Positions 1 through 41,372 of a DNA stretch of 41,372 bases are shown here, in pieces. Every line of letters begins with the position of its first letter. Position 1 is the stretch's first letter. A program made the translations under genes and the position numbers. The notes beneath the pieces were generated by a model. It made no database searches. It had not been told where the DNA came from and saw nothing but the letters and a program-made list of their open reading frames with translations. The DNA is from a virus, in the IMG/VR virus record IMGVR_UViG_3300018428_002440, positions 1 through 41,372 of that record, one strand, 5' to 3'.

Positions 1-1080
1 CAAATAGTTTTGCCACGCATAAAGAGCGCCATACCCAAGTCCTCCCACAAACACAACTATAGCTGATCCTGCCAACCAATAAGGTGCGAATCTTCCTAAC
101 AAAACAAGAGCTATACCCAACACAAAGGTCGCGGTTAATTCAGCAAGAAATGCCCAATAGGGCCTCTGGATCTGGTCGCCGTCAATCACTGTTTGTAGTG
201 AGACTGCCGCGGGCATATAGTTGTACTGTGGTCCGGTTGGACTTGCGATCGTGCCTCCTATGCCTTCTGCTGTTGAGCCTATTATAACTGTCTTGCCTTC
301 TACTATACTGAGATCTTCACTTGCTATTGAAACAGTTTCGAATTGTTTATTCCAACGCAACCATATCTGTCCATTAGGATCGGTTTGTATGATTGGATAA
401 CCTGGCACACGAACTGCTTCTATGCCTCCTTGATTTGCTTTGATTTGATATGAAGGAGCACCTGTGGCTGTCCTTATAACTTCGATAGAAATAGCAGGAT
501 AGGTGTCCTCACCTATACGCATTATTAGTGGTATTCTACGAACAACACCATCTATTTCTGTTGGAGTATTCAGTACGCCTACTCCGTCTGCATTATCGCC
601 TAGCAATGGAATTGGACCAAGCATGCCAGGCCATTCAAACAAAAATGGTAAAGGGTCCCCTATTTTGGCTACACCTCTTGGTACAGCATTTTTGTTAACA
701 TTTGATATAGTACCGGTTTGCGAAATTACTACACCATTACCTGCAAGTGCTTGAGCAAGTTCCATGTCCCCACCTAATCTATCAGGTTCAGACATAAGAA
801 CAGGAAGTACAATAATACCTGCACCTGCCTCTCGGAGTCTCCAGATTACATCTGCTAAGACATCTCGCTTCCAGGGCCATTGACCATAAGTTTCAATAGC
901 TTGTTCGTCGATGGTGACGACCGCAATATCCTGGGATAGCTGGGGCTCATCTGTTTGTTGAAGCAAGTCAAATTGCTTGAGCCGAGCAGTTTCAACTATC
1001 GTACCATCTCCGTAGTGAAACAATGTCATCATAATGACTGTCACAAAGGCTAAAGCCCAATGTGTAATTAACTTGCTCAT
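1..1080 (-). CDS. CHASE2-domain membrane sensor protein (C-terminus beyond window)
   Basis: Open on the minus strand from an ATG at 1080 to the window edge (at least 360 codons), so the C-terminus is missing. One N-terminal membrane segment (residues about 5-22) is followed by a CHASE2-type extracytoplasmic sensor. Visible hallmarks are VVTIDEQAIETYGQWPWKR, an RLREAGAGIIVLPVL strand, GVVRRIPLIMRIGEDTYPA, and GKTVIIGSTAEGIG before a run of at least two membrane helices near the edge. In bacteria CHASE2 usually sits before membrane helices and a cytoplasmic cyclase, kinase or phosphodiesterase; which output this one has lies outside the window. It is last in the curli-like operon, after a FecR-domain gene; CHASE2 and FecR genes are often neighbours in bacteria. 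The ATG is 3 nt after a late-type motif and has no Shine-Dalgarno. Domain call is confident; signalling role is inference. Confidence 0.85.
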   Translation of the reverse strand, partial: MSKLITHWALAFVTVIMMTLFHYGDGTIVETARLKQFDLLQQTDEPQLSQDIAVVTIDEQAIETYGQWPWKRDVLADVIWRLREAGAGIIVLPVLMSEPDRLGGDMELAQALAGNGVVISQTGTISNVNKNAVPRGVAKIGDPLPFLFEWPGMLGPIPLLGDNADGVGVLNTPTEIDGVVRRIPLIMRIGEDTYPAISIEVIRTATGAPSYQIKANQGGIEAVRVPGYPIIQTDPNGQIWLRWNKQFETVSIASEDLSIVEGKTVIIGSTAEGIGGTIASPTGPQYNYMPAAVSLQTVIDGDQIQRPYWAFLAELTATFVLGIALVLLGRFAPYWLAGSAIVVFVGGLGYGALYAWQNYL

Positions 1081-1083
1081 ACT

Positions 1084-1092
1084 GTATTTATT
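1084..1092 (-). promoter_or_regulatory. Late-type promoter motif touching the CHASE2 start
   Basis: Minus strand reads AATAAATAC, then AGT and the ATG of the CHASE2 gene. If this acts like the T4 late promoter TATAAATA, with transcription starting about 6 nt downstream, the mRNA would be leaderless. It lies in the 7-nt gap and the end of the upstream one-TM gene. Confidence 0.4.
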
Positions 1093-1246
1093 TAATTACG
1101 CACTCTGTATAGTTGCAAGGATTGAGCATTTTATCCCAACTTGGTCCTACACTTTCCCAATAGTCTTTGCTAGTTCCGCTATATGACACTATGGTGTATA
1201 ACAAAAACCCTAGTCCTATGACTAGTATTATACTAGTTTTCCACAT
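1088..1246 (-). CDS. Small single-membrane-span protein (52 aa)
   Basis: No family recognised. From the ATG at 1246 the product is MWKTSIILVIGLGFLLYTIV followed by about 30 polar residues with two Cys near the C-terminus (LNPCNYTECVIK), so it looks like a one-span inner-membrane protein with a short periplasmic tail, or an uncleaved signal anchor. It overlaps the end of the upstream secreted-protein gene by 14 nt. An alternative ATG at 1273 has AGG 5-7 nt upstream and would add 9 residues; the start is uncertain. Its place between a secreted Cys protein and the CHASE2 sensor in the curli-like operon suggests an envelope role, but this is only context. Confidence 0.55.
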   Translation of the reverse strand: MWKTSIILVIGLGFLLYTIVSYSGTSKDYWESVGPSWDKMLNPCNYTECVIK

Positions 1247-1637
1247 CGCGATTGTCCCATGGTCCGTTTTCATAACAGCCTGCTGGTAAAGTATCTTTAT
1301 AACTAACTCCTGCTTCAAAGCCCATTGCAGTTTGCTTGATGTATGCACTTTCAAACGGCATTTCTCTAGGCTTGCCCCAACATTTGTTTTGGCTTTGTCC
1401 AGGTACACGATAGCGAGGATTGTGTTTTAAGAAGTCACGCATTTCTGCGAGTTCTGCTTGCTGTACACCAACACGATAGTTTGAATGGCAAGCCGCGGCT
1501 TTGCTCCAATCAAATGTATCAAACTGATCTGGTGTGTAATTGAATTTTGCCAAGCAAGCCTTCATTGCTTCGTTGCTTGGGTTTGCCCATGCTGTGCTTG
1601 CCACAGTCAGAGCTATGATAGTTAAAATATATTTCAT
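1233..1637 (-). CDS. Small secreted cysteine-containing protein (134 aa)
   Basis: The ATG at 1637 is chosen because GGAGGGC lies 7 nt upstream and the product starts with a clean Sec signal, MKYILTIIALTVASTAWA-NPS; a longer frame reaches into the preceding gene but has no such signal. The mature part of about 116 residues has four Cys (in KACLAK, AACHSN, NKCWGK, AGCYEN), suggesting two disulfides in the periplasm, and is rich in aromatic residues. I do not recognise the family. It follows the second curlin-repeat gene by 31 nt in the same operon, so it may be an accessory factor of the curli-like system, in the place where chaperones such as CsgE or CsgC might be expected, though it resembles neither as far as I can see. 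Confidence 0.75.
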   Translation of the reverse strand: MKYILTIIALTVASTAWANPSNEAMKACLAKFNYTPDQFDTFDWSKAAACHSNYRVGVQQAELAEMRDFLKHNPRYRVPGQSQNKCWGKPREMPFESAYIKQTAMGFEAGVSYKDTLPAGCYENGPWDNRDVEN

Positions 1638-1668
1638 TTTTTTGCCCTCCAAAAATATATTTGTGCGA

Positions 1669-2655
1669 TTATTCTTGAGTGACGGAAACCGCACATCCGC
1701 TAACTGTTTGACAGTTCTGTGATAAACTGTACGATAGAGCACTTGTAGTGCTATTTGTGCCTTGTTGTAAATCTAAATCTGTTCCATACGAGCCACTTAA
1801 TGTGACTGTTGCTGTATGCCCATATGCCCTGCGTTGATGTATACTGACGTTATTATCGTCACTGCCTATGTTGAGTGTTAAAGTCTTATCGCCATTGTGT
1901 TCTTGTATAACATGAACATTGTTGTCATCTGAATAAATGTTGACATCCATATTATGATCGCTGATGCTGTTATTACTACGCTGTGATAATCTTATAGCAT
2001 TGTCATCACCACCTACGTACAAATCCATATTATGCCCTCCATGTTCTTGATAATCGTAGTCCCAAGTACCTCCTGATGTTATTTTGTAGCCTTGTCCTAG
2101 TTCCATATTGTTCCTATAACCAATGACGTTTAATTCCATTTTATCAGCATTGCAAGTTATCTCTGAACATTTTTGTTTTGCTGTAATAGTATTGTCGTCA
2201 TAGTCTATTTCTAAATCCATTGTGCTACCATCTGTTTCTTGAACTGCTGTAAAGTTGTTGTCATCACCGTGATTGTCTAAACGCATTACGTTGTCATCAC
2301 CTATTTGTGTTGCTGTCATTGTACCTGATGTTTGTGTGTCTGTTCCATAAGTGTATTTGTATAGTCCTAAGAAGTTTTTGTCACCTGTTTGTGTCACAGT
2401 AAGTGTTTGATTTTTACCTACGAAGGTAGCCTTGTTAGGTGTGCTGTTGACTGTATCTTCTTTTTTACTCACACGGTTATCATCACCATCCTGTGTGATA
2501 GAGATAGTTAAATCATCTCCTACTTGGTTAATGTAGAGATCATTCGAATAAGCTATCGTTGGAACAACCATTATCGCACTGCTTAATATTAATGCTGTTG
2601 TTAGTCGAAACACCCAACTTGTATCCGTATATTTCAAAATCACTTTGTTTAACAT
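1669..2655 (-). CDS. Curlin-repeat (CsgA/CsgB-like) secreted protein 2
   Basis: 328 aa. N-terminal signal segment (hydrophobic LTTALILSSAIMVVPTIA, cleavage near AYS-ND), then NDLYINQVGDDLTISITQ, which closely matches the mature N-terminus of the other curlin-like protein (3704-4414). The rest is a series of degenerate strand-turn-strand repeats with Q or N and a D-D-N turn every about 20-25 residues (QDGDDNRV, IGDDNVM, GDDNNF, YDDNTI, GGDDNAI, YSDDNNV, GSDDNNV), as in curlin repeats. Two Cys lie near the C-terminus. It is probably exported through the CsgG pore as an amyloid-type fibre or nucleator subunit. The start at 2655 overlaps the FecR gene by 116 nt with a weak ribosome site; GTG at 2613 would also leave a good signal peptide. 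Confidence 0.75.
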   Translation of the reverse strand: MLNKVILKYTDTSWVFRLTTALILSSAIMVVPTIAYSNDLYINQVGDDLTISITQDGDDNRVSKKEDTVNSTPNKATFVGKNQTLTVTQTGDKNFLGLYKYTYGTDTQTSGTMTATQIGDDNVMRLDNHGDDNNFTAVQETDGSTMDLEIDYDDNTITAKQKCSEITCNADKMELNVIGYRNNMELGQGYKITSGGTWDYDYQEHGGHNMDLYVGGDDNAIRLSQRSNNSISDHNMDVNIYSDDNNVHVIQEHNGDKTLTLNIGSDDNNVSIHQRRAYGHTATVTLSGSYGTDLDLQQGTNSTTSALSYSLSQNCQTVSGCAVSVTQE

Positions 2656-3703
2656 TTATATCGTATCCATAGTTTTGATCTAATTTCATTCTTATGTAGT
2701 TTTCACCTTGTCTGTCTTCTCTTTCCCATATCCACTTGTCGCCGTCTTTAGTAAGACGTATTCCTGTTTTACTGTCAAATCCGTATGTGGTTGTATCCTG
2801 TCTCATCAATATAGCATTTTGCCTTAATAGTTCATCTTCAAATAATGCCCTCAGTGCCTCATTCAACTGGTCGAGTAAATCATATAACATATCTCCTAGT
2901 CGCCAATCACTTTCATCTAATGCAGTCACCCACAAACTCTCAGTATCAAGCCAACTTGACGAATCAAGTAAGTCTACGTCTAACCAATCTAATCCTAAAA
3001 AGTCTGCACGTTTAGCATGTCTATAGTATACTTCTTGAGCTTCATCATAAGGTGAACGCTTGCGAAGTATAATCAAACTGTTGAGCATAGTCTCATCAGC
3101 TTCAATAAGTAAAGGGGGAGATGGGGGTTGCATTCTTGTGGAGGTCATGGTAGATTGGAAGGCTTGATTCATGACTACAGTTCCAACATCGGTGCTAACT
3201 TCTATCTCTCCAACATAACACATACCATTTGTGTCACATGAAGGAAGTAGAGTTATCATGCTACCACCCATCTCATCTACTACCATTGAAAAATCGGTTC
3301 CCCTAACTCCGATTGTAGCAGATGGGGTTTTGATCTTAACATTCTGACGATATTTTTTTGCTATCTGGCCTGATGCATAGCGTACACCGCCAAGGCCTGC
3401 TTTGATCGAAAGGCTACCAACATCATTTGCTGGATCGTATACGAATTCATCAATAGTTAATCTTGCATGTTCTGTAAGATCAACTCTTGTGTCATCGAAG
3501 AAATCGATACGCATTGTTCCGTTGGCTGTGACCGCAGTGTCCTGCATTTGTACAGTCACTCCGTTGTCACCAGTAATCACATCATTTCCACGCTCAAGAA
3601 CTCCACTGCCTTTGATAGACCCAATAGAGCCTGCGTCCTCCAAAGCCGAGTGAACAGGCGTTGAGAATAAGAGAATGGTTGCGATTACTAATAAAAGTTT
3701 CAT
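2540..3703 (-). CDS. FecR-domain secreted protein
   Basis: 387 aa. Signal peptide MKLLLVIATILLFSTPVHS, then a FecR-type beta-rich domain at about residues 25-185: GSGVLERGNDVITGDNGVTV, DTRVDLTEHARLTIDEFVYD, LGGVRYASGQ and the conserved TPSATIGVRGTDFSM. In iron uptake FecR carries an outer-membrane signal to a sigma factor, but exported FecR-only proteins are widespread and often lie next to CHASE2 genes. Residues about 215-320 are acidic and helical; the C-terminus has short strand repeats (YDINVKQ, NSINIKQ) resembling curlin repeats. The ATG directly follows the stop of the upstream curlin-like gene (TAG-ATG), so translation is probably coupled. No sigma/anti-sigma partner is visible. A scaffold or sensor role for fibres is inference. 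Confidence 0.82.
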   Translation of the reverse strand: MKLLLVIATILLFSTPVHSALEDAGSIGSIKGSGVLERGNDVITGDNGVTVQMQDTAVTANGTMRIDFFDDTRVDLTEHARLTIDEFVYDPANDVGSLSIKAGLGGVRYASGQIAKKYRQNVKIKTPSATIGVRGTDFSMVVDEMGGSMITLLPSCDTNGMCYVGEIEVSTDVGTVVMNQAFQSTMTSTRMQPPSPPLLIEADETMLNSLIILRKRSPYDEAQEVYYRHAKRADFLGLDWLDVDLLDSSSWLDTESLWVTALDESDWRLGDMLYDLLDQLNEALRALFEDELLRQNAILMRQDTTTYGFDSKTGIRLTKDGDKWIWEREDRQGENYIRMKLDQNYGYDINVKQSDFEIYGYKLGVSTNNSINIKQCDNGCSNDSLFE

Positions 3704-4414
3704 CTAGTCGCTCTGTGTTATATCAACATCCTGGCTATCACCATTGAATGTGCCATTCACAGTATTGTCGTAGATTCCGCTTTGGTTGACATCGTAAGTA
3801 CTACCACCACCAGTAATATCTAGTGTGACTGTATGACCGTTAACATCGCCATCACCATCGATATCAATGTTTAGTGTATTACCTTCGTCACTATTTGCAC
3901 TCGTAGTTGCTAATGAAGCTGAGTTGTCCATAGTCACTGTTAGTGCTACACTTGTACCATCAATGTCTGAATTGATAACGCTGTTATCACCATCAACTGT
4001 AAAACTTACAGTAGCAGAATCTGCATCAGCTGTTTCACCTATATCAAAATCAAATGTGTTTGAATCACCTGTTGTTGTGATATTTAGAGTCACAGTGTCA
4101 CAGTTTCCTGTTGTTGTACTAGAACATTGTAAATCTACAGCGTTTGAATTACCTGTAAACTGCCAAGTACCAGTATAGTCTGTACCTTTAATGGTTGCAA
4201 CGATAGTATTTGTATTACCTGTTTGCGTAATAGCAAAAGTCATATCATCGCCATTCAACGTCATGTCAGTAGTATCTGTACCGACTTTGTTGTTTTGTCC
4301 GTCCTGTGTGATGTCTAAATCTAGGTTATCGCCCACTTGATCTATGTAAATCTCATTTGCGAATGCCGTAGACCCAAATAGCACCATCAGGAGAACTGTT
4401 AGGATTCTAAGCAT
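3704..4414 (-). CDS. Curlin-repeat (CsgA/CsgB-like) secreted protein 1
   Basis: 236 aa. Sec signal MLRILTVLLMVLFGSTAFA, then NEIYIDQVGDNLDLDITQ, a curlin-type repeat (I-x-Q-x-G-x-N-x5-Q pattern). Repeats continue through the protein (QDGQNNKV, TQTGNTNTI, GNSNAVDLQ, TGDSNTFDF, DGDNSVI, NQSGIYDNTV, GDSQDVDITQ). It is very rich in D, T, N, S and G and nearly lacks K and R, fitting an acidic secreted amyloid-like protein; one Cys pair lies near residues 97-104. It sits 8 nt downstream of csgG with a good ribosome site (GAGGG). Together with the second curlin-like protein it forms a major/minor subunit pair analogous to CsgA/CsgB. Sequence similarity to enteric CsgA is only at repeat level. Confidence 0.8.
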   Translation of the reverse strand: MLRILTVLLMVLFGSTAFANEIYIDQVGDNLDLDITQDGQNNKVGTDTTDMTLNGDDMTFAITQTGNTNTIVATIKGTDYTGTWQFTGNSNAVDLQCSSTTTGNCDTVTLNITTTGDSNTFDFDIGETADADSATVSFTVDGDNSVINSDIDGTSVALTVTMDNSASLATTSANSDEGNTLNIDIDGDGDVNGHTVTLDITGGGSTYDVNQSGIYDNTVNGTFNGDSQDVDITQSD

Positions 4415-4422
4415 TTATGCCC

Positions 4423-5226
4423 TCACTTTCTGAACTCCCAGAGTTCTTTTCTTTCTCCTTCATATATCAGTTCAACTACGCCTGCCTCAATGGCCGCCCT
4501 AACAGCATAGTTGACCGGCTCATTAACTGAGAAGCCTGTCTCCGACTCCACTAGTTTTGTACCCATATCCAAAAACTTGAATACGTCCGCTCCGGATCTA
4601 TGGCTTGCTATTGTTTTTTGAGTGGCTACACTCATCAATACTCGACCAGTGCTAACACTTACAAGCCTCATCACTACAGTGACAGTGTCAACTCTATACT
4701 CCGTCGAAGTACCAATTCCTAAATATCTAGCACCTACACCCCCAGTTGTTGTGTTTGCGTCATATCCAACTATTCCGCCCTCTAGGAGTAATCCTGCAAA
4801 CAACATTGGCTTAAGGGGTGTAGGTCCTGTCTTTAATTCTTTTTCATATACGTCTCTTGTATTACGTATCAATTGTCTTTCTTTAATTAAGTGATCCATT
4901 CCAACACGTTCTACAACTTCAAACCATCCTTCATTGCCTACATTTTGTAGTGCTTGTATAACCCAAACTTCAGCACCTTGGGTGACAGCAGAACTTAGGT
5001 TAGAAAATGAATCAGATGGTTTACGCTGTCCTGTCTTATCACTAAAACTGTAAACAGCAACAGTAATTTTTTTACCAGCAATGGGTGGCACTGCGGCCAA
5101 CATCTCTGGTATTGGTGATCTTTGTACAGTAGGCATTGGATCTGCTTCTGACAGGCCTTTTAGACTGCCTGGTGCCGCACATCCACCTAGCATACAAATT
5201 AACATTAAAGGTAATAAAATTTTCAT
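4423..5226 (-). CDS. csgG: CsgG-like outer-membrane curli secretion pore (lipoprotein)
   Basis: 267 aa, close to the usual CsgG length of about 277. Lipoprotein signal with lipobox LGGC (Cys about 16). Family hallmarks follow: KKITVAVYSFSDKTGQRKPS, then SSAVTQGAEVWVIQALQ, WFEVVERVGMDHLIKERQLI, PLKPMLFAGLLLEGGIVGYD, GGVGARYLGIGTSTEYRVDT, VTVVMRLVSVSTGRVLMSV, and a C-terminal helix region VNYAVRAAIEAGVVELI. CsgG forms a nonameric ring pore in the outer membrane that exports unfolded curli subunits. The gene starts directly after the csgF stop (TAA-ATG), giving the order csgF-csgG-curlin. CsgG/CsgF genes have been reported in some T4-like phages of marine streamlined bacteria, where a role in virion release was proposed; no host-type csgE or csgD is visible here. 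Confidence 0.92.
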   Translation of the reverse strand: MKILLPLMLICMLGGCAAPGSLKGLSEADPMPTVQRSPIPEMLAAVPPIAGKKITVAVYSFSDKTGQRKPSDSFSNLSSAVTQGAEVWVIQALQNVGNEGWFEVVERVGMDHLIKERQLIRNTRDVYEKELKTGPTPLKPMLFAGLLLEGGIVGYDANTTTGGVGARYLGIGTSTEYRVDTVTVVMRLVSVSTGRVLMSVATQKTIASHRSGADVFKFLDMGTKLVESETGFSVNEPVNYAVRAAIEAGVVELIYEGERKELWEFRK

Positions 5227-5694
5227 TTAAAAGTTAAACTCCCCTGATCCTGGTATGGTAATTCTTGTGACTGTTCCATCTGCTTCTACAACTTCTAGGC
5301 TGATTTCGCCTGTAGTTGTATCTTTGGTCCAAGTTATAGTTGAACCTTCAATTTCAGCTGTTCCAGTTGTAGCACAGCTAGTGGAACAATCAGCAAACAT
5401 AGCATCTACCATCTGCTTTGATAGTGTTGCGTATATTCTTGATTCTACGTTTTTAACAAATTTAGATAGAGTTGTATTTTCAAGCTCACGCTCAATACGC
5501 TCTGCTTCAGCTTTACGTTCATCGTCAAGCTCTTTTTTCCTGTTGAACTGTAATTGCTCAACAGTTAAAACATGTGTTGAATACCCATTGCCATTAAATG
5601 CTGGGGATTTAAACCCGAAGTTCATTTCGCCAGCTACTGAATAATGTACGTTAATCAGAACTATAGCGAAAATTATAGTTAAAATTCTAAACAT
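5227..5694 (-). CDS. csgF: CsgF-like curli assembly factor
   Basis: 155 aa. Sec signal to about residue 21, then mature GEMNFGFKSPAFNGNGYSTH, matching the CsgF N-terminus (x-F-x-F-x-N-P-x-F-x-G-N-P) that inserts into the CsgG pore as a second constriction. A charged helix follows (KKELDDERKAEAERIERELE), then a C-terminal beta region ending in GSGEFNF. In curli systems CsgF is surface-exposed, caps CsgG and couples subunit export to nucleation. It is the first gene of the operon: GGAGGGC lies 8 nt upstream of the ATG and a late-type motif about 20 nt upstream, so the module is probably expressed late in infection. Confidence 0.88.
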   Translation of the reverse strand: MFRILTIIFAIVLINVHYSVAGEMNFGFKSPAFNGNGYSTHVLTVEQLQFNRKKELDDERKAEAERIERELENTTLSKFVKNVESRIYATLSKQMVDAMFADCSTSCATTGTAEIEGSTITWTKDTTTGEISLEVVEADGTVTRITIPGSGEFNF

Positions 5695-5712
5695 TGTGGA
5701 TTGCCCTCCACT

Positions 5713-5721
5713 AATATTTAG
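5713..5721 (-). promoter_or_regulatory. Late-type promoter motif before the curli-like operon
   Basis: Minus strand CTAAATATT, 18 nt before the csgF ATG and just upstream of its GGAGGGC ribosome site. It matches the NNTAAATAN pattern seen before many virion genes here. It places the curli-like genes in the late class if the motif is real. Confidence 0.5.
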
Positions 5722-5727
5722 CTTTTT

Positions 5728-7323
5728 TTATTTAATTTCGAACGCAAACGCCGCAGGTTCGTGTGTAGCGGCAGTTTTCTTAAATGGATGGAAGCGTATT
5801 GTTCCGTCAAACACAGGCGGGTAAATTACATTAAATTGTGTAAACATGCCTTGGTCATCGCCTTGCATTTTAAATTTGGCTTTGACTTGTACCATGTTGG
5901 AACTTTCAAGTATAGTACGGAAGAATCTATCTAAACTTTCAACATCTGCATTCATTTTTGCGGCAGTTAATTTAGCAAGGCCTGCTGAGAAATGATAAAG
6001 CACTCTGTATCTAGTACTATTCATATCTCTTGGTTTATATGTTGCAGGATCCATACAAGCTGCATAAAATTTATCACCTACAATGTCTATTATAAGTTGT
6101 GCATTGTTTAAGTCAACTCCACCTTTTGCTAGTAATGCAATAAGTTTATCACTCTCACCTGTAGTAATAAGTTTTACTTGTGCAGCAAGTTTATAGATTT
6201 GATTTTTTACTCCTGGCTGTTTAATGATGTCCATATACGCAAAATATTCTTTGTTCTTAGGATCTTTTAAAAAGTTTGGATGCATCTTTTGGATACGATC
6301 TCTGTTTTCTTCCAGTGTATTTGCTATACTTACAGCACTGGCTTTTGCACCGCCTCCTCCGTCTTTGCTAGATATACCAACTCTTATACCGTCTGCTGAC
6401 ACAAGATAACTGTCAATTAGTTCTTCTGCTTCGTCTGCTGGGAAATCTACATTTATCATGTTGTTCCATTTTAATCCTGGCTTCAGCATATCAAGCAATT
6501 CTTTTTCTGCTTCTTGATAATTTCCTATAACTAGTTGATTTGATTGTAAAGCATGAGGTGCAGCTATTTCGCCTGCTTGTACTTCATAGTTTCTGTCATA
6601 GTCTTTTGTGACAGGAACAGGTTGGCCTAATTTTTCACATAGGTCAGCAACAATACTTCTTTGATCTGCAGGAAATTGTTCTAGGTCACCGCCCTTACCG
6701 CTTCTAAGCATAGGAACAATATTTTGTAAAGGCATTTGTCCTACTGTAATTCCACATCTGTTAGGATATAATCTTACAACAGGATGAGTGGCTTTACTGC
6801 CTTCAGCCTTGACTTGCTCAATAGCAATACCTTTTGCATTTAGATGAGTGACAAATTCGCCCATCAACCATTTTAAATAATTATTAGATTTACTTGGCCA
6901 ATATTTCATAACAAACATAGGACCACTATCTGTTTCAATTTCAACAACTAAAGCCGCAAATTTAGCTTTTCTTGGTTGGGGTGAGCAATCTATTATGTTG
7001 GCAGGATTTAAGCCTGCTTGTTTTAAGTCTTCTTCAAATTGATCATCAGCACTTAGAGTTTTGTCATTACCAGGTGTTTCAGGGTCAGCATTGTCTGGTG
7101 TTGGCACAGGTGTTTTTATTAATTCATCTTGGTATTGTGGTTTACTAGCATCCTCAGGAAACATCCAGAACTTTGTAGGTTCAAATTTCTTACCATCAAT
7201 AAACTGTAATTTGTTTGCCTTACCCGCTTGGTTATCCTCTACAGCACCTATTATGCCGCGAGTACCTTCCATTAGTTTTTGTTCAAATATTTTTTCTGCT
7301 ATTTTGAATTCATAAAAACGCAT
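5728..7323 (-). CDS. Large virion-type protein with capsid-targeting-like N-terminus (531 aa)
   Basis: No enzyme family recognised. The N-terminus MRFYEFKIAE-KIF closely resembles the T4 internal-protein capsid-targeting sequence MKTYQEFIAE, including an I-x-E site of the type cut by the prohead protease. The same MRF(Y/F)EF start recurs at 36640 and 37440. A glycine-rich core, GIRVGISSKDGGGGAKAS (about residues 313-330), lies between alpha/beta regions; it could bind phosphate or nucleic acid, but I cannot assign it. The gene has its own late-type motif (7343-7351) and a ribosome site AGGAAATACAG-ATG. It is separated from the other virion genes, between the bilin and curli modules. I infer a head-internal protein delivered with DNA. 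Confidence 0.7.
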   Translation of the reverse strand: MRFYEFKIAEKIFEQKLMEGTRGIIGAVEDNQAGKANKLQFIDGKKFEPTKFWMFPEDASKPQYQDELIKTPVPTPDNADPETPGNDKTLSADDQFEEDLKQAGLNPANIIDCSPQPRKAKFAALVVEIETDSGPMFVMKYWPSKSNNYLKWLMGEFVTHLNAKGIAIEQVKAEGSKATHPVVRLYPNRCGITVGQMPLQNIVPMLRSGKGGDLEQFPADQRSIVADLCEKLGQPVPVTKDYDRNYEVQAGEIAAPHALQSNQLVIGNYQEAEKELLDMLKPGLKWNNMINVDFPADEAEELIDSYLVSADGIRVGISSKDGGGGAKASAVSIANTLEENRDRIQKMHPNFLKDPKNKEYFAYMDIIKQPGVKNQIYKLAAQVKLITTGESDKLIALLAKGGVDLNNAQLIIDIVGDKFYAACMDPATYKPRDMNSTRYRVLYHFSAGLAKLTAAKMNADVESLDRFFRTILESSNMVQVKAKFKMQGDDQGMFTQFNVIYPPVFDGTIRFHPFKKTAATHEPAAFAFEIK

Positions 7324-7342
7324 CTGTATTTCCTAATATAGT

Positions 7343-7351
7343 GTATTTATG
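7343..7351 (-). promoter_or_regulatory. Late-type promoter motif
   Basis: Minus strand CATAAATAC overlaps the stop of the bilin reductase gene, 19 nt before the ATG at 7323. It fits the TATAAATA-like late class and would separate the virion-type gene from the early hsp20-bilin operon. Confidence 0.55.
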
Positions 7352-8039
7352 CGAGTTTAGGAAACAACATGTCTGTGCAGAACCTATCTACATCTTCTTC
7401 TGGTAAGCCTAGGCTTTTCATTACGTTTGCAGTGTGCGGATTTTGTTGCTGATTATGGCAATAATAGTCCTGCGCAGGCCCTACAATTTCTGGATTGCCT
7501 TCACCCTTAGTAGCACCGACTTCTGCAAAATAAGCACGTAAATTATCTGTAGCAATGCGTATAATCTCTGTTGCTTCTTCGTCTGTTTTTACATTACCTG
7601 CAGCAAGCATTTTGCCTGTGAAAATGTTTCTAGCCCACTCTGGTAGTTCACGTTGCTTTTCAGGTACAAAGTGTTCTACACTTTCAAAATAACCTTGTAT
7701 CATAGGATGATCTGGATCAGCACTTGGTGAAAAGTCATGGAATGCACCGGTCATTTTATTCTTGCCTGCTATAACATCAAAGCCATATATAGGTGCAGGA
7801 TTATCTAATGTTGGAAAGATACATACATGCATCATCCAAAGCCCTTTTGAATCGCGGGCATCTACAACATCGATGTGAGCACGGCGTACATTATTATTAG
7901 CCCAAACACGGTTAATCCAACCACCGTCTGGACGATTGAAATAGTCCAACCCATCTTCTTGTATTTCTGTCGCTTGTTCATCAAATATATCTATAATTTC
8001 GTCTTTACACTCAATTAGTTTGTTCCAGATAATGCTCAA
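7347..8039 (-). CDS. pcyX: Ferredoxin-dependent bilin reductase (PcyA/PcyX/PebS family)
   Basis: 230 aa, usual size for the family. Reduces biliverdin IXalpha, made by the heme oxygenase encoded just upstream, to a phycobilin using ferredoxin. Seen: VRRAHIDVVDAR, then LWMMHVCIFP and PIYGFDVIAG, whose Asp (about residue 88) aligns with the catalytic Asp105 of PcyA/PebS; then AFHDFSP and the C-terminal block QQQNPHTANVMKSLG...FCTDMLFP. Overlaps the heme oxygenase by 29 nt. Phage reductases called PcyX, known from marine metagenomes, make phycoerythrobilin and were proposed to come from phages of heterotrophic alphaproteobacteria; the gene symbol follows that context, but PebS or PcyA activity cannot be excluded from sequence. 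The pigment's purpose in a non-phototrophic host is unknown. Confidence 0.85.
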   Translation of the reverse strand: MSIIWNKLIECKDEIIDIFDEQATEIQEDGLDYFNRPDGGWINRVWANNNVRRAHIDVVDARDSKGLWMMHVCIFPTLDNPAPIYGFDVIAGKNKMTGAFHDFSPSADPDHPMIQGYFESVEHFVPEKQRELPEWARNIFTGKMLAAGNVKTDEEATEIIRIATDNLRAYFAEVGATKGEGNPEIVGPAQDYYCHNQQQNPHTANVMKSLGLPEEDVDRFCTDMLFPKLA

Positions 8040-8577
8040 TATCTATCTCCATTAGTTCTTGAAATAATTTTGTACTTTGTTCAAAACAATACTTTGCTTC
8101 ATCTGCCATACTGTCGTTTATCTTTGCACGAATAGATTCTTTTAATTCTGCTTTGTCTGATTCAAACTGATACATACGTCCTTCACCTGGAATTTTTTTA
8201 GCAATCATTTGTCCGCCGCTTAAATCTCCCATATGTAAAACATATACATGTGCCATTAAAGCAGTAGGGTCTTGCATAATATCTTTCATATGCATTATAT
8301 AATCTCTAGTGCTTTGAACTACTATAGGACTACCGTTTTGATCTTCCCATAGTTCTAAAAAATCATTTTCTATTTTTTGTTTTCTTCTTAGTCCTGGTAG
8401 ATCATCAAACAGTCCTTGAGCTCCGGCCATTGCTTCAAGTAGATCATATTTTTTGTGTTGATTCCAAAGATAAGTTGCGTAAAATTTTGGATTTATTTTA
8501 CCACTCATTAAAACTTTTACAAAATCTTGCCGTTCAGCGTTTTTGTGATGTTCCCATGTAAGTTCTTTTAAACTCAT
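8011..8577 (-). CDS. ho1: Heme oxygenase (biliverdin-forming)
   Basis: 188 aa, slightly shorter than cyanobacterial HO1 (about 240). Opens heme to biliverdin, CO and Fe(II). Seen: LTWEHHKNAE near the N-terminus, with His11 as the likely proximal heme ligand (HxxAE pattern), and the family signature LHMGDLSGGQMI (about residues 114-125), the distal helix with flexible glycines. It overlaps clpS by 4 nt (ATGA-type) and the bilin reductase by 29 nt, so the three are translationally linked: ClpS, HO, bilin reductase. Heme oxygenase plus bilin reductase is a known auxiliary pair of marine phages; released iron could also feed the di-iron and Fe-S enzymes encoded nearby. Confidence 0.92.
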   Translation of the reverse strand: MSLKELTWEHHKNAERQDFVKVLMSGKINPKFYATYLWNQHKKYDLLEAMAGAQGLFDDLPGLRRKQKIENDFLELWEDQNGSPIVVQSTRDYIMHMKDIMQDPTALMAHVYVLHMGDLSGGQMIAKKIPGEGRMYQFESDKAELKESIRAKINDSMADEAKYCFEQSTKLFQELMEIDIEHYLEQTN

Positions 8578-8900
8578 GCTTGTTCAACCTTAATACTTAG
8601 AGGAAATCCATGTTCCCTACTTGCAGTGTTAGCCTCTACAGCCTTTTGTTCTGCGATTTCAAAAGAATATGTTCCAACAACAGCTGCGCCTTTAGTATGC
8701 ACAATCAGTGTTAAATTTTTAGCAGTCTCTTCTGAATGATGAAAAATATTAGTCAATACCTCAATGACCCATTCCATAGGAGTCACGTTGTCATTTAAGA
8801 AAATTACGTTGTACTTTTTAGGTTCCTGTGTTTTTCTTTCTATCTTTTCATCAATAGATATTTCTTCTACTGTGTCTACATTCATGCTACTACTTATCAT
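8574..8900 (-). CDS. clpS: ClpS N-degron adaptor
   Basis: 108 aa, the usual ClpS length. A poorly structured N-terminal arm (residues 1-27) precedes the core KYNVIFLNDNVTPMEWVIEV, then HHSEETAKNLTLIVHTKGAA and FEIAEQKAVEANTASREHGF; the ND-x2-TPMEWV pocket motif and the HTKG region are conserved. ClpS loads substrates with destabilising N-terminal residues onto ClpA and, in E. coli, also inhibits ClpAP attack on ssrA-tagged proteins. That matters because this phage encodes a tmRNA. It is first in the clpS-HO-reductase cluster, with an AGGAGG site upstream, and follows hsp20, whose sigma70-like promoter probably drives all four genes. A phage-borne proteolysis adaptor suggests redirection of host ClpAP. 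Confidence 0.92.
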   Translation of the reverse strand: MISSSMNVDTVEEISIDEKIERKTQEPKKYNVIFLNDNVTPMEWVIEVLTNIFHHSEETAKNLTLIVHTKGAAVVGTYSFEIAEQKAVEANTASREHGFPLSIKVEQA

Positions 8901-8927
8901 ATATAATTAACCTCCTACACAATAAAT

Positions 8928-8947
8928 GGGGGAGTCGAAACTCCCCC
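8928..8947. other. Strong intergenic hairpin between hsp20 and clpS
   Basis: Perfect 8-bp inverted repeat GGGGGAGT / ACTCCCCC with a four-base loop; as minus-strand RNA the loop is UUCG, an exceptionally stable tetraloop. There is no U-tract after it on the minus strand (ATTTATTG follows), so it is more likely a 3'-end stabiliser, processing site or attenuator between hsp20 and clpS than a simple terminator. Confidence 0.7.
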
Positions 8948-8955
8948 TAGACTGT

Positions 8956-9423
8956 TTACTTTTCGGAAACAGTTCCGTCAATATAACTACTGTCGTTGAT
9001 TTTAATTTTCTTCGGTTGTAGTTCTTCTGGAACTTCACGCTTCAGATGAATGTTAAGCATACCTAGTTCTAGGTTTGCGTTTGCTACATCTACGTGATCT
9101 GCGAGTGTAAACTCTCTACGGAATGTTCTTCCGCCGATACCTTTGTGTAAGTAGTTTACTTTTTCGTCTCCTTTAGGAGCTGTGCCTTCAATCTTAAGAA
9201 CATTTTTGTCCTTTTCAATTGAAAGGTTGTCCATACCAAAGCCAGCAACTGCCAATGAAATCATATATTCATTTTCGTTGATCTGTGCGATGTTGTATGG
9301 AGGATACCCTGTACCTTTGTGTGCTGAGTTTTCGAACATTCTGTCCATTTCATCGAACAGGTTGTCGAATCCTACAAAGTGTCTGTGTATTGAGGGTAAG
9401 TCTAGAGTTGTTAGTCTTGTCAT
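8956..9423 (-). CDS. hsp20: Hsp20 / small heat-shock protein
   Basis: 155 aa. N-terminal region with FDNLFDEMDRMF, then an alpha-crystallin domain at about residues 42-140: YPPYNIAQINENEYMISLAV, VLKIEGTAPK, YLHKGIGGRTFRREFTLADH, and LELGMLNIHLKREVPEE, close to the family signature A-x-x-x-n-G-v-L. The C-terminus has a KIKIN tail (I-x-I anchor). It is an ATP-independent holdase that keeps unfolding proteins soluble; Hsp20 genes are common in marine T4-like phages and may protect folding virion proteins. Ribosome site AAAGGAG; a near-perfect sigma70 promoter lies about 85 nt upstream and the leader is structured. Confidence 0.93.
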   Translation of the reverse strand: MTRLTTLDLPSIHRHFVGFDNLFDEMDRMFENSAHKGTGYPPYNIAQINENEYMISLAVAGFGMDNLSIEKDKNVLKIEGTAPKGDEKVNYLHKGIGGRTFRREFTLADHVDVANANLELGMLNIHLKREVPEELQPKKIKINDSSYIDGTVSEK

Positions 9424-9456
9424 GTTTTTTCTCCTTTATTAAGCAAGATTTAACTT

Positions 9457-9500
9457 AGAGTCCCTTATGGGCACTCTAGTAAACGCAGGACTCAATCCTG
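9457..9500 (-). promoter_or_regulatory. Structured 5' leader of hsp20 (two hairpins)
   Basis: Between promoter and ribosome site the minus-strand RNA can form CAGGA-TTGAG-TCCTG (9486-9500) and AGAGTGCCC-ATAA-GGGACTCT (9457-9477). The first loop (UUGAG) is complementary to ACUC in the second stem, so alternative pairings are possible. A temperature- or ligand-responsive leader is plausible for a heat-shock gene; I do not recognise a known RNA class. Confidence 0.4.
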
Positions 9501-9514
9501 TGCCTACAGTATTA

Positions 9515-9543
9515 TTTATACAATCTTTTTTCTTTTTTGTCAA
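9515..9543 (-). promoter_or_regulatory. Sigma70-like promoter for hsp20
   Basis: Minus strand TTGACA (9538-9543), 17-bp spacer, TATAAA (9515-9520). The -10 also reads TATAAATA, the T4 late consensus, so it could serve both early and late. Expected start about 9508 gives an 85-nt leader. Confidence 0.75.
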
Positions 9544-9562
9544 GAAATGATTAACCAAAATC

Positions 9563-10693
9563 TTAATTTTTGGCATAAACATCATTAAACTGTTGTGTAC
9601 ATCTTACAAATGTCGTACATCTACTTAGGTATTTTAGCCTAATTGCACCAGCATAAGTGCAAGTAGAACGCAAACCGCCCAAAATATCTTGGATCGTTTT
9701 ACCAACTGCACCTCTGTAGGGTACAAGGACTTCTCTTCCTTCACTGCTTCTATACTCCTTTAATCCGCCAAAGTGTTTTACATTCGCGGCTTCTGAACTC
9801 ATGCCATAAAATTGCACGAATTTCTTTTCTTCTATAATATTATCATAAAAGTTATCTTCTGTTTTTTGCATTTCAGAGGACTGATAATATTTAGTAATTA
9901 CTTCGCCACCGCCTTCATCGTGCCCAGCAAGCATGCCACCAAGCATAACAAAATCTGCTCCACCTGCAAAGGCTTTAGCGATATCTCCAGGGCAAGTACA
10001 CCCGCCGTCAGCAATAACGTGACCCCCAAGTCCATGGGCGGCATCTGCACATTCGATGACTGCTGACAACTGCGGATATCCAACACCAGTTTGTATGCGA
10101 GTAGTGCAAACACTACCGGGACCAATGCCCACTTTAACAATATCGGCTCCACTTAATATTAACTCCTCTGTCATTTCACCCGTCACAACATTTCCTGCTA
10201 TGATAACAATATTAGGGTAAAGGTTTCTAAATTCTCTAACAAATGCAACAAAGCGTTCTGAGTAGCCGTTTGCTACATCAATACATACAAAACGCAATTT
10301 GTTATTTGTTTGTTCATATACATCTCTAAATTTCTGATGATCTCTATCAGTAATTCCTATACTCATAGCAACATAGTCTGTTCTTTCTGGCATCTCACTA
10401 TCAAAGTAATTCACAAGTTCGTTTACTGAATATGTCTTAACCAAGCAAGTCATAATTTTTGCTTCAGCAAGTTTGTCTGCCATTTCAAATGTGCCAACAC
10501 CGTCCATATTACTAGCCATTAAAGGAACACCACGCCAGTGACGGTATGCGGCATTATCAGGAAATTCTGGTTGCCAGTTGCGCCAAGTGTACCCTCTTTC
10601 AAGATCTACTTCTTTGCGACTACCTAGTGTAGAACGCTTAGGACGAATAAGAACATCCTTATAATCTAATTTTACATCTTCTTCTAATCTCAT
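9563..10693 (-). CDS. guaC: GMP reductase
   Basis: 376 aa, a little longer than E. coli GuaC (347). NADPH-dependent conversion of GMP to IMP and ammonia, linking guanine to adenine nucleotide pools. Matches E. coli GuaC along its whole length: [18 protein letters not shown], then [49 protein letters not shown] with catalytic Cys196, [56 protein letters not shown]. There is no CBS insert, so it is not IMP dehydrogenase. Extra residues lie at about 36-52 and 265-285. Overlaps the upstream oxygenase gene by 4 nt. In a phage it fits nucleotide remodelling together with NrdA/NrdB. Confidence 0.95.
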
Positions 10694-11274
10694 GATTCTA
10701 TTTTCTCACCGTAGTTAAAACTAATGCTGATTCTATCAGAGTTTGATTGATTCCCTTCAACAGAATGTTTAAGCCATCCAGGAAAAATATAAAGGGCTCC
10801 TGTTTTTCCCGCATATGTTGCTCTGGTAGCATTAAAATATGTAATTTTTTCCATGTACTCAGGAAGATGGTATTCTGCATTATCTGATCTTTCAAATTGG
10901 ATATTACCTTGTTTCTGTCCTGCTTCAATATAATAAACTCCGCTTAAAACTGCATCTGCATGATTATGTAATTGATTGTACGACCCGGGTGGATTTATAT
11001 TAATCCAAATATTTTTTATTTCTAATGGTGGTAAAGAAACTTGTCGTGTTATATTAGTGACTTCGTGATTTAAATGATTTACAAGTTTATCTATTTGTTC
11101 GTTTTGGCCTGTAAGAATATCATTACTTTGCCAGCCGCCATAGTTGCTTATTGTTCTTCCTATGTCATTTTTCCTGCGATCGTATGCCCAGTTTTTCAAC
11201 TCGTAATTATCTACGATATGAATGACAGCTGACCATATGACCTGTGGAAACCACAGCTCAGTGTGCATAGCCAT
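10690..11274 (-). CDS. 2OG-Fe(II) oxygenase (phage DSBH family, TIGR02466-like)
   Basis: 194 aa from the ATG at 11274, which lies 1 nt after the bS21 stop; a longer frame exists but runs antisense-free across bS21 and is not needed. Double-stranded beta-helix iron ligands are visible: HNHAD (H-x-D) in [17 protein letters not shown], and the distal His in [12 protein letters not shown], followed by RISISFNYG with the Arg that would bind 2-oxoglutarate. This type (ending in K-H-x-V-x-x-N...R-I-S-I-S-F-N) is widespread in marine T4-like phages; the substrate is unknown, with protein or nucleic-acid hydroxylation proposed. It sits between bS21 and guaC in one operon. Confidence 0.85.
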
Positions 11275-11275
11275 T

Positions 11276-11476
11276 TTAGTAGCCTCGTTCTCTTTTTTCT
11301 TTTGCTTGTTTTTTAAGCCATCTAGCTCTGCCAGCCGCTTTTGCTTTTTTACGTTTTTCACTTGGCTTTTCAAAGAACTGTCGCTCTTTGTATTCTTGAA
11401 TAATACCAGCTTCTTGCACTTTTTTCTTAAATTTTCTAAGTGCGCCGTTGACATCACCGTTCCTTACAGTGACCAT
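11276..11476 (-). CDS. rpsU: Ribosomal protein bS21
   Basis: 66 aa, the normal bS21 size. MVTVRNGDVNGALRKFKKKV followed by FEKPSEKRKKAKAAGRARW and a Lys/Arg-rich tail matches the bS21 pattern (ALRRFKR...EFYEKPTxxRKRKK). Start chosen at 11476 because GAAGGG lies 4 nt upstream; the frame remains open further upstream. bS21 sits next to the anti-Shine-Dalgarno on the 30S subunit and aids initiation; it exchanges easily, so a phage copy could bias host ribosomes toward phage mRNA. Phage bS21 genes are known, including in pelagiphages. A sigma70-like promoter lies within the preceding gene (11589-11618). Confidence 0.93.
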   Translation of the reverse strand: MVTVRNGDVNGALRKFKKKVQEAGIIQEYKERQFFEKPSEKRKKAKAAGRARWLKKQAKEKRERGY

Positions 11477-11507
11477 AATCCCTTCTGTTCTAGGACCATC
11501 ATAGTAT

Positions 11508-11900
11508 CTATTGTTGTTTCTTCTCAATTTCACCTCCGAGTATATTGTTTAGAAATTCAAAGTCGTATATTCTTTTATTACTAATCTTATTATACACTAT
11601 ATTCTCACCTTTTGTCAACCAATAAGTGTTATTAAAACTAACCAAATAACTTGCCAAATCTCGTAATTCTTGTGGCATATTATCCAAATCTAAAAATACT
11701 GCGTCACAAATTCTGTGCATTGTAAGCAACCAATCCAAGTCAATATTATCTGAATAAAGATAGATATTTACAGGTTCGTTATTGTTTGCAAGGATATTTT
11801 GTATACTTTGTCTATGTTCTTCGGATGGATTGATTAATAATATATTTTTATTTTTATTATATACTTTATCAGGAGGAGTTATTAAAATTATATCAGACAT
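11508..11900 (-). CDS. Hypothetical phage protein (130 aa)
   Basis: Not recognised. An acidic-to-neutral soluble alpha/beta protein: MSDIILITPPDKVYNKNKNI, then LLINPSEEHRQSIQNILA, VNIYLYSDN, ICDAVFLDLDNMPQELRDLA and YWLTKGENIVYN. The alternation of hydrophobic strands with an IFLDLDN-like segment recalls a Rossmann or receiver-like fold, but no catalytic set can be assigned. Overlaps the upstream small ORF by 8 nt and is followed by bS21 after 31 nt; its 3' part contains the bS21 promoter. Confidence 0.65.
   Translation of the reverse strand: MSDIILITPPDKVYNKNKNILLINPSEEHRQSIQNILANNNEPVNIYLYSDNIDLDWLLTMHRICDAVFLDLDNMPQELRDLASYLVSFNNTYWLTKGENIVYNKISNKRIYDFEFLNNILGGEIEKKQQ
11589..11618 (-). 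promoter_or_regulatory. Sigma70-like promoter for bS21
   Basis: Minus strand TTGACA (11613-11618), 18-bp spacer, TATAAT (11589-11594), inside the upstream gene and about 110 nt before the bS21 ATG. Confidence 0.65.
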
Positions 11901-12096
11901 CTCTATCTTTTATCCGTTGCCATAAAGAATTTTTATTTTGTTCTGCATTTTGTATATAGCTTGGATTTTCAATAACTTCGGTATAAATTGGTTTGTTTAT
12001 TCTTCCGCTTCGCCCTTGATCTGTCTTCCGTTTTCTTTCATCAAATAGCGTCTCTTTTTTTTTAGATCTGTACCTTCTGGTAGATATTTTTCCCAA
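11893..12096 (-). CDS. Possible small basic protein (67 aa), start uncertain
   Basis: Not recognised. The first half (MGKISTRRYRSKKKETLFDE and on) overlaps 100 nt of the C-terminal coding region of the large membrane coiled-coil gene and may be an artefact of its Lys/Arg codons. The second half (NKPIYTEVIENPSYIQNAEQ, SLWQRIKDRDV) lies outside that gene and looks protein-like, so the true start may be a rare codon near 11995, where GGAAG precedes an ATA/ATT-rich stretch. Overlaps the next gene by 8 nt, the usual spacing of this operon. Confidence 0.4.
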   Translation of the reverse strand: MGKISTRRYRSKKKETLFDERKRKTDQGRSGRINKPIYTEVIENPSYIQNAEQNKNSLWQRIKDRDV

Positions 12097-13970
12097 GGTA
12101 AATCATTTACTTTACCTGCTAAGTACCAATCCTTATAAACCTTAATTGACTCTGTAGGATTGTCCTTTTTCCATTTAGACTTTGCTGCCTTCCATTCATC
12201 ATTTGCATCTAAAGCGTCAAATTCCTCAGGAGTTAATCTTTCTAATGGTTCCGAAGACTCGTCTTTTTTTTCGACTACTTCAGGTTGTGCTTCATCAGTT
12301 TGTACTTCTGGCTGTTCCAGTTCTGTATCCACTGCATCTGCCACGGCAGTATCATCTTCTGGTACCATGCTTCCGCTATCATCATCTGTTGTAGTAGTAG
12401 GTTCTGTATCATCTACTTTCTCCTCTTGCGTCGGCATAGGCGAGTCAACAGTAAAGCCAGGATTGTCAGCAATCTTTTGCGCTCTTAGTTGCTCGTACTC
12501 TTGCCTAAGACGCCCACCGTTGTCATCTTTGCGTCTATAAAAGTCAAAGGTATATTGGCTAGCGATAAGCAACAATACTGCTAGTGGATCAAATACAAAT
12601 ATAATGATTAGTATGACCCAACGAACTGCTTCTTCTAACAAGTTCTTATCTGCGGCTTCGCCATAAACAAATTCAGCAATGTATTTGATTGGACCTACTT
12701 CAGCTTCAAGTTTTCTATACTCTGCTTCTAACTCGTATTTTTGTTCAGTAAGTGTGTCAATCTCTGCGTCAGCATTTTTAATTCTAAGCATTTGCTCGTC
12801 TACTGCCGCATCAATTTCATCTGCTTTGTCTGTTTGTGCTAGTTGTGATCTTAGACGTTCAATAAGTGCTTGGCTATTAGCAACCTGTTCTTCAGCACTT
12901 TTGCGTAGTCTTTGTATTTCATCTCTTGCTGTTTGTATAACTGGAGATTCTTTTACACGTACTTCATCAATTTTATCAAGCATTGCAAGTTCTCTATCTT
13001 TTAATGCAGGTATTTGTACTGTTCTTATATCTTTAACTATACCAGCAAGTCTTTCACGTTCTTTGTCTACAGTAGTTGTAGCATCTTTTCTTAACTGTGA
13101 TACTTCGCCTTGTATTTGTGCTATTCTATCTTGTTGTGCTGCCACCCATTTAGCAAGAGCTTCTCTTGTGTTGCCACCAAACAAGCCATCGCTAGTCACG
13201 CCAATGATTGCTTGCCCTGCTCTAATTTGAGATTTCTCTGTGCTTTGTAATTGATTAGTGACACGAATAATTTCTTCTTCAATCTTTTTAATTTGTTGTA
13301 GTAGAGGATCAACTGCGCCTTGATTTGCTTTTAGGTTAGCAATCTTATCTTCATATTCTCTCGCAGTTGTTTCTAAACGACTGATTTCGTTTTGGATATT
13401 TGTGAGTTGATCTTCATAAGGTTTAGTTCTAGTGTTGTCAGTTTCTCTTGCATCCGAAATAATCTTATTTTGCTGATCAATAGCAGGTTGAATACGTTCA
13501 AAGGCTTTGTCAATACGGTCTTGTTCTTTGTCTATCTGTGCTTGTATGTTAGCATCAGCGCCTGTACCACTAGACTCTAGTTGTTTAATTTTAGTTTCTG
13601 CTCTATCAATAATACCGTTTAGTCTGCCTATTTCAGAATTGATTTGCTCAACTCTAGCAACACTTTCTTCACTAGCACTTGTTTGTTCAATATGTGCTTT
13701 AGATAAGAAACCAAAGATACCCATGCTTGTAATGAACATGAGTACGACCACTGCTGTGGTTAGATAGGTTTTAAGCCACCATTTCGCTTGCGACCAATAT
13801 TTGTGTAGCCAAACTGCTGTGACCAGTTTACCTATTTCTAATGCTGTTCCCATTATTATAATAGGCACAGCGGCCGCGGCAAAGATTGCCACAAGGCCTG
13901 CAATTGAGTAATAAATTGCTACTGCCGATATAGAAAGAGCAGTCAATAAAACTAATAAAGCTAAGAACAT
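11997..13970 (-). CDS. Large membrane-anchored coiled-coil protein
   Basis: 657 aa from the ATG at 13970 (an in-frame TTG lies at 13994). Layout: three N-terminal membrane helices (MFLALLVLLTALSISAVAI; GLVAIFAAAAVPIIIMGTAL; TYLTTAVVVLMFITSMGIFG), a long coiled coil (about 95-430), a fourth membrane helix (WVILIIIFVFDPLAVLLLIA), then an acidic low-complexity tail (DDTEPTTTTDDDSG and on) and a basic end. Inside the coiled coil, IGVTSDGLFGGNTREALAKW resembles a peptidoglycan-binding repeat (G-x-x-x-DG-x-FG-x-x-T). Similar membrane coiled-coil proteins occur in marine T4-like phages with unknown role. A late-type motif touches the ATG. Membrane remodelling, superinfection control or lysis timing are possible, none shown. 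Confidence 0.8.
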   Translation of the reverse strand: MFLALLVLLTALSISAVAIYYSIAGLVAIFAAAAVPIIIMGTALEIGKLVTAVWLHKYWSQAKWWLKTYLTTAVVVLMFITSMGIFGFLSKAHIEQTSASEESVARVEQINSEIGRLNGIIDRAETKIKQLESSGTGADANIQAQIDKEQDRIDKAFERIQPAIDQQNKIISDARETDNTRTKPYEDQLTNIQNEISRLETTAREYEDKIANLKANQGAVDPLLQQIKKIEEEIIRVTNQLQSTEKSQIRAGQAIIGVTSDGLFGGNTREALAKWVAAQQDRIAQIQGEVSQLRKDATTTVDKERERLAGIVKDIRTVQIPALKDRELAMLDKIDEVRVKESPVIQTARDEIQRLRKSAEEQVANSQALIERLRSQLAQTDKADEIDAAVDEQMLRIKNADAEIDTLTEQKYELEAEYRKLEAEVGPIKYIAEFVYGEAADKNLLEEAVRWVILIIIFVFDPLAVLLLIASQYTFDFYRRKDDNGGRLRQEYEQLRAQKIADNPGFTVDSPMPTQEEKVDDTEPTTTTDDDSGSMVPEDDTAVADAVDTELEQPEVQTDEAQPEVVEKKDESSEPLERLTPEEFDALDANDEWKAAKSKWKKDNPTESIKVYKDWYLAGKVNDLPWEKYLPEGTDLKKKRRYLMKENGRQIKGEAEE

Positions 13971-13973
13971 AGT

Positions 13974-13982
13974 GTATTTATT
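13974..13982 (-). promoter_or_regulatory. Late-type promoter motif touching a start codon
   Basis: Minus strand AATAAATAC, then ACT and the ATG at 13970. As with the CHASE2 gene, transcription about 6 nt downstream would yield a leaderless message. No Shine-Dalgarno is visible for this ATG. Confidence 0.4.
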
Positions 13983-13999
13983 TGAAGATACCAACAGTT

Positions 14000-14410
14000 T
14001 TAACTACTATGATATCTAAAATGCCACTTGTCTGCAACAAAACAAGCCTTATCAACCCAACTCATAGAGCGGGTTTTGTTATAAACGGTATTCATAAGAT
14101 AATGACATCCATCCGGATCAATTTGTGCAACTCTTACAGTGCCGTCTGATACTCCACCTTCACCTATCCATTTACACGCTTCTCCTACTTGTGCATTATC
14201 TAGCGCAAAATAAACACAGTTTTCATGTTTTGCTTTACTTGAATCCGGTAAGTCATGTGCAGAGTGTTCACCCCATTGGAATAAAAGTTCATACACATTA
14301 TCTGCTTTTTTATAATTTTGTCCTAAGCTCATGTCAGTATAGTAAGGTGTTTTTGAACTACACCCTATAAGACTAATACTGAGTAAGAGGACGCCAATCG
14401 TTGTTTTCAT
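14000..14410 (-). CDS. Small lipoprotein A (136 aa)
   Basis: Start at ATG 14410 gives a lipoprotein signal MKTTIGVLLLSISLIGC with lipobox LIGC. The mature part has paired Cys (HENCVYF, GEACKWI, DGCHYLM, KACFVAD), suggesting a disulfide-bonded periplasmic fold; motifs VYFALDNAQVGEACKW and GTVRVAQIDPDGCHY are distinctive but not assigned to a family. Overlaps the end of the preceding lipoprotein gene by 38 nt. Ribosome site is weak, consistent with translational coupling. Phage lipoproteins are often immunity or superinfection-exclusion factors; that is only a guess here. Confidence 0.75.
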   Translation of the reverse strand: MKTTIGVLLLSISLIGCSSKTPYYTDMSLGQNYKKADNVYELLFQWGEHSAHDLPDSSKAKHENCVYFALDNAQVGEACKWIGEGGVSDGTVRVAQIDPDGCHYLMNTVYNKTRSMSWVDKACFVADKWHFRYHSS

Positions 14411-14699
14411 CTTTACACAAATATCCCGAAGTTGTTTTGATTGTACCATTGATGCTAATTTTTTTAACCCATGGTCTACAGGTTTTAGTATCAACACCAT
14501 AAAATTTTTCTGCTCTGCTCAACGGATTATCAGAACATTGCAAATTTACTTCACTGTTAGCAACATTGCCATTTTTTAGGCTATAGTCAGAATCCGTTGT
14601 GCAATATCCTATTCTATCAGGACTTGGTTGCGGAGTCGATGTACAGCCTATTAAAAGACTAGCTATTGTCAGTATCAGATAGAACGGCAACTTTTGCAC
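14373..14699 (-). CDS. Small lipoprotein B (108 aa, GTG start)
   Basis: GTG at 14699 is preferred: AAGAGG sits 6 nt upstream and the product begins MQKLPFYLILTIASLLIGC, a textbook lipoprotein signal (lipobox LIGC). An ATG at 14726 would add nine residues. The mature protein has four further Cys (IGYCTTD, NLQCSDN, TKTCRPW, GYLCKDE) and a W at the end; no family recognised. Overlaps the upstream lipoprotein gene by 41 nt and the downstream one by 38 nt, so three lipoproteins are read from overlapping frames. Confidence 0.72.
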   Translation of the reverse strand: MQKLPFYLILTIASLLIGCTSTPQPSPDRIGYCTTDSDYSLKNGNVANSEVNLQCSDNPLSRAEKFYGVDTKTCRPWVKKISINGTIKTTSGYLCKDENNDWRPLTQY

Positions 14700-15183
14700 T
14701 TTTAGCCTCTTGAATAAGTTGATCAAAAATAGTCTTTGGCATTCTAAGTTTTACAAAAGTATAGTATTTGCCTGCATACTTAAATGTGCCTGTTTCTTTT
14801 GCAATATGTTCTCTAATAGTTGTATCTTTCACAACATAACTAATCACTGTTTTAGTTTGTCTAGTTTCTGAACCATTGTTGTCTGTAAACTCAAGACGTG
14901 TTGCAGAATTTACTTCACTGTTGACTCTTTTTGCAAAGTTGTTCATTGCAATAGCATACATTTGCTCTTCAGCTGCTTGTGTATAAACACTTTCACCTGC
15001 ACCACATGCATATGCATATTCTTCTTTCCACCAGAACCAACCTTCAAAGCCTGCTTCTACACAGTTTGCATACCATTTAGGTTGTGCATATTCGTCCCGT
15101 TCTGCGATTGTAGTATAAGTTGAACACGCACCTAACATTCCTGTTAGTGCCGCAATTGAAATATATTTTAAGATCTTGTTCAT
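14659..15183 (-). CDS. Lipoprotein C, LPP20-like (174 aa)
   Basis: Lipoprotein signal MNKILKYISIAALTGMLGAC with lipobox LGAC. The mature part, KWYANCVEAGFEGWFWWKEE then YACGAGESVYTQAAEEQMYA and AMNNFAKRVNSEVNS, followed by VKDTTIREHIAKETGTFKYA and YTFVKLRMPK, resembles the LPP20/FlgP-like lipoprotein fold (W-Y...G-x-G...A...A...L), in which a short alpha/beta domain sits on the outer membrane. The call is from pattern only. It starts 9 nt after the small 52-aa gene, in an operon driven by a sigma70-like promoter, so it appears to be an early-expressed envelope protein. Confidence 0.72.
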   Translation of the reverse strand: MNKILKYISIAALTGMLGACSTYTTIAERDEYAQPKWYANCVEAGFEGWFWWKEEYAYACGAGESVYTQAAEEQMYAIAMNNFAKRVNSEVNSATRLEFTDNNGSETRQTKTVISYVVKDTTIREHIAKETGTFKYAGKYYTFVKLRMPKTIFDQLIQEAKSAKVAVLSDTDNS

Positions 15184-15192
15184 TTTTGCCTC

Positions 15193-15351
15193 TTAATTAA
15201 ATACCGCAACAACCTTATTGAACACATTTGTAATTTGTTCTTGGTTTGTTGCTAATTGGATTTTTGCATCAGCCCACGATTGTGTCTGATACTCTACTAT
15301 CTTATCTTTTTCTTCGACAAGAAAATCTTTTACTTTAGTAAACGTTTCCAT
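15193..15351 (-). CDS. Small acidic protein (52 aa)
   Basis: METFTKVKDFLVEEKDKIVE followed by about 30 residues ending VFNKVVAVFN. No membrane segment or Cys; predicted mostly helical. Strong ribosome site AAGGAGG with 4-nt spacing before the ATG at 15351. First gene behind the promoter at 15389-15417, leading into lipoprotein C. Not recognised. Confidence 0.7.
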   Translation of the reverse strand: METFTKVKDFLVEEKDKIVEYQTQSWADAKIQLATNQEQITNVFNKVVAVFN

Positions 15352-15388
15352 AATGCCTCCTTATGAGCCTTGGTTAATTTTAAGTTTT

Positions 15389-15417
15389 ATAATAATACAG
15401 ATAAGTTAAAAAGTCAA
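15389..15417 (-). promoter_or_regulatory. Sigma70-like promoter for the lipoprotein operon
   Basis: Minus strand TTGACT (15412-15417), 17-bp spacer, TATTAT (15389-15394), about 38 nt before the ATG at 15351. Confidence 0.6.
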
Positions 15418-15432
15418 TACATTTTGGTAAAA

Positions 15433-16041
15433 TTAAGGCCAACGATAAAATTTGTGTGATCCTATACTGTCAATGTATTGTATTTGTTTTGCCCATTTTG
15501 GATTTACATAGTGTGCATGATAATGGGTAGCACCTTCTGTTATACCGCGATAACGATCTGCATACAACATTTGATATGCTATATACTGGGCTTTGATCCA
15601 GGCTTTTTTATCATAAATGTTTTCTGGTTTGCCATCACAGTACCAACTAAATTGGCAACGGTGACGCACAGGATAAAAAATTCTCTCATCGTCTGCTAAA
15701 TCAGGATCTTGTCTAGTTTTCCAACTTTCACGAATAGGACCTTCTGTAATCACTTCGCAAATTGTATTTGGATAACGACTATCAAACATCCTATTAATGA
15801 CCACATCTGCAACTGCGGCCTGTCCTGCGACACTGTCCGAACGTGCCTCAAAGTAAATGTTTTCTGCAAGACAGTATGCTTGAGGATCTTGTTCTCGGGT
15901 GAAGTATTCCTCTTGAACCACTCCGTCTTCAGTTAAAAATTTTGTATCACCATCCTTAAAATCTAATCGGATAGTACTAGCATCTGCAAAGGCCACTGCA
16001 ATAGCAGAAAAAACAAATGCAAGTGTTGTTGTTAATCTCAT
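15433..16041 (-). CDS. Secreted SleB-type cell-wall hydrolase
   Basis: 202 aa from ATG 16041 (GAGAGG 4 nt upstream). Signal peptide MRLTTTLAFVFSAIAVAFA, then a Hydrolase_2/SleB domain from about residue 55: YCLAENIYFEARSDSVAGQA carries the catalytic Glu of the family, followed by AVADVVINRMFDSRYPNTIC, CQFSWYCDGK, ATHYHAHYVNPKWA and SHKFYRWP at the end. SleB-type enzymes are lytic transglycosylase-like muramidases. With a Sec signal this could be a signal-peptide-exported endolysin that needs no holin pore, or an enzyme for remodelling the wall. No holin or spanin pair is directly adjacent. Confidence 0.88.
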   Translation of the reverse strand: MRLTTTLAFVFSAIAVAFADASTIRLDFKDGDTKFLTEDGVVQEEYFTREQDPQAYCLAENIYFEARSDSVAGQAAVADVVINRMFDSRYPNTICEVITEGPIRESWKTRQDPDLADDERIFYPVRHRCQFSWYCDGKPENIYDKKAWIKAQYIAYQMLYADRYRGITEGATHYHAHYVNPKWAKQIQYIDSIGSHKFYRWP

Positions 16042-16093
16042 TATGCCTCTCATCAATTATTTAAATTGTTTTTTGTGTAGTTTTGTGCGTACT

Positions 16094-16564
16094 TTAGTTT
16101 CTACGCATCTGTGCAATTTCTGTTGCCTGTTTCTGTCCTGTCTTATCATCGTCATCTGCAAACACAGGAACAAGATTTGACTTATGCATCATAGCAATAC
16201 CTACAAGTTTACGTTCACCTGTATATTGCATTGCTTCTTTCTTTGTTGCTGGCGCGAAACTTGCACTGCTAATTTGGCTAGGTGCATTGTCAGTTGGACT
16301 TGACCTACGATATCCTGAATTAGCATTCCAATCAAAATTTGTGCCTTCTGTTTTGGAAACTTTCTTAGGCTTGTAATTACCATGCACATAATCTACATAT
16401 TCGTCAAAAGTCATAAGATTATTATGACAACCTAATCGCTTCATATGTTTGTTATGTTCTCGATGTTCTTTTTGCAAACGTTCTAGTTTGCCAGCAGTCA
16501 TTTTAATTGATTTCTTTTTACGGGTATTGAGAGTAGTCATACCTCTCACAAGATGCATAGTCAT
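16094..16564 (-). CDS. Conserved phage protein of unknown function (156 aa)
   Basis: Basic N-terminus (TRKKKSIKMTAGKLERLQKE HREHNKHMKRLG style helix), a conserved-looking core LMTFDEYVDYVHGNYKPKK, a Ser/Asn-rich linker, and a C-terminal block KLVGIAMMHKSNLVPVFADD then ATEIAQMRRN. I recall similar proteins (EYVDY...GIATMHKSN...I-x-RMRR) in marine T4-like phages, but no function. Ribosome site GGAGCGCCACG before ATG 16564, and a consensus-like sigma70 promoter just upstream, so probably an early gene. Confidence 0.75.
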   Translation of the reverse strand: MTMHLVRGMTTLNTRKKKSIKMTAGKLERLQKEHREHNKHMKRLGCHNNLMTFDEYVDYVHGNYKPKKVSKTEGTNFDWNANSGYRRSSPTDNAPSQISSASFAPATKKEAMQYTGERKLVGIAMMHKSNLVPVFADDDDKTGQKQATEIAQMRRN

Positions 16565-16591
16565 CGTGGCGCTCCTAATTATTACCTATGT

Positions 16592-16620
16592 AGTATATAA
16601 TAGTTGCGCCACAATGTCAA
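16592..16620 (-). promoter_or_regulatory. Sigma70-like promoter
   Basis: Minus strand TTGACA (16615-16620), 17-bp spacer, TATACT (16592-16597), about 28 nt before the ATG at 16564. Confidence 0.7.
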
Positions 16621-16648
16621 TATTTTTTGGTAAAAGACCTAAAAAGAA

Positions 16649-16915
16649 TTACGCAAATGTTCTTCTTTTCATGATCTTGTAAGTAGCTACAGGTCTACCA
16701 ACATTGTCGTTTGAGTTTGTTTCTACAACTCTTACGTCAAAACCAGCTTCTCTAAGCTCAGTTAATCTAGCACCTGGAGACGCAATGTCAAGATCCATAG
16801 CTAAATCTTCTGTTGTAAATGATTTACCATTACCCCAGTAATTTTGTAAGATTTGTTGATTTTGTGTACCTTCGTTGAAAAACTTAGTACCTTTAGCTTT
16901 TGTAGTATTAGCCAT
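16649..16915 (-). CDS. Small winged-helix-like protein (88 aa)
   Basis: Start ATG 16915 (AAGGAGTGACATT upstream). The product has FTTEDLAMDLDIASPGARLT then ELREAGFDVRVVETNSND and GRPVATYKIMKR: a helix-turn-helix (EDLAMDLDIASPGARLTELR) followed by a beta wing, as in small phage winged-helix proteins that use the AxxRLTELRxxGF pattern. Probably binds DNA; a transcription or replication role is inference. It has its own strong promoter (16962-16990), fitting an early regulator. Confidence 0.7.
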   Translation of the reverse strand: MANTTKAKGTKFFNEGTQNQQILQNYWGNGKSFTTEDLAMDLDIASPGARLTELREAGFDVRVVETNSNDNVGRPVATYKIMKRRTFA

Positions 16916-16961
16916 AATGTCACTCCTTATTATTTTTATTATTGTGTTTAACATTAATACT

Positions 16962-16990
16962 AATATACTATAATAAAGCGCAAAAGTCAA
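16962..16990 (-). promoter_or_regulatory. Sigma70-like promoter for the winged-helix gene
   Basis: Minus strand TTGACT (16985-16990), 17-bp spacer, TATATT (16962-16967), about 47 nt before the ATG at 16915. Confidence 0.65.
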
Positions 16991-17004
16991 CCTATTTTGG
17001 TTAA

Positions 17005-17487
17005 CTACTTGTTTTCCATGAGTTTTTGTGCTTTTTCGTAGTCTTCGCGCGAAATTACACCTTCACGAAGCAGTTTTTCTCTGTTAGCCATGTGCTTCAT
17101 AGCAATTTCTTCTTTAGATCCGCCAAAGTAAGCAACAGCATGTCCTTCTTCAACAAGGATGTCTGTGACGGTTTTCATTTCACCGTTGTATTCTACTTTG
17201 AAATCACCTAGGATACGTCCAAATTTGCCTTTCATATCCTCACCCTTGCGATCTTCTGTGGTAATAAGTTTGCCACCGTGCTTCATGAGTTCTTTAAGTC
17301 TTGCCTTTGCGGCTTCACCAAATAAATCTTCTACTTTATCTCTTGTTCTAGATTCTGGTGTGTCAATGCCCATTATTCTTACACGTTCATCTGTAAGCGT
17401 GACACCAAATCCTAAGTCAATATCTACATCAACTGTGTCTCCGTCTACTACTTTTAAAACTTTTACATCATATTCATTTTGTTGCAT
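17005..17487 (-). CDS. Thermonuclease (SNase-like) family protein
   Basis: 160 aa. SNase/OB-fold nuclease: VKVLKVVDGDTVDVDIDLGF carries the metal-binding Asp of VDGDT, then VRIMGIDTPESRTRD with the catalytic Arg and Asp, a Glu in LFGEAAKARLKEL, and KGKFGRILGDF with the second Arg. All main catalytic residues of the family look present. No signal peptide, so cytoplasmic; degradation of host DNA or RNA, or trimming of nucleic acid, is plausible. It follows a gene pair of small membrane proteins (9 nt gap). Confidence 0.9.
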   Translation of the reverse strand: MQQNEYDVKVLKVVDGDTVDVDIDLGFGVTLTDERVRIMGIDTPESRTRDKVEDLFGEAAKARLKELMKHGGKLITTEDRKGEDMKGKFGRILGDFKVEYNGEMKTVTDILVEEGHAVAYFGGSKEEIAMKHMANREKLLREGVISREDYEKAQKLMENK

Positions 17488-17496
17488 AACCCTCTC

Positions 17497-17817
17497 CTAT
17501 TTTTTAAAAAGTTCCCAAAACTTTCCCATTAATAATAGTATACCTCCAAAGATGATCCACCCTATTGCAGGACCGCCTCCTTCTATATACCAAACTACCG
17601 GAATACCCACAAGCCATACAGTCTTAGCCGCATAACTTTTCCAATTCCATAGCACATATATAACACCATCCCAGCTTCGCATCTTCTTAGGTTTATCAGG
17701 ACCAAAACTTGTCTTAGCATCTAAATGTTTGTAAAGTTCTGGATTCCTTTTATAGTAAATCCAAACTACTAAAAACATCAACCCTATGAAGATTAAACCA
17801 GCTGTATGTTCACTCAT
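17497..17817 (-). CDS. Small multi-span membrane protein (106 aa)
   Basis: Start ATG 17817, overlapping the upstream gene by 8 nt (ATGAGTGA). Three hydrophobic segments: LIFIGLMFLVVWIYY, TVWLVGIPVVWYIEGGG, and IGWIIFGGILLLMGKFW, separated by a charged loop (PDKPKKMRSWDG). Not recognised. Paired with a single-span protein (17810-18019); such pairs can be holin/antiholin-like, but a nuclease follows rather than an endolysin, so this is weak. Confidence 0.65.
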   Translation of the reverse strand: MSEHTAGLIFIGLMFLVVWIYYKRNPELYKHLDAKTSFGPDKPKKMRSWDGVIYVLWNWKSYAAKTVWLVGIPVVWYIEGGGPAIGWIIFGGILLLMGKFWELFKK

Positions 17818-18019
17818 TATCTGTGCCAAACATATCTATTAAGTCTGGTCCGTACGTGCCGCCTGCCCAAGCAAGTGCTACAATAGTGATCACTCCATAT
17901 ACAAGCCATTTCATTTTGAAGTCGTCAACTTCCATTTTTAAGGCAACTAGTTCATTACCTAATATTCTAACAGCAATCTCTAATTTACCCTTGTCGTCAG
18001 TTTTTTTGTATTCAGCCAT
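17810..18019 (-). CDS. Small single-span membrane protein (69 aa)
   Basis: MAEYKKTDDKGKLEIAVRIL then a helix LVALKMEVDDFKMK and a membrane span WLVYGVITIVALAWAGG ending in an acidic tail. Resembles small bitopic phage proteins; function unknown. Start codon overlaps the stop of the upstream basic protein by 1 nt (TAATG). Confidence 0.65.
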   Translation of the reverse strand: MAEYKKTDDKGKLEIAVRILGNELVALKMEVDDFKMKWLVYGVITIVALAWAGGTYGPDLIDMFGTDNE

Positions 18020-18162
18020 TATCTACCTTGTCCTCTATATTTTTTATAACTGCGTTTTTTACTTTTGTTCATAGAACTAAATTTTGTTCTACTGTGATTA
18101 TTTCCTATACTAGTCTTCTTTGGTTGTGACTCGTGTGCCACAAAAGTTTTATGTAATCTCAT
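18019..18162 (-). CDS. Small basic protein (47 aa)
   Basis: MRLHKTFVAHESQPKKTSIG then a Lys/Arg/Ser-rich end (NKSKKRSYKKYRGQGR). Strong ribosome site GGAGGG 2 nt before ATG 18162. Arginine/lysine content suggests nucleic-acid or ribosome binding. First of the cluster 18019-17497. Late-type motif 21 nt upstream. Confidence 0.68.
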   Translation of the reverse strand: MRLHKTFVAHESQPKKTSIGNNHSRTKFSSMNKSKKRSYKKYRGQGR

Positions 18163-18182
18163 AACCCTCCTTGGTTATGTAC

Positions 18183-18191
18183 GTATTTATT
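18183..18191 (-). promoter_or_regulatory. Late-type promoter motif
   Basis: Minus strand AATAAATAC, 20 nt before ATG 18162, overlapping the stop of the preceding small gene. Confidence 0.5.
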
Positions 18192-18348
18192 GATCTTTTT
18201 TGTTTTTTATAAGAGTGTTGTAGTGATGTAGGCGCTGTTGTAGTAGCTCGCGAGCCATTGGATCGTTTTCCCTGCGTAATTGTTCAAGGATCTGTTTTCT
18301 AATCTCAGAGGGAGATTGCTTCTTACGATATGTTTTCTTGTGTTTCAT
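18187..18348 (-). CDS. Small basic helical protein (53 aa)
   Basis: MKHKKTYRKKQSPSEIRKQI then LEQLRRENDPMARELLQQRL and a Lys-rich end. Predicted helical, basic. No Shine-Dalgarno before ATG 18348; instead a 7-bp G/C hairpin (18357-18377) lies immediately upstream, so translation may be coupled or controlled. Not recognised. Confidence 0.6.
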   Translation of the reverse strand: MKHKKTYRKKQSPSEIRKQILEQLRRENDPMARELLQQRLHHYNTLIKNKKDQ

Positions 18349-18356
18349 TGTAGTAG

Positions 18357-18377
18357 GTGGGGGAATTACACCCCCAC
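18357..18377. other. G/C-rich hairpin between two small genes
   Basis: Inverted repeat GTGGGGG / CCCCCAC with a 7-nt loop (AATTACA on plus). On the minus strand it follows one small gene by 4 nt and precedes the next ATG by 8 nt, without a U-tract. It could attenuate, protect the upstream 3' end, or block ribosome access. Confidence 0.55.
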
Positions 18378-18381
18378 TAAT

Positions 18382-18537
18382 TTATATTCCTTGCATTTGA
18401 GGACTATTTTTTGCAAAGTAATTTTCTGTAGCTCTTGGTCTTGCTAATGGTCTTACCATTTGCTTACGCTTGATCGCTTTATGTGCTTCTTCAGTTTTGC
18501 GTTTTTTACGAGCTATTTCAAAGTCTCTGTAGTTCAT
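18382..18537 (-). CDS. Small basic protein (51 aa)
   Basis: MNYRDFEIARKKRKTEEAHK then AIKRKQMVRPLARPRATENY and a short tail. Highly basic; no Cys or membrane span. Ribosome site GGAGAG 5 nt before ATG 18537. Third of three consecutive basic miniproteins. Not recognised; nucleic-acid binding is likely from charge alone. Confidence 0.65.
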   Translation of the reverse strand: MNYRDFEIARKKRKTEEAHKAIKRKQMVRPLARPRATENYFAKNSPQMQGI

Positions 18538-18611
18538 ATCACTCTCCTTTTTACAGTTGAGTGCGTTCCTTCAGCTTACGCCTACTTCCATGCTATTGCA
18601 CGAACGATACA

Positions 18612-18619
18612 GTATTTAG
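18612..18619 (-). promoter_or_regulatory. Late-type / sigma70-like hybrid motif upstream of basic miniproteins
   Basis: Minus strand CTAAATAC, itself part of TTGACTAAATACTG. TTGACT also has TGCAAT 17 nt downstream, a weak sigma70 pair. The same TTGACTAAATA string recurs at about 18979-18989 before cspA. Confidence 0.35.
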
Positions 18620-18625
18620 TCAAAA

Positions 18626-18658
18626 AAATAGGCTCATTGCATTAACAAGAGCCTATTT
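18626..18658 (-). terminator. Rho-independent terminator after cspA
   Basis: Inverted repeat AAATAGGCTC / GAGCCTATTT (10 bp, 13-nt loop); on the minus strand the second arm runs into a U-tract (plus A run 18622-18628). It ends the cspA transcript. Confidence 0.8.
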
Positions 18659-18670
18659 AATTAGTATATA

Positions 18671-18871
18671 CTAAGCTATTGATAAGTTTACAGCACTAGG
18701 ACCTTTTGGGCCATCTTGTGTGTCAAACATAATCTTATCGCCTTCATTCAACGAATGTAAGCCTGCGGCTTCTAATGCTGAAATGTGTACGAAGATATCT
18801 TTATCTTCACACGCGATAAATCCAAAGCCTTTTGTGGCGTTGAACCATTTTACTGTTCCTTGATTACTCAT
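18671..18871 (-). CDS. cspA: Cold-shock domain protein (CspA-like)
   Basis: 66 aa, the standard single cold-shock domain. MSNQGTVKWFNATKGFGFIA contains RNP1 (KGFGFI), and KDIFVHISALEAAG contains RNP2 (DIFVHIS); GDKIMFDTQDGPKGPSAVNL completes the barrel. Binds single-stranded RNA/DNA and melts RNA structure; in a phage it could act as an RNA chaperone or antiterminator. Monocistronic: a terminator follows and a leader of about 100 nt precedes, as for bacterial csp genes with a temperature-sensing 5' region. Confidence 0.95.
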   Translation of the reverse strand: MSNQGTVKWFNATKGFGFIACEDKDIFVHISALEAAGLHSLNEGDKIMFDTQDGPKGPSAVNLSIA

Positions 18872-18976
18872 GTTTTTCCTTGTTCTTGTTTATATTTGAG
18901 GAAGTTTGTATCTAATATTAGGGCGGGAGGTTGTTATGTCTTCTGCGTCTTGTTCTTATTACTGTCTTGTCTCAAC

Positions 18977-18985
18977 AATATTTAG
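18977..18985 (-). promoter_or_regulatory. Late-type promoter motif upstream of cspA
   Basis: Minus strand CTAAATATT within TTGACTAAATATTG, about 106 nt before the cspA ATG. Predicts a leader of about 100 nt (18872-18970). Confidence 0.4.
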
Positions 18986-18991
18986 TCAATA

Positions 18992-19013
18992 AAAAGGCCC
19001 CGAAGGGCCTTTT
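18992..19013. terminator. Rho-independent terminator after the porin gene
   Basis: Inverted repeat AAAAGGCCC / GGGCCTTTT with a CGAA loop (UUCG on the minus RNA) followed by U residues. Nearly symmetric, so it could act on both strands; it lies 18 nt after the porin stop. Confidence 0.88.
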
Positions 19014-19030
19014 GTGGTATTATAAAAAAT

Positions 19031-20053
19031 TTAGAACTTGTATTTGATAGATGCTTTCATTGAATCATCATTTTCAGTGATCACACCAGTACCTAGGTTC
19101 TGGCTCTCTGTCATGTGATAGTAAACACCCATTTCAACTGGACCTTGTGTGTAAACAGCACTTAGATAGTCACCGTTTGTACCAAGATCATCATTTTCTA
19201 CTCTATGGAAGCCTAACTGCACTTCGTCAGTTAAACCATACATAATGCCGTAGTCCATTCTGTCTTCTTTGGTGTATGTGCCTGTGTTTTTGTCGTCCCA
19301 CTTTTCTACACCAAGTACAACTGGAATGTCCCAACGATATAGGCTTGTACCAATTGCCCAACCCTGTTGATTGTTGTCTGAGTCTGTGATACCATCTTTA
19401 TCACCTACCTGCATATATGACACTTCTGCATAGCCCATTAGGCTTGCTGTCACACCTGCGTACAATGTTTCAGTGTTTGCATCATAAGCAATAGAACCAC
19501 CAACTGGAAGATCTCTGCCTAATGAATGGGTATCAAAATCAAATTCATTGTTGTTGTTCCAACCACCAAATGTAATCACCATTTTTTCGTTGTGATCAAT
19601 TCTTGAGTTTGATTCTGTGATAATTAGCGGCACACCAATCTTAGGAGTTTTTGCAAAACCTAAACGCTGTGCATCAGTTTCTCCAAGATAAATTCTTGTG
19701 TTTTCACCTATGCCTAAACCCATTTGCTTTTCAACAATAGTGTTGTTTAGTGTAGTGTCTAGTGAATAGTGTGAATCAAATCTTGCACTTCCACCTGCCC
19801 ATGTTATTGGTCCTGCATCAACATCACTTTGTAAGCCTGTGATAATCTCTGCACGTGAATCAATATCACTTGAGTAAGTATCGTCATCATAATAGATTTC
19901 TAACTCACCGTTAACAAATAATCCTGCTGGTAGGCTAGGAGCACTTGCTTCTAGATCTGAAACTCTTTGTTCCAGGGTCTTTTCTTCTGCTGTCGCTGGA
20001 GCTGCAAATGCAACCAAGGCGAGTAGCAAAGACGATAGTATAGTCTTTTTCAT
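19031..20053 (-). CDS. Outer-membrane porin-like beta-barrel protein
   Basis: 340 aa. Sec signal MKKTILSSLLLALVAFAAPATA, a short coiled-coil start (EEKTLEQRVSDLEA), then alternating amphipathic strands typical of Gram-negative porins (LFVNGELEIYYDDD, ITWAGGSARFDSHYS, TLYAGVTASLMGYAEVSYMQ, DYGIMYGLTDEVQLGFHRVE, VEMGVYYHMTES) and a C-terminal KASIKYKF whose final Phe is the barrel-assembly signal. Very acidic loops (DDDTYSSDID, NNNNEFDFD). It would sit in the outer membrane of the infected cell, changing permeability, nutrient uptake, phage adsorption or receptor display. Phage-encoded porins are uncommon. Monocistronic with its own terminator; a 16-bp palindrome lies just upstream. Confidence 0.85.
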   Translation of the reverse strand: MKKTILSSLLLALVAFAAPATAEEKTLEQRVSDLEASAPSLPAGLFVNGELEIYYDDDTYSSDIDSRAEIITGLQSDVDAGPITWAGGSARFDSHYSLDTTLNNTIVEKQMGLGIGENTRIYLGETDAQRLGFAKTPKIGVPLIITESNSRIDHNEKMVITFGGWNNNNEFDFDTHSLGRDLPVGGSIAYDANTETLYAGVTASLMGYAEVSYMQVGDKDGITDSDNNQQGWAIGTSLYRWDIPVVLGVEKWDDKNTGTYTKEDRMDYGIMYGLTDEVQLGFHRVENDDLGTNGDYLSAVYTQGPVEMGVYYHMTESQNLGTGVITENDDSMKASIKYKF

Positions 20054-20073
20054 TTATTAGTCTCTTTCCTTAA

Positions 20074-20089
20074 TTTATATCGATATAAA
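20074..20089. promoter_or_regulatory. 16-bp perfect palindrome before the porin gene
   Basis: TTTATATCGATATAAA, 20 nt upstream of the porin ATG. It could be an operator for a dimeric regulator; the minus strand also contains TATAAATTA, resembling a late -10. No second copy was seen. Confidence 0.45.
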
Positions 20090-20149
20090 AAATGGCCAAA
20101 GGTTATCTTCAGCCAAGTATACTTATCATTATGATAATTTTTTTTATCG

Positions 20150-20361
20150 AAAGTGGCCCGTTCTGTTGCCCGGTGGAGCCATACCGCGAAGTTGCAGGTT
20201 ATTAAGCTGCAAGTAGTTCACGGTCCATAGACATGTCTAAAGATGTGAACGCTTCAGGTGCAAAGTTTTCGTTTGCGTTTGTAGTTTTTCTTGCGATAAC
20301 CGTGCTTGCGCCGGACAACTCCACTCATCTATTAACTGCCAGTCGATCCTATTTCAGGCCC
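20150..20361 (-). ncRNA. ssrA: tmRNA coding piece
   Basis: Starts at GGGCCTG (20361), carries a D-like region, a pseudoknot-like segment (GTCCGGCGCAAGCACGG), the tag frame and a structured 3' part (about 20198-20150). The 3' end is an estimate. Confidence 0.8.
20202..20276 (-). other. tmRNA tag reading frame (24 residues, ends LLAA)
   Basis: Resume codon GCA at 20276-20274. The encoded tag begins ANENFAPEA and ends MDRELLAA, then tandem TAA stops. The start and end resemble alphaproteobacterial tags (ANDNFA...AA), but about ten residues (FTSLDMSMDREL region) are inserted, making it roughly twice the usual length. The terminal LAA favours ClpXP recognition. Confidence 0.85.
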
Positions 20362-20373
20362 ATCAAAAACACA

Positions 20374-20535
20374 CTAAGAACTGCTACTTGCAGTTGGATA
20401 GTTTGGTATTAATGTTATCCAATCTGCATCTGGAACTTCTATGACGATACCTAACTGTGGTGTCATCAACCCAGTATTAAAATCTTTTGCGGGTTCTGTA
20501 TTTAACATTCCCATAAGAGCAAAAATTAATTCCAT
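20374..20535 (-). CDS. Small ORF inside the tmRNA intervening spacer (53 aa)
   Basis: ATG at 20535 with GAGGA 7 nt upstream, TAG at 20374; it fills almost the whole 196-nt spacer between the two tmRNA pieces (20362-20557). Product MELIFALMGMLNTEPAKDFN followed by TGLMTPQLGIVIEVPDADWI and a Ser-rich end. Not recognised; one hydrophobic N-terminal stretch. It would be released when the precursor is cut. Reality as a protein is unproven: the frame is short, but the ribosome site and good fit to the spacer are suggestive. Confidence 0.5.
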   Translation of the reverse strand: MELIFALMGMLNTEPAKDFNTGLMTPQLGIVIEVPDADWITLIPNYPTASSSS

Positions 20536-20557
20536 TTTATTCCTCGTAATGTGTTTT

Positions 20558-20620
20558 TGGTGGACCTGCGGGGTACCGCCCCCCGGTCCTGCTCAGCGTT
20601 TGAATTGCTTCAACGTTGCA
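20558..20620 (-). ncRNA. ssrA: tmRNA acceptor piece (encoded CCA end)
   Basis: Runs from about 20620 (predicted transcript start) to the encoded ACCA at 20561-20558. T-arm-like stem CGGGG / CCCCG with loop GGCGGTA, followed by acceptor strand CAGGTCC. The loop lacks the usual TTC of a T-loop, which is notable. The 5' end is inferred from promoter position. Confidence 0.8.
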
Positions 20621-20625
20621 GTATA

Positions 20626-20654
20626 TTTATAGCACTATTTTGATGTTTTGTCAA
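20626..20654 (-). promoter_or_regulatory. Sigma70-like promoter for tmRNA
   Basis: Minus strand TTGACA (20649-20654), 17-bp spacer, TATAAA (20626-20631). It lies inside the 3' end of the preceding gene and predicts a start near 20620, just before the acceptor piece. The -10 also reads TATAAATA. Confidence 0.72.
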
Positions 20655-20871
20655 TCTTTGAATCTTCATATTTCATCATCAATGTTGATAAATGATCTGA
20701 CTTTTTAAGGATACCGTATTCATTAACAACAAATACATCTCCTGGTTTGTAAAGATAATGATCTTTTTTTGTGCCGTCTTTAGCAAGGCCCATTACTTCT
20801 CCAGGCCATTCTCCTTTAACACTAAAACTTCCGTCGGGAAAACTTTCTATATTATAGTCCATCCAAATCAT
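20635..20871 (-). CDS. Hypothetical small protein (78 aa)
   Basis: MIWMDYNIESFPDGSFSVKG then EWPGEVMGLAKDGTKKDHYL and YKPGDVFVVNEYGILKKSDH. A beta-rich soluble protein with an SH3-like feel (PGDVFVVNE), not assigned. Strong ribosome site AAGGAG 7 nt before the ATG. Its last codons overlap the tmRNA promoter. Confidence 0.68.
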   Translation of the reverse strand: MIWMDYNIESFPDGSFSVKGEWPGEVMGLAKDGTKKDHYLYKPGDVFVVNEYGILKKSDHLSTLMMKYEDSKIDKTSK

Positions 20872-20900
20872 AAAGCACTCCTTAATAAACTGCGTACTTT

Positions 20901-20910
20901 ATTATTTATG
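20901..20910 (-). promoter_or_regulatory. Late-type promoter motif
   Basis: Minus strand CATAAATAAT, 29 nt before ATG 20871 and overlapping the end of the upstream gene. Confidence 0.4.
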
Positions 20911-21115
20911 TGAAGAAAAGTATTTTAATATTGCCTGCTATAATCATACAGCAAGTTAAAACATGTAGGACTATCCAAAAGGTGCGAAAAGCCAAAGCCT
21001 TCTTTACATCTTGTTGTGTAATAGGAAGGAACTCTGGCTTATCGTCATCGGTAATACCAATGGGCATACCAACGGTGCGAGCCCATAATTTAAGCCAACG
21101 CCGTTGTCCGCTCAT
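20906..21115 (-). CDS. Small membrane protein (69 aa)
   Basis: Polar N-terminal half (MSGQRRWLKLWARTVGMPIG, ITDDDKPEFLPITQQDVKKA) and one or two C-terminal membrane spans (FWIVLHVLTCCMIIAGNIKI). Similar short proteins with a basic, Trp-containing start and a C-terminal anchor occur in marine T4-like phages; function unknown. ATG overlaps the upstream stop by 1 nt (TAATG). Confidence 0.7.
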   Translation of the reverse strand: MSGQRRWLKLWARTVGMPIGITDDDKPEFLPITQQDVKKALAFRTFWIVLHVLTCCMIIAGNIKILFFT

Positions 21116-21291
21116 TACATTGCGTTCTTTTTCTCTTGAACTTCTTTTCTGCGTTCTTTGGTAAGTTTACCTAGATCGCCTAGAGCTTTACGAGCTCTTG
21201 TTGCTGCAGCCTTTACACCTTTTGAATCAAATGCCTCTGATTCTGTGATGTAATTATTAAAGGCTTGTACGATTTGTTCGTGTAATGTCAT
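21115..21291 (-). CDS. Small basic helical protein (58 aa), possible DNA-binding
   Basis: MTLHEQIVQAFNNYITESEA then FDSKGVKAAATRARKALGDL and GKLTKERRKEVQEKKNAM. The segment KGVKAAATRARKALGDLGKL recalls the conserved helix of small histone H1/HC1-like proteins (S-x-A-G-x-R-AR-K-x-L-x-E-L-xK), also found in marine T4-like phages. Likely a nucleoid-binding early protein. Ribosome site AAGGAG 6 nt before ATG 21291 and a perfect TTGACA-17-TATAAT promoter upstream. Confidence 0.78.
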   Translation of the reverse strand: MTLHEQIVQAFNNYITESEAFDSKGVKAAATRARKALGDLGKLTKERRKEVQEKKNAM

Positions 21292-21313
21292 AACATTCTC
21301 CTTATTGTTTTAT

Positions 21314-21342
21314 ATTATAGTATGGTTTTATAGTATTGTCAA
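21314..21342 (-). promoter_or_regulatory. Consensus sigma70-like promoter
   Basis: Minus strand TTGACA (21337-21342), 17-bp spacer, TATAAT (21314-21319): a perfect match. It drives the H1-like and small membrane genes, in the 54-nt gap after the PAAR gene. Confidence 0.8.
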
Positions 21343-21345
21343 CCA

Positions 21346-21642
21346 TTAATCTCCAACAAATACATTGTCGGAGCCGCCTGCTGTCACTGGTGCACAATGA
21401 GCACCTCCTAATGGCGGACATAAATTATCTGGTGCCGCATCTTCTGGAGTATTGTTAACAACAAGTTTATTATTAATGTAAACATTATTATTTGCGGCGC
21501 TTAAATTGCCGCCGCCGTGAGTGTTTGGATCGCCATCTACTGACACTAGAAGGTTATTTGCAAAAACACTATCTTGTCCAACTACAGTAGTAGTTGCTCC
21601 ACAAGCTCTTGGATCAGTATCTCTGTGTATTGCTACACTCAT
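21346..21642 (-). CDS. PAAR-domain tail-spike tip protein
   Basis: 98 aa. PAAR-type layout: MSVAIHRDTDPRACGATTTV, repeated V-N-N / V-Y-I-N strands (QDSVFANNLLVSVDGDPNTH; NNNVYINNKLVVNN), GAHCAPVTAGGSDNVFVGD at the end. Cys and His (RACGA, THGGG, GAHCA) could bind the metal ion at the tip. In T4-like phages and type VI secretion PAAR proteins sharpen the central spike that pierces the outer membrane (gp5.4 role). Overlaps the upstream gene by 4 nt, downstream of the nrd genes, an odd place for a virion gene but common in marine T4-like phages. Confidence 0.88.
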   Translation of the reverse strand: MSVAIHRDTDPRACGATTTVVGQDSVFANNLLVSVDGDPNTHGGGNLSAANNNVYINNKLVVNNTPEDAAPDNLCPPLGGAHCAPVTAGGSDNVFVGD

Positions 21643-21929
21643 TGTACAGTTAAGCCTGTAGTTTTTTCGATGTATTGACTTGCCATATCTTTGTCAGTTT
21701 TGGCTACGCAAATAATATTTTGCATGTTTAGTGTAAATTTATTGTCGTGCCTTACAGTAAACATGTAAGGAGCAAGTCCCATGCCTTTTTGTTGGACTAC
21801 TAACATTAATGGTTTTACAACAGTAATTTTATCTCCGCTTTCTGCTTCAAGCCTTGCGACAATTTCTTCGCCCGAGCTTAACTTAATGCTAACAGTATCC
21901 CCAACTGTATATGGTGCTTCTATTAACAT
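21639..21929 (-). CDS. Small beta-rich protein, Sm/SH3-like (96 aa)
   Basis: MLIEAPYTVGDTVSIKLSSG then EEIVARLEAESGDKITVVKP and LMLVVQQKGMGLAPYMFTVR. The pattern G-D-x-V-x-I-K-L-x-S-G-E-E-I-x-A-R-L is that of an Sm-like barrel (Hfq/Lsm family), so RNA binding is possible. Overlaps glutaredoxin by 1 nt and PAAR by 4 nt. Conserved in marine T4-like phages by recollection; function unknown. Confidence 0.72.
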   Translation of the reverse strand: MLIEAPYTVGDTVSIKLSSGEEIVARLEAESGDKITVVKPLMLVVQQKGMGLAPYMFTVRHDNKFTLNMQNIICVAKTDKDMASQYIEKTTGLTVQ

Positions 21930-22183
21930 TATAGTGAGTGTCCTGTTCCATTATAGTTAGTATCTTCAATATAGGATACAAACTGTTCGTATCCGCCTAC
22001 TGCTGTTCCATTAACTTTAATTTGTGGAAATGTTCTAGCTGTTGGGAACTGTTCAAAGACTTCTTCTCTTTCGAAGTCTTTTCCTAATTCTTTATAAGTG
22101 TAGGTAAACTGTCTTGTTTCGCAAAGTTGCTTTGCTTTTGTACAACTAGGACAAGCAGGTTTACCCCAAATTTCTATACTCAT
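21929..22183 (-). CDS. grx: Glutaredoxin
   Basis: 84 aa, the standard small glutaredoxin. Active site KPACPSCTKAKQLC with CPSC (both catalytic Cys), then RTFPQIKVNGTAVGGYEQF, which contains the cis-Pro (TFPQI) and the GG-Y-E/D glutathione-binding turn. Reduces the RNR large subunit; it overlaps nrdB by 4 nt and lies downstream of nrdA, so it is the dedicated electron donor for the phage RNR. Confidence 0.93.
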   Translation of the reverse strand: MSIEIWGKPACPSCTKAKQLCETRQFTYTYKELGKDFEREEVFEQFPTARTFPQIKVNGTAVGGYEQFVSYIEDTNYNGTGHSL

Positions 22184-23283
22184 AGTTTAAAGTCCTTTAG
22201 TGAGTCAGAAGTGACATCTTGTTTAATACCGCCAATGATGTAGCTTTCAACTTCTGTTTCCTGTGGTGCAACTTGCAGTCCAGAACTGCTCAACCAGTGT
22301 TGTGTCCAAGGAAGTGGGTTAGTGTTTTGTGGTTGATCAAAAATAGCATCGTAGCCTAATGCTTTTAATCTACGGTTAGCAATGTATTCTACATATTGAT
22401 GCAATAAGTTTGCATTCAAGCCAATCATAGAACCGTCTTTGAAAAGATAATGTGCCCATGCTTTTTCTTCGTCGACACAGGTACGCCACATTTCATAAAC
22501 TTCTTCTTTACATTCCTTTGCAATTTTTGCCATTTCTGGATCGTCTTTACCTTGTATCCAATTTTTCAACACATGGGTGCTTAGTGCCAAGTGCTGTGCT
22601 TCATCCCTAGCGATAAGTGAAATAATCTTAGCACTACCTTCCATTAGCTTTAGTTCACCAAAGCCAAAGGTACAAGCAAATGAAACATAGAAACGCAAGC
22701 CTTCAAGAATATTTACGTTCATCATTGCAAGAAATAGTTTTTTCTTAACATCACGCATTGTGCCTTTTTTGTTGTGTGTAAATTGATCTGCCGCTTCTGT
22801 AAATGCATCATAATTTTTTGTGACACTAATTGCACGTTCGATAATTTTCTCATCGTCAAGAATAGTATCAAAAACTTCACTTGGATCTGGATACACGTTT
22901 TTCATTATGTGTGTGTAAGAACGTGAATGAATAGTTTCAAAAAAGTCCCATGTCACAATACAACCTTCTAGTTCAGGAATACTAACATGTGGTAAGAATG
23001 CCAAACATGGACCACGTCCCTGTACACTGTCTAATAGAGTTTGATACTTTAGATTAGCAGTAAAGATATGCTTCTGCTCCGGACGGAAGTTAGCATAGTC
23101 AGCTCTGTCTTTTTGCAAGCTCACTTCTTCTGGGCGCCAAAAATATCCAAGCATTGTTTGATTTAATTTATCAAACACCGGAAATTTAAATACGTCATAT
23201 CTTTGGGTATTTTGATCTGCACCAAAGAACATATGTTGTTTAGTGAAATCTACTTTCTCTCTGTTGAATACTGTTTTTGCCAT
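22180..23283 (-). CDS. nrdB: Ribonucleotide reductase class Ia small subunit
   Basis: 367 aa from ATG 23283 (AAAGGAAAG upstream). Makes the tyrosyl radical used by NrdA. Seen: CIVTWDFFETIHSRSYTHIM with the Glu and His iron ligands and the radical Tyr region, FGFGELKLMEGSAKIISLIA, RDEAQHLALSTHVL with further ligands, and ANRRLKALGYDAIF near the end. The C-terminal tail (SDSLKDFKL) would dock on NrdA. Own sigma70-like promoter (23316-23344) just after nrdA, overlaps grx by 4 nt. Standard for T4-like phages. Confidence 0.97.
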   Translation of the reverse strand: MAKTVFNREKVDFTKQHMFFGADQNTQRYDVFKFPVFDKLNQTMLGYFWRPEEVSLQKDRADYANFRPEQKHIFTANLKYQTLLDSVQGRGPCLAFLPHVSIPELEGCIVTWDFFETIHSRSYTHIMKNVYPDPSEVFDTILDDEKIIERAISVTKNYDAFTEAADQFTHNKKGTMRDVKKKLFLAMMNVNILEGLRFYVSFACTFGFGELKLMEGSAKIISLIARDEAQHLALSTHVLKNWIQGKDDPEMAKIAKECKEEVYEMWRTCVDEEKAWAHYLFKDGSMIGLNANLLHQYVEYIANRRLKALGYDAIFDQPQNTNPLPWTQHWLSSSGLQVAPQETEVESYIIGGIKQDVTSDSLKDFKL

Positions 23284-23315
23284 GTTTTTCTTTCCTTTTC
23301 TCATACAATATCTTT

Positions 23316-23344
23316 ATTGTAGCATACGCAATTTTTAGTGTCAA
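23316..23344 (-). promoter_or_regulatory. Sigma70-like promoter for nrdB
   Basis: Minus strand TTGACA (23339-23344), 17-bp spacer, TACAAT (23316-23321), in the short nrdA-nrdB gap. Confidence 0.72.
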
Positions 23345-23347
23345 CAA

Positions 23348-25669
23348 CTAAATTGCACAAGCTTCGCAGTATTCTTCATATTCTTGATCTGATCCTGCGA
23401 ACTCAGATCGTTCTATTGGTTGTTGTTTTTCATCTTCTTCTACAATATCATCGTCGGTTTTGTAGTCGTAAGTATTTTGGTAGTATGATGTTTTCCATCC
23501 TAACTTATATGTAGTTAGCAAATCTTTGATCATTACACTCATCGGAACTTCGTTATTATCGAAATGAGTTGGATTATAACTCCAGTTGCCACTAATGGCT
23601 TGATCAAAAAATTTCTGCATCATTGCTACAATATTAATATAACCTTCATTTGAACGCATGTCCCAAAGCAATGTGTAGTAGTTCTTTAGAGTTTGATACT
23701 GTGGAACAATCTGCTTAAGAGGCCCTTTTTTGCTTTTCTTAACGGACAAGTATCCTCTAGGAGGTTCGATTCCATTGGTTGCGTTCGACACAACGGAACT
23801 GCTCTCTGAAGGCATCTGTGCGGACAATGTGCTGTGCCGTAGCCCGTGTTGCTTAATAGAGTTGCGTAAACCATTCCAATCATATTTTAGTTTCACCTTA
23901 ACTAGGTCATCAACTTCACGCTTGTATGTGTCTATTGGAAGGATGCCCTCTGAGTATTTAGTTTGCGCGAATCCTGTACATGCACCTCGTTCTTTTGCAA
24001 GGGTGTTAGATGCTTTTAGCAAATAGTACTGAAATGCTTCTGATAATTCGTGTACTGCTTTCCAAGCATTTTTATCATCATATTGTACTTTTTGTTTTGC
24101 CAAATAATGCGCTAGACCAATATAGCCTACTCCTAAAGAACGTCTTGCCTTTGTTGAAATTTCAGCAGCTTTAACAGGATACTTTTGATAATCAATTATT
24201 TCTTCTAGAGCACGAACTGCTAAATCACAAAGATCCTCTAAGTCATCTAAAGATCTAAGTATGCCAACATTAATAGCACTTAAAATACATAGTGCAATTT
24301 CACCTTCTTCGTCATCAATGTGCTGTAAAGGTTTGGTTGGTAGTGTAATCTCTTGACATAGATTACTCATATAAACTGTGTCTTTAAATGAACTGTGTGT
24401 GTTAGCGTGATCAACGTTCATAATATAAATACGTCCTGTTTCTGCACGTTCTTTAACTAGTGCAGAAAACAAATCCATTGCAGGAATCTTTTTCTTTTTA
24501 ATACTTGTTTTACGCTCATACATTTCATACATTTCAGCAAATTTATCTGCATCACCAAAGTATGCTTCATATAGGCCTGGTACATCGTGTGGCGAGAAAA
24601 GAGTTATATCTTGTCCAGATAATAACCTTTCATACATTGTTTTGTTAAGCTGGATTGAGTAGTCTAACTTACGCACACGGTTGTCTTCTGTGCCTTTGTT
24701 GTTCTTTAGTACAAGGATGTCTTCAATTTCTTGATGCCAAAACGGGAAGTGTGTAGTAGCTGATCCGCCACGCACACCATTTTGTGTACAACAACGTACA
24801 GTTGCTTCAAACTTTTTTAGAAACGGAATGATTCCTGTGTGGGCGACTTCTCCGCCTCTGATTTTTGCGTTGACTCCTCTGATACGTCCTGCGTTAATGC
24901 CGATACCAGCTCTTTGAGCTGTGTATCTACCGATGGACATGTCCGACGCAAAGATCGAATCAAGTGTGTCGTCACTGTCAACGAGAACACAAGAGGCAAA
25001 CTGCCTAACTGGAGTACGCACTCCGGCCATGACGGGCGTTGGGATATTGATCTTAAAAAGTGAGGTCGCATCATAGTATCTCCTTACATAATATAATCTA
25101 TCTTCTTTAGGATAGTTCGCGAATAATGTTGCGGCAATCATCATATACATGTATTGTGGTGTTTCGAAAAGTTCACCTGATGATCTATCTTGACAAAGAT
25201 ACTTGTCAACTACCTGACGCAAACCTGCATAGGTAAAGTTCTCATCACGTTTGTGATGAATATAAGTATCAAGTCTTACAAGTTCATCGTCAGTATAACT
25301 ATCAAGAATTGCAGAATCGTAAACACCTCTATCAATGTTTAACTTGATTATTTCTTTTAACGTAATAGTTTTGTAATCACCAAAAACTTCTTTATATGTT
25401 CCGTACAACAACAAACGTGCCGCGGCATATTGATAGTTAGGATTGTCTAACGATATCAAATCATTTGCACTTTTAACTAGAATTTCTTGTATTTCAGATG
25501 TACTCATGCCATCATAAAATTGAATGTTTGCGTTCATTTCAATTTGGCTACTGCTAACACCAGCTAGTCCTTCGCAGGCAAATTCTACTACTTTGTGTAT
25601 TTTATCTATGTTAAGCTCTTCAGCTTGCCCATTGCGTTTTACTATGTTGATGTGCATTCCGTTTGACAT
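23348..25669 (-). CDS. nrdA: Ribonucleotide reductase class Ia large subunit
   Basis: 773 aa, the usual NrdA length. Reduces ribonucleoside diphosphates to deoxyribonucleotides for phage DNA synthesis. N-terminal ATP cone (IVKRNGQAEELNIDKIHKVV), FASCVLVDSDDTLDSIFASD with an active-site Cys, GRIRGVNAKIRGGEVAHTGI, SNLCQEITLPTKPL with the catalytic C-x-E, LSAQMPSESSSVVSNATNGI, and a C-terminal EEYCEACAI carrying the CxxC pair that glutaredoxin reduces. No intron or inserted intein is visible. Ribosome site AGAGG; a late-type motif lies upstream. Confidence 0.97.
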   Translation of the reverse strand: MSNGMHINIVKRNGQAEELNIDKIHKVVEFACEGLAGVSSSQIEMNANIQFYDGMSTSEIQEILVKSANDLISLDNPNYQYAAARLLLYGTYKEVFGDYKTITLKEIIKLNIDRGVYDSAILDSYTDDELVRLDTYIHHKRDENFTYAGLRQVVDKYLCQDRSSGELFETPQYMYMMIAATLFANYPKEDRLYYVRRYYDATSLFKINIPTPVMAGVRTPVRQFASCVLVDSDDTLDSIFASDMSIGRYTAQRAGIGINAGRIRGVNAKIRGGEVAHTGIIPFLKKFEATVRCCTQNGVRGGSATTHFPFWHQEIEDILVLKNNKGTEDNRVRKLDYSIQLNKTMYERLLSGQDITLFSPHDVPGLYEAYFGDADKFAEMYEMYERKTSIKKKKIPAMDLFSALVKERAETGRIYIMNVDHANTHSSFKDTVYMSNLCQEITLPTKPLQHIDDEEGEIALCILSAINVGILRSLDDLEDLCDLAVRALEEIIDYQKYPVKAAEISTKARRSLGVGYIGLAHYLAKQKVQYDDKNAWKAVHELSEAFQYYLLKASNTLAKERGACTGFAQTKYSEGILPIDTYKREVDDLVKVKLKYDWNGLRNSIKQHGLRHSTLSAQMPSESSSVVSNATNGIEPPRGYLSVKKSKKGPLKQIVPQYQTLKNYYTLLWDMRSNEGYINIVAMMQKFFDQAISGNWSYNPTHFDNNEVPMSVMIKDLLTTYKLGWKTSYYQNTYDYKTDDDIVEEDEKQQPIERSEFAGSDQEYEEYCEACAI

Positions 25670-25690
25670 GTTTACCTCTTTCTATAATTC

Positions 25691-25699
25691 AATATTTAG
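25691..25699 (-). promoter_or_regulatory. Late-type motif before nrdA
   Basis: Minus strand CTAAATATT, 21 nt before the nrdA ATG, overlapping the end of the upstream ORF's stop region. Confidence 0.35.
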
Positions 25700-26124
25700 T
25701 TAAGCGTTGGCATGATATACACTTTTTCGGCATGAATAGCATCCAACAATGTTGTATCAAAGACACTAAGCATATCAGGGTCAATGACATAGTTTTTATC
25801 AATGCATAGATAATAAAGTGTTTTACTTTTTTGCTTATCTACACCAATATATATTTCAAATACGCTACCAGAAAAATGTGTGCTTAACTGTAAAGTATAA
25901 CAAATTCCTAATAAAATACAAAATCTACAGTACTGATTTTCGTACACAAGTTCCCAAGGATCTGGCCAAGTAGCATTGTCCCAAGGATCTGTGTTTATAC
26001 TAACTCTAGGTGCCGTGTTGTAGTATTCTAATGTATCCTGTATAGGATTTTCGCTAGAATCAATGCTATTCCTAAAGTCATGCCACATGGCAAGCCTTTC
26101 TTCATACTTAAACTTATGAAACAT
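25696..26124 (-). CDS. Conserved marine-phage protein of unknown function (142 aa)
   Basis: MFHKFKYEERLAMWHDFRNS, then ENPIQDTLEYYNTAPRVSIN and TDPWDNATWPDPWELVYENQ, YCRFCILLGICYTLQLSTHF and a strand-rich end (LYYLCIDKNYVIDPD). Aromatic-rich, apparently soluble; the WPDPWEL and FCILLGI segments look conserved. Follows the tail-fibre gene with a 1-nt overlap (TAATG), so it may be a small tail-associated protein or fibre chaperone. Not assigned. Confidence 0.75.
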   Translation of the reverse strand: MFHKFKYEERLAMWHDFRNSIDSSENPIQDTLEYYNTAPRVSINTDPWDNATWPDPWELVYENQYCRFCILLGICYTLQLSTHFSGSVFEIYIGVDKQKSKTLYYLCIDKNYVIDPDMLSVFDTTLLDAIHAEKVYIMPTLN

Positions 26125-27770
26125 TACGGCGTGTAGTTGTTAAGTTTCTGCTTAATTTTGAACTTCATCTCTGTTGTATCATCTCCTGGCATTGTTGAGT
26201 TAACTATAACAGAGATTGTTTCGTTTGTCAAGTCCGCATTTTCATCAATTAATGAAGCCGTGAACCCAATTGACTCTTCGTACAAAGCATCACCTGTGTA
26301 AGTATATTCATCACTTACTGTTAGTGTTCCTGTACCGAAATTTTCTTGTGTAATTTTCAGTATTCCACTTCTTACTGCTTCGTAGTTTTGACTTACAAGA
26401 ATATAATCTAGTTCAAATGACTGATGGTCAGCACCAGGTAGTCTAAATAGTTTAGTTCCAGAACCTGATGATATTTCAACTTTTTGTGTTCCGCTGTGTG
26501 TTGCTATTACATGTCCTTGTATTTCAGGTATGTAAGCAACTCCGTTAATATATGATTGATTATATGATAAATTTTCTGTTCTTGAAAAATAGTCGCCATT
26601 ACTTTCGTTTGTAGGCCTATTGAATCTTAAAATACTCATTTGCGGTTGGCCTTCGTTGCCAGACTCATTTCCACAAAGTGTAAATTTGTTATTGGTGCTA
26701 ATATTATTTTTTCCTTCTTGCACCCAAATAGCATGTTTGTTAATTTCATTAAAAATACTGTTTGAGATTATATTTTTTGAAGGGCCAACTGAAAGGCCTG
26801 CTCCTACTGATCCCATAATCATGTCATTACCAAAAGCAATACCATATCCTAGTGTGTCAAATGTACATTGATCAAAAATGTTATTGTCTATGTCCCAATT
26901 AGATTGCACACCATAACTATAGTTTGTGAATATTACATTTGTAAATTTGTTATTACTTGATTCTACTGATCCAGATAAACTATCAATCAAAAGTCCAACA
27001 CTAGCAGATGCTATTGCATCAGCGGCACTCCAAGCGCCTTTTATCTTAATGTTGTTGAAATGGCTATCTCTACAACTCTGCAACCATAATCCGTAGTTGG
27101 TTGTTGTATTTTCAATTGTTAAATTTTCAATTCTTATATTGTGGGCTTGTGTGTTAAAAGTACTGCTTGCATCACTTGCAGGTGCACCAGGTGTGCTGGA
27201 ACTATTTACAGTTGTTATAACAGCTGCACCTCCAGTTTGTTTGATTACTGTTTTATCTAAGCCTGCACCAATGATAGTAGCATTTGGTGGAACAGATATA
27301 ACTCCTGTTAAAGTATAGATACCAGGTTCTAACATTAGAACTACTCTACTTTTTTCACTACCTTTTGTAGCATCGTTAATAAAAAGTTGATCTATTGCTC
27401 TTTGTAGTCCTGCGGTTGCATCATCACTAGCATCACCTGTTAGCCCAAATGCCCTACCACTTACAGTATCATCTAATCTTGCCTGTAGAGTTCTTTGAAT
27501 AGGACTTGCACTCGAACTTCCAGTTTGTATAAATGCATCAGCTTCTCTGTATGTATAAGTGTCAGCTAAACTAAAAATGTCATCGTACTGTGTAAGAACC
27601 TTAGTATTTCCAACAGCAGGTGCTCCTTCAGATACAGAACCATTACCTACATATAATTCTCTAGTATCTATAGCCCAACCAAGTTCTCCACTTGCTAGTT
27701 GTGGTAAACCTGATCCTGCGTTTTTTTGTCCTCTACGGACTTGAATACGTGATATCTGTACGACTGCCAC
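26124..27770 (-). CDS. Tail fibre / tailspike-like protein with beta-helix domain
   Basis: 548 aa, GTG start at 27770 with GGAGAAG upstream. The N-terminal RIQVRRGQKNAGSGLPQLAS then GELGWAIDTRELYVGNG is the module that anchors many phage receptor-binding proteins to the tail (R-x-x-x-RRG...GE-G...DT-x-x-L-Y-G-G). Then a right-handed beta-helix of pectate-lyase type (about 105-400): DASDDATAGLQRAIDQLF, LEPGIYTLTGVISVPPNATI, IGAGLDKTVIKQ, and stacked N-x-I-x-N-x-T rungs (NIRIENLTIENTT, FNNIKIKG). A beta-sandwich C-terminus follows. It could degrade or bind surface polysaccharide; no catalytic residues can be assigned. Confidence 0.85.
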   Translation of the reverse strand: MAVVQISRIQVRRGQKNAGSGLPQLASGELGWAIDTRELYVGNGSVSEGAPAVGNTKVLTQYDDIFSLADTYTYREADAFIQTGSSSASPIQRTLQARLDDTVSGRAFGLTGDASDDATAGLQRAIDQLFINDATKGSEKSRVVLMLEPGIYTLTGVISVPPNATIIGAGLDKTVIKQTGGAAVITTVNSSSTPGAPASDASSTFNTQAHNIRIENLTIENTTTNYGLWLQSCRDSHFNNIKIKGAWSAADAIASASVGLLIDSLSGSVESSNNKFTNVIFTNYSYGVQSNWDIDNNIFDQCTFDTLGYGIAFGNDMIMGSVGAGLSVGPSKNIISNSIFNEINKHAIWVQEGKNNISTNNKFTLCGNESGNEGQPQMSILRFNRPTNESNGDYFSRTENLSYNQSYINGVAYIPEIQGHVIATHSGTQKVEISSGSGTKLFRLPGADHQSFELDYILVSQNYEAVRSGILKITQENFGTGTLTVSDEYTYTGDALYEESIGFTASLIDENADLTNETISVIVNSTMPGDDTTEMKFKIKQKLNNYTP

Positions 27771-27793
27771 TGACTTCTCCTACATTAATATTA

Positions 27794-27802
27794 GTATTTA
27801 TG
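27794..27802 (-). promoter_or_regulatory. Late-type promoter motif before the tail-fibre gene
   Basis: Minus strand CATAAATAC, 23 nt upstream of the GTG at 27770. Confidence 0.55.
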
Positions 27803-28478
27803 CGAACTTCTCATAATACTGATACACTCGTTCGTACCATTCGTTGCGCCATTCGTTGTATTCGTCTGGCCAAATATCAAACTGCTGATACTCGCCTGCT
27901 CTACTACACATAAACACGTGACCTTCACGTATTTGTGTGCCATAAATTTCATTGTGTGCTTCTGCATAGGCTACAAGTTGTAAGAAGTAATCAACTACCC
28001 ATTCAACCTTTTTGGGTTTGTTAGTTTGTTTGAAGTCCATAATAGAGGGTTGGCCTTTATACTGTCCAACTAAGTCAGTTGTTCCTGCATACATGTTAGG
28101 CATATATAGATTTACTTCTGAGCCCCATATTTCATCTACATCTACAAGTGCATGGGTCTTGATTTGTTCTGCCATGCTATGTGCTTGTTGGGCATAAGGG
28201 TTAGACCCTGGCTGTGGCCATTCACCGTAGTCTATGTAATCCTCAAGGTATTTGTGCATACGTGTGCCAACACCCGATGCTTCAGTCACTATCTCTTGTG
28301 CTTTTTTCTCGCCCACCCTCTTCTTCCAAGCAATAAGATGTGTCTTATCTTTGGTAGCGTCGAGGATAGTTGTGACTGAGGCTACTGCATTTCCGTCAGG
28401 AGTTGCATATAATCTGCGACCCTCGACTTGTTTTCTTTCTATAGGTTTGTAATCGTAGCGTTTAGTTATTAGGGTCAT
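27798..28478 (-). CDS. PD-(D/E)XK exonuclease (MGME1/RecB-like)
   Basis: 226 aa. SVTTILDATKDKTHLIAWKK, then GVGTRMHKYLEDYI (conserved helix with the motif-I Glu region), MYAGTTDLVGQYKGQPSIMD and FKQTNKPKK: the G-T-x-D ... h-x-D-F-K-x-T/T pattern provides metal-binding Asp, Asp and catalytic Lys. YFLQLVAYAEAHNEIYG is the following Q-x-x-x-Y helix. This is the phage exonuclease family close to mitochondrial MGME1 and is common in marine T4-like phages, where it probably processes DNA ends. Overlaps the upstream oxygenase by 17 nt. Confidence 0.87.
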   Translation of the reverse strand: MTLITKRYDYKPIERKQVEGRRLYATPDGNAVASVTTILDATKDKTHLIAWKKRVGEKKAQEIVTEASGVGTRMHKYLEDYIDYGEWPQPGSNPYAQQAHSMAEQIKTHALVDVDEIWGSEVNLYMPNMYAGTTDLVGQYKGQPSIMDFKQTNKPKKVEWVVDYFLQLVAYAEAHNEIYGTQIREGHVFMCSRAGEYQQFDIWPDEYNEWRNEWYERVYQYYEKFA

Positions 28479-29019
28479 CTAGTTTTTGTATCTCCTGTTT
28501 GAAATCTACCACCAATATATCTCTGGGTGTTGTGGTAGGGTAAGCACCGTGAACAACACTTCCCTCCATAATTAATAATTTTCCTGGATAGGGTAAAAAG
28601 TCTTTCATAATCAAGTTGCCATCTGGCTCTGGCAAAACAACAATCGTTGAACCATTCTTAGGATAATTAGATTTAGAAAAATTTAACACACAAGTAATTA
28701 CATCAAAAGGATCACCATGATCGTGTAATTCTTGCCATCCATTACTTCCATACCTGACCATCCATCCTCCTAATAAATCACCAAGGCGTATTGGTGCATC
28801 TTCTTTTTCTAGTGCTTTATTTCCTATCGCTTGTATATCTTTTGATAAAAGGTTAAGTTCGTCTTTAGTGAAATTTATCTGCACACCATTATGTGTGCAA
28901 GTTTCCTTGCTTTCATCTAATCCTTTTTTATCAAAAAGTGTTGAATAATCTTTATAATTAGGTAGTTCTGTTTCTACTACCCATTTTTGATAGTATAAAC
29001 TATGATGGATCTTTGTCAT
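28462..29019 (-). CDS. 2OG-Fe(II) oxygenase (prolyl-hydroxylase-like)
   Basis: 185 aa from ATG 29019; a TTG at 29034 also lies in frame. Double-stranded beta-helix: WQELHDHGDPFDVITCVLNF carries the H-x-D pair, STIVVLPEPD the middle strands, then LLIMEGSVVHGAYPTTTPRD with the distal His and ILVVDFK after the 2-oxoglutarate-binding Arg. It is distinct in sequence from the oxygenase at 10690. Start overlaps the NfuA-like gene by 20 nt. Substrate unknown; such proteins are abundant in marine T4-like phages. Confidence 0.8.
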   Translation of the reverse strand: MTKIHHSLYYQKWVVETELPNYKDYSTLFDKKGLDESKETCTHNGVQINFTKDELNLLSKDIQAIGNKALEKEDAPIRLGDLLGGWMVRYGSNGWQELHDHGDPFDVITCVLNFSKSNYPKNGSTIVVLPEPDGNLIMKDFLPYPGKLLIMEGSVVHGAYPTTTPRDILVVDFKQEIQKLDDPNN

Positions 29020-29326
29020 TGTCCCAATCTTCAAACATAAAAGGATCTGTATAGTAAGGATCTACCATTGATCTAGGATCATCTTGTGCTTCTATGGAAA
29101 CAATTTCTGGGACATAATGTTTTAACATATTCTCAACACCTAATTTAAGTGTCATAGTACTTCCTGCACAACCTGAGCAAGCTCCTCCTAGTTCTAACAA
29201 TAAGTGTCCTTTGTGGTAATTTATAAATTCAACATTTCCGCCGTGACTAGCAACTGCCGGTTTTACATTTTTTTCTAATAAATCTTTTATCTGTTCTATA
29301 ATTTCCGCATCTGGTCTATCAGACAT
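29000..29326 (-). CDS. nfuA: NfuA/NifU C-terminal-type Fe-S carrier
   Basis: 108 aa, a stand-alone Nfu domain. VKPAVASHGGNVEFINYHKG then LLLELGGACSGCAGSTMTLK contains the C-x-x-C that binds a bridging [4Fe-4S] cluster in a dimer; LGVENMLKHYVPEIVSIEAQ completes the domain. No A-type N-terminal domain. Transfers clusters to apo-enzymes; with SufE (40093) the phage supplies two parts of Fe-S delivery. Own sigma70-like promoter (29350-29378), suggesting early expression. Confidence 0.92.
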   Translation of the reverse strand: MSDRPDAEIIEQIKDLLEKNVKPAVASHGGNVEFINYHKGHLLLELGGACSGCAGSTMTLKLGVENMLKHYVPEIVSIEAQDDPRSMVDPYYTDPFMFEDWDNDKDPS

Positions 29327-29349
29327 AAAGTTTGCTCCTAATTTTACTT

Positions 29350-29378
29350 AGTATAAAGCATAAACTGTTGATTGTCAA
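29350..29378 (-). promoter_or_regulatory. Sigma70-like promoter for nfuA
   Basis: Minus strand TTGACA (29373-29378), 17-bp spacer, TATACT (29350-29355), 24 nt before the nfuA ATG. Confidence 0.75.
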
Positions 29379-29385
29379 GTGGTTT

Positions 29386-29784
29386 TTAAAGTTTATTGCC
29401 TAAGTCAGTAGCTGACTTGGCCATTTGACTAACTTTATCACCTTCTGGTTCTTGCTCAGGAGCACCAGAATCTATGGTTTGAGCTGTCTTAGGCTCAACA
29501 CCTTCTTGCGAAAAGTTTTGTGTCATTGTTTTGATTCTTGGATCTGTGTCGTAGGCGGCTTTAAATGTACCATAGTCGAATTGTTCACCGCCTACATTTT
29601 GCATAAGTTTGTTAAGGTCAAGATTTTTTGAGCCTTGTTTGATTGATTCTTTACTAGGTTTAGCAAAATGTAAAAAAACAGATTCGCCTTTTTGATCTGC
29701 TGAATTAATAACTGTTCTTAAAACTTGAACTAGCTTGGCTGAGCTGCCTTCGTCTTCTTTTAATAAAATATCAGACACTAGCAT
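29386..29784 (-). CDS. Small virion-type protein with capsid-targeting-like start (132 aa)
   Basis: Starts MLVSDILLKE-DEG, a short amphipathic N-terminus with an L-x-E site like T4 prohead-protease targets. The rest, LVQVLRTVINSADQKGESVF then LNKLMQNVGGEQFDYGTFKA, is helical with an acidic C-terminal tail (PEQEPEGD). No family recognised. Lies 8 nt after the scaffold-like gene at 29793, at the end of the virion gene cluster. Confidence 0.65.
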   Translation of the reverse strand: MLVSDILLKEDEGSSAKLVQVLRTVINSADQKGESVFLHFAKPSKESIKQGSKNLDLNKLMQNVGGEQFDYGTFKAAYDTDPRIKTMTQNFSQEGVEPKTAQTIDSGAPEQEPEGDKVSQMAKSATDLGNKL

Positions 29785-29792
29785 GTCTAATC

Positions 29793-30749
29793 CTATTTCT
29801 TTTTTGAAAGTATTGTGCCTAGTCTGCGACTAGTTTCGATCATTTTACGTTTTTGAATTATGCTTTCACGCTTATCTCTGCCTGCTTCGTCTTCACCACC
29901 TGCAGCTGGTTCTGATGCGCCAAAGTCATCTCCACCCTCTGCGTCAACAGTTGGTTCCATCTCTGCCTCAGGAGCAGCATCATCAGTTGCCATTCCTTCT
30001 GGTTCTTCGGCACCCATGTCTTGTGCAGGTTCTGCTTCGCCTGTCAGCTGGCCTACGCCACCTGTGAGTGAGCCACGTGTGCTTTCTAGTGCTGTGTATA
30101 AACTTTCTAATGCTGGCTTAACTGTTTGTATAAATGATTGTGATTGTGCTTCACCCATTTCATCGCGTATTGCATCACCTAATTCTAGCATTGATTCTGA
30201 TTGCATTTCTGCTGTGTCTTCCATCCAGCCTGTAATTCTATCTACCATGTCCTTAGCGGCCATTACAATTTCTGCTTTGTCTTCTTCACCTTCAACTAAT
30301 GTTTGAAAATAGTTGTTTATAATTTCTTTACCTTCATCTTTTTTCATGTGCTTCCTCAACTGCGGTGGTACTTTACTTAGGTCCTTAGCTTTTTTCTCTT
30401 TAGGCTTTGCATCTTTGCCTAGATCGTTTTTGCCTTTGCCATCTTGTGCATAATCTGGAACACCATCTTTGTTTTTATCAGGCATTTTTTCTTCAACTGA
30501 TGCTTCAGCAACAGCGGCATTTAATACGTCAAGAAATAGTTTGTTTTTTTGATATCTATCACTAGTATTCAATGAATCAAAACTTTCGTTAGTTTCAAAT
30601 TGACTTAGTGTAGTACGTAATTTGTTTCTAGCATCTTCTAACTGTTCTAGTGTAAATGCTTCTAAATTAATCTTTTTACCAAACCTTGCGGCAAGGCTTT
30701 CGTTCAAGGACTTTGCTGTCATTGGTTTTGAAATTTCTCTAATATTCAT
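29793..30749 (-). CDS. Prohead-core/scaffold-like acidic protein (318 aa)
   Basis: N-terminus MNIREISKPMTAKSLNE-SLA (with an L-N-E site), then NLEAFTLEQLEDARNKLRTT and YQKNKLFLDVLNAAVAEASV, a central KNKDGVPDYAQDGKGKNDLG / LSKVPPQLRKHMKK segment, long acidic helices, a Gly/Ala/Glu/Asp-rich disordered stretch (about 225-285) and a basic C-terminus (RKMIETSRRLGTILSKKK). Highly charged, helical, low complexity: typical of phage head-core or scaffold proteins. Similar proteins (EQLEDARNKLRT...KLFLDVLNA) are known in marine T4-like phages without firm function. Own late-type motif upstream. Confidence 0.7.
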   Translation of the reverse strand: MNIREISKPMTAKSLNESLAARFGKKINLEAFTLEQLEDARNKLRTTLSQFETNESFDSLNTSDRYQKNKLFLDVLNAAVAEASVEEKMPDKNKDGVPDYAQDGKGKNDLGKDAKPKEKKAKDLSKVPPQLRKHMKKDEGKEIINNYFQTLVEGEEDKAEIVMAAKDMVDRITGWMEDTAEMQSESMLELGDAIRDEMGEAQSQSFIQTVKPALESLYTALESTRGSLTGGVGQLTGEAEPAQDMGAEEPEGMATDDAAPEAEMEPTVDAEGGDDFGASEPAAGGEDEAGRDKRESIIQKRKMIETSRRLGTILSKKK

Positions 30750-30770
30750 CAGTTCTTCCTAACGTATAAT

Positions 30771-30779
30771 ATATTTATT
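30771..30779 (-). promoter_or_regulatory. Late-type promoter motif before the scaffold-like gene
   Basis: Minus strand AATAAATAT, 21 nt upstream of ATG 30749; GGAAGAACTG serves as ribosome site. Confidence 0.5.
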
Positions 30780-30786
30780 TATCACT

Positions 30787-31203
30787 TTATATAATTAAAT
30801 AGTTCATAAGTTGATGCCTGGCTTGATGTGTTTTTTCAAGAGCTATTTCCAGACGTGTTTCAGCTACCTCTTTTTTTAGTTCATCTTTGCTTTTTTCTAT
30901 GGTATTTTTATAAAATAGACTATCTAAATGATGTTTTGCCACATTATGATCTAAATTTTCAATATCAGGCCCTGATTTTGTTTTGTATATAATGCTGTGT
31001 GCATAGGCCACAGCACCTGTTTTGCTGTAAAAAGACTTTAATTTCTTGTTTTCCTTACAATCATACAACAAATAACCATGGCTGCTTTTACGGATTATAA
31101 TATGCTTAATCCGTATGCTGTTGCCTTTTTGATAAGGTATAACAGAGAGATCAACGCTGTTTACTATATCTTCTAACTGTTTTAATATGTGTGGTTCAAT
31201 CAT
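30787..31203 (-). CDS. Hypothetical phage protein (138 aa)
   Basis: MIEPHILKQLEDIVNSVDLS then IRIKHIIIRKSSHGYLLYDC and AVAYAHSIIYKTK, ending in a long Lys/Glu-rich helix (KSKDELKKEVAETRLEIALE). A small alpha/beta domain followed by a coiled tail. The Y-L-x-Y-D segment and A-x-A-x-A-H-S helix look conserved among marine phages by recollection; function unknown. Overlaps the upstream small gene by 8 nt. Confidence 0.65.
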   Translation of the reverse strand: MIEPHILKQLEDIVNSVDLSVIPYQKGNSIRIKHIIIRKSSHGYLLYDCKENKKLKSFYSKTGAVAYAHSIIYKTKSGPDIENLDHNVAKHHLDSLFYKNTIEKSKDELKKEVAETRLEIALEKTHQARHQLMNYLII

Positions 31204-31399
31204 TTCGCATAACCAAAAAGAGCCCTTCGTTGCGTACTTTACTTACTAAACTTTTCTTTACTAAGTTGTCAATTATGACTTGTTCTCTTTCTGAATATGC
31301 GTGTAAAGGATGCGGGGTAGCATCCATTTTAAGCAATAATTTTGCTTCTTCGTTCGTTGTGTAAATCGTAAAATCTTGTATAAGTTCGTTGATTTTCAT
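31196..31399 (-). CDS. Small protein with tag-like start, possible winged helix (67 aa)
   Basis: MKINELIQDFTIYTTNEEAK then LLLKMDATPHPLHAYSEREQ and VIIDNLVKKSLVSKV. The start resembles the M-K-I-x-E-L tag seen in its neighbours but lacks a clear (I/L)-x-E cut site. The remainder (SEREQVIIDNLVKKSLVSKV then GLFLVMRN) could be a winged-helix motif. TAATG overlap with the upstream gene. Confidence 0.6.
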   Translation of the reverse strand: MKINELIQDFTIYTTNEEAKLLLKMDATPHPLHAYSEREQVIIDNLVKKSLVSKVRNEGLFLVMRND

Positions 31400-31647
31400 T
31401 ATATTGGTTGTTTCATTACTACCTTAGATCCGGGCTTTATACCATTGTCAACATTGCCAGCTGATTTAGGATCAATTACAAATCGCTTGCCTGATGCATC
31501 GCTAGGATCTTTTTGTATCATGCCTGGCTTCTTAGGATCCCTTGGTATCTTTGTTTCAATACCGCTTTTAGGATCTTTCAAAACAACTGTTTTATCATCT
31601 GCTGACATCACATCTAATTCTTGTTCTAATAATTCACTTATTTTCAT
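31399..31647 (-). CDS. Small virion-type protein with capsid-targeting-like start (82 aa)
   Basis: Begins MKISELLEQE-LDV, close to the T4 capsid-targeting pattern with L-x-E. The body is short and polar, with KDPKSGIETKIPRDPKKPGM and IDPKSAGNVDNGIKPGSKVV, suggesting an extended beta segment or flexible linker. Not recognised. Overlaps both neighbours (4 nt and 1 nt). Confidence 0.6.
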   Translation of the reverse strand: MKISELLEQELDVMSADDKTVVLKDPKSGIETKIPRDPKKPGMIQKDPSDASGKRFVIDPKSAGNVDNGIKPGSKVVMKQPI

Positions 31648-31946
31648 TTGAACTTCTTCCTTCCAAAAGGGGACGATTTTGGCTTGTTTAATCTAGTTAG
31701 CCTTTTAGCTGCAGGATTAGCCCTTCTTGCGATTTTAGATTTTACCTTGATTTGTCCACTTCTTTTATTTTTTGTTTGTTTTAAGCCAATACTTTTCTTT
31801 ACATTGATAGGCGCATTACAAGCTGCAGGACTTGCTCTTACTTGTCCTTTTCTAGGTCCATATGTACAGCGAAACTTGCGTGTTTGTTTACCGCCGCTTC
31901 TGCTCCATACCCTAGTTGAACCTTCTAATATTTCTACTACTCTCAT
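31644..31946 (-). CDS. Basic head-type protein with RKxRCTxGxRKG domain (100 aa)
   Basis: Tag-like start MRVVEILE-GST, then a very basic domain: RKFRCTYGPRKGQVRASPAA, CNAPINVKKSIGLKQTK, and RRANPAAKRLTRLNKPKSSP. The same domain, with both Cys conserved, forms the C-terminus of the next gene (31943-32857). About one third Lys/Arg, so it probably binds packaged DNA, like T4 internal proteins. Overlaps its neighbours by 4 nt each. Function not known; the two Cys may form a knuckle or disulfide. Confidence 0.68.
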   Translation of the reverse strand: MRVVEILEGSTRVWSRSGGKQTRKFRCTYGPRKGQVRASPAACNAPINVKKSIGLKQTKNKRSGQIKVKSKIARRANPAAKRLTRLNKPKSSPFGRKKFK

Positions 31947-32857
31947 CTTGAACTCTTATTTAGTTGTGCGACTCTACGACTTACAGGACTTACACGTTTT
32001 GTACGTCTTGCTTTTCTCGCCATTCTATTACCAAGTCTTGCTTTTGTTTTTTTAAGAGCAATTCTTCTTTTGATATCTTTAGCCTTAAAACATTGTGCTG
32101 GCTGTGAAACAACTCTTCCTTTTCTACTGCCTCCTGTGCATCTATATTTACGCACAACTTTTTGTCCAGACTTTGCCCAAACTTGTTTTTCTTCTAAACT
32201 TTCATTATCTAATGAGTCTAAAGCATCTTTTGCAATAGATGTTATATCGTCATCTTTGTTTTTAGATTTTTCTGGCATTGGCATCCCTGAACCATCTACA
32301 ACAGGACCGTCTGGATTACCTGGAGGTGTGCCATCTACAAAAGGAACAATAGGTGCTAGATACAACGTTTCTTTTCTAAACCTTACAAAAACAACTTGAT
32401 GTGTGTCTTTGAGTTCTTCATACTTTTCAGGAGTAAATTTGAAAATATAATCTTTAAGTTGCCCTAGTAAAAGTCGATTTACTTCTTTAGGATCGTCTGG
32501 AGTACCTTCTTGAGGCGTAGTTCCAAAGTAAATATCTCCTACAATTTGTATCATTTTATTGATTGTATTTTTACCAGGATCTCCGTCAACAGTCAAGTCA
32601 TTATCTTTTTGAAAGTTCATAACACCTCGGGCTGTTTTACGGCCAAACCAACCATCTGCTTTGCCTACATTATATCCTAAATCGTTAAGAATATATTGGA
32701 CATTTTTTAATTCGTCAGTCTGTATAGAGCCTTTTTTTGTTTTGCGCCATTGACTTGATGAAGTATCTATAGACTGGAGTATAGCCAAAGAGGCCTTTGC
32801 CATTTCTGGGTCCATCTTTTCCATGATGATTGATGAGATTAATTGTCTTACAAACAT
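31943..32857 (-). CDS. Peptidoglycan-binding domain plus basic C-terminal domain protein (304 aa)
   Basis: N-terminus MFVRQLISSIIME-KMD (I-M-E site). Residues about 50-105 form a PG_binding_1 repeat: LKNVQYILNDLGYNVGKADG then WFGRKTARGVMNFQKDNDLT. A central acidic region (DIYFGTTPQEGTPDDPKEVN and on) leads to a Pro/Gly linker and a C-terminal basic domain, VVRKYRCTGGSRKGRVVSQP then AQCFKAKDIKRRIALKKTKA, homologous to the neighbouring 100-aa protein. The combination suggests a virion protein that contacts DNA and, on entry, the cell wall. A perfect TATAAATAC late motif and GGAG ribosome site precede it. Confidence 0.78.
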   Translation of the reverse strand: MFVRQLISSIIMEKMDPEMAKASLAILQSIDTSSSQWRKTKKGSIQTDELKNVQYILNDLGYNVGKADGWFGRKTARGVMNFQKDNDLTVDGDPGKNTINKMIQIVGDIYFGTTPQEGTPDDPKEVNRLLLGQLKDYIFKFTPEKYEELKDTHQVVFVRFRKETLYLAPIVPFVDGTPPGNPDGPVVDGSGMPMPEKSKNKDDDITSIAKDALDSLDNESLEEKQVWAKSGQKVVRKYRCTGGSRKGRVVSQPAQCFKAKDIKRRIALKKTKARLGNRMARKARRTKRVSPVSRRVAQLNKSSR

Positions 32858-32873
32858 TGCATACTCCTATGCA

Positions 32874-32882
32874 GTATTTATA
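32874..32882 (-). promoter_or_regulatory. Best-match late promoter (TATAAATAC)
   Basis: Minus strand TATAAATAC, followed by TGCATAGGAGTATGCA and the ATG at 32857. Exact match to the T4 late consensus TATAAATA. Confidence 0.7.
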
Positions 32883-32887
32883 CAACT

Positions 32888-33130
32888 TTAATTGAAGTTT
32901 ATTAATAGAACGATAATGGTTGAAAGTAGGCCTGCAACAATAGTTCCTGTTGCACCTATGATAACTTTGATCATGCTCTTGTTGCCGTGTTGTATATCTT
33001 GATGAACATGCTCTAACTTCTTCTCTACTGCTGTTAGACGTGACTCAAGATTCTCATAACGCTGTTGACAAAGGTCAACATGGGCTTCAAGATTTTCTCT
33101 TTCTAGTTCTGTTGTTCTGGCTCTTGCCAT
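32888..33130 (-). CDS. Coiled-coil plus C-terminal membrane-span protein, XhlA/holin-like (80 aa)
   Basis: MARARTTELERENLEAHVDL then a heptad coiled coil (YENLESRLTAVEKKLEHVHQ) and one C-terminal membrane span (VIIGATGTIVAGLLSTIIVL). This layout matches small phage XhlA-type or Rz-like membrane proteins involved in lysis, and also tail accessory proteins. No partner holin is adjacent. Ribosome site GGAGAG before ATG 33130. Confidence 0.65.
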   Translation of the reverse strand: MARARTTELERENLEAHVDLCQQRYENLESRLTAVEKKLEHVHQDIQHGNKSMIKVIIGATGTIVAGLLSTIIVLLINFN

Positions 33131-33210
33131 CTTATTATCTCTCCGTTCCTTATTTCTCGTGGAAGGGGCCTAAATATGCCTTGTGATGTAATGTTTGCCT
33201 AAATTATAAC

Positions 33211-33220
33211 ATTATTTATA
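33211..33220 (-). promoter_or_regulatory. Late-type promoter motif
   Basis: Minus strand TATAAATAAT, in the 103-nt gap between genes, about 80 nt before ATG 33130. The gap also has GGCATATTTAGGCCCC of no clear function. Confidence 0.45.
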
Positions 33221-33233
33221 ATAATATCTGACT

Positions 33234-33626
33234 TTAATTATCAGATAGTTTAAAAACAATATTTCGTTCTGTTGCGTCTTTTGTTCTAAAAGCATGATTA
33301 TTTATAGACGCTGTTTCATTTAATCCTGTAATAATAGGCACTAAATCAAAGTCATCGGTTAGTGTTTTTTCCGTGACTGCACCTTCGTAATTGTGCTCAA
33401 ATATAAATTCCCAATATCGTTGTTTGCCTGTAATTGCTGATCCAAATCCTATATCACTAACGTCATCTACTATTGCTTTGCAGGATATTGTTTCTATATT
33501 CACCCTCATGCCAACGGTTTGCAACATGGTCAAATAGTTTGCTTGCTGATTGCGAGCAAGTTTATCATCTTGCTTGCGAGCGTTGGTTTCGGTGATGTCT
33601 ACTACGGTGATCAGGGTGACTCTCAT
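33234..33626 (-). CDS. Conserved marine T4-like phage protein (130 aa)
   Basis: MRVTLITVVDITETNARKQD then DKLARNQQANYLTMLQTVGM, RYWEFIFEHNYEGAVTEKTL and DDFDLVPIITGLNETASINN. I recall this family (MRVTLI-x-V-x-D-x-TETxARKQDD...LVPVIxGLxET) in marine T4-like phages, where its role is unknown; it is next to virion genes and may be structural. No Shine-Dalgarno is seen: the ATG lies 4 nt after TTAAATAC, a late-like motif, so the message may be leaderless or the start is misplaced. Confidence 0.75.
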   Translation of the reverse strand: MRVTLITVVDITETNARKQDDKLARNQQANYLTMLQTVGMRVNIETISCKAIVDDVSDIGFGSAITGKQRYWEFIFEHNYEGAVTEKTLTDDFDLVPIITGLNETASINNHAFRTKDATERNIVFKLSDN

Positions 33627-33651
33627 GACAGTATTTAACGGTCATAAAAAA

Positions 33652-33674
33652 AGCGCCACTGCAAAAGTGGCGCT
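33652..33674 (-). terminator. Rho-independent terminator
   Basis: Inverted repeat AGCGCCACT / AGTGGCGCT (9 bp, 5-nt loop) with a run of seven A on plus (33646-33652), i.e. a U-tract on the minus RNA. It ends the 33698-34093 transcript. Confidence 0.9.
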
Positions 33675-33697
33675 TTCTTCTAGTATTAAAACTATTC

Positions 33698-34093
33698 TTA
33701 CATTCCGAATAGGTCTGACTGTAGTGTGACAGTTGTTGTACCTGTTGTACCGCCGTCTGTGTAAACACCAGAACCTGCAACGATTACACCTGGTGTACCA
33801 GCTGCGTCAAAGTGACGACCGATATCAGTTGCAATAGTGTCGATTGATGTTGAGTGACCGTCTGCAACTATAATTGCTTCACGCCCGTTTGCGTCCCACT
33901 GGAAAATGTGTACTGGTGCACCCATTGTTTCCATTACTTGCTGTACGCCTGCTGCGTTTAGGTCTGTTGTACGTCCTGAGTTAGAAAGAACAACTTTGTA
34001 CACAACCATTTGGTTAGTTTGTACAACTGTGTTAAGTGCTGTTGCACTTGGATTGTCACGTGTCACGTCACGTGTAATTGATGATATTGCCAT
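33698..34093 (-). CDS. Small repetitive virion-type protein (131 aa)
   Basis: MAISSITRDVTRDNPSATAL then VVQTNQMVVYKVVLSNSGRT, VHIFQWDANGREAIIVADGH and a Gly/Thr-rich end (TDGGTTGTTTVTLQSDLFGM). Beta-rich, no Cys, low Lys: like a head-decoration or tail-tube-associated protein. Monocistronic with a late-type element and hairpin in the leader and a strong terminator, which suggests high expression and so a major structural protein. Family not recognised. Confidence 0.72.
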   Translation of the reverse strand: MAISSITRDVTRDNPSATALNTVVQTNQMVVYKVVLSNSGRTTDLNAAGVQQVMETMGAPVHIFQWDANGREAIIVADGHSTSIDTIATDIGRHFDAAGTPGVIVAGSGVYTDGGTTGTTTVTLQSDLFGM

Positions 34094-34120
34094 TTTATTT
34101 CTCCTTTATCTTAATGACAT

Positions 34121-34157
34121 ACACTACGCTCAGTAGTGTTTGTATAATATTATTTAG
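34121..34157 (-). promoter_or_regulatory. Late-type motif and leader hairpin
   Basis: Minus strand CTAAATAATA (about 34148-34157) followed by a hairpin ACACTAC-TGAGC-GTAGTGT (34139-34121) and then AAAGGAG before ATG 34093. The stem may stabilise a highly expressed mRNA, as 5' hairpins do for T4 gene 32-type messages. Confidence 0.5.
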
Positions 34158-34175
34158 TCTAAGATAAAAAAATAG

Positions 34176-35039
34176 CTATTTTAAGGTCTTTTTCGCTCGA
34201 TTTTGAATAGATCTGAACATATTGATATAACTAGGACCTGCTCTCACTACGTCATCTAGTGCTTTAATAGCTGGCAAATAGGCTTTTACCATATTTCCAG
34301 GTATTGGTTTTCCTTGGGCTGCAAGTTCTAAAAAACCTTTTATCAGCATTATATTTTCTTTACCAACTAGGTACCTATAAAAAACATAGTCTCTACTTGC
34401 GGCACTTGTGTCAGGAATACTTATTACTGGTTCGTTATCTTTTACCCAGTTGCTTTCTAAACCTGCTCTACTGCAATACATTTCTAGTTCATCTATAACA
34501 TCACTGCTTCTTAATTTAGCGCGGCCTGCATATAATAGTTTTGTAGCTGTGACTTTTTTCTTTTCAATATCTAATGTGCGCCAGTTAGTTATTGACCTAC
34601 GAATCATTTTATATTCATTATTAGATATACCAAGCACTCTTTCTAATTTTACAAATAGTTGAGTACTAGATGGTTTAGATCCTGTTGCAATCTGTTGTAG
34701 AAAAGCCTTAACATTATCTACTGGAAGGTATGTATTCATTCTTGAACGTCTTGCGGCTCCTGGATCTTTGAGTTTATCTAAAGCTCGTTCATCTCCAGTC
34801 ACAAAATAAATGAAGTTGTATAGGTCTGTACCACTTATTTTAAAACGTTCATAATTACTGCTAAGGCTCTTCCTACAATAGTCCCTTATAGTTGAAGTTG
34901 CTTTAGGGAAATTTGTAAGTAAATCAAGAACAAGTAAGTGCAAATATAATCTTTCGCAACAGTCTTTGTATGTCAGAACTTTCATGTTCTGATCATTGCG
35001 AGTCATTCTTGCTTCTTCAAGTTCTTGTAAAAATTGCAT
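34176..35039 (-). CDS. Helical virion-type protein with tag-like start (287 aa)
   Basis: Begins MQFLQELEE-ARM (L-x-E). Helical throughout: YKDCCERLYLHLLVLDLLTN, IRDYCRKSLSSNYERFKISG, TDLYNFIYFVTGD, LFVKLERVLGISNNEYKMIR and MLIKGFLELAAQGKPIPGNM. No catalytic motif seen; basic pI likely. It is the last gene of the overlapping run 38526-34176 and overlaps the next by 1 nt. Function unknown; virion or capsid-internal by context. Confidence 0.65.
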   Translation of the reverse strand: MQFLQELEEARMTRNDQNMKVLTYKDCCERLYLHLLVLDLLTNFPKATSTIRDYCRKSLSSNYERFKISGTDLYNFIYFVTGDERALDKLKDPGAARRSRMNTYLPVDNVKAFLQQIATGSKPSSTQLFVKLERVLGISNNEYKMIRRSITNWRTLDIEKKKVTATKLLYAGRAKLRSSDVIDELEMYCSRAGLESNWVKDNEPVISIPDTSAASRDYVFYRYLVGKENIMLIKGFLELAAQGKPIPGNMVKAYLPAIKALDDVVRAGPSYINMFRSIQNRAKKTLK

Positions 35040-35476
35040 TAGTAATTTACACCTACATTACTGCTTCTGTTTTGTAAAGCCATTTTTGTTGAGCTTGACA
35101 TATAATTTGCAATGTAGTACTGTTGCATACTTTTACCGTCGTTAGCATCTAAGAAAGGAGTTAGGCCAACTTTAGTTGTAATGTCTTTTGAAAACTTTGC
35201 TTTCTCCTGTCTATCACTGCCATTAACTGGACTACGTTTTAATAATTGCATTAGAGCATTTGCTTGGTCAGGTGTCACTTTGATATCTGATCCATCTTTA
35301 GTTTTTACGCTGTCTATGGGATTTGGATTTCCTCTGCTGTCTAGAATTTTTCCTAATTGATCAACAATTGAAAAATCATCTCCGCCCCCATCATCGTCTC
35401 TATCTAGTTCCTTACCGTAGTTTTTAAGACCTAGATCGTCGAAGTCACCTTCTTTTAATATGTCTTGTATTTTCAT
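35039..35476 (-). CDS. Small virion-type protein with tag-like start (145 aa)
   Basis: Starts MKIQDILKE-GDF (L-K-E site), then an acidic linker (DRDDDGGGDDFSIVDQLGKI), a short domain TKDGSDIKVTPDQANALMQL and a C-terminal Ser/Asn-rich end. Not recognised. Sits between the ligase-like and helical genes. Confidence 0.62.
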   Translation of the reverse strand: MKIQDILKEGDFDDLGLKNYGKELDRDDDGGGDDFSIVDQLGKILDSRGNPNPIDSVKTKDGSDIKVTPDQANALMQLLKRSPVNGSDRQEKAKFSKDITTKVGLTPFLDANDGKSMQQYYIANYMSSSTKMALQNRSSNVGVNY

Positions 35477-35488
35477 TTCATACCTTCC

Positions 35489-36640
35489 TTATCGTTGTAC
35501 TGCTCTGTTAGCAGCTGTAAAGCCAGCTCTGTTTACTAGTTTAAATGAACCTGAAGGATGAGCCAGCACGTATCCTTCTCCACCAGGTTGATCGCCTATT
35601 GATGCCCTTATAGAACTTTTGTGGCTGTCAAATTGATTAATAATATCATTTTTTACTTGCATTATTTTATTGACAACTTCAAATATTGCATCTATGCCTG
35701 TTTTATTTTTGCTTATATATTCTACTAGTCTTGTTTGTTTAACTTTGCTAACACTCGATCCTGCAAGCCATCTAGTAAAATCGTCTGTGTTAATATTGCT
35801 TAAACCTGTGTCTACTTTTTGATTCATGTAAGAATAAAGTATATTAGGAACGTCCTTCATTTTCATTGACACAAGTGTTTGTACATTTAAAAAAGAATCT
35901 ATTGCTGCAGAATCTTTTGCAACAACTTGTTGTAATTCTTTAATAGCAGTATCGTCAACTGCTGCACCTTTTTCAACTGTAATAGCAGGAAATACTAATA
36001 AGCCGCCGCCGGACAACATTTCTATATAGTCAGGTGGCAACGGTTTTTCTGTGCCATTCTCATCAATCATCATATGTAAAACAACTCCACTGTTGCTTTT
36101 TGCAATTTTTTTACCCATTGCACTATCTTTGTCGACTCTGTAAGTGACCATTTGTGGTTTGAATACATAATCGTTATCTTCTGTAGGAGGTTGGTGATAG
36201 TATAATAAATCTCCTTTGAAATATCCTACAAAGTCATCAGGCACTGCTTGTTCAAAATCATCAAACACATTTTTCATATTACTTGCAAAGGCTTTATAGT
36301 TGTCGTCTGCTTCTATTCCTTTTCTTTCTTTTCTTGCAAGGAACATTTTTTCAATGTCTTTTCCGTTTGACGGTCTTCCATCATAGCCTTTTGCGCCGAA
36401 ACCGGATTTGTCTGTAAGTGTAAATTCTCCATTTGCATTACGTCCAAAAATGACTGCGGGAGATCCATCCCATTTAATAGTGACATCTTTATGTCCTCCT
36501 TGTTCTAAACTTTTTAGGCTCTCAATTGCTCTTGCAGCACCTTTTGATCCTTCAAAGAAAACTAAATCCTCAGCATGATGTATTCTTGCATCTTGCCCTT
36601 CGTTTATTTGTAGAGATTGTTTAAATTCATAAAAACGCAT
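35489..36640 (-). CDS. Ligase-like covalent nucleotidyltransferase with capsid-targeting-like start (383 aa)
   Basis: N-terminus MRFYEFKQSLQINE-GQD matches the proposed head-targeting tag (I-N-E). The body has motifs of the DNA/RNA ligase superfamily: motif I VTIKWDGSPAVIFG with candidate nucleophile Lys56 (K-x-D-G), a motif III-like DFVGYFKGDLLYY (Asp144), and C-terminal GGEGYVLAHPSGSFKLVNR, with Glu355 and Lys367 as motifs IV and V. The distance from I to IV is long, so an insertion or all-helical domain may lie between. Similar proteins occur in marine T4-like phages without a known substrate. If the tag is real, this would be a ligase carried in the capsid, possibly sealing or capping ends of the injected genome. 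Enzymatic role is inference. Confidence 0.7.
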   Translation of the reverse strand: MRFYEFKQSLQINEGQDARIHHAEDLVFFEGSKGAARAIESLKSLEQGGHKDVTIKWDGSPAVIFGRNANGEFTLTDKSGFGAKGYDGRPSNGKDIEKMFLARKERKGIEADDNYKAFASNMKNVFDDFEQAVPDDFVGYFKGDLLYYHQPPTEDNDYVFKPQMVTYRVDKDSAMGKKIAKSNSGVVLHMMIDENGTEKPLPPDYIEMLSGGGLLVFPAITVEKGAAVDDTAIKELQQVVAKDSAAIDSFLNVQTLVSMKMKDVPNILYSYMNQKVDTGLSNINTDDFTRWLAGSSVSKVKQTRLVEYISKNKTGIDAIFEVVNKIMQVKNDIINQFDSHKSSIRASIGDQPGGEGYVLAHPSGSFKLVNRAGFTAANRAVQR

Positions 36641-37440
36641 TATGCTGTTCCCATTCCTGACTTACCTGTCCGATACGCCATTCTTACATAGTCAGGAGCA
36701 TTTGCACTTCTTCCTCCTGCTCCCCAGATAGTTCCTCCTTTAGCAGACCCCCATAAGTCTACATGTATACCTGTGCTACCCATATAGCCTGGACCTGCAC
36801 CAATACCTTTAGCACCAGCATCTACAGCTGAAGCAATAAATTTTGCAACAATAGGATTTTCTCTATCAGTTCTTAACGTACGACCATCGCTTACTAATTG
36901 TATGTCTGCAGCATAGCCTCCGTCGTGACGAGTTGATCCTGTTCTTCTCGAACCTTTTCCAAGTGCGTCTTGTCCTCCACTAGTGACTAATACGTCAACA
37001 CCTGCTGCTTCGGCAGCACTCTTCAGTACATTCATTAATTGTCTTTGTATGGGTTGGTTTCTAGTTTTGTTTGAATTAGCCATTTTAACTCTACCTTCAC
37101 CTTCACCAGATGCAAACGAAACTTGATCACCTCCACCAACTTCATTACCTGTTGGTGTTGGCTCTTCTACTTTTTTTGCAGAATTTAACTTTTGTATTTC
37201 TTGTTTATTTAAACTTGTAGGTGGAGTAGAGATGTTGTTATCTTTTTTAAATGACCTAACTGCCGCAGTAGTTCTGTGTCCATACTTCCCGTCAACTCCT
37301 GTGCTACCAACGCTGTATCCTAATTCTTGTAAACGTTTTTGCACAGCCTTTACTTGTGGAGCAACTTCTGGTGGATAGGGCGGACCTTGAATAATTTGCT
37401 CATCAACAGTTTCATTAAAATTAAATTCAAAAAATCTCAC
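36640..37440 (-). CDS. Peptidoglycan-binding plus M15-like peptidase with capsid-targeting-like start (266 aa)
   Basis: Tag-like start MRFFEFNFNE-TVD. Residues about 25-68: PG_binding_1 repeat (VQKRLQELGYSVGSTGVDGK then YGHRTTAAVRSFKKDNNI). Residues about 130-230: M15-like metallopeptidase fold, VLVTSGGQDALGK, then GSTRHDGGYAADIQL with H-x-x-G-x-A-x-D (His172, Asp179) and GIHVDLWG (His226), the zinc ligands typical of D,D-/L,D-carboxypeptidases. Probably cleaves peptide cross-links of the wall during DNA entry or exit. TAATG-type overlaps with both neighbours. Confidence 0.82.
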   Translation of the reverse strand: MRFFEFNFNETVDEQIIQGPPYPPEVAPQVKAVQKRLQELGYSVGSTGVDGKYGHRTTAAVRSFKKDNNISTPPTSLNKQEIQKLNSAKKVEEPTPTGNEVGGGDQVSFASGEGEGRVKMANSNKTRNQPIQRQLMNVLKSAAEAAGVDVLVTSGGQDALGKGSRRTGSTRHDGGYAADIQLVSDGRTLRTDRENPIVAKFIASAVDAGAKGIGAGPGYMGSTGIHVDLWGSAKGGTIWGAGGRSANAPDYVRMAYRTGKSGMGTA

Positions 37441-38267
37441 TATAACATTCTCACACTATTCAAATTTAATCCAGCAAGTTCTCTGATTCTGTCAAGTTCT
37501 TGATCTTGCTCTGCTTCTGGTAAACCTTTGCCTTGTTTTTCCATTGCTTCTAACCAAGGAGCAACAAGCTCTTCAAAGTTAGGATCATTTTTAATTTTTG
37601 CAATCATACTTTCAACTGTATGAGTATCAACTTCTTTTGCTCCAGGGCCAAGCAAAATTTCTGCTATTTCGTCCCAGTTGTTTGCGACTACTGCATCGCC
37701 GTTGTTTGGATCAACAACACCTTTGGTAGGACTAAATTTATATCCTCTACCTCTTGCTATGCTTGAAAGGAGCACAGCTCTGTCTGCGCCTGTGTAGTGT
37801 TCAGTGCCTCCACGTTTTGCTCCGCGTTGTAAATCAGGATTGTCAGTAAGCATAAAGTCTGTTTGTACAAAGCCATTTTCTGTATTACCTTTTATAGGTG
37901 TGCGAAAGTGTACTTGTAGTCCGGCATTAGCGACCCAACCTTGTGTGAATGTTCTACCCTTATTCATAATTTCTAAATCTGGAATACCTTGCTTTTGACA
38001 CCAAGACGATAATTTTGCAATTATTTCTTCTTTGGGTAGTTCTCTAACGTCAACATTTAAATCAATATCACCTGAACTATTTTCTTCAAATGTGCCGTCC
38101 GGTTTATTTTTTTTGCCTGTTGTACCAAGCATGTCTTCGTCAACAAATTTAAATCCAAATGTGCGGTTTAACCAATCAATAGTAGGCTTGACATCAGAAG
38201 TGGCAATCCTTTGAGTAATAGGACCTTTTTCAGTTTTAAAAACGTTTCCACCTTCGTTAAGTATCAT
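37440..38267 (-). CDS. Pol-beta-fold nucleotidyltransferase-like protein with tag-like start (275 aa)
   Basis: Starts MILNE-GGN (L-N-E, like T4 Alt MELITE). Contains DMLGTTGKKNKPDGTFEENS then SGDIDLNVDVRE: the GS/T...S-G-D-I-D-L signature of Pol-beta-type nucleotidyltransferases, with metal Asp67 and Asp69 and a third Asp in FVQTDFMLTDN (Asp137). TEHYTGADRAVLLSSIARGR follows. The G-S helix has T instead of S (LGTTG), so activity needs checking. Family members add nucleotides to RNA, DNA, proteins or antibiotics. It is next to a ligase-like protein, which makes a nucleic-acid repair or end-modifying pair attractive. Confidence 0.72.
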   Translation of the reverse strand: MILNEGGNVFKTEKGPITQRIATSDVKPTIDWLNRTFGFKFVDEDMLGTTGKKNKPDGTFEENSSGDIDLNVDVRELPKEEIIAKLSSWCQKQGIPDLEIMNKGRTFTQGWVANAGLQVHFRTPIKGNTENGFVQTDFMLTDNPDLQRGAKRGGTEHYTGADRAVLLSSIARGRGYKFSPTKGVVDPNNGDAVVANNWDEIAEILLGPGAKEVDTHTVESMIAKIKNDPNFEELVAPWLEAMEKQGKGLPEAEQDQELDRIRELAGLNLNSVRML

Positions 38268-38526
38268 TCTTTTGCCTTTGTTTATTTTCTATTATCTTTT
38301 CTATTCCACGTTTGAATTTACGTGGATCACCACTTTTGATACTGTTTAAGAAACGTCTTTCTAGCTCGCCTGCGGTTGTTGCATCGTAGTTTTTATTGAT
38401 AGTGTTTATCAAATTAATACCACTTTTGATAATATTGTTTGCTGTGGCTTCAATCATAAGATCATTGTCTCTGTTCAAGCCCAGATTATTTAATTCTTCT
38501 AATATACTTCTTGTGTGTTTTTTCAT
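38257..38526 (-). CDS. Small basic helical virion-type protein (89 aa)
   Basis: MKKHTRSILEE-LNN start (L-E-E), then NLGLNRDNDLMIEATANNII and DATTAGELERRFLNSIKSGD, ending FKRGIEKIIENKQRQKNDT. Helical and basic. First gene of the overlapping unit that ends at 34176; overlaps the nucleotidyltransferase gene by 11 nt. Not recognised. Confidence 0.62.
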   Translation of the reverse strand: MKKHTRSILEELNNLGLNRDNDLMIEATANNIIKSGINLINTINKNYDATTAGELERRFLNSIKSGDPRKFKRGIEKIIENKQRQKNDT

Positions 38527-38544
38527 GGCACATTCCTATACATT

Positions 38545-38552
38545 GTATTTAC
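38545..38552 (-). promoter_or_regulatory. Late-type motif, minus strand, of a divergent pair
   Basis: Minus strand GTAAATAC, 18 nt before ATG 38526. It is back to back with the plus-strand motif at 38562-38570. Confidence 0.45.
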
Positions 38553-38561
38553 CGTTAGTAA

Positions 38562-38570
38562 AATAAATAC
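38562..38570 (+). promoter_or_regulatory. Late-type motif, plus strand, before the lipase
   Basis: Plus strand AATAAATAC, 22 nt before ATG 38593, with AAGGAGGGC as ribosome site. The only plus-strand copy seen, matching the only plus-strand gene. Confidence 0.5.
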
Positions 38571-38592
38571 TTCTATATAAAGGAGGGCATTA

Positions 38593-39342
38593 ATGGACAT
38601 ATCTAAACTAAATTTCAAAGAAAAATCCTTATTATTTGCAAAACTGTCTAAGATTGCATATTATAACAAGAAAGAAGCTACAAGTCAAGCAAAACGATTA
38701 GGCTTCACAACCGTAGAGTTCTATGACAGAGATGGAGCTCAAGCATACAGATTTATGAACAAAAAAGATTTGGTTATTGCTTGTCGAGGCACAGAACCTT
38801 CTGAATTTAATGATATTAAAGCAGATCTAAAGGCAATGCCTGTCCTTGCTGAAACAGTAGGCAGAGTGCATAAAGGATTCAAAGCAGAAGTAGATGACCT
38901 ATGGCCAATGATACAAGAAGATTTAATTCGCACAGTGAATTTAGACAAAACACTTTGGTTCTGCGGACATAGTTTAGGTGCAGCAATGGCTACTATTATG
39001 GCAAGTAGATGTATGCATGATATAGATTTAAATGACCCTGTTGAACTTTATACCTATGGTTCCCCTAGAGTAGGTTGGAAACAGTACTGCAAAAGTTTAG
39101 GTGTAGTGCATCATCGCTGGCGCAACAACAACGATATTGTGACTAAGGTTCCATTATGGATTATGGGATATAGACACGACGGAGAACTACATTATATAAC
39201 AAGTGATAATAAAATAGGAAAGCCTAGTTTCTTAGATTGGTGCAAAGGTATGTGGGACGGTATAAAGAATAAAAGATTCGATTCAATTGCCGACCATGAT
39301 ATACAAGCATATCATGATAACATAGAAATAGCTCTCAAATAG
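38593..39342 (+). CDS. Class 3 (alpha/beta-hydrolase) lipase
   Basis: 249 aa, cytoplasmic (no signal peptide). LVIACRGTEPSEFNDIKADL is the oxyanion strand with conserved R-G-T; VGRVHKGFKAEVDDLWPMIQ; LWFCGHSLGAAMATIMA holds the nucleophile Ser127 in GHSLG; VELYTYGSPRVGWKQYCKSL; RWRNNNDIVTKVP supplies Asp181; ADHDIQAYHDNIEI supplies His235. All the class 3 lipase triad is present. Phospholipid or triglyceride hydrolysis in the host membrane is the likely activity, perhaps helping lysis or supplying lipids. It is the only gene on the plus strand in this window, set between two minus-strand blocks (2 nt from the next gene), so its 3' end meets a convergent gene. Confidence 0.92.
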   Translation: MDISKLNFKEKSLLFAKLSKIAYYNKKEATSQAKRLGFTTVEFYDRDGAQAYRFMNKKDLVIACRGTEPSEFNDIKADLKAMPVLAETVGRVHKGFKAEVDDLWPMIQEDLIRTVNLDKTLWFCGHSLGAAMATIMASRCMHDIDLNDPVELYTYGSPRVGWKQYCKSLGVVHHRWRNNNDIVTKVPLWIMGYRHDGELHYITSDNKIGKPSFLDWCKGMWDGIKNKRFDSIADHDIQAYHDNIEIALK

Positions 39343-39343
39343 A

Positions 39344-40096
39344 TTATTGCTTTCTAATTTTATTGTTGTAATTAAGTGCCTCTTCTAAAAGTGTAAATCT
39401 AGAATCTGCACTAATAACAGAACTTCTAATTGTTGCAAGAACATCTTTAGGAAAACAGTGTCCTCCAAATCCGCGTTCTTGGCTTACTTTACTATGGCTG
39501 TCACCTATGCGAGTATCATCAGTAATTACTTTTCGCACATTTTCAAAGTCTACTCCTTCGCCCTTGCAATAATCAAATACTTGATTAAAATAACTTACCT
39601 TTAGTGCTAAAAAACTATTTCTTAATTGCTTTGCTAAAATAAGTTCCATAGGTTCAGCAATGTGTATATTAACATTTCCTCTGGCAAAACGTATTAGGTC
39701 TGCCCAAAAGTTTGTGCTGACTCCACCTAAATAAAAATCTTTACATTCGTCAGCATCTTTCTGCCAATGGTCAGCTCTTAGAAACTCTGGAGAGAAAGTG
39801 ACGTTTTTATTTTTACAAGTATCTGTAATAAGTCTCCAACCTTCAGGAGAGATAGTGCTTTTAATTAATATAGGAACATCTGGTGCTTCATCAATGACAT
39901 CACAAACATTGGAGACATCACAGTGTCCTGATATTTCTTTCTGTGGTGTGCTTACACAAACTATTACAGCGTCAGCATGTTTTAGATTACCATACTCACC
40001 TTTGGCAGGATCACTTACGATAACTTCATGTCCATCTTTAAACATATGCTCATGGGCTTTGCCTACGTATCCATATCCTGCAATACCTATCTTCAT
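39344..40096 (-). CDS. UDP-glucose/GDP-mannose dehydrogenase-like protein, short form
   Basis: 250 aa versus about 400-440 for UDP-glucose dehydrogenases: it contains the N-terminal NAD-binding domain (MKIGIAGYGYVGKAHEHMF, G-x-G-x-x-G), CVSTPQ, and the central helical domain (SPEFLRADHWQKDADECKDF; MELILAKQLRNSFLALKVSY), plus the catalytic Cys in ERGFGGHCFPKDVLA (FGG-x-C-x-PKD). The C-terminal sugar-nucleotide-binding domain is missing. Could oxidise a different, smaller alcohol or nucleotide sugar, or be a remnant. Convergent with the lipase (2 nt apart) and overlaps sufE by 4 nt. Confidence 0.82.
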   Translation of the reverse strand: MKIGIAGYGYVGKAHEHMFKDGHEVIVSDPAKGEYGNLKHADAVIVCVSTPQKEISGHCDVSNVCDVIDEAPDVPILIKSTISPEGWRLITDTCKNKNVTFSPEFLRADHWQKDADECKDFYLGGVSTNFWADLIRFARGNVNIHIAEPMELILAKQLRNSFLALKVSYFNQVFDYCKGEGVDFENVRKVITDDTRIGDSHSKVSQERGFGGHCFPKDVLATIRSSVISADSRFTLLEEALNYNNKIRKQ

Positions 40097-40488
40097 AATA
40101 CGTGTACCTTTTGCCTAATAGTTTCTATCAAGTTTCCTAGTCCGTTTCTACGTTGAGGTGTTAGTAATTGTTGGATATTAAGTTTTTCAAAGTCTTGACA
40201 AGTAATTTGTTTTGCTTCTGCAACAGGAATATCTGAAAAACAATCTGCAACAATACTTGTAATACCTTTTGTTATCATTGCATCACTATCATAATAAACT
40301 TTAACGTTGCCTTCAACAACTCCTACATCTACCCATATTTGGCTTATACACCCGCCAATCAATCTGTCATCAGTTCTTAGTTCTGCAGGCAGTGTGGTTG
40401 CCTTCTTGGCAAGATCTACTAGATAGGCTAACCTATCCGTGCCTTCAAGCAAATTCAAATCTTCAGCCCAATTGTCTAATTTTACCAT
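40093..40488 (-). CDS. sufE: SufE-like sulfur-transfer protein
   Basis: 131 aa from ATG 40488, close to the E. coli SufE length (138); a longer frame extends into the upstream gene. LDNWAEDLNLLEGTDRLAYL, VDLAKKATTLPAELRTDDRL then IGGCISQIWVDVGVVEGNVK: the Cys in GGC accepts persulfide from cysteine desulfurase SufS. FSDIPVAEAKQITCQDFEKL and RRNGLGNLIETIRQKV match the family end (R-x-NG...I). Supports Fe-S cluster synthesis together with NfuA and the host SUF pathway. Start overlaps the upstream membrane gene by 7 nt. Confidence 0.93.
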   Translation of the reverse strand: MVKLDNWAEDLNLLEGTDRLAYLVDLAKKATTLPAELRTDDRLIGGCISQIWVDVGVVEGNVKVYYDSDAMITKGITSIVADCFSDIPVAEAKQITCQDFEKLNIQQLLTPQRRNGLGNLIETIRQKVHVL

Positions 40489-40730
40489 TGTACCCAATTC
40501 CATATTCCACGCACTGCCAAAAGCAAATACATTAGTTCCATTAATGCTCGGGGGATATCTTTGTCCTTGTATCCCATGTATATCCAAATACTACAACTTG
40601 CTAGAGCAACTGTCCAACCTAACCATTGTAGTTCTGGATTACCACCACTCAGCGTAAATGCACTTACCATCGCTAAAATAAATCCTAGCCAACGCCAGCC
40701 ATCTATTTTATGATAGTATCTTATTTTCAT
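40482..40730 (-). CDS. Small three-span membrane protein (82 aa)
   Basis: MKIRYYHKIDGWRWLGFILA then GNPELQWLGWTVALASCSIW and DIPRALMELMYLLLAVRGIW. Three hydrophobic segments; the last (ALMELMYLLLAVRGIWNW) recalls the A-x-x-x-x-x-Y-x-x-L-x-x-R-G-I-x-x-W end of PnuC-type and SemiSWEET-like transporters, so a half-transporter is possible. Overlaps neighbours by 4 and 7 nt. Also seen in marine phages by recollection. Confidence 0.65.
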   Translation of the reverse strand: MKIRYYHKIDGWRWLGFILAMVSAFTLSGGNPELQWLGWTVALASCSIWIYMGYKDKDIPRALMELMYLLLAVRGIWNWVQW

Positions 40731-40966
40731 TTCTTGCCTAAAATTTTTAACAATTTGTTTTGTTCTCTACGTTTGACAAAATCATCTTCGTCAACAAAGG
40801 TAGAACATTTTGATAATTCATCTTCAACGAACCAAAGTATTTCATACAAGTCTTGCTTGCAACCCCATCCAACAAATCCATCTTGTCTAGGATCGGTTGC
40901 CGCCAACGTAATTTTTTGTATTGCACTACAAATGTCCGTCTTGTTCCAATCTTTTATCATATACAT
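40727..40966 (-). CDS. Hypothetical small protein (79 aa)
   Basis: MYMIKDWNKTDICSAIQKIT then LAATDPRQDGFVGWGCKQDL and YEILWFVEDELSKCSTFVDE. Soluble, with three Cys. The -10 of its promoter overlaps this ATG, so the second ATG at 40960 may be the true, possibly leaderless, start. Overlaps the next gene by 4 nt. Not recognised. Confidence 0.62.
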   Translation of the reverse strand: MYMIKDWNKTDICSAIQKITLAATDPRQDGFVGWGCKQDLYEILWFVEDELSKCSTFVDEDDFVKRREQNKLLKILGKK

Positions 40967-40994
40967 ATATACACGAATTTACATCTGCTGTCAA
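40966..40994 (-). promoter_or_regulatory. Sigma70-like promoter for the 40966-39344 operon
   Basis: Minus strand TTGACA (40989-40994), 17-bp spacer, TATATA (40966-40971). The -10 touches the first ATG. Confidence 0.55.
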
Positions 40995-40999
40995 GAGAA

Positions 41000-41025
41000 A
41001 AGGCTGTGCCGTCGAACACAACCTT
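41000..41025 (-). terminator. Probable terminator after the PiT-like gene
   Basis: Minus RNA AAGGUUGUG / CACAGCCUU (9 bp with one G-U, 8-nt loop) followed by UUCUCUU, 7 nt after the stop at 41032. Confidence 0.55.
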
Positions 41026-41031
41026 ACCATT

Positions 41032-41372
41032 TTATAGTCCGTTAGGGACAATCACATAGTGAATAGCAAGTACCACTCCAACTGATGCGCCTAAGCCAAT
41101 CATCATCTTAAAGAAGTCCTTACCTATAAGTGGAAATACTGTCTTGAACTTTTCCTTGCCTGTTATCGTTGCCATAGCAAGTTCACGTCCACACAGTAGA
41201 CCCACAAACACCCAAGTTGTACTCATCGGAATATCATTTAGTTCCTTGAAGAACCAAAGTATTAGCCAATAAACAGCATCAATAATAGTTGCTGACCTTA
41301 CGTATCTTGTGTTGTGTTTTTCTAATACAATCTTTTGTATCTTACCTCCACCTTCACGGAACATAAATCCTA
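41032..41372 (-). CDS. C-terminal part of a membrane transporter, PiT-like (N-terminus beyond window)
   Basis: Reading frame open to the right window edge; 112 codons are visible, and an internal ATG at 41364 should not be taken as the start. ATIIDAVYWLILWFFKELND then IPMSTTWVFVGLLCGRELAM: the I-P-M-S-T-T-W-V-x-x-G and G-R-E pattern resembles the second repeat of PiT sodium/phosphate symporters (x-P-V-S-T-T-H-x-x-x-G). Two further spans, and a GKDFFKMMIGLGASVGVVLA helix. A phosphate transporter would fit phage use of phosphate-limited hosts, but the family is not certain. Confidence 0.5.
   Translation of the reverse strand, partial: GFMFREGGGKIQKIVLEKHNTRYVRSATIIDAVYWLILWFFKELNDIPMSTTWVFVGLLCGRELAMATITGKEKFKTVFPLIGKDFFKMMIGLGASVGVVLAIHYVIVPNGL

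Follow-up and report, generated by a model that had tools for sequence, protein, structure and literature searches.

Small protein-coding genes recur in the intervening spacer of phage permuted tmRNA genes, and comparison of spacer sequences shows that the reading frames nested there are, as a class, real genes. Our main reading, to which we give a probability of about 0.68, is that this spacer serves as a cargo slot for small phage genes, that the window (the whole 41,372-nt stretch of viral DNA analysed, a 41-kb virus record) carries one such gene, and that the cargo would be translated from the tmRNA precursor, with processing following. If this is true, then a non-coding RNA gene that has been under study for decades also acts, in marine phages, as a gene for proteins, and the 'waste' fragment left by its processing would be a reserved slot for small genes.

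The tmRNA gene of the window and its 53-codon frame

The window carries nrdA and nrdB, genes for glutaredoxin and HSP20, and a glutamine riboswitch, and its NrdB resembles those of Pelagibacter and cyanobacterial myophages. The tmRNA gene called by ARAGORN is matched on the same strand by two Rfam models, RF01849 with 107 bits (gathering cut-off 50) and RF04321 with 96.3 bits (cut-off 47). Its acceptor piece, which ends ...GGTCCACCA with the CCA terminating at 20558, lies upstream of the coding piece, which begins GGGCCTGAAATAGGATCGAC at 20361, and the spacer lies between them, which is the order that defines a permuted two-piece tmRNA (Table 1). The window gene is thus a member of the permuted alpha group (RF01849, RF04321), with the same gene order, T arm, acceptor stem and tag frame. 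The tag is ANENFAPEAFTSLDMSMDRELLAA followed by two stops (ARAGORN), and the tag frame ends in AA and a stop, as is the case for the alpha type. Usual tmRNA tags are about half as long as the 24 residues encoded here (20203-20280, minus strand, with tandem stops); other phage tags in our set reach 29-31 residues.

Table 1. Features of the tmRNA locus, in window coordinates
Feature	Position	Strand	Basis or remark
Permuted (two-piece) alpha-type tmRNA gene	20111..20651	-	ARAGORN; Rfam RF01849, RF04321
Candidate T4-type late promoter motif TATAAATA, just upstream of tmRNA	20624..20631	-	Position-specific in viral permuted tmRNAs
Acceptor (3') piece of mature tmRNA, T arm and CCA	20558..20619	-	5' limit from RF04321 match
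Intervening spacer, 196 nt, between CCA and G1 of coding piece	20362..20557	-	Sequence
Closing helix, 5' strand AAAACACATT	20548..20557	-	Register, covariation, fold of window spacer; pairs with 20366-20375
Insert relative to L002, with Shine-Dalgarno site and nearly all of the frame	20383..20547	-	Alignment to L002
GAGGA Shine-Dalgarno-like site, 5 nt before ATG	20541..20545	-	Sequence
Open reading frame MELIFALMGMLNTEPAKDFNTGLMTPQLGIVIEVPDADWITLIPNYPTASSSS, 53 codons, ATG to TAG	20374..20535	-	ORF list; codon usage; shuffles
Closing helix, 3' strand AGTGTGTTTT	20366..20375	-	AG of stop codon TAG within it
Coding (5') piece of mature tmRNA with tag reading frame	20152..20361	-	3' limit from RF01849 match

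A preliminary description of this DNA had placed in the 196-nt spacer a 53-codon frame that has its own GAGGA site and stops 12 nt short of the coding piece. Our coordinates agree on every point: on the minus strand, the spacer occupies 20557-20362 and the frame 20535-20374, GAGGA is found at 20545-20541, 5 nt ahead of the ATG, and the gap from the stop to the coding piece is 20373-20362.

This frame might be neutral filler, that is, captured or random open DNA in a spacer in which selection acts only on the closing helix (described below) that holds the precursor together. The probability of obtaining such a frame by shuffling is small, although not negligible: when the spacer interior was shuffled 5000 times with its dinucleotides preserved, 2.9% of the sequences had a frame of 53 codons or more from any start, 1.5% had one from ATG, and 0.56% one with a Shine-Dalgarno match. 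Against filler, the frame has a start, a Shine-Dalgarno site and a stop, and it has the codon usage of a gene. Scored against the window phage's own genes, it yields 0.476 bits per codon, the 51st percentile among 52-codon windows of real genes (median 0.46), while off-frame windows reach at most 0.364. Thus, the frame looks like a gene in its codon usage, which is typical of the phage's genes, but this alone is not proof.

The comparison with other loci gives filler some of its support. The frame is a singleton among the clustered spacer frames; tblastn against phage records, a single scan of viral contigs, 49 related records and 4.5 Mb of fetched loci gave no homologue, and PHROGs and Pfam gave no family match. 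It is also missing from the nearest tmRNAs. The nearest relatives (L002, L003, L005 and L006) have NrdB proteins that are 90-94% identical to that of the window and the same 24-residue tag, and their spacers are 34-39 nt. The alignment to L002, which has a 39-nt spacer, matches up to 20382 and resumes at 20548; by this alignment the window frame is an insertion of about 165 nt that is not conserved locally. The TAG that serves as its stop is already present in the empty L002 spacer. A further relative with the same coding-piece motif, L584, has a different cargo at the site, a frame of family B (see below) that ends SVSL and a stop. The preliminary description had proposed conservation of spacer length and frame as the check on its claim, to be given up if these were not conserved; neither is kept in the closest relatives, in which the insert is absent. 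Its interpretation holds in part, in that spacers recurrently host real small genes, but the window frame itself is not conserved in relatives.

More generally, spacer length and content vary widely and many long spacers are free of frames, as filler would predict; clear purifying selection on the frames of other spacers argues the opposite. It was found in nine other families, and the window frame is without a homologue for such a comparison. Weighing these points, we regard filler as unlikely, with a minor but appreciable chance of being correct, and consider the window frame a likely, if unproven, true gene on the grounds of its anatomy, codon usage and membership of the pattern rather than of conservation.

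Reading frames in phage tmRNA spacers

Permuted tmRNAs were gathered by pattern scans in the tRNA-like domain and by an NrdB-based collection, and the parsing script demanded a paired acceptor stem. The count of frames drew on two pattern scans only, which provided 80 non-redundant spacers of at least 70 nt gathered regardless of content; a scan biased to spacers starting AAGGA was excluded from this count, yet supplied extra family members for the dN/dS analysis. We called a frame if it was led by a Shine-Dalgarno site, had at least 20 codons and covered at least 60% of the spacer. Such frames are present in 24 of the 80 spacers, compared to a mean of 4.6 and a maximum of 11 in 200 shuffles, and to 3 on the reverse complement. 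With ATG starts only, the count is 21 spacers versus 1.7 in shuffles. The other 56 of the 80 long spacers do not hold such a frame.

Viral spacers differ from those of hosts in length. The host permuted tmRNA spacers that we collected (alphaproteobacterial, 109 loci) are short, with a median of 38 nt, whereas the viral median is 81 nt and the window spacer has 196 nt with a gene-like frame. Among distinct alphaproteobacterial spacers, 10 of 113 reach 70 nt, and 2 of those 10 hold frames. We noted one cellular, Rhodobiaceae-type tmRNA (L334), near sspB-like and fumC-like genes, with a 184-nt spacer and a 49-codon membrane-type frame; both of its relatives (L667 and L668) keep the spacer length, and in one of them the frame is broken by a premature stop.

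The spacer frames cluster into ten families of at least two members and 33 singletons. In the nine families with informative pairs, dN/dS is 0.05-0.27 and the changes are mostly in third positions; although the pairs of one family are not independent of each other, all families point the same way. Shifted frames mostly give a pN/pS of about 1 or higher (range 0.26-2.15, the value of 0.26 coming from a family with four differences only). Not every frame need be alive: the frames in two spacers, L275 and L019, apparently lack a normal start, and thus captured, possibly dead, fragments do occur. In L275 the frame begins without ATG, GTG or TTG, the codon after its Shine-Dalgarno site being ATA, and by eye this spacer and that of L255 apparently encode related proteins (FKEKC...).

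Family A encodes a membrane-type peptide (...WSICADIxLIxGI...). Nearly all of its best 80 viral loci, 79, lie inside a tmRNA spacer (72 by the script and 7 by eye), and one lies outside. Five family A spacers (L227, L235, L242, L256 and L264) have a second, conserved-looking frame of 23 codons (such as ...DSDEEPSSKKNIGGNV) that owns a perfect Shine-Dalgarno site and overlaps the membrane peptide in another frame.

Family B, of 62 residues, is distributed differently: its best 80 loci comprise 27 that are nested, 15 upstream of a tmRNA and 38 that are free-standing, and in several cases the loci adjoin tRNA genes. In the cultured phage Melnitz, the family B homologue is annotated as CDS 85, and 4 nt separate its end from the tmRNA gene. 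All nested family B proteins end (M/V)SL and a stop, an ending specified by the helix 3' strand together with the conserved UGA; free-standing members have other ends. The VSL ending is also seen in the unrelated nested frames of L217, L412 and L468. On the family B tree, the nested state needs at least three changes when counted by starred branches and six on the best tree; a single clade of nested genes was not rejected by the AU test (p 0.078). Multiple capture of family B into spacers is suggested by these trees.

The closing helix and proposed expression from the precursor

Irrespective of the cargo, the two ends of the spacer, next to the CCA and next to the coding piece, pair with each other in a fixed register, position i with -(i+4). 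Viral spacers have a mean of 9.9 consecutive pairs in this register, compared to 1.1-3.3 when the strands are slid. Over 127 distinct helices the register holds and the pairing covaries: position 5 is paired in 97%, versus 44% with shuffled partners, with six pair types, and position 7 in 100% versus 62%. Of 204 viral spacers, 187 have TGAT as their final four bases. The helix has about 10 bp and continues the acceptor stem beyond an ACCA/UGAU internal loop; all cargoes are enclosed by it, with frame and ribosome-binding site located within the helix or at its tip. The window has a 10-bp helix with the frame between its strands; the Shine-Dalgarno site lies just inside the 5' strand and is not paired in it.

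In many spacers with cargo, the 5' strand of the helix doubles as the Shine-Dalgarno site (TAAGGACA with TGTCTTTA; AAAGGAGA with TCTCTTTT). Among unbiased spacers, 29 of 50 with a frame and 6 of 70 without one have a Shine-Dalgarno motif within their first nine bases; the association is in part circular, a Shine-Dalgarno site having been required for calling a frame. The stops of 43 frame clusters are distributed between the UGA of TGAT (12 clusters), positions farther inside the spacer (19) and the inside of the mature coding piece (12). A helix that carries both the Shine-Dalgarno site and the stop would, if this is true, link translation directly to RNA maturation.

Such a link can be drawn in more than one way. 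The preliminary description had RNase P and 3'-end cutting free the spacer as an mRNA, coupling peptide synthesis to tmRNA maturation. Removal of the spacer is indeed required for the mature two-piece tmRNA, and in the window the stop is within the spacer and the Shine-Dalgarno site is outside the helix strands, so this model may hold for window-like cargoes. However, in 29 of the 50 frame-bearing unbiased spacers a Shine-Dalgarno-like motif would sit in the helix that still closes the freed fragment, and in 12 of the 43 clusters the stop is beyond the RNase P site, leaving the freed fragment without one. The model is therefore not general, since some conserved frames stop in the mature coding piece, and we consider it improbable; translation from the precursor fits these arrangements better.

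A second proposal is that translation itself is the point, with the transit of the ribosome opening the helix and setting the rate of tmRNA processing, in the manner of a leader peptide. This would explain why the helix strands of many families incorporate the Shine-Dalgarno motif and the stop, and why 12 of 43 clusters use as stop the conserved UGA beside the processing site. The proteins are conserved, however (the dN/dS values above), and family B genes also stand free, from which we conclude that the products matter; a purely leader-like role seems to us quite improbable.

We return to the cargo slot, for which the following order of events would apply. The tmRNA precursor would be transcribed late, and ribosomes would load on the Shine-Dalgarno site of the spacer before synthesis of the helix 3' strand and the coding piece is complete, so that the small protein would be produced from nascent or unprocessed precursor. 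The helix would then close, and RNase P and 3'-end processing would excise the spacer to give the mature tmRNA. One transcript would thus be an mRNA first and a tmRNA precursor afterwards, and the cargo would gain a shared promoter at nearly zero genome cost.

The nearest candidate for a promoter driving the tmRNA and the nested frame jointly is the late motif TATAAATA. Of 251 viral permuted tmRNAs, 181 have this motif 60-100 nt upstream of their CCA end, compared to 1 of 111 host ones; it is equally common with cargo (76 of 107) and without (136 of 195), and never lies within the spacer. Its position suggests late expression of phage permuted tmRNAs, unlike the early expression that the Melnitz authors postulated for that tmRNA (PMC9004378). 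We also noted a sigma-70-like promoter overlapping the late motif in the window, with TTGACA at 20649-20654 (minus strand), 17 nt ahead of TATAAA (20626-20631); our promoter scan missed this pair, probably through its rule of a T at position 6.

More tentatively, phage tmRNA precursors may be dual-use transcripts in which translation and maturation compete, and a premature cut may give a nonstop message that is rescued by the tmRNA, forming a feedback loop. We put this forward as a speculative and rather unlikely extension. Such feedback would be limited to families with a stop beyond the RNase P site, because there a prematurely cut spacer would be a nonstop message, the substrate of tmRNA.

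Relation to known systems

A close parallel to the window is the Methylophilales phage Melnitz (MZ577097; PMC9004378), likewise a marine phage with a permuted tmRNA and a framed spacer. Its 142-nt spacer holds a 54-codon frame (MFKWLSK...) with GGAG upstream that is not annotated as a CDS. This frame is unrelated to that of the window and continues past the RNase P site, reaching into the coding piece, and the family B gene of Melnitz is just upstream of the tmRNA rather than nested. The Melnitz paper covers the two-piece tmRNA together with the riboswitch, and the passages found mention no spacer frame (PMC9004378). We found no description of protein-coding cargo or of a reading frame in tmRNA spacers among the open-access papers searched.

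Other insertions in tmRNA genes have been described. In a tmRNA database paper of 2025, a tRNA-Ala gene is reported from one permuted spacer and a repeat from another (PMC11915505); these are likewise extra cargo in a permuted spacer, but an RNA gene or a repeat, not a protein gene. The homing endonuclease genes in tmRNA group I introns (PMC11915505) are, like the phage cargo, protein genes in a removed part of a tmRNA. They combine a self-splicing T-loop intron with an endonuclease, whereas the phage genes are tiny, do not encode endonucleases and lie in a processing spacer. Since such endonuclease-bearing introns are known in tmRNA T loops (PMC11915505), we considered whether the window's tmRNA gene had acquired a group I intron or homing element. 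The insert is in the spacer of the permuted gene and the T loop is uninterrupted, no intron family of Rfam matches the window, and the frame has no endonuclease match in PHROGs or Pfam. The intron form was rejected for the window tmRNA given its uninterrupted T loop and the absence of an intron family, and we accord this explanation a negligible probability.

ORF annotation tends to skip the interiors of RNA genes, as the unannotated Melnitz spacer frame illustrates. ARAGORN reports no tmRNA at many loci, L007, L017, L146 and L423 among them, despite a plain paired acceptor stem, T arm and coding piece; because such loci are missed, spacer cargo may conceal tmRNA genes from annotation.

Several neighbouring features of the window were noted in passing. 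A glutamine riboswitch (RF01739, 18560-18608, minus strand) lies downstream of the tmRNA and of a 340-aa porin-like gene; in Melnitz, a glutamine riboswitch is reported within the tmRNA gene itself, in its 3' domain (PMC9004378). At 7347-8577 (minus strand), a gene for heme oxygenase adjoins one for ferredoxin-dependent bilin reductase. ClpS and tmRNA both feed Clp proteases. The phage encodes a ClpS protease adaptor (8574-8900, minus strand; Pfam PF02617, 98.9 bits) on the same fragment as its tmRNA.

Follow-up and report, generated by a model that had tools for sequence, protein, structure and literature searches.

Probable T4-like capsid-targeting leaders on a probable virion-cargo gene cluster of an uncultured marine myovirus

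The window (the whole 41,372-nucleotide stretch analysed here) represents a 41 kb genome fragment from an uncultured marine bacteriophage, a T4-like myovirus of the Melnitz/HTVC008M type. The 16 genes at positions 29386-38526 probably constitute a virion-cargo cluster in which most proteins carry N-terminal leaders resembling the capsid-targeting sequence (CTS) of T4. In a preliminary description these proteins had been proposed to be capsid-internal, processed in the prohead and injected. Judging from sequence, targeting into the head is likely, since the T4-type targeting and processing tags are conserved in orthologues, packaged enzymes of the cyanophage S-CREM2 bear tags of this type, homologues are virion proteins in PA5oct and lie in a virion-protein cluster in Atu_ph07, and the complete relatives encode the protease. 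Cleavage after the terminal Glu is predicted, as is, by analogy with T4, injection into the host together with the DNA.

N-terminal tags and their conservation in orthologues

Ten N-termini had been quoted as belonging to about a dozen unrelated proteins with a shared tag. All ten were present in the sequence as written, all of them on the minus strand; the gene beginning MRFYEFKIAE, which had been listed under the cluster's coordinates, lies outside them (Table 1). The core motif M-[KR]-[IFV]-x-[ED]-[IFL] was found in seven genes (5728, 31196, 31399, 31644, 35039, 35489 and 36640), six of them inside the cluster. MLVSDILLKE, MILNE, MQFLQELEE and MNIREI...SLNE, listed earlier under the same pattern, are looser variants, and three tagged genes had been missed, namely 31196 (MKINEL), 31943 (MFVRQLISSIIME) and 38257 (MKKHTRSILEE). 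Leaders of T4 type, hydrophobic around positions 4 and 7, are found in 5728, 35489, 36640 and the MKIxDI class. The start MRFYEFK is common to 5728 and 35489, the bodies of which have no detectable similarity; relatives of 5728 were not found in the viral contigs and phages searched. No convincing tag was present on cluster genes 30787, 32888, 33234 and 33698.

Table 1. Tagged genes of the window, named in the text by their first coordinate. A slash marks the predicted cleavage position.
Coordinates	Strand	Length (aa)	N-terminus	Remarks
5728..7323	-	531	MRFYEFKIAE/K	Orphan
21115..21291	-	58	MTLHEQIVQAFNNYITE/S	Basic; outside the cluster; extra candidate beyond the first list
29386..29784	-	132	MLVSDILLKE/D	Weaker member
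29793..30749	-	318	MNIREISKPMTAKSLNE/S	Acidic
31196..31399	-	67	MKINEL	Targeting core without clear cleavage site
31399..31647	-	82	MKISELLE/Q	Orthologues MKIYEILNE/QELD, MRMHELLE/NELD
31644..31946	-	100	MRVVEILE/G	Very basic; pI 12.0, charge ~+29
31943..32857	-	304	MFVRQLISSIIME/K	PF01471 peptidoglycan-binding domain and basic C-terminal domain
34176..35039	-	287	MQFLQELEE/A	Basic
35039..35476	-	145	MKIQDILKE/G	Site in 12/12 distinct N-termini
35489..36640	-	383	MRFYEFKQSLQINE/GQ	DUF6267; ligase-like covalent nucleotidyltransferase (putative)
36640..37440	-	266	MRFFEFNFNE/T	PF01471, peptidoglycan-binding; between polymerase-like 37440 and ligase-like 35489
37440..38267	-	275	MILNE/GG	Short tag; family-X polymerase-like nucleotidyltransferase (putative)
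38257..38526	-	89	MKKHTRSILEE/L	Small, basic; PHROG 11854 virion structural protein

Anywhere in residues 5-20, the loose triplet [ILFMV]-x-E expected at a cleavage site occurred in 13 of the 16 cluster genes versus 13 of the 51 other genes of the window (p=1e-4). Taken alone, this triplet proves little, because about a quarter of N-termini contain it by chance; it was dropped as a stand-alone test for being too common, and the cluster did not reach significance in Melnitz or HTVC008M taken singly (p 0.07-0.14). The real signal is the conservation of the tag in orthologues. Across 100 related records, 12/21 cluster families kept the tag, against 4/40 of the others (p=1.4e-4). At least some of the four control families with a conserved site, such as the NifU-like 29000, are probably fortuitous. 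Two families that passed the site filter were rejected as cargo: NifU-like 29000, which resembles an ordinary conserved helix, and lipase 38593, which is encoded on the opposite strand and lacks the tag core. The 21115 family, which likewise passed, was retained as a further candidate.

In relatives the tags vary in length and sequence and usually end in [ILFMV]-x-E right before the conserved domain. For most members an [IL]-x-E site at the leader end is kept in orthologues. The site was found in 30/30 distinct N-termini of the 29793 family (mostly L-N-E/[SN]), in 44/44 of the 21115 family (mature pI 10.2) and in 95% of 56 N-termini of the 31644 family, in which the tags are highly varied; of the 19 N-termini of the 34176 family, 84% had a small residue after it. 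Orthologues of 31943, the mature form of which has a net charge of ~+20, begin MFLRELITE/AP and MYLRELITE/EP. The site is weak for two members: 31196, a weak match to PHROG 16215 (virion structural protein) with the core motif present in 52% of its family's 31 N-termini, and 29386, whose tag is kept in some relatives only (MRVSDIILE, MRIAEV, MKISEV). Some of the cluster proteins could be peripheral parts of the head or tail rather than ejected cargo.

Virion proteins and prohead protease in other phages

A gp21-type protease, which the preliminary description had suggested looking for outside the window, was found in both complete cultured relatives, Melnitz and HTVC008M, and the gp21 N-termini themselves end in [IL]xE. 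This prohead protease (Peptidase S77) was absent from the 41 kb fragment and from 16 related fragments, an absence that is uninformative.

Homologues of 38257 (gp259 of PA5oct, gp068 of Atu_ph07), 37440 (the marginal homologue gp253 of PA5oct, detected in virions by mass spectrometry, MS), 34176 (gp064 of Atu_ph07) and 29793 (gp247 of PA5oct, an MS-detected virion protein) occupy the same position after the primase-helicase in these two T4-related jumbo phages. Several of them were MS-detected, and they fall in clusters of MS-detected virion proteins. In Atu_ph07 there is also a series of paralogues (gp056-062) that are MRWxQLxE-tagged and contain a YRG motif; no such array was seen in the window.

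The cyanophages S-CREM2, S-SCSM1 and S-SZBM1, which like the window phage belong to the Kyanoviridae, are described in the accessible portions of their publications as packaging 'regulatory' proteins (NMNAT, SAM hydrolase, kinase, Cas9-like); those portions do not mention leaders. In S-CREM2, T4-type tags were found on three MS-detected packaged enzymes, SAM hydrolase (MKDFDSFLEE), kinase (MKRFDAFLTE) and NMNAT (MKNFSSFLTE), and on two other MS-detected virion proteins, gp13 (MKDLHSFLTE) and gp136 (MQTFSMFFSE); the T4-type rule picked 5/52 virion versus 1/166 other proteins (p=0.003). For S-SZBM1, the tagged NMNAT gp140 (MRFRQFIIE/A) was MS-detected and the adjoining untagged DUF6267 protein gp141 was not; the rule was not significant in this phage alone (p=0.46). 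S-CREM2 and S-SZBM1 have packaged, MS-detected proteins with T4-type leaders like those of the window; the enzymes differ.

Ligase-like and polymerase-like proteins

Protein 35489 belongs to DUF6267, of which no mention was found in a literature search. Its relatives have leaders of 11-20 residues and differing sequence, with an [IL]xE/[AG] end at the domain boundary in 16/16 distinct N-termini, and residues 1-19 are disordered in its AlphaFold model. The covalent nucleotidyltransferase superfamily is defined by motifs I (KxDG), IV (EGxV) and V (K-x-x-R). The 35489 family carries all three: KWDG and EGYV are present in 32/32 sequences, and the invariant columns are K56-G59, E355-V358, K367-V369 and R371 (K-L-V-x-R). 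RNA and DNA ligases were the top fold matches of the model, with weak scores (Z at most 6.4 among the matches listed, rmsd 4.9 over 187 residues; Foldseek E 0.016), and comparison of the sequence profile with solved structures gave nothing meaningful. The protein resembles an ATP-dependent ligase, with a putative DNA- or RNA-sealing activity.

In the 37440 family the N-terminus M[IT][IL][NK]E/GG was found in 12/12 cases, and SGD[IL]D and Q[TV]D[FI]M, which correspond to the three catalytic aspartates (GDxD plus the third), in 25/25. The top Foldseek matches were polymerases beta, lambda and mu, and in the VIA comparison family X polymerases filled the matches listed, the highest Z being 7.1 (149 residues, rmsd 4.8) for a model with a pLDDT of 71.5. 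Neither Pfam, in which no polymerase match was obtained for the family, nor the profile search against solved structures, which returned nothing meaningful, added to this. Protein 37440 resembles a family-X polymerase, with putative DNA gap-filling activity.

Genes of the 37440 and 35489 types overlap by 4 bp in 20/24 related records; in the window 36640 lies between them, and L001 was the only other place where 36640 was found. A possible, if doubtful, reading is that tagged 37440 and 35489 form a packaged two-enzyme genome-repair kit, which would be delivered with the DNA and would fill gaps and seal nicks before phage gene expression.

Proposed mechanism, alternatives and significance

We propose that the leader of 5-20 residues on most cluster proteins would work like the T4 CTS. 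Its hydrophobic or aromatic core (MRFYEF, MKIxDIL) would bind the prohead scaffold core, and a prohead protease of gp21 type, its gene lying in another part of the genome, would cut the leader at the terminal [IL]-x-E; the mature protein would stay in the head and later be ejected together with the DNA. Among the cargo would be putative DNA-handling enzymes, namely the family-X-like nucleotidyltransferase and the ligase-like protein, alongside peptidoglycan-binding proteins and small, very basic ones. The leader appears to be a module, since it is common to unrelated bodies and since the DUF6267 body has it in the Melnitz/HTVC008M-type group, including here, and lacks it in cyanophages.

The tags might instead be scaffold-binding peptides that are retained on the protein, so that packaging takes place without cleavage. 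In the T4 CTS, residues 4 and 7 serve targeting and residues 8 and 10 processing, and IPIII with Asp at position 10 keeps targeting and loses processing (PMC9026906); moreover, 31196 and some relatives of 29386 have the core without a clear [IL]xE site. In most families, however, [IL]xE, often followed by a small residue, is invariant at the domain boundary while the remaining leader drifts, as fits a protease site, and we regard retention as rather unlikely. About equally improbable is that the cluster's products are ordinary components of the virion (head decoration, neck, baseplate), not injected, with N-termini alike through a common docking partner. Several cluster proteins are labelled virion structural by PHROG, and the untagged members 32888-33698 could be structural, but the cluster bodies look enzymatic (ligase-like, polymerase-like, peptidoglycan-binding) and in S-CREM2 the T4-type rule picks enzymes and hypothetical proteins and no annotated tail or baseplate proteins. 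Mere coincidence among short AT-rich N-termini in which M-K/R-I/F and E abound is disfavoured and very improbable: frequent as the triplet is by chance, the core motif was observed 7 times against 0.058 expected (shuffling; maximum 2 in 500) and in 0/40 control families, and orthologues keep the tag while the leader varies.

Head targeting by a cleavable leader would follow the pattern of T4 IPI-III and Alt, in which leaders of about ten residues, with hydrophobic positions 4 and 7 and a terminal [IL]-x-E, precede unrelated bodies; the complete relatives have a protease of gp21 type. Unlike T4, the window phage would have more and other cargo, including the ligase-like and polymerase-like proteins. 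Its leaders also comprise a second class of 8-9 residues (MKIxDILxE) and extend in some variants to 20 residues, and cleavage here is a prediction. The earlier remark that number and variety go well beyond T4 holds against T4 itself, which has Alt and three IPs, but phiKZ, SPN3US and Atu_ph07 are known to have large sets of head proteins that are processed or packaged. In the giant phages SPN3US and phiKZ, many head or ejection proteins are cut by the prohead protease behind a short, E-terminated motif; their cleavage motifs differ from those of the window, and their leaders are not known to be a short shared tag of this kind.

That T4-like phages use the CTS to load varied cargo had already been suggested in a review of Black's work (PMC9026906). 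If the targeting reading is true, a readable N-terminal code would predict the capsid-travelling proteins of T4-like phages, in a group that is widespread in the ocean and has largely unannotated gene products. It would account for the SAM hydrolase, kinase, NMNAT and Cas9-like protein in cyanophage virions, make dozens of proteins now called hypothetical testable as pre-loaded effectors, and provide a first functional proposal for DUF6267. It would also suggest that phages may carry DNA-repair enzymes alongside the genome; such a repair kit, if real, would be a bacteriophage counterpart of the repair sets, polymerase plus ligase, of large eukaryotic DNA viruses, and would be of use where sunlight damages virion DNA.

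The leader in the window and in related records

Every N-terminus quoted in the preliminary description was found in the sequence. The core motif M-[KR]-[IFV]-x-[ED]-[IFL] is real and occurs in seven genes of the window (0.058 expected when residues 2-26 were shuffled; maximum 2 in 500). Six of these lie in the described stretch, which holds 16 genes, the seventh (gene 5728, named, like those below, by its start coordinate) being outside it. The cleavage triplet [ILFMV]-x-E was present in 13 of the 16 genes and also in 13 of the 51 others, and being so common it proves little alone.

The window was gene-called together with 19 records containing a DUF6267 protein and 80 around NrdA, and 61 families with at least 5 distinct N-termini were counted, a family being scored positive when residues 5-20 held an [ILFMV]xE site in at least 80% of its members. 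The site was found in 12/21 families upstream of NrdA vs 4/40 elsewhere (p=1.4e-4), or 7/21 vs 2/40 when a small residue was required after the E (p=0.006), these p-values being descriptive because families and cut-offs were picked after the data were seen. The split was unchanged when the site had to fall at residue 7 or later, and the core motif was present in at least 30% of members in seven of the 21 upstream families and in none of the 40 others. The NrdA, NrdB and 21346 families scored 0.

A small basic protein encoded after NrdB had the site in 44/44 distinct N-termini of its relatives, and may be a further head protein beyond the cluster.

The clearest case among the leader families is DUF6267 (gene 35489). 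Its leaders (predicted cut marked by a slash) include MRFYEFKQSLQINE/G, MRFYEFKQIAKPILNE/G, MRFYEFKYVNKTPLME/G, MRFYEFKQINKQPLIE/A, MRFGEFRILTE/A and MRYSDIKLVESKVQPVQLNE/G, ranging from 11 to 20 residues with a constant end, and the ordered domain begins shortly afterwards (residues 1-19 with pLDDT under 50 in the model). The domain is preceded by MYNDLLVE/D in HTVC008M and by MLTLINFSKYITE/D in Melnitz, whereas it starts directly, without leader, in cyanophages P-HM1, P-TIM40, S-PM2 and S-SZBM1. This indicates that the leader is modular.

Probable processing, and tagged proteins in virions

In T4, gp21 cuts after L/I-x-E. In the leader of the T4 internal protein IPIII, residues 4 and 7 serve targeting and residues 8 and 10 processing (PMC9026906). 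A gene for a gp21-type prohead protease (Peptidase S77) was found in Melnitz and HTVC008M; none was found in the related fragments, all too short to settle its presence. In four phages gp21 itself has an N-terminus that closes with an [IL]xE-type site. We consider it likely that the leader directs prohead loading and, with somewhat less confidence, probable that gp21 removes it; ejection of the cargo into the host, by analogy with T4, is somewhat favoured.

In the published S-CREM2 virion proteome of 52 proteins (PMC10665884), T4-type leaders were present on the detected enzymes, namely the SAM hydrolase (MKDFDSFLEE), a kinase (MKRFDAFLTE) and NMNAT (MKNFSSFLTE), and on several hypothetical proteins; gp13 starts MKDLHSFLTE and gp136 MQTFSMFFSE. 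In the virion-detected Cas9-like gp12 the T4-type core RFASFMAE is not at the extreme N-terminus but ends at about residue 25, so that either the start codon may be misplaced or the leader may be longer. On these same data, the T4-type rule (hydrophobic-x-x-aromatic-hydrophobic-x-E) matched 5/52 virion vs 1/166 other proteins (p=0.003). In S-SZBM1 (PMC9146016), the tagged NMNAT was detected in virions but the adjoining untagged DUF6267 protein was not, and the rule taken alone gave no significant virion enrichment there (p=0.46).

Affiliation of the window and distant relatives

The 41,372-base virus record, a fragment, encodes NrdA/NrdB, UDP-glucose dehydrogenase, ClpS, ribosomal S21, CsgG and a curlin repeat, together with a tmRNA, whose type hints at an alphaproteobacterial host, and a glutamine riboswitch. 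Among complete cultured genomes, those of Methylophilales phage Melnitz and Pelagibacter phage HTVC008M come nearest by content; the two phages belong to the Kyanoviridae and share the curli module of the window (PMC9004378). The Melnitz paper describes csgA and csgB as missing (PMC9004378), yet curlin-repeat genes are present. Heme oxygenase directly adjoins a bilin reductase, so that a phage whose tmRNA is of alphaproteobacterial type carries a bilin-making pair.

Coordinates of features in the window, in S-CREM2 (record L023) and in Atu_ph07 (record L117)
Feature	Position	Detail
Curli-type module, whole	window:2540-5694	as in Melnitz and HTVC008M
FecR-like gene (probable)	window:2540-3703	
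Curlin-repeat protein	window:3704-4414	
CsgG	window:4423-5226	
CsgF-like gene (probable)	window:5227-5694	
Bilin-making pair	window:7347-8577	
Ferredoxin-dependent bilin reductase	window:7347-8039	PF05996
Heme oxygenase	window:8011-8577	PF01126
Glutamine riboswitch	window:18560-18608	
tmRNA, permuted, alphaproteobacterial-type	window:20152-20658	RF01849 107 bits, RF04321 96 bits
Small basic protein after NrdB	window:21115-21291	
16-gene cluster	window:29386-38526	
S-CREM2 gp12	L023:7704-10313	
Atu_ph07 gp062 to gp056 array	L117:10673-16090	

In jumbo phage PA5oct, the genes that follow the DnaB-like helicase mostly bear a structural annotation based on ESI-MS/MS. In this region, profiles of the window families matched gp259 (38257), which bears the name virion structural protein, as well as gp247 (29793), gp250 (33234) and, marginally, gp253 (37440). 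The Atu_ph07 matches, gp068 (38257), gp065 (37440) and gp064 (34176), all lie inside the CDS 31-76 cluster, for which 29 identified virion proteins are given as a figure for the cluster as a whole (PMC6102473). In XbC2, as in the window, NrdA comes next after the helicase-cargo cluster. Placement of the cargo after the helicase thus recurs in distant T4-related phages.

The Atu_ph07 paralogues gp056-062, which share a YRG motif, form a run of proteins with MRWHQLTE-type leaders (starts M[RK]W[HDQE]QL[ITN]E). They are possibly ADP-ribosyltransferases like T4 Alt; the single paralogue examined had no Pfam support for this.

Predicted cargo

Like the T4 internal proteins, which are basic, tagged 31644, 31943 and 34176 are strongly basic. 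In 35489, KWDG, EGYV and K-L-V-x-R, the motifs of covalent nucleotidyltransferases, are invariant. Its listed fold matches were all ligases with modest Z values, led by a Naegleria RNA ligase at Z 6.4 (rmsd 4.9, 187 residues); T4 Rnl2 gave Z 5.3. Gene 37440 has invariant SGD[IL]D and QxD, and its model, of only moderate quality, matched family X polymerases with Z 7.1 at best (rmsd 4.8, 149 residues). The two genes overlap by 4 bp in 20 of the 24 records holding both and by 1 bp in two; in the window and the related record L001 the tagged peptidoglycan-binding gene 36640 stands between them. Atu_ph07 gp066, which adjoins the 37440 homologue, gave a weak RNA_ligase match (E 0.002, below the cut-off). 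This suggests that 37440 and 35489 would act as a gap-filling and sealing pair, and that they form a packaged repair pair is a tentative proposal.

Neither the concept of a CTS nor its application to varied cargo is new (PMC9026906). As far as the literature searched shows, what is new is how broadly this lineage of marine phages uses such leaders, the existence of a second class of leader (MKIxDILxE type, 8-9 residues), the link from leaders to enzymes packaged by cyanophages, and the proposal of a ligase and a polymerase for 35489 and 37440.
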